Shown: in pieces, positions 1-12,519 of the stretch
How the letters are laid out: every line of letters starts with the position of its first letter
How positions within the stretch are numbered: position 1 is the stretch's first letter
NCBI GenBank assembly: GCA_021805955.1
Contig: JAJZDO010000739.1
Span: 1 to 12,519 of the forward strand
DNA: 12,519 bases
Source: Acidobacteriota bacterium
GTDB lineage: Bacteria; Acidobacteriota; Terriglobia; Terriglobales; Acidobacteriaceae
Direction: 5' to 3'
The notes under the pieces: model-generated
What the model saw: only the letters and a program-made list of their open reading frames with translations
Told to the model about the DNA's origin: nothing
Database searches by the model: none
Translations under genes and position numbers: made by a program

Positions 1-78
1 CGCGTAGACATTGAGGCCTGCGGCAAAGCTGGCCGCGATGATGATGGCCGCAATCGTACTGGGCGTAAAGGCGCTCAC
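1..78 (-). CDS. DUF4126-type membrane protein, N-terminal fragment (cut by window edge)
   Basis: Reading the minus strand from a GTG at 78 gives 26 codons running off the left edge. The peptide is a hydrophobic Ala/Ile-rich segment ending in AAGLNVYA. That end matches what I remember of the first membrane segment of DUF4126 proteins, which often read (A/F)AAGLN(V/L)YATV. The frame is closed by a TAG (91-93) just upstream, and 78 is the only start codon after it, so the start is well constrained; a weak GGAT lies about 12 bases upstream. DUF4126 members are small multi-pass membrane proteins of unknown function. The gene is divergent from the glycosyltransferase to its right. The family call rests on one short motif, so it is tentative. 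Confidence 0.55.
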   Translation of the reverse strand, partial: MSAFTPSTIAAIIIAASFAAGLNVYA

Positions 79-317
79 TTGCTGCGAATTCTATCCATTC
101 CGGGGCGGCGCGTCACGGAAAACCGGATGCGCGTGCGCGGCCCAGGATTTTCTGTCACGTACAATGAATCGTACAGCCTACTTCTGTGGAGGCCCTTTTC
201 GGGGCGATGTCGTTCACTTCCATTACTTCAGTCTGGAACCTTGGATGGGTCGCGAGGCCGGCGCTGGCCAGTCGTGGATCGCTCTGCACTATGCTGTTCG
301 CGCCGCATCACGGGTTG
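79..317. promoter_or_regulatory. divergent intergenic region between the DUF4126-like gene and the glycosyltransferase
   Basis: About 240 bases must hold the start signals of both divergent genes. A TACAAT hexamer at 160-165 on the plus strand is an acceptable -10 element, but I see no convincing -35 element 16-18 bases before it. A GGAGG at 188-192 lies too far from the in-frame ATG at 207 (14 bases) to settle the glycosyltransferase start. No operator-like palindrome stands out. Confidence 0.25.
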
Positions 318-1913
318 ATGCATTACCTGCATGAACAGCAGGTGGCGAACCAGACTTTTGGCCATCTGTACAGTTGGAACTGGTTCGACGCGTCGCTGCT
401 GATTCCCTATTTTGTGCTGATGGTGATACTGGCGTTCTACGGAATCCATCGCTATCAACTGGTGTGGCTGTACTACCGGTACAAAAAGAATGCGACCCAT
501 GAAGCACCGGAGCATTTCACTGAGCTACCGTTTGTCACAGTCCAGTTGCCGATTTTCAACGAGCAATTTGTCATTGACCGGCTGGTGGATGCGGTTTGCC
601 GGCTGGACTATCCGCGCGACCGGCTGGAAATCCAGGTGCTGGACGACTCAACCGACGAGACGCAAGAGGTGGCGGCCGCGGTTGTGGAGCGCTATCGCAG
701 CGGATTGCATGGCGAGGCACAGCCGATCGTGTACATTCATCGCACCAACCGCCATGGGTACAAGGCGGGCGCGCTGGACAACGGATTGAAGACCGCCAAG
801 GGCGGCCTGATTGCGATGTTCGACGCGGACTTTGTGCCGTCGCCGGACTGGCTGATGAAGGTGGTGCATCATTTTTCCGATGCGAAGATTGGCATGGTGC
901 AGACGCGCTGGACGCACCTGAATCGCGACTACAGTTTTTTGACCCAGGTGGAAGCGATCCTGTTGGACGGGCATTTTGTGCTGGAGCACGGCGGGCGTTC
1001 GCGCTGCGGCGTGTTTTTCAATTTCAACGGTACGGCGGGGATGTGGCGGCGCGCGGCGATTGACGAGGCTGGCGGCTGGCAGCACGACACGCTGACCGAA
1101 GACACCGACCTAAGCTATCGGGCGCAGTTGAAGGGCTGGAAGTTCAAATACCTGCAGGATGTGGAGTGCCCGGCGGAGCTGCCGATTGAGATGACGGCGT
1201 TCAAGACGCAGCAGGCGCGCTGGTCGAAGGGGCTGATTCAGACTTCAAAAAAGATTCTGCCGCAGGTATTTCGCTCCGATGTTTCCTTTCACATCAAGCT
1301 GGAGACGTTTTACCATCTGACGGCCAACATCAGCTACCCGCTGATGGTGCTGCTGTCGATTCTGCTGATGCCGGCGATGATCATTCGCTTCTACCAGGGA
1401 TGGTTCCAGATGCTGTACATCGATTTGCCGCTGTTCATGGCGTCGACATTTTCCGTGTCGTCGTTTTATTTGATCTCACAAAAAGAACTGTATCCGGGGA
1501 AATGGTATCGCTCGCTGCTGTACCTGCCATTTGTGCTGGCGCTGGGCGGGATCGGGCTGACGCTGACCAATGCGCGGGCGGTGATGGAGGCGTTGTTCGG
1601 GATCAAGAGCCCGTTCAAGCGGACGCCGAAGTACCGGGTGGAGAAGCGCGGCGAGAAGTCGCAGGCGGCGAAATATCGCAAGCGGCTGGGCCTGCTGCCG
1701 GTGGTGGAATTGATGATCAGCGCGTATTTCGCCCTGACCATCTGGTATGCGATTTCAAACGCGAATTACATCACCATTCCCTTTCTGTTTCTGTTCATGT
1801 TCGGCTACGGATATACGGCGGTGTTAAGCGTGACGCAGGGGATGTTCGACAGGTTCCGCGGAGTGGCGAATGCGGACGAGTCCTCGCCAAAGCCGTTTCC
1901 AGTGGGTGTGTAG
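318..1913 (+). CDS. processive family-2 glycosyltransferase, cellulose-synthase-like membrane protein
   Basis: This is a membrane polysaccharide synthase-like enzyme that should transfer sugars from a nucleotide-sugar donor in the cytoplasm to a growing beta-glycan. From the ATG at 318 it is 531 residues. One membrane segment lies at about residues 26-46, followed by the GT-A catalytic domain. All signatures of processive GT2 enzymes are visible: DDSTDE (109-114), the metal-binding DAD (169-171), TED (260-262) and QxxRW (298-302). The signature is followed by about five membrane segments. No PilZ domain is present, so direct c-di-GMP control is not indicated. The HRTNRxGYKAGAL stretch resembles the CESA_CaSu_A2 / glucomannan-synthase-like branch. 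The start is uncertain: in-frame GTG 186, ATG 207 and ATG 291 also exist, none with a good ribosome site; 318 is chosen because the peptide before it looks non-coding. No bcsB or other cellulose operon gene is adjacent, so the product polymer is unknown. Confidence 0.88.
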   Translation: MHYLHEQQVANQTFGHLYSWNWFDASLLIPYFVLMVILAFYGIHRYQLVWLYYRYKKNATHEAPEHFTELPFVTVQLPIFNEQFVIDRLVDAVCRLDYPRDRLEIQVLDDSTDETQEVAAAVVERYRSGLHGEAQPIVYIHRTNRHGYKAGALDNGLKTAKGGLIAMFDADFVPSPDWLMKVVHHFSDAKIGMVQTRWTHLNRDYSFLTQVEAILLDGHFVLEHGGRSRCGVFFNFNGTAGMWRRAAIDEAGGWQHDTLTEDTDLSYRAQLKGWKFKYLQDVECPAELPIEMTAFKTQQARWSKGLIQTSKKILPQVFRSDVSFHIKLETFYHLTANISYPLMVLLSILLMPAMIIRFYQGWFQMLYIDLPLFMASTFSVSSFYLISQKELYPGKWYRSLLYLPFVLALGGIGLTLTNARAVMEALFGIKSPFKRTPKYRVEKRGEKSQAAKYRKRLGLLPVVELMISAYFALTIWYAISNANYITIPFLFLFMFGYGYTAVLSVTQGMFDRFRGVANADESSPKPFPVGV

Positions 1914-1917
1914 AGTC

Positions 1918-1948
1918 AAAAAAACGCGCTCCGAAGAGCGCGCTTTTT
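1918..1948. terminator. bidirectional intrinsic terminator between convergent genes
   Basis: A perfect 7-bp stem, CGCGCTC (1925-1931) with GAGCGCG (1936-1942), is flanked by A7 on the left (1918-1924) and T5 on the right (1944-1948). It therefore works in both directions. Read on the minus strand the loop is TTCG closed by C-G, the extra-stable UUCG tetraloop, followed by T7, which makes it especially strong for the outer-membrane gene. It lies 4 bases after the glycosyltransferase stop and 19 bases after the stop of the minus-strand gene. Confidence 0.9.
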
Positions 1949-1967
1949 CGGGTGCAACGTTCGAAGG

Positions 1968-2816
1968 TTACCAGCGGACGCCGATCATTACCGGGACAAG
2001 CGCTGCGTTGTATCCGGGCGGGAGATTGCTCTTGGGCGTGTAAAACCTCTCATATCGACCTTCTACAAAAAGCTTAAAGCGACTATAGGGCGAGAAGCGG
2101 AATTCCACGCCGGTTCCGACGTCGAACATCCCCTGATTGCTGGACTCATGGGCGACATTGACGCTGCCAGAGCAGCCGCCGTAGCCATAGCCGTAGCCAT
2201 AGCCGTAGCCATAGCCGCCATAGCCGCAGGGCACGACGACCGGCGCTGTAAACGTAGTGAGTTGGCGTGAAAACCCGCCACCGCCGATGACGTATCCATC
2301 CACTCTGCCGCCACGAATATAATCGAATTTTGGATTGAGCATGGCTGTCCAGATATGCTCATTGCCTCCGGGAACCTGGGCCTGGGCGATGGCCAGGTCG
2401 GTGGGAACCCCCATGCGATTGAAATTCCATTCCGCGAGCAGGCTGAGACGATCATTGAACCTAAACCCGCCGCCGAGCAGAACATTGAATCCCGTGTTCG
2501 CAAATTTCTGTGTCCCGGACACGGGTGGGGTCACACCGCCTCCGCCTTCAAAGACAAAGTGCTTGCCCCAACCTTCGCCGGTATAACGCGGGGGAGTCAA
2601 TGGCTGCGGGGGGGTCACTTCCCGCTGGTTCTGGTTATAGGTATAGGGGCCGTTGTACTGGGGGTTGGGCTGGGAATTGTATTGAGGAGTGTAGCTCACC
2701 GTTGAACTGGAATAGGTCTGCGCCTGTGCTGCAGCCGCGAGTAACAAACCGCAGGCAAGCGCGATATATTTCGACCTTGTTGCAGTTTTCCGCAGAACCT
2801 GATGTATCGTGTCCAT
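1968..2816 (-). CDS. outer-membrane beta-barrel protein with Cys-bracketed Gly-Tyr loop
   Basis: 282 residues. A signal peptide is clear: basic n-region (RK, RSK), hydrophobic core at about 17-30 and AQA-type cleavage near residue 32 or 33. After it comes a Tyr/Gln/Asn/Pro-rich linker (about 35-78). Next are alternating aromatic/polar strands typical of a small 8-strand barrel of the OMP_b-brl/OmpA-like porin kind (about 84-282). The final residues MIGVRW end in an aromatic residue, the usual outer-membrane assembly signal. A loop at 197-215 starts and ends with Cys and is filled with Gly-Tyr repeats. The ATG at 2816 is preceded by AAAGGA with 8 bases spacing. The gene converges on the glycosyltransferase and shares its terminator; no functional link is implied. 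The specific role (porin, adhesin or structural) cannot be told from sequence. Confidence 0.8.
   Translation of the reverse strand: MDTIHQVLRKTATRSKYIALACGLLLAAAAQAQTYSSSTVSYTPQYNSQPNPQYNGPYTYNQNQREVTPPQPLTPPRYTGEGWGKHFVFEGGGGVTPPVSGTQKFANTGFNVLLGGGFRFNDRLSLLAEWNFNRMGVPTDLAIAQAQVPGGNEHIWTAMLNPKFDYIRGGRVDGYVIGGGGFSRQLTTFTAPVVVPCGYGGYGYGYGYGYGYGGCSGSVNVAHESSNQGMFDVGTGVEFRFSPYSRFKLFVEGRYERFYTPKSNLPPGYNAALVPVMIGVRW
2178..2213. repeat. three perfect 12-bp tandem units within the outer-membrane gene
   Basis: The unit GCCGTAGCCATA occurs three times without mismatch (2178-2189, 2190-2201, 2202-2213), with related half-units on both sides. On the minus strand it encodes alternating Gly and Tyr. The unit length is a multiple of three, so copy-number changes would keep the frame and alter loop length only. 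Confidence 0.9.
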
Positions 2817-2824
2817 CGTAGTTG

Positions 2825-2830
2825 TCCTTT
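2825..2830 (-). promoter_or_regulatory. ribosome binding site of the outer-membrane barrel gene
   Basis: Read on the minus strand this is AAAGGA, 8 bases before the ATG at 2816. It supports that start over any downstream Met. Confidence 0.7.
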
Positions 2831-3420
2831 CGTGATTCGTCGCGCTTGCGCGGCTCCGATCGTACCTTATTTTCCCGTGCGCTTATGTATGATCCGATGC
2901 CTGCACAACGCGAGCGAGATGCTCGCAGCGCACATGTCGATTTTGAGGCCGCCGTACCTAGCCGACCGGTTACTTAGACGGGCGCTGCGGTAAAAAGTTG
3001 CGTTGAAACCAAAACCGCCCCACTAAGGCAGTTTGTGCGGCGGGTCACAGCGATGTGCAGGGGAAAGACTTAGTTCACCACGCCGGAAACCCTGGGCCAG
3101 TATCTGCTGATGGATTTTCTCTCCCGCAGTGTCAAGGTGAAGACTATTCATTGAATTTACCTACCGGGGACCGTCTTATCAAGAAGGCCGTAGCATGAAT
3201 CGTACGCGGCCCACCTGTTTCTTGCTCACCTTCACATGACGCTTCCCATGTGGTAGAGGGAAAAACTCCGGTTTATCATGCTGAGTTCCCGTTTTTGATG
3301 CGCTTATCGACCGCTTGGTTTTCTTCCATTCGAATTTTACGTTGATTGCATGCATATGAATTCTCAAAATCAGTAGAAAACCATTCCCGCGATGCACTAA
3401 TCTCCATACTTGAGAGGGAG
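2831..3420. other. gene-poor spacer between divergent secreted-protein genes
   Basis: About 590 bases separate two divergently transcribed genes for exported proteins. No open frame has a ribosome site together with protein-like composition, and I found no tRNA, strong terminator hairpin or riboswitch I recognise. The space is larger than needed for two promoters, so it may hold long leaders or the remains of a lost gene. One candidate promoter at the right end is listed separately. Confidence 0.5.
3342..3370 (+). promoter_or_regulatory. candidate sigma-70-like promoter for the repeat protein
   Basis: TTGATT (3342-3347) and CAAAAT (3365-3370) are separated by 17 bases, close to the housekeeping consensus, in an AT-rich pocket about 60 bases before the start codon. 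An 8-base palindrome TGCATGCA (3347-3354) lies between the boxes. This is suggestive only. Confidence 0.35.
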
Positions 3421-3426
3421 AAGGAG
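3421..3426 (+). promoter_or_regulatory. ribosome binding site that fixes the start of the repeat protein
   Basis: AAGGAG lies 6 bases before the ATG at 3433. The same frame is open further upstream, to 3346, but only 3433 has this site and is followed at once by a signal peptide. Confidence 0.85.
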
Positions 3427-3432
3427 TCGAAT

Positions 3433-4752
3433 ATGTTGCGCCCGCGGCAAGGAATAGGCAGAAGCCCATACGCATGGGTCATCTTGATGGTTCCCACTGT
3501 CCTGGCGGGAACCATTTTTGCTGCCAGCACACACACATCACAGCCGGCAACCGCTGGCGTCGGCCAGCAGATGGGGACCATTTGCAAATTCACAACCGGA
3601 CCGAGATCCGGCGACACTCAGGACTACGAGCCGATGCAAGCCCCGCTGAACTCGCCCTGCTCCGACGGAGAAGGCAGCAGCGGAAACATTATTGCCGCGT
3701 CCCCGGCAGCGATTGCCGCTCCTGCGGTAGCGAGGGCGGCGGACACCCCCGGCACATCCCTACAGTCGGGATCGGTCTGCAAGTTCACGTCCGGACCAAA
3801 GGCCGGGAGCATGCACGATTATGCGCCCATGCACGCGCCGCTAGGCACGGCCTGCGACGACGGGGCGGGAAGCAACGGCGTGATTGTCGCCGCGCAACCA
3901 ATGGGAACAGTCTGTAAGTTTATGTCCGGACCGAAGTCCGGGAGCCAGCGCGATTACGCTCCCATGCATGCGCCGTTGGGCACGGCCTGCGACGACGGGG
4001 CGGGAAGCAGCGGTGTGATTGTCGCCGCGCAACCAATGGGAACAGTTTGTAAGTTTATGTCCGGACCCAAGGCGGGAGGCACCCAGGATTATGCTCCAGT
4101 GCATTCACCGCTGAATACGCCCTGCGACGACGGGGCAGGGAGCAGCGGCATCATCGTTGCCGCTCCACAGATGGGGTCGGTCTGCAGGTTCACGGCGGGG
4201 CCGAAAACGGGAAGCTCCCATGATTACGCTCCCATGCATGCGCTGCTGAATACACCGTGCAATGACGGGGCGGGAAGCAGCGGCATCATCGTCGCCGCGA
4301 CAATTCCAGACACTCCGTCCTGCGTTCCTCCCTCCGCATGTAAAGGGACGCCGAATTCGGCTGCGCCAAGCGCGACGGAAGGGGCGAGCACGACCGCAAC
4401 GGTCGCCAGCGTGCACGCATCCGGTAGCGCCCCGCGGCCCGGGCTGGGTTCCGTCTGCAAGTTGACTTCCGGTCCGAAGGCAGGGACCACCTACGACTTC
4501 GCTCCCATGCAGGCGGCCATCGGAGCACCGTGCAATTACGGTGCAGACAACACGGGCACAATTATTGCGGGGACAGCGCCGCCTCCGCCGTCACCGAAGC
4601 CGGCTGCGTCTACGCCCGTGATGGGGTCAGTTTGCAGTTTCACTTCCGGGCCGCTGGCCCTGACCACCGCCGACTTCTCTCCCAAGCGCGCGTCTCTCGG
4701 TACCCCGTGTACCGATGGGCATGGGAGTCACGGAGTGATCGTCGAGCATTGA
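3433..4752 (+). CDS. secreted protein of seven Cys-paired 43-residue repeats, unknown function
   Basis: 439 residues, family not recognised. Residues 1 to about 31 form a signal peptide (basic n-region, hydrophobic core 14-30), so the product should leave the cytoplasm. The rest is seven repeats at residues 47-88, 112-154, 157-199, 202-244, 247-289, 338-380 and 397-438. The approximate repeat pattern is MGxVCKFxSGPKxG, then DYAPM, then PLxxPCxDGxGSxGxIVAA. Each repeat has two Cys exactly 25 residues apart, 14 in all, suggesting one disulfide per repeat. Repeats 2-5 are tandem with an exact 45-residue (135-bp) period. The others are separated by Ala/Thr/Ser- or Pro-rich linkers, one of which holds an extra Cys pair (297 and 303). 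There is no membrane anchor, LPxTG or sorting domain after the last repeat. Adhesive, structural or inhibitor roles are possible, but none is shown. It stands alone on its strand. Confidence 0.8.
   Translation: MLRPRQGIGRSPYAWVILMVPTVLAGTIFAASTHTSQPATAGVGQQMGTICKFTTGPRSGDTQDYEPMQAPLNSPCSDGEGSSGNIIAASPAAIAAPAVARAADTPGTSLQSGSVCKFTSGPKAGSMHDYAPMHAPLGTACDDGAGSNGVIVAAQPMGTVCKFMSGPKSGSQRDYAPMHAPLGTACDDGAGSSGVIVAAQPMGTVCKFMSGPKAGGTQDYAPVHSPLNTPCDDGAGSSGIIVAAPQMGSVCRFTAGPKTGSSHDYAPMHALLNTPCNDGAGSSGIIVAATIPDTPSCVPPSACKGTPNSAAPSATEGASTTATVASVHASGSAPRPGLGSVCKLTSGPKAGTTYDFAPMQAAIGAPCNYGADNTGTIIAGTAPPPPSPKPAASTPVMGSVCSFTSGPLALTTADFSPKRASLGTPCTDGHGSHGVIVEH
3571..4746 (+). repeat. seven coding repeats, partly exact 135-bp tandem
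   Basis: Copies start at 3571, 3766, 3901, 4036, 4171, 4444 and 4621. From 3766 to 4299 the period is exactly 135 bp. The segments around 3844-3938 and 3979-4073 differ at only about four positions by eye, so at least one duplication is recent. The first and the last two copies are more diverged and separated by linkers. Confidence 0.9.
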
Positions 4753-4770
4753 TCGCAACAGAATGCTCGA
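4742..4770 (+). other. 9-bp stem-loop over the stop codon of the repeat protein
   Basis: TCGAGCATT (4742-4750) pairs perfectly with AATGCTCGA (4762-4770) across an 11-base loop. The stop codon (4750-4752) begins at the base of the loop. No T-run follows, so it is not a standard intrinsic terminator; it could protect the 3' end of the message or act with Rho. Confidence 0.4.
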
Positions 4771-4880
4771 GTGCGTGGTCGCGATGAAAACCAGCGGAAA
4801 TCCATGAAGTGCAACTGTAGTACTGGAACATTTGCGACCGCCTTACCACTGGATTCCGGGGTACAGGCTCGGGATTAGTA

Positions 4881-5222
4881 TCAGTGGTACTGGTTGTAGC
4901 CCGGAGTATGCGCCTGCCATACCGTCTGGGCGGATGTGGGAGATGTCTGGGTCAGCTCCATGACGGTCGCATTCCCTCCCGCGACGCCGTTGACTAAAAA
5001 AGTAATCGCGCCACCACCGGCCGCTGTCGCAGTAAAGTGAACCGTCTGCCCAGGAGCCGCCGCGGCGTTTTGCGGGCTGATGGTGACGACGCCGGTCTGT
5101 GTGGGCGTAGGCACCGGTTGTGTGGGAGCGGGCTGGTTGGGGGGCGTCGGCTTGGATGTCGAGGTTAGACTACTGGGCACGAGATCCGCACAACCAGCCA
5201 ATACAACAAGCACGAGAAGCAC
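4881..5222 (-). pseudogene. short lipoprotein with truncated Ig-like domain, probably decaying
   Basis: From a GTG at 5222 the frame gives 113 residues: a hydrophobic stretch ending in the lipobox LAGC (Cys 11), a Thr/Pro/Gln-rich linker (about 17-43), then an Ig-like beta domain start (VVTISPQ, APGQTVHFTA, VNGVAGGNATV). Such lipid-anchored Ig-like modules are common in acidobacterial surface proteins. Two things look wrong. The domain stops after about 70 residues, losing the expected last strands, and the start lacks a positively charged n-region. Reading upstream in frame recovers Arg residues and, beyond two TAA codons (5247-5249, 5253-5255), an ATG at 5270 preceded by GAGG. This fits a gene whose start was destroyed by nonsense mutations. 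Alternatively GTG 5222 with AAGG 9 bases upstream still works and this is a small intact lipoprotein. Confidence 0.5.
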
Positions 5223-5413
5223 GAATACTGGCCTTGCAGCCGACCGTTACACTTAACGCATCATTGACATGCTGGCCTCGAAAAACAATGCTTCACGTCT
5301 TGGACGCACCCACCGCGATTCGGTTATATCCCGATCGGGACGGAACCCGAAATTGATGTTGCGTTGCGTCGAGTTGCAGTTGCCGCGGCATCGAAGGCGT
5401 CTGCATATCCTCG

Positions 5414-5440
5414 AAAAACGAGAAATCCGCTTCTTCGTTT
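5414..5440 (-). terminator. candidate terminator downstream of the RNase E/G gene
   Basis: On the minus strand AAACGA, one bulged A, GAA, a 6-base loop, TTC and TCGTTT form a 9-bp stem that ends in TTTTT (5418-5414). It starts about 55 bases after the RNase stop. The stem is AT-rich and bulged, so this is a modest call. Confidence 0.35.
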
Positions 5441-5495
5441 CACGGGGCGACCACAGACGCCGTTCGGAGGTTCAGGGGCAATCGAATTCACTCCG

Positions 5496-8400
5496 CTACT
5501 GAATATCGAACTGCTCCGGATGCAGGCTGGCATCGCTTTTGACGATGACGGTCTTACCGGACATTTCTTCCATCTCGCTCAACCAGCGTCCATTTTGTAG
5601 CTTGAGCTGCTTGACGACTTCCGGATTGACTCGCAGTAGAACATCGCCACGATCAATCTGGCGATACATTTTGCGCAACTCGACATAAATCTCATTGCAT
5701 ACCGTCAAAGGACCCTTGACCATGCCAGTTCCCGAGCATACCGAGCACGGCACGGATAGGGTGCGCTCCAGAGACTGCTTGACGCGTTTGCGTGTGATGG
5801 CAACCAGGCCGAAGTCGTTGAACTGCAATACTTTGGAGGGAGCGCGATCGGACTTCAACGCTTCTTCCAGCGCCACCATCACCCGATTGCGGTTTTTGCG
5901 TTCATCCATGTCGATGAAGTCGATGACGATGATGCCGCCCAGATCGCGCAGGCGAATCTGGCGAACAATTTCCGGAATGGCATCGAGGTTGGTCCTGAGG
6001 ATGGTATCTTCCAGGCGCGCCGTTTTGCCCACGTATTTGCCAGTATTGATGTCGATGGCGACCAAGGCTTCGGTCTGGTTGATGACGATGGAGCCGCCGG
6101 ATTTGAGCCACACCTTGGAGTGGAGCGCGTTGTTGATTTCTTCCTGAATGCCGAACTGCTCGAACAGCGGCGTTTCCTTGGTATAAAGCTTGACGCGGCG
6201 AACCAGGGAGGGCTCGAAGCGACCGAGGAAGCGCAGGACACGTTCGTAGTCGGCTTCGGTGTCGACCCAGATGGACGAGAAATTATCGGTGACCTGATCG
6301 CGCAGCACGCGTTCCACTAGGCTGAGATCGTGATAGATCAGAGCCGGGGGCTTGGCATTTTCTGTGCGCTGGCGAATCTCTGCCCACAAAGTGAGCAGGA
6401 AACGAATGTCGGCGCGAAGATCTTCTTCACTGGCGGTAGCAGCGGCAGTGCGAACAATAAAGCCACCTGAGGCCGTTCCCTTTTCGCTGAGCAAAATGTG
6501 CTTCAGACGCTGACGTTCCTCGTCGGAGGAAATTTTGCGGGAAACGCCGACGTGGTTGACCGTGGGCATAAAGACCAGGAAGCGACCGGGCAACGCGATA
6601 TGGCTGGTGATGCGCGCGCCTTTGCGGGCGATGGGCTCCTTGGCGATCTGGACCAGAATTTCCTGGTTGGGTTTTAGCAGGTCGGTGATGGCAGGCAGGT
6701 TGGTGGTCTGTGCGGTGGAGCGGCGCATGCGGCTATCGCCACGACCACCAGCATGACGCTGCTGGCCGCGATTTCCTCGCCGACCACTGCGGCCTCCGCC
6801 GGGACGAATGCGCACCGCATCTGCATTCGCAGGTTCATTTTCTTCCGCTTCGTCTTCCGCGGCATCCGAAACATCTTCCAATTCGATTTCGCCCAACTCT
6901 TCGGGAAAGTCTTCTTCCTCGCTGAAGTCTTCGTCAATTTCAGAACCCTCGGCCGCCGCTTCTCCGTTTTCATCGGCAAAACGTGTGCGCTGCTCGATGT
7001 GCCGGTCGCGCACCAATTCACTGAGCAGGCCGCTATCCATCTGCACATCCAGCGTCTCTTCGATTAGATCGTCATACTCGGCTTCGTCCTGCAGACTCTG
7101 GGCCGAGTAGGCTTCCGGCTCATCTTCGTCGATGATTTCTTCTTCGAGATCGCCGAGACCGGGATCGAAGATACGCTGATCCTGTTCGGATTCTTGTTGC
7201 TCTTGCACGTCGGTCGCGGTGTCTTCGGCGCTGCGTGCATGGACGGACTCGGTCACCTCGTCGCTGGAGGTACTGTCTTCCTCGGATGGCTGGGAATGCG
7301 TGGGCTGAACGATCGATGCTGTCTCGCCGAAGAAGGGCTCCGGTTGTGCAGCGGCTTCCGGGGTGGGCCCTTCAATGGCGTCGTGACTGAAAGATTGTGT
7401 CGCCGGCTCGGCTTCCGGCGCGGGCGGCTCGGCGACGCTGCTTTGGCGATAGGCGCTGGGAGTGGAGGGATCGAAGCGATAGGAGGCAGACGCTTCAGAG
7501 GGCTCAAAGTTTTCGGAAACCGCAGGTCCCTCCACTTCGTCCGCCACGGCGGAATCCGGTCGGGATGACATATCTGTGGAAGCAGGTGCGGACGCCTCGT
7601 GCTCAAAGACGGGCAAGGGAGTGTCGTCGATATGGACGTGGGTTTCGACGACAGGCGCAGGCGCGGGAGTTTCCTCAACAATCGGACTGACTTCAGCCGC
7701 AGGTGAGGAGAAGCTTTCCGCGTGCGAGGTTTCGCGCGAACGCTTGTGTCTGGAGAGCGATTCGCCGGGAAGCGCTCCGCTGCCATCCCATGCCAACGGT
7801 CCTACGACCATGGTGGAAGGCTGGAAGGTCGGTTGCTGCGCCGGTGCGGGTGTTTCCTTGTGTTGCGGGGTTACAGATGGCACGGGAGAATCCCCGCGAC
7901 GATACTTGGAGAGCGATTCGCCGGGAAGCACGACAGGCACCTGTTCGGACCGGAATGGCGCGGGTTGGGAACGTTCGTGCGAGGGCGCGGGCGAAACTGA
8001 ATGTGCCGCGAAATCCTGAGGCTCCCTTTGAAATTCGACTTCAGAGGGAGTTGCCTCGGATTCATACTGAATGTCTTCGGGCTTTTCGTTCGGATGTGAA
8101 CCGCTGGATACGTCCTGGGGATTGGTGGAAGACCTCTCTTGCCCACCTGATCCTTCACGCCCAGAAGCCCCGCCGCGACCGCGGCGACGACCGCGGCGAC
8201 CGCGCCAACGCCTTCCGCCCGAGCCTTCTTCCTCGCCAGAGGAACTGGCCGACGCGCTGGAAGCTTCGCGCCCAGGCTGATTCCCTGCCGGTTTTCTTTC
8301 GCTAAAAGAGCGGGATGCAGAGTCTTCTCCGGTGGTTTGGGGTTCGCTGTTGGAATGACCGTTGGACGCGCGTCCCTGGCTTCGAGAACCGGGCGCGAGG

Positions 8401-8654
8401 GAGACATATTCTTCGCCGTCTTCCTGTTCTTCGGCGAAATCGGTGACGTAGAGGAACGCATCGCGCTCCAAACCAATATCGACAAATGCCGACTGCATGC
8501 CGGGAAGAACGCGGGTGACTTTGCCTTTGTAGATGGAGCCGGCGAGGGTGTATTCGTTCTCGCGTTCGTAGTAGATTTCCGCGAGCTGGTCGTCTTCAAC
8601 AACCGCCAGCCGGGTTTCGTGCGGAGTGCTGGAGATATAAATTTCTTTTGTCAT
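5496..8654 (-). CDS. rne: ribonuclease E/G with very large insertion in its S1 domain
   Basis: 1052 residues; endoribonuclease that cuts single-stranded AU-rich RNA in mRNA decay and rRNA/tRNA processing. The N-terminus (MTKEIYIS) and first S1 half (about 36-73, GSIYKGKVTRVLPGMQSAFVDIG) are typical. The fold then breaks for about 578 residues and resumes at about 654. The 5'-sensor, RNase H-like and catalytic parts follow. The two metal-binding Asp of the family are present in AIDIN (Asp 868) and IVIDFID (Asp 912). The Zn-link motif CSVC (970, 973) is present in CxxCSGTG. The protein ends about 80 residues later, like RNase G, with no C-terminal degradosome tail. ATG 8654 has GAGG 4 bases upstream. 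It lies downstream of rodA on the same strand. Assignment to the Rne/Rng family is secure; E versus G is not decidable by name. Confidence 0.95.
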   Translation of the reverse strand: MTKEIYISSTPHETRLAVVEDDQLAEIYYERENEYTLAGSIYKGKVTRVLPGMQSAFVDIGLERDAFLYVTDFAEEQEDGEEYVSLAPGSRSQGRASNGHSNSEPQTTGEDSASRSFSERKPAGNQPGREASSASASSSGEEEGSGGRRWRGRRGRRRGRGGASGREGSGGQERSSTNPQDVSSGSHPNEKPEDIQYESEATPSEVEFQREPQDFAAHSVSPAPSHERSQPAPFRSEQVPVVLPGESLSKYRRGDSPVPSVTPQHKETPAPAQQPTFQPSTMVVGPLAWDGSGALPGESLSRHKRSRETSHAESFSSPAAEVSPIVEETPAPAPVVETHVHIDDTPLPVFEHEASAPASTDMSSRPDSAVADEVEGPAVSENFEPSEASASYRFDPSTPSAYRQSSVAEPPAPEAEPATQSFSHDAIEGPTPEAAAQPEPFFGETASIVQPTHSQPSEEDSTSSDEVTESVHARSAEDTATDVQEQQESEQDQRIFDPGLGDLEEEIIDEDEPEAYSAQSLQDEAEYDDLIEETLDVQMDSGLLSELVRDRHIEQRTRFADENGEAAAEGSEIDEDFSEEEDFPEELGEIELEDVSDAAEDEAEENEPANADAVRIRPGGGRSGRRGNRGQQRHAGGRGDSRMRRSTAQTTNLPAITDLLKPNQEILVQIAKEPIARKGARITSHIALPGRFLVFMPTVNHVGVSRKISSDEERQRLKHILLSEKGTASGGFIVRTAAATASEEDLRADIRFLLTLWAEIRQRTENAKPPALIYHDLSLVERVLRDQVTDNFSSIWVDTEADYERVLRFLGRFEPSLVRRVKLYTKETPLFEQFGIQEEINNALHSKVWLKSGGSIVINQTEALVAIDINTGKYVGKTARLEDTILRTNLDAIPEIVRQIRLRDLGGIIVIDFIDMDERKNRNRVMVALEEALKSDRAPSKVLQFNDFGLVAITRKRVKQSLERTLSVPCSVCSGTGMVKGPLTVCNEIYVELRKMYRQIDRGDVLLRVNPEVVKQLKLQNGRWLSEMEEMSGKTVIVKSDASLHPEQFDIQ
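6696..8429 (-). other. disordered insertion inside the RNase E/G S1 domain
   Basis: Residues 76-653 are low in hydrophobics and rich in Ser, Pro, Glu, Ala and Gln, so predicted disordered. In order: Ser/Gly region; Arg-rich patch with 9 Arg in residues 148-160; long Pro/Glu/Ser segment with two LPGESLS motifs (243-249 and 295-301); acidic blocks (about 502-535 and 571-607); second Arg/Gly patch with 11 Arg in residues 615-645, just before S1 resumes. Arg patches suggest RNA contact, and the short motifs and acidic blocks could be docking sites. I infer that it replaces the C-terminal scaffold of proteobacterial RNase E. Confidence 0.8.
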
Positions 8655-9079
8655 GCTGCCTCATTCCAGTCCGATGCCACAGAAGACGGCGGACTCGGGG
8701 TGTGGTGAGGCAGATTTCTGCGCGCTAGGGAGTGCCGAGCGCGGCGACCGTGACTAGAGCGGTTGAATCGAGGGATTGTTCTAGGGACGCTGCGGACGTG
8801 AAACTTGCTTTCGGCCTGAGTGAAACTCTCCCGCCGGAGCGGGATGGCGGTAGAAGCGAAGAATCCTGGCTGCGACGTGAAAGAACGGCACGCAAGGACT
8901 TTGTGGCCACTGCTTCCCTGTTGTAGGGTGGGGCCGTTTCCAGTCCAATTGCGGTAACTGCGTGCATTCGATCGAACCTGCCTGGCCTCGGTTGGAATCT
9001 GCCTGACCGAGAAAAACTTCTGATCGCATCCATGCCACCGGACATTCCGATGCAGCGAGCGGATGCGTATTTCTAAATC

Positions 9080-9120
9080 CTCTAGCGCGGCCTGCGGATG
9101 CGCCAGAGGTAGTGCTAGAG
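9080..9120 (-). repeat. 41-bp inverted-repeat element in the rodA-rne spacer
   Basis: CTCTAGC (9080-9086) and GCTAGAG (9114-9120) pair perfectly around a GC-rich 27-base centre. An alternative CCTCT/AGAGG pairing (9079-9083 with 9104-9108) overlaps it. No T-run adjoins, so it is not a plain terminator. No second copy is visible in this window. Confidence 0.4.
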
Positions 9121-9147
9121 CCTTTCCCCGTTACCGGAATGTTTTCA

Positions 9148-9180
9148 ATCCCAGGTTAGCTATGCGAACCTGGGGCACCC
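9148..9180 (-). repeat. hairpin repeat family, copy A (after rodA)
   Basis: CCCAGGTT (9150-9157) pairs with AACCTGGG (9167-9174) across a 9-base loop. The flanks AT on the left and GCACCC on the right (9175-9180) are the same as in copies B and C. It starts 17 bases after the rodA stop and may also act as a 3' end structure. Confidence 0.7.
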
Positions 9181-9196
9181 GGTGACAGAGGTGGTG

Positions 9197-10291
9197 CTAA
9201 TTTACAAAGCGACTCATGCGGATGTTCATGACGATGCCAAGGGCCAGGAACGTGAATAAAACCGATGAGCCACCATAACTCATTAAGGGCAACGGAATTC
9301 CGGTAACCGGCATAAAACCGATGACCATGCCCACATTGACCGCGATCTGAAAAATCAGAACGGCCACGACCCCCATGACGATTAACGTGCCGGGAAGATC
9401 AGCGGCGGTTTGCGCGTTTTGAACCAAACGCATCAACAACAAGAAGTATAACAGCAGGACGAAGATGGCTCCGGCCAATCCGTGTTCCTCGCAGAACGCG
9501 GCAAAGATGAAATCGGTATAGGGGATGGGGAGAAAATCTCCCTGGGTCTGCGTTCCCTTCTCGGCACCTTGTCCCCAGATGCCGCCGGAGCCGACGGCGA
9601 TCAAGGATTGACGAATCTGGTAGCCGCTGCCACGGGGATCGTTATCGGGCGAGAGAAAACTGGTCAGCCGCTGCTTTTGATATGGCTTCAACACTTTGTA
9701 CCAAGCGGGAACAAGCGCGAGCGAAGCGGCGATACAGAGGATTGCCGCATGTTTGAAGCGTATTCCGCCAAGAAACAACCCGACCAGCAGCACAGGGGCA
9801 TAGGTGAGGGCGGTTCCCAGGTCGGGCTGCTTGAGCACCAGCAACATGGGCACGCCGACGATGGCCATGGCTTTGAAGATGTCTTTCCAAGTGAGGTCGC
9901 GGCCGCTCAGGTTGGTAAAAAATCTCGCCAGAACAACGATCAGGATCAGTTTGACCCATTCCGAAGGTTGAAAGTGAATGCCGCCGGGCAGGTGAATCCA
10001 GCGTCGCGCACCCAAAACCTTGGTCCCTACAGCCAACACTGCTACCAACGACACCAGGCAGAATCCATAGGCCCAGATCGCAATGTCGAGCAGGATGTGG
10101 TAATCGATGAGCGAAAGAATAAACATGCTGACGAAGCCGCCGGCCAGCCAGAGCATCTGCTTTTCATCGAAGTGGACAAACTTGGTGTGCAGCGTGGCGC
10201 TATAGATTTCCAGCACGCTGATCACCGACAGCGCCACCACAAAGGCCATCAGTGTCCAGTCGAAATCGCGATAGGAAAGAAAGCGGCGCAT
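9197..10291 (-). CDS. rodA: RodA, SEDS-family peptidoglycan glycosyltransferase
   Basis: 364 residues from the ATG at 10291 (E. coli RodA is about 370). RodA polymerises lipid II into glycan strands in the elongasome, partnered with PBP2. About ten hydrophobic segments fit the SEDS fold. Diagnostic motifs are present: GARRWI with FQPSEWVK, KQPDLGTA, and IPYTDFIFA followed by EEHG. The conserved Asp of TDFIF (residue 260) corresponds to the essential SEDS Asp. Near the C-terminus, MPVTGIPLPLMSYGGSS is the SEDS signature. The frame is open to 10378, but the extra 29 codons come from repeat DNA and the family usually starts at MRRF. GGAGG lies 13 bases upstream (10305-10309), rather far, so the ribosome site is only fair. 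mrdA lies immediately upstream, across a 172-bp repeat-filled gap. Confidence 0.95.
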   Translation of the reverse strand: MRRFLSYRDFDWTLMAFVVALSVISVLEIYSATLHTKFVHFDEKQMLWLAGGFVSMFILSLIDYHILLDIAIWAYGFCLVSLVAVLAVGTKVLGARRWIHLPGGIHFQPSEWVKLILIVVLARFFTNLSGRDLTWKDIFKAMAIVGVPMLLVLKQPDLGTALTYAPVLLVGLFLGGIRFKHAAILCIAASLALVPAWYKVLKPYQKQRLTSFLSPDNDPRGSGYQIRQSLIAVGSGGIWGQGAEKGTQTQGDFLPIPYTDFIFAAFCEEHGLAGAIFVLLLYFLLLMRLVQNAQTAADLPGTLIVMGVVAVLIFQIAVNVGMVIGFMPVTGIPLPLMSYGGSSVLFTFLALGIVMNIRMSRFVN

Positions 10292-10313
10292 GGCTAGAAG
10301 AGATCCTCCATCG

Positions 10314-10332
10314 GGGATGGAGCTTCCATCCC
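10314..10332 (-). repeat. 8-bp hairpin overlapping copy B in the rodA leader
   Basis: GGGATGGA (10314-10321) pairs with TCCATCCC (10325-10332) across a 3-base loop. Its right arm shares three bases (10330-10332) with the copy B stem, so the two hairpins cannot form fully at the same time. It ends 5 bases from the GGAGG of rodA. Confidence 0.6.
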
Positions 10333-10361
10333 ACATCTCAGAATCGAGATGTGGGGCACCC
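10328..10361 (-). repeat. hairpin repeat family, copy B (rodA leader)
   Basis: CCCACATCTC (10330-10339) pairs perfectly with GAGATGTGGG (10346-10355) across a 6-base loop. The same AT and GCACCC flanks (10356-10361) occur as in copies A and C. This is the longest and most perfect stem of the three. Confidence 0.8.
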
Positions 10362-10389
10362 GGCGGTCGGGATGACAAACTTTGTTTTC

Positions 10390-10441
10390 ATCCCACCCTG
10401 GCCAGTCGCCGAGGCGACAACACGGCGAGGATGGGGCACCC
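10390..10441 (-). repeat. hairpin repeat family, copy C (after mrdA)
   Basis: CCCACCCT (10392-10399) and AGGATGGG (10428-10435) form an 8-bp stem. On the minus-strand transcript the one imperfect pair is a G-U wobble; on the plus strand it would be an A-C mismatch. A second internal hairpin, GTCGCC/GGCGAC (10405-10418), sits inside the loop. The flanks match copies A and B. Confidence 0.7.
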
Positions 10442-10457
10442 AGGCGAATTTTTTCTG

Positions 10458-10493
10458 GATTCTTCACTTCGCTACGCTCCGTTCAGAATGACT
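10458..10493 (-). repeat. dispersed 'GATTCTTC...GAATGACT' repeat at the mrdA 3' end
   Basis: This 36-base stretch begins GATTCTTCACTTCGC and ends GTTCAGAATGACT. It matches a motif I remember as scattered between genes in many acidobacterial and other genomes, though no second clear copy exists here. Its ends (ATTCT and AGAAT) are complementary. It encodes the last residues and stop codon of the PBP2 gene. Confidence 0.6.
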
Positions 10494-12519
10494 CCTGGCC
10501 GAGTTTATCGGAGTGGGCGGAAGGAGGAAGGTTCCCGCTTGCAGGGTGGTGCCCGCAGGCATGGAAAACGCTGCGGTGATGCGAGGGGGTAGTTTTCGCG
10601 CGGCAGGATTTGCGGGGCGAACGGCGTTCGCGGTCCAGAGCGCGGCCATTTCCGTGGAAGCGCCTGCGACGCGGGAGGGCTGCAGGCGGCCTACGGTTTT
10701 TGGCTTGGCGACGCCGGGCGCGGATTTGTCTTTGATGGTTGCTGGAGCGGGAGCCGCAGGCGCGCCGGGCTCGGTATGATTTTTGGCGACGACTTGCATC
10801 AGGTTGTGGTCGCGAAGGCGCTCTTTGTCAACGTAGGCCTCAATGACGCGGGCGGCGAGACGTGCGCTGAAATATCCTTCGGAACCGTTCTGCCACATGA
10901 CGACAACGGCGATCTCCGGATTTCTGCGCGGCGACATGCCGACGAACCAGGCGGTATCGTTCAGTTTCGCGCCGCCGCCGACAGACGCTTTGTATGCGTT
11001 GCTGACGATCTGGGCACTGCCGGTTTTGCCGGCAAAGTCGATGCCCTGCAATTGTGCGAAGCCGGCGGTTCCCGCAAACGTGACGACCTGAGCCATGGCG
11101 TCGGTCACGGTTTGCCAATTGGCCGGATCGATGTGGATATTTTGATCGCCGGAGCCGGGAAACTGGTCCTTATAATAATCCTTCAAATCCGCAGGAATCT
11201 CATCCGGAAAAACCACGTGAGGACGTTTGAGCACTCCGCCGGATCCGATGCCCGCGAGGGCGCGCACAAGTTGGATGGGGGTGACGGCCAGAGCGCCTTG
11301 ACCGATACCGACAGAGATGGTCTCACCGGCAAACCATTTCTGATGGTAATTTCGCATTTTCCATTCCGGAGAGGGCACGATGCCGGCGGCTTCATTCGGC
11401 AGATCAATGCCCGTCTTCTGGCCCAGACCGAACATGTGCGCCCATTTCGCGATCATGTCGATGCCCATTTTTTCCGCAAGCGTGTAAAAGAAAACGTCGC
11501 AGGACTGGTAGATGCCTTTTGTGATGTCGGTAATGCCGTGCGACTGATGGCGAGCGGTGATCCAGCATTTGAAATATCGGCCGTAGAAGACAGCGCCGCC
11601 ATGGCAGTCGACCTTCAAATTCTCCGCGATGCCCTCCTGAAGGCCGGCGATGGCTTCAATAATCTTGAATGTCGAGCCGGGAGCGAGCTGGGCCTGGATG
11701 GCTTTGTTCATCAGCGGATGGTCGGGATCGGTGATGAGCTTGTTCCACTCGTTGCGATGGATGCGAATGGCGAACTGATTGGGATCGAAGGTCGGATGGC
11801 TGACCATGGCCAGCACTTCGCCGGTGCGCGGATCGATGGCGACAATTGCACCCTGGCGATTGCCCAGCGCCTCTTCGGCTGCCTTCTGCACGTCAAGGTC
11901 GATAGTGAGTTTAATTGATTTTCCCGGTTTCGCGGGTTCGATGCCAAGCGCGCCCAGCTCGCGGCCGTGGCTGTCGACGATCACGTCACGGGAACCGTCC
12001 TGACCGCGCAGGACGGGATCGTAGGACTCCTCAACGCCGGAGCGACCGACAACGTCGCCAGGCTGATAGAAGGCGTAGCGAGGGTCGTCGAGCATGTCTT
12101 CGGAAACTTCGCCGACATAGCCGATGAGATGCGCGGCAAATCCGTTGCTGGGATAGAGTCGCCGCTGTTCCTCAATCGTTTCCAGCTCGGGAAGCTCATT
12201 GGCATGGGCGGCAATAAATGCCTGTTCGTTCGGCGTGATGTCCTGTTGCAGCGGGATGGGCTGATATCTGGGCTGATGGCGATAGTGCAGCAGGATCGCC
12301 TTAAGCTGGTCGGGCCGCATGTGCAGACCATCGGCGATGAGCGGAAGGTCGCTGTCAAGATTGTGGGCCTGCTCTGGAACCAGAAAGCAGGTGACGGAGG
12401 GATAATTGTCGACCAGCAGACGTCCGTCGCGGTCATAGATTTTTCCGCGCGGCGCCAGGATAGGCACCTTGCGAATGCGGTTAGCTTCTGCGAGGGCGCG
12501 ATAGCTCTGCGCGCCCAGC
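10464..12519 (-). CDS. mrdA: penicillin-binding protein 2, peptidoglycan transpeptidase (5' end beyond window)
   Basis: 684 residues are visible and the frame runs off the right edge. The first visible residues, LGAQSYRALAEANRIRK, precede the family motif PILAPRGKIYDRDG, so only the N-terminal membrane anchor is missing. The dimerisation domain (RRLYPSNGFAAHLIGYVGEV) is followed by the transpeptidase domain. Catalytic motifs are all present: STFK (nucleophile Ser codon 11673-11675), SCD (11496-11504) and KTG (11019-11027). PBP2 crosslinks the glycan strands made by RodA, encoded next. After the catalytic domain comes an unusual tail of about 110 residues, Ala/Pro-rich and without recognisable domain. 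Its last dozen or so residues are specified by a dispersed repeat. A GTG at 12467 is internal, not the start. The assignment is firm. Confidence 0.96.
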   Translation of the reverse strand, partial: LGAQSYRALAEANRIRKVPILAPRGKIYDRDGRLLVDNYPSVTCFLVPEQAHNLDSDLPLIADGLHMRPDQLKAILLHYRHQPRYQPIPLQQDITPNEQAFIAAHANELPELETIEEQRRLYPSNGFAAHLIGYVGEVSEDMLDDPRYAFYQPGDVVGRSGVEESYDPVLRGQDGSRDVIVDSHGRELGALGIEPAKPGKSIKLTIDLDVQKAAEEALGNRQGAIVAIDPRTGEVLAMVSHPTFDPNQFAIRIHRNEWNKLITDPDHPLMNKAIQAQLAPGSTFKIIEAIAGLQEGIAENLKVDCHGGAVFYGRYFKCWITARHQSHGITDITKGIYQSCDVFFYTLAEKMGIDMIAKWAHMFGLGQKTGIDLPNEAAGIVPSPEWKMRNYHQKWFAGETISVGIGQGALAVTPIQLVRALAGIGSGGVLKRPHVVFPDEIPADLKDYYKDQFPGSGDQNIHIDPANWQTVTDAMAQVVTFAGTAGFAQLQGIDFAGKTGSAQIVSNAYKASVGGGAKLNDTAWFVGMSPRRNPEIAVVVMWQNGSEGYFSARLAARVIEAYVDKERLRDHNLMQVVAKNHTEPGAPAAPAPATIKDKSAPGVAKPKTVGRLQPSRVAGASTEMAALWTANAVRPANPAARKLPPRITAAFSMPAGTTLQAGTFLLPPTPINSARSHSERSVAK

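What the first reader, a model, noticed from the sequence alone, without database searches (positions are those of the whole stretch)
3433..4752. Secreted protein made of seven Cys-paired repeats, family not recognised
Seven copies of a unit of about 43 residues, each with two Cys exactly 25 apart and the pattern CKFxSGPKxG, DYAPM, PCxDGxGSxG, follow a signal peptide. The constant Cys spacing, even in diverged copies, implies a small disulfide-closed module under selection. No catalytic signature, anchor or known repeat class is evident to me. It could be a new extracellular repeat module, perhaps adhesive, matrix-forming or ligand-binding.
Basis: partly seen in the sequence, partly recalled or inferred. 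Interest (0 to 1): 0.75.

Follow-up and report, generated by a model that had tools for sequence, protein, structure and literature searches.

The report
New two-cysteine beta module in tandem
A bacterium, probably an acidobacterium, carries a gene for a likely exported protein built from seven copies of a small two-cysteine module that the domain libraries searched do not list; the same module turns up in many other bacterial proteins, often as their last piece, so it looks like a reusable binding part.

Summary
The window encodes one 439-aa protein (3433-4752, +) with a signal-peptide-like start and seven units of 43 aa, each with two Cys 25 apart (0 of 10,000 shuffles reach seven). dN/dS between units is 0.11-0.39, with many dS values above 1. 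No Pfam, NCBIfam or PDB sequence match is credible. The only above-cut-off Pfam label on the module (PF22785, phosphatase, in two relatives) is a loop look-alike without catalytic Arg.

A profile finds 246 copies in 63 proteins, both Cys kept wherever aligned. The module occurs in pure arrays, behind metallopeptidase-like domains, before a beta-lactamase-type domain, in small single-module proteins, and as the exact C-terminus of 29 of 29 proteins found with a C-terminal query. AlphaFold gives one unit pLDDT 90, four strands; no convincing PDB fold match.

Best reading: an uncatalogued, mobile, non-catalytic extracytoplasmic binding module, multiplied here for avidity. The family is well supported; export, disulfide and binding are inferred; the ligand is unknown.

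The parts
3421..3426 (+). AAGGAG, likely ribosome-binding site of the module gene
   Evidence: sequence read directly
3433..4752 (+). gene of the seven-module protein, 439 aa
   Evidence: 17 aligned relatives at 44-95% identity
3433..3525 (+). N-terminal signal-peptide-like segment (charged start, hydrophobic core; residues 1-31, end approximate)
   Evidence: sequence; hydropathy maximum at residue 16; no predictor run
3571..3699 (+). module 1
   Evidence: profile match, Cys pair
3766..3894 (+). module 2 (the unit whose fold was predicted)
3901..4029 (+). module 3
4036..4164 (+). module 4
4171..4299 (+). module 5
4321..4341 (+). linker Cys pair CVPPSAC, found as C[VT]PPSAC in 19 of the 27 proteins P0001-P0027
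4444..4572 (+). module 6, diverged (CNYGADNTG) but 86-95% identical to the penultimate module of five same-genus relatives
4621..4749 (+). module 7, last residues of the protein, 79-98% identical to the last module of five same-genus relatives
3028..3150 (+). decayed 3' end of a von Willebrand A (vWA) gene; in three same-genus relatives this gene lies directly upstream of the module gene
   Evidence: 78% nucleotide identity over 123 bases to the intact gene on another contig; tblastn match with one stop inside

Best explanation
The protein is an exported array of seven copies of a so far uncatalogued, autonomous beta-module of about 43 residues. Each copy is probably closed by one disulfide formed outside the cytoplasm. 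The module is a mobile, non-catalytic binding unit. In this protein seven copies, some on Ala/Pro/Ser-rich linkers, give multivalent (avidity) attachment to a repeated ligand of the cell envelope or the surroundings, such as a polysaccharide or a surface protein. In other bacteria one to four copies attach different proteins and enzymes to the same kind of ligand. Shown: the repeat, the selection, the conserved Cys pair, the portability. Predicted: the fold. Inferred: export, the disulfide, binding. Unknown: the ligand and whether the protein stays in the periplasm or reaches the surface.
For: Seven Cys pairs beyond chance and dN/dS 0.11-0.39 in the 20 of 21 unit pairs where it could be computed. 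Cys5 and Gly10 in 244 of 244, Cys30 and Gly38 in 246 of 246 aligned modules of 63 proteins; the positions above 90% are Cys, Gly, Pro and Asp, with no set that looks catalytic. One unit alone is predicted at pLDDT 90.4 with strands 4-9, 16-18, 29-31 and 37-41, and the same four strands return in all seven units of the full model. Portability: standalone arrays, C-terminal to eCIS_core and M48 domains, N-terminal to a beta-lactamase-family domain, single-module small proteins, and the exact C-terminus of 29 of 29 proteins P0033-P0061, in 10 groups by N-terminal sequence once linkers are removed. Copy number by profile is 7-9 in seven genes of two genera. In six genes of one genus the last module is 74-98% and the penultimate 81-100% identical between species, against 57-69% to the best sibling in the same protein.
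Against: No ligand, surface location or disulfide was shown. Fold search gave no structure with a known binding role that stands above noise. Many dS values exceed 1, so the dN/dS ratios are rough. No match was found in 2 of 10 genomes of its genus (91% and 72% complete) and the module is rare beyond it: 14 of 300 family genomes, 2 of 297 phylum genomes, so most relatives do without it. Exact C-terminal placement in P0033-P0061 could also mean a targeting tag; the query for these was itself a C-terminal module. With linkers left in and a looser cut-off, 24 of the 29 N-terminal parts link into one group, so independence of the 10 groups is not certain.
Confidence: 0.5

Rival explanations
1. The array is a passive structural rod or spacer of the envelope or matrix: modules pack along the chain and matter for length and stiffness, not for binding.
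For: Copy number varies between 7 and 9 in seven genes; long low-confidence linkers separate some modules; no other domain was found in the protein.
Against: Single modules at the ends of other proteins and a 105-aa single-module protein cannot serve as rods; the last two modules are held more constant than spacers need.
Confidence: 0.2
2. The module is a C-terminal sorting or anchoring tag read by a dedicated export or attachment machine; the tandem proteins are an offshoot.
For: In 29 of 29 proteins P0033-P0061 the last module ends the chain with no tail; in the 25 with a single module the 60 residues before it hold 9-19 Pro.
Against: The five genomes reached by DNA pattern hold 1, 3, 1, 1 and 1 modules, one protein each, unlike the many clients of known tags (recalled). 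The module also sits near the N-terminus and mid-chain. In the two C-terminal cases whose surroundings were listed I saw no shared neighbour by eye; no family search of the neighbours was made.
Confidence: 0.15
3. The module inhibits or blocks extracellular enzymes, as multi-headed small disulfide inhibitors do.
For: Small two-Cys beta unit in tandem arrays, and presence on metallopeptidase-like proteins.
Against: No resemblance to a known inhibitor in Pfam or PDB sequence searches; no variable reactive loop stands out by eye in the column counts.
Confidence: 0.08
4. The module is a tyrosine-phosphatase-like element, as Pfam PF22785 (Tc-R-P) scored on two relatives suggests.
For: PF22785 is above its cut-off in P0028 (33.7 bits) and P0030 (28.5 bits; cut-off 27).
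Against: The match is 18 residues around C.DG.GS.G. The Arg six residues after Cys that this catalytic loop needs (recalled) is absent in 246 of 246 modules: Ser 217, Asn 26, Asp 3. Weak PDB phosphatase hits rest on the same loop.
Confidence: 0.01

Closest known systems
Small extracellular binding modules carried in arrays or at enzyme ends (bacterial SH3b, LysM, carbohydrate-binding modules; recalled as a class)
   Same: Short, probably autonomous unit, present as arrays, as single copies, and behind Pro-rich linkers on other proteins.
   Different: No Pfam-A match for the window protein at E up to 10 and only one chance-level hit among 18 diverse modules; constant Cys pair; fold search gives no clear match.
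PF22785 Tc-R-P, phosphatase family
   Same: 18-residue stretch with C-x5-small-x-G shape.
   Different: No catalytic Arg; 18 of 106 profile positions matched; the unit is 43 residues and repeated.
FHA domain
   Different: Profile-profile comparison with FHA domains from relatives gave probability about 0.1%; the FHA GR...S.xH signature (recalled) is not seen in the module.
PEP-CTERM-type C-terminal sorting tags (recalled)
   Same: Same short piece at the end of different proteins.
   Different: No terminal hydrophobic segment; 1-3 copies in each of five genomes; also found N-terminally and in arrays.

Membership tests
PF22785 Tc-R-P / tyrosine phosphatases | catalytic Cys-x5-Arg loop (recalled) | tested here: not met
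   residue at Cys+6 is Ser, Asn or Asp in 246 of 246 modules, never Arg
PF22785 Tc-R-P / tyrosine phosphatases | match over the length of the profile | tested here: not met
   positions 81-98 of 106 only, in P0028 and P0030
FHA (PF00498) | profile match | tested here: not met
   no Pfam family listed for the window protein at E up to 10; hhalign of three module profiles to an FHA alignment gave probability about 0.1%
FHA (PF00498) | beta-sandwich of the full FHA fold | tested here: inconclusive
SH3-like / Tudor / KOW small barrels | barrel fold | tested here: inconclusive
C-terminal sorting tags such as PEP-CTERM | shared by many proteins of one genome (recalled) | tested here: not met
   1, 3, 1, 1, 1 matches in five genomes, one protein each; elsewhere at most two reading frames per genome, in G849 and G360
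C-terminal sorting tags such as PEP-CTERM | dedicated processing machinery | not tested
   no search for partner genes was made
small extracellular binding modules as a class | autonomous fold | tested here: inconclusive
   single-unit AlphaFold pLDDT 90.4, pTM 0.64; prediction only
small extracellular binding modules as a class | binds a ligand | not testable with these tools
   needs protein

The most novel reading that the evidence does not exclude
The module is a general plug for one common ligand of the envelope: acidobacteria string it into exported arrays that cross-link the envelope or matrix, while alphaproteobacteria (named in two loci, L049 and L050; the lineage of most C-terminal cases is not known) fuse one copy to the end of different exported proteins to dock them on the same socket. 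It would be a shared attachment principle across two phyla.
Probability: 0.2. Interest if true: 0.65.

Novelty: new variant of a known kind. Interest (0 to 1): 0.45.

Why it matters
A 43-residue unit with one Cys pair that moves between different proteins is an easy object for structure and binding work, and it would give a first handle on dozens of unannotated, probably exported proteins. It also shows that a current Pfam model (PF22785) labels at least two of these proteins as phosphatases on a loop without the catalytic residue.

Tried and rejected
Pfam, NCBIfam and PADLOC listed no family for the window protein. PHROGs lists three matches to P0001 (best E 2.1e-06, 17 residues of a 30-position profile of unknown function) and four to P0029 (best E 6.6e-05); they cover short stretches, mostly of families of unknown function, and were not followed.

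Phosphatase reading (PF22785): rejected, no catalytic Arg. FHA reading: followed because sequence and fold both pointed there weakly; rejected after profile-profile comparison. That FHA alignment was built from 20 of the 24 loci listed in the script (of 30 given). One of the 20 rows (L093) was plainly a wrong extraction that I did not remove, and two rows (L095, L097) repeat the sequences of L083 and L087.

Sorting-tag reading: kept as a rival, disfavoured by low copy per genome. My first grouping of N-terminal parts (linkers kept, E 1e-4) put 24 of the 29 proteins P0033-P0061 in one group, six groups in all; the count of 10 comes from a second grouping with the 110 residues before the module removed and E 1e-6.

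Papers: a search for six motif strings found none. Listings seen: 10 of 35, 1 of 1, 6 of 16, 3 of 3; no title listed names such a module. No paper was opened.

Full report
What is in the window. The gene at 3433-4752 (+) encodes 439 aa: a signal-peptide-like N-terminus and seven units of 43 aa with Cys exactly 25 apart, at residues 51, 116, 161, 206, 251, 342 and 401. Shuffling the protein 10,000 times gave at most four such pairs, mean 0.52. Between-unit dN/dS is 0.11 to 0.39 for the 20 of 21 unit pairs where it could be computed. Many dS values are above 1, so the ratios are rough, but the units look held by selection on the protein and not only by recent copying. In its own genome, which is 88% complete, only this gene carries the module, with seven matches.

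Known families. No Pfam or NCBIfam family was listed at E up to 10 and no solved structure matched credibly (one hit, E 0.3). Eighteen diverse modules scanned one by one against Pfam gave one chance-level peptide hit. Two relatives (P0028, P0030) pass the cut-off of PF22785, a phosphatase family, over 18 residues. The residue six after the Cys, Arg in that enzyme class (recalled), is Ser, Asn or Asp in 246 of 246 modules, so I take the label to be wrong.

Relatives. The first protein search returned 32 relatives at E up to 0.001 (only the 7,995 candidates sharing most words were scored). A search with the C-terminal module of P0033 gave 29 proteins, P0033 included, the weakest at 3.3e-11, and a short query gave two. 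Over these 63 proteins, P0001 included, a profile finds 246 modules. Cys5 and Gly10 are present in 244 of 244 and Cys30 and Gly38 in 246 of 246 aligned cases. The profile was built from Cys-containing units, so some bias towards Cys is possible. Cys spacing is 25 in 180, 26 in 55, 28 in 7, and 23 and 22 once each, out of 244.

Architectures. (a) Arrays alone: P0001-P0031 with 4-9 modules, a Terriglobia array of three in L047, P0062 with three and P0063 with two. (b) Four modules after an eCIS_core (DUF4157) domain in P0034 and three after an M48 peptidase domain in P0037, both domain matches just above the cut-off. (c) One module before a beta-lactamase-family domain in L046. (d) Single modules inside larger proteins that look membrane-anchored by eye (L003, L039/L048, P0032), and up to four modules in the protein of L041 after segments that look transmembrane. 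(e) Small single-module proteins: 105 aa in L077 and two in G849. (f) P0033-P0061: the last module ends the chain without a tail in 29 of 29 proteins; 25 have one module, with 9-19 Pro in the 60 residues before it. The query was itself a C-terminal module. With the 110 residues before the module removed, the N-terminal parts fall into 10 groups without BLAST similarity at E 1e-6; with linkers kept and E 1e-4, 24 of the 29 link into one group and six groups remain. By eye the largest groups may share a short Cys-containing segment, so not all 10 need be independent. Ten of these proteins scanned against NCBIfam gave no family, and of the ten scanned against Pfam only P0034 and P0037 gave one above its cut-off. 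Lineage is named for few: P0041 and the loci L049 and L050 are Alphaproteobacteria.

Distribution. The module occurs in 8 of 10 genomes of the window's genus, 14 of 300 of its family and 2 of 297 of its phylum sample. It is in 2 of 96 genomes of the alphaproteobacterial family of G570, 2 of 385 of the class of G569, and 4 of 15 genomes of the family of G849 with a wider profile, two of these only at E 0.005-0.01. A scan of the species-genome collection with one DNA pattern, limited to spacing 26 and to certain residues, gave five loci. The five genomes behind them hold 1, 3, 1, 1 and 1 modules. One of the five is titled Deltaproteobacteria, but the sample of its phylum (3 of 396) contains the same places as the searches of the window's own phylum and family, so the genome set places it with the window's phylum. 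The first-look filter of these searches scores only some candidates per genome, so counts are lower bounds.

Evolution of the array. By profile, seven genes of two genera have 7-9 modules; G299 shows four in a 228-residue frame, perhaps a contig end. In six genes of the window's genus the last modules are 74-98% and the penultimate 81-100% identical between species, while their best sibling in the same protein is only 57-69% identical. Middle modules resemble each other across and within proteins. So the C-terminal end looks fixed while the middle expands and contracts.

Locus. In three of five same-genus relatives (L058, L059, L060) the module gene lies directly after a vWA-domain gene and an AAA gene on the same strand. 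In a fourth (L061) the AAA gene and DNA similarity to the vWA end are found. In the fifth (L062) no vWA was found in the stretch held. On the other side, four of five have an NtrC-type regulator (the L061 contig ends first; Pfam was run on the L059 copies). The window's gene instead lies between a gene without a Pfam match that looks like an outer-membrane barrel by eye (1968-2816, -) and, past a 113-aa reading frame, a ribonuclease E/G gene. A decayed 123-base end of the vWA gene is still there at 3028-3150, with an intact vWA gene on another contig. Either the module gene moved or was copied with a piece of its old neighbour, or the neighbour moved. The shared neighbours do not suggest a function.

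Mechanism. A unit that folds alone (predicted), has one conserved Cys pair, no conserved catalytic set, and is reused in arrays, on enzyme-like proteins and at the ends of other proteins behaves like a binding module. Seven copies on flexible linkers suit multivalent binding. I hold this at about 0.5; a structural spacer, a targeting tag and an inhibitor are the rivals. Export and the disulfide are inferred from the hydrophobic start and the Cys pair.

Novelty. The libraries searched do not list this module (Pfam, NCBIfam and PADLOC for the window protein; Pfam for 18 modules), and the paper searches made (listings only) showed nothing on it. It is a new module family of a known kind (small extracytoplasmic modules), not a new kind of system.

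Noticed in passing
window 3028-3150: Decayed 3' end of a vWA-domain gene upstream of the module gene, with an intact copy on contig C22 of the same genome; marks a rearrangement of the locus.
   Followed up: partly
P0028, P0030: Pfam PF22785 (Tc-R-P phosphatase) passes its cut-off on these proteins through a loop look-alike without catalytic Arg: a likely false annotation.
   Followed up: yes
P0033-P0061: A set of 29 longer proteins, none with an informative name except P0034 (DUF4157), all ending in this module; one N-terminal group of 7 (870-944 aa) and one of 12 (596-770 aa) deserve their own look.
   Followed up: partly
P0018: Its last 181 residues hold no module and look by eye like the array read in another frame; described only.
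   Followed up: no
window 5496-8654: Ribonuclease E/G with 687 residues before the matched catalytic domain, a long, partly acidic, low-complexity N-terminal part.
   Followed up: no
G000:C302: Search output places the window at C302:19-12537, but the contig was returned as 10,264 bases ending inside the RodA gene.
   Followed up: no
L067:1-141 (G000:C22): Short palindrome-like repeats (such as GTTGCCAAGGCAAC) just downstream of the intact vWA gene, where three relatives carry the module gene.
   Followed up: no
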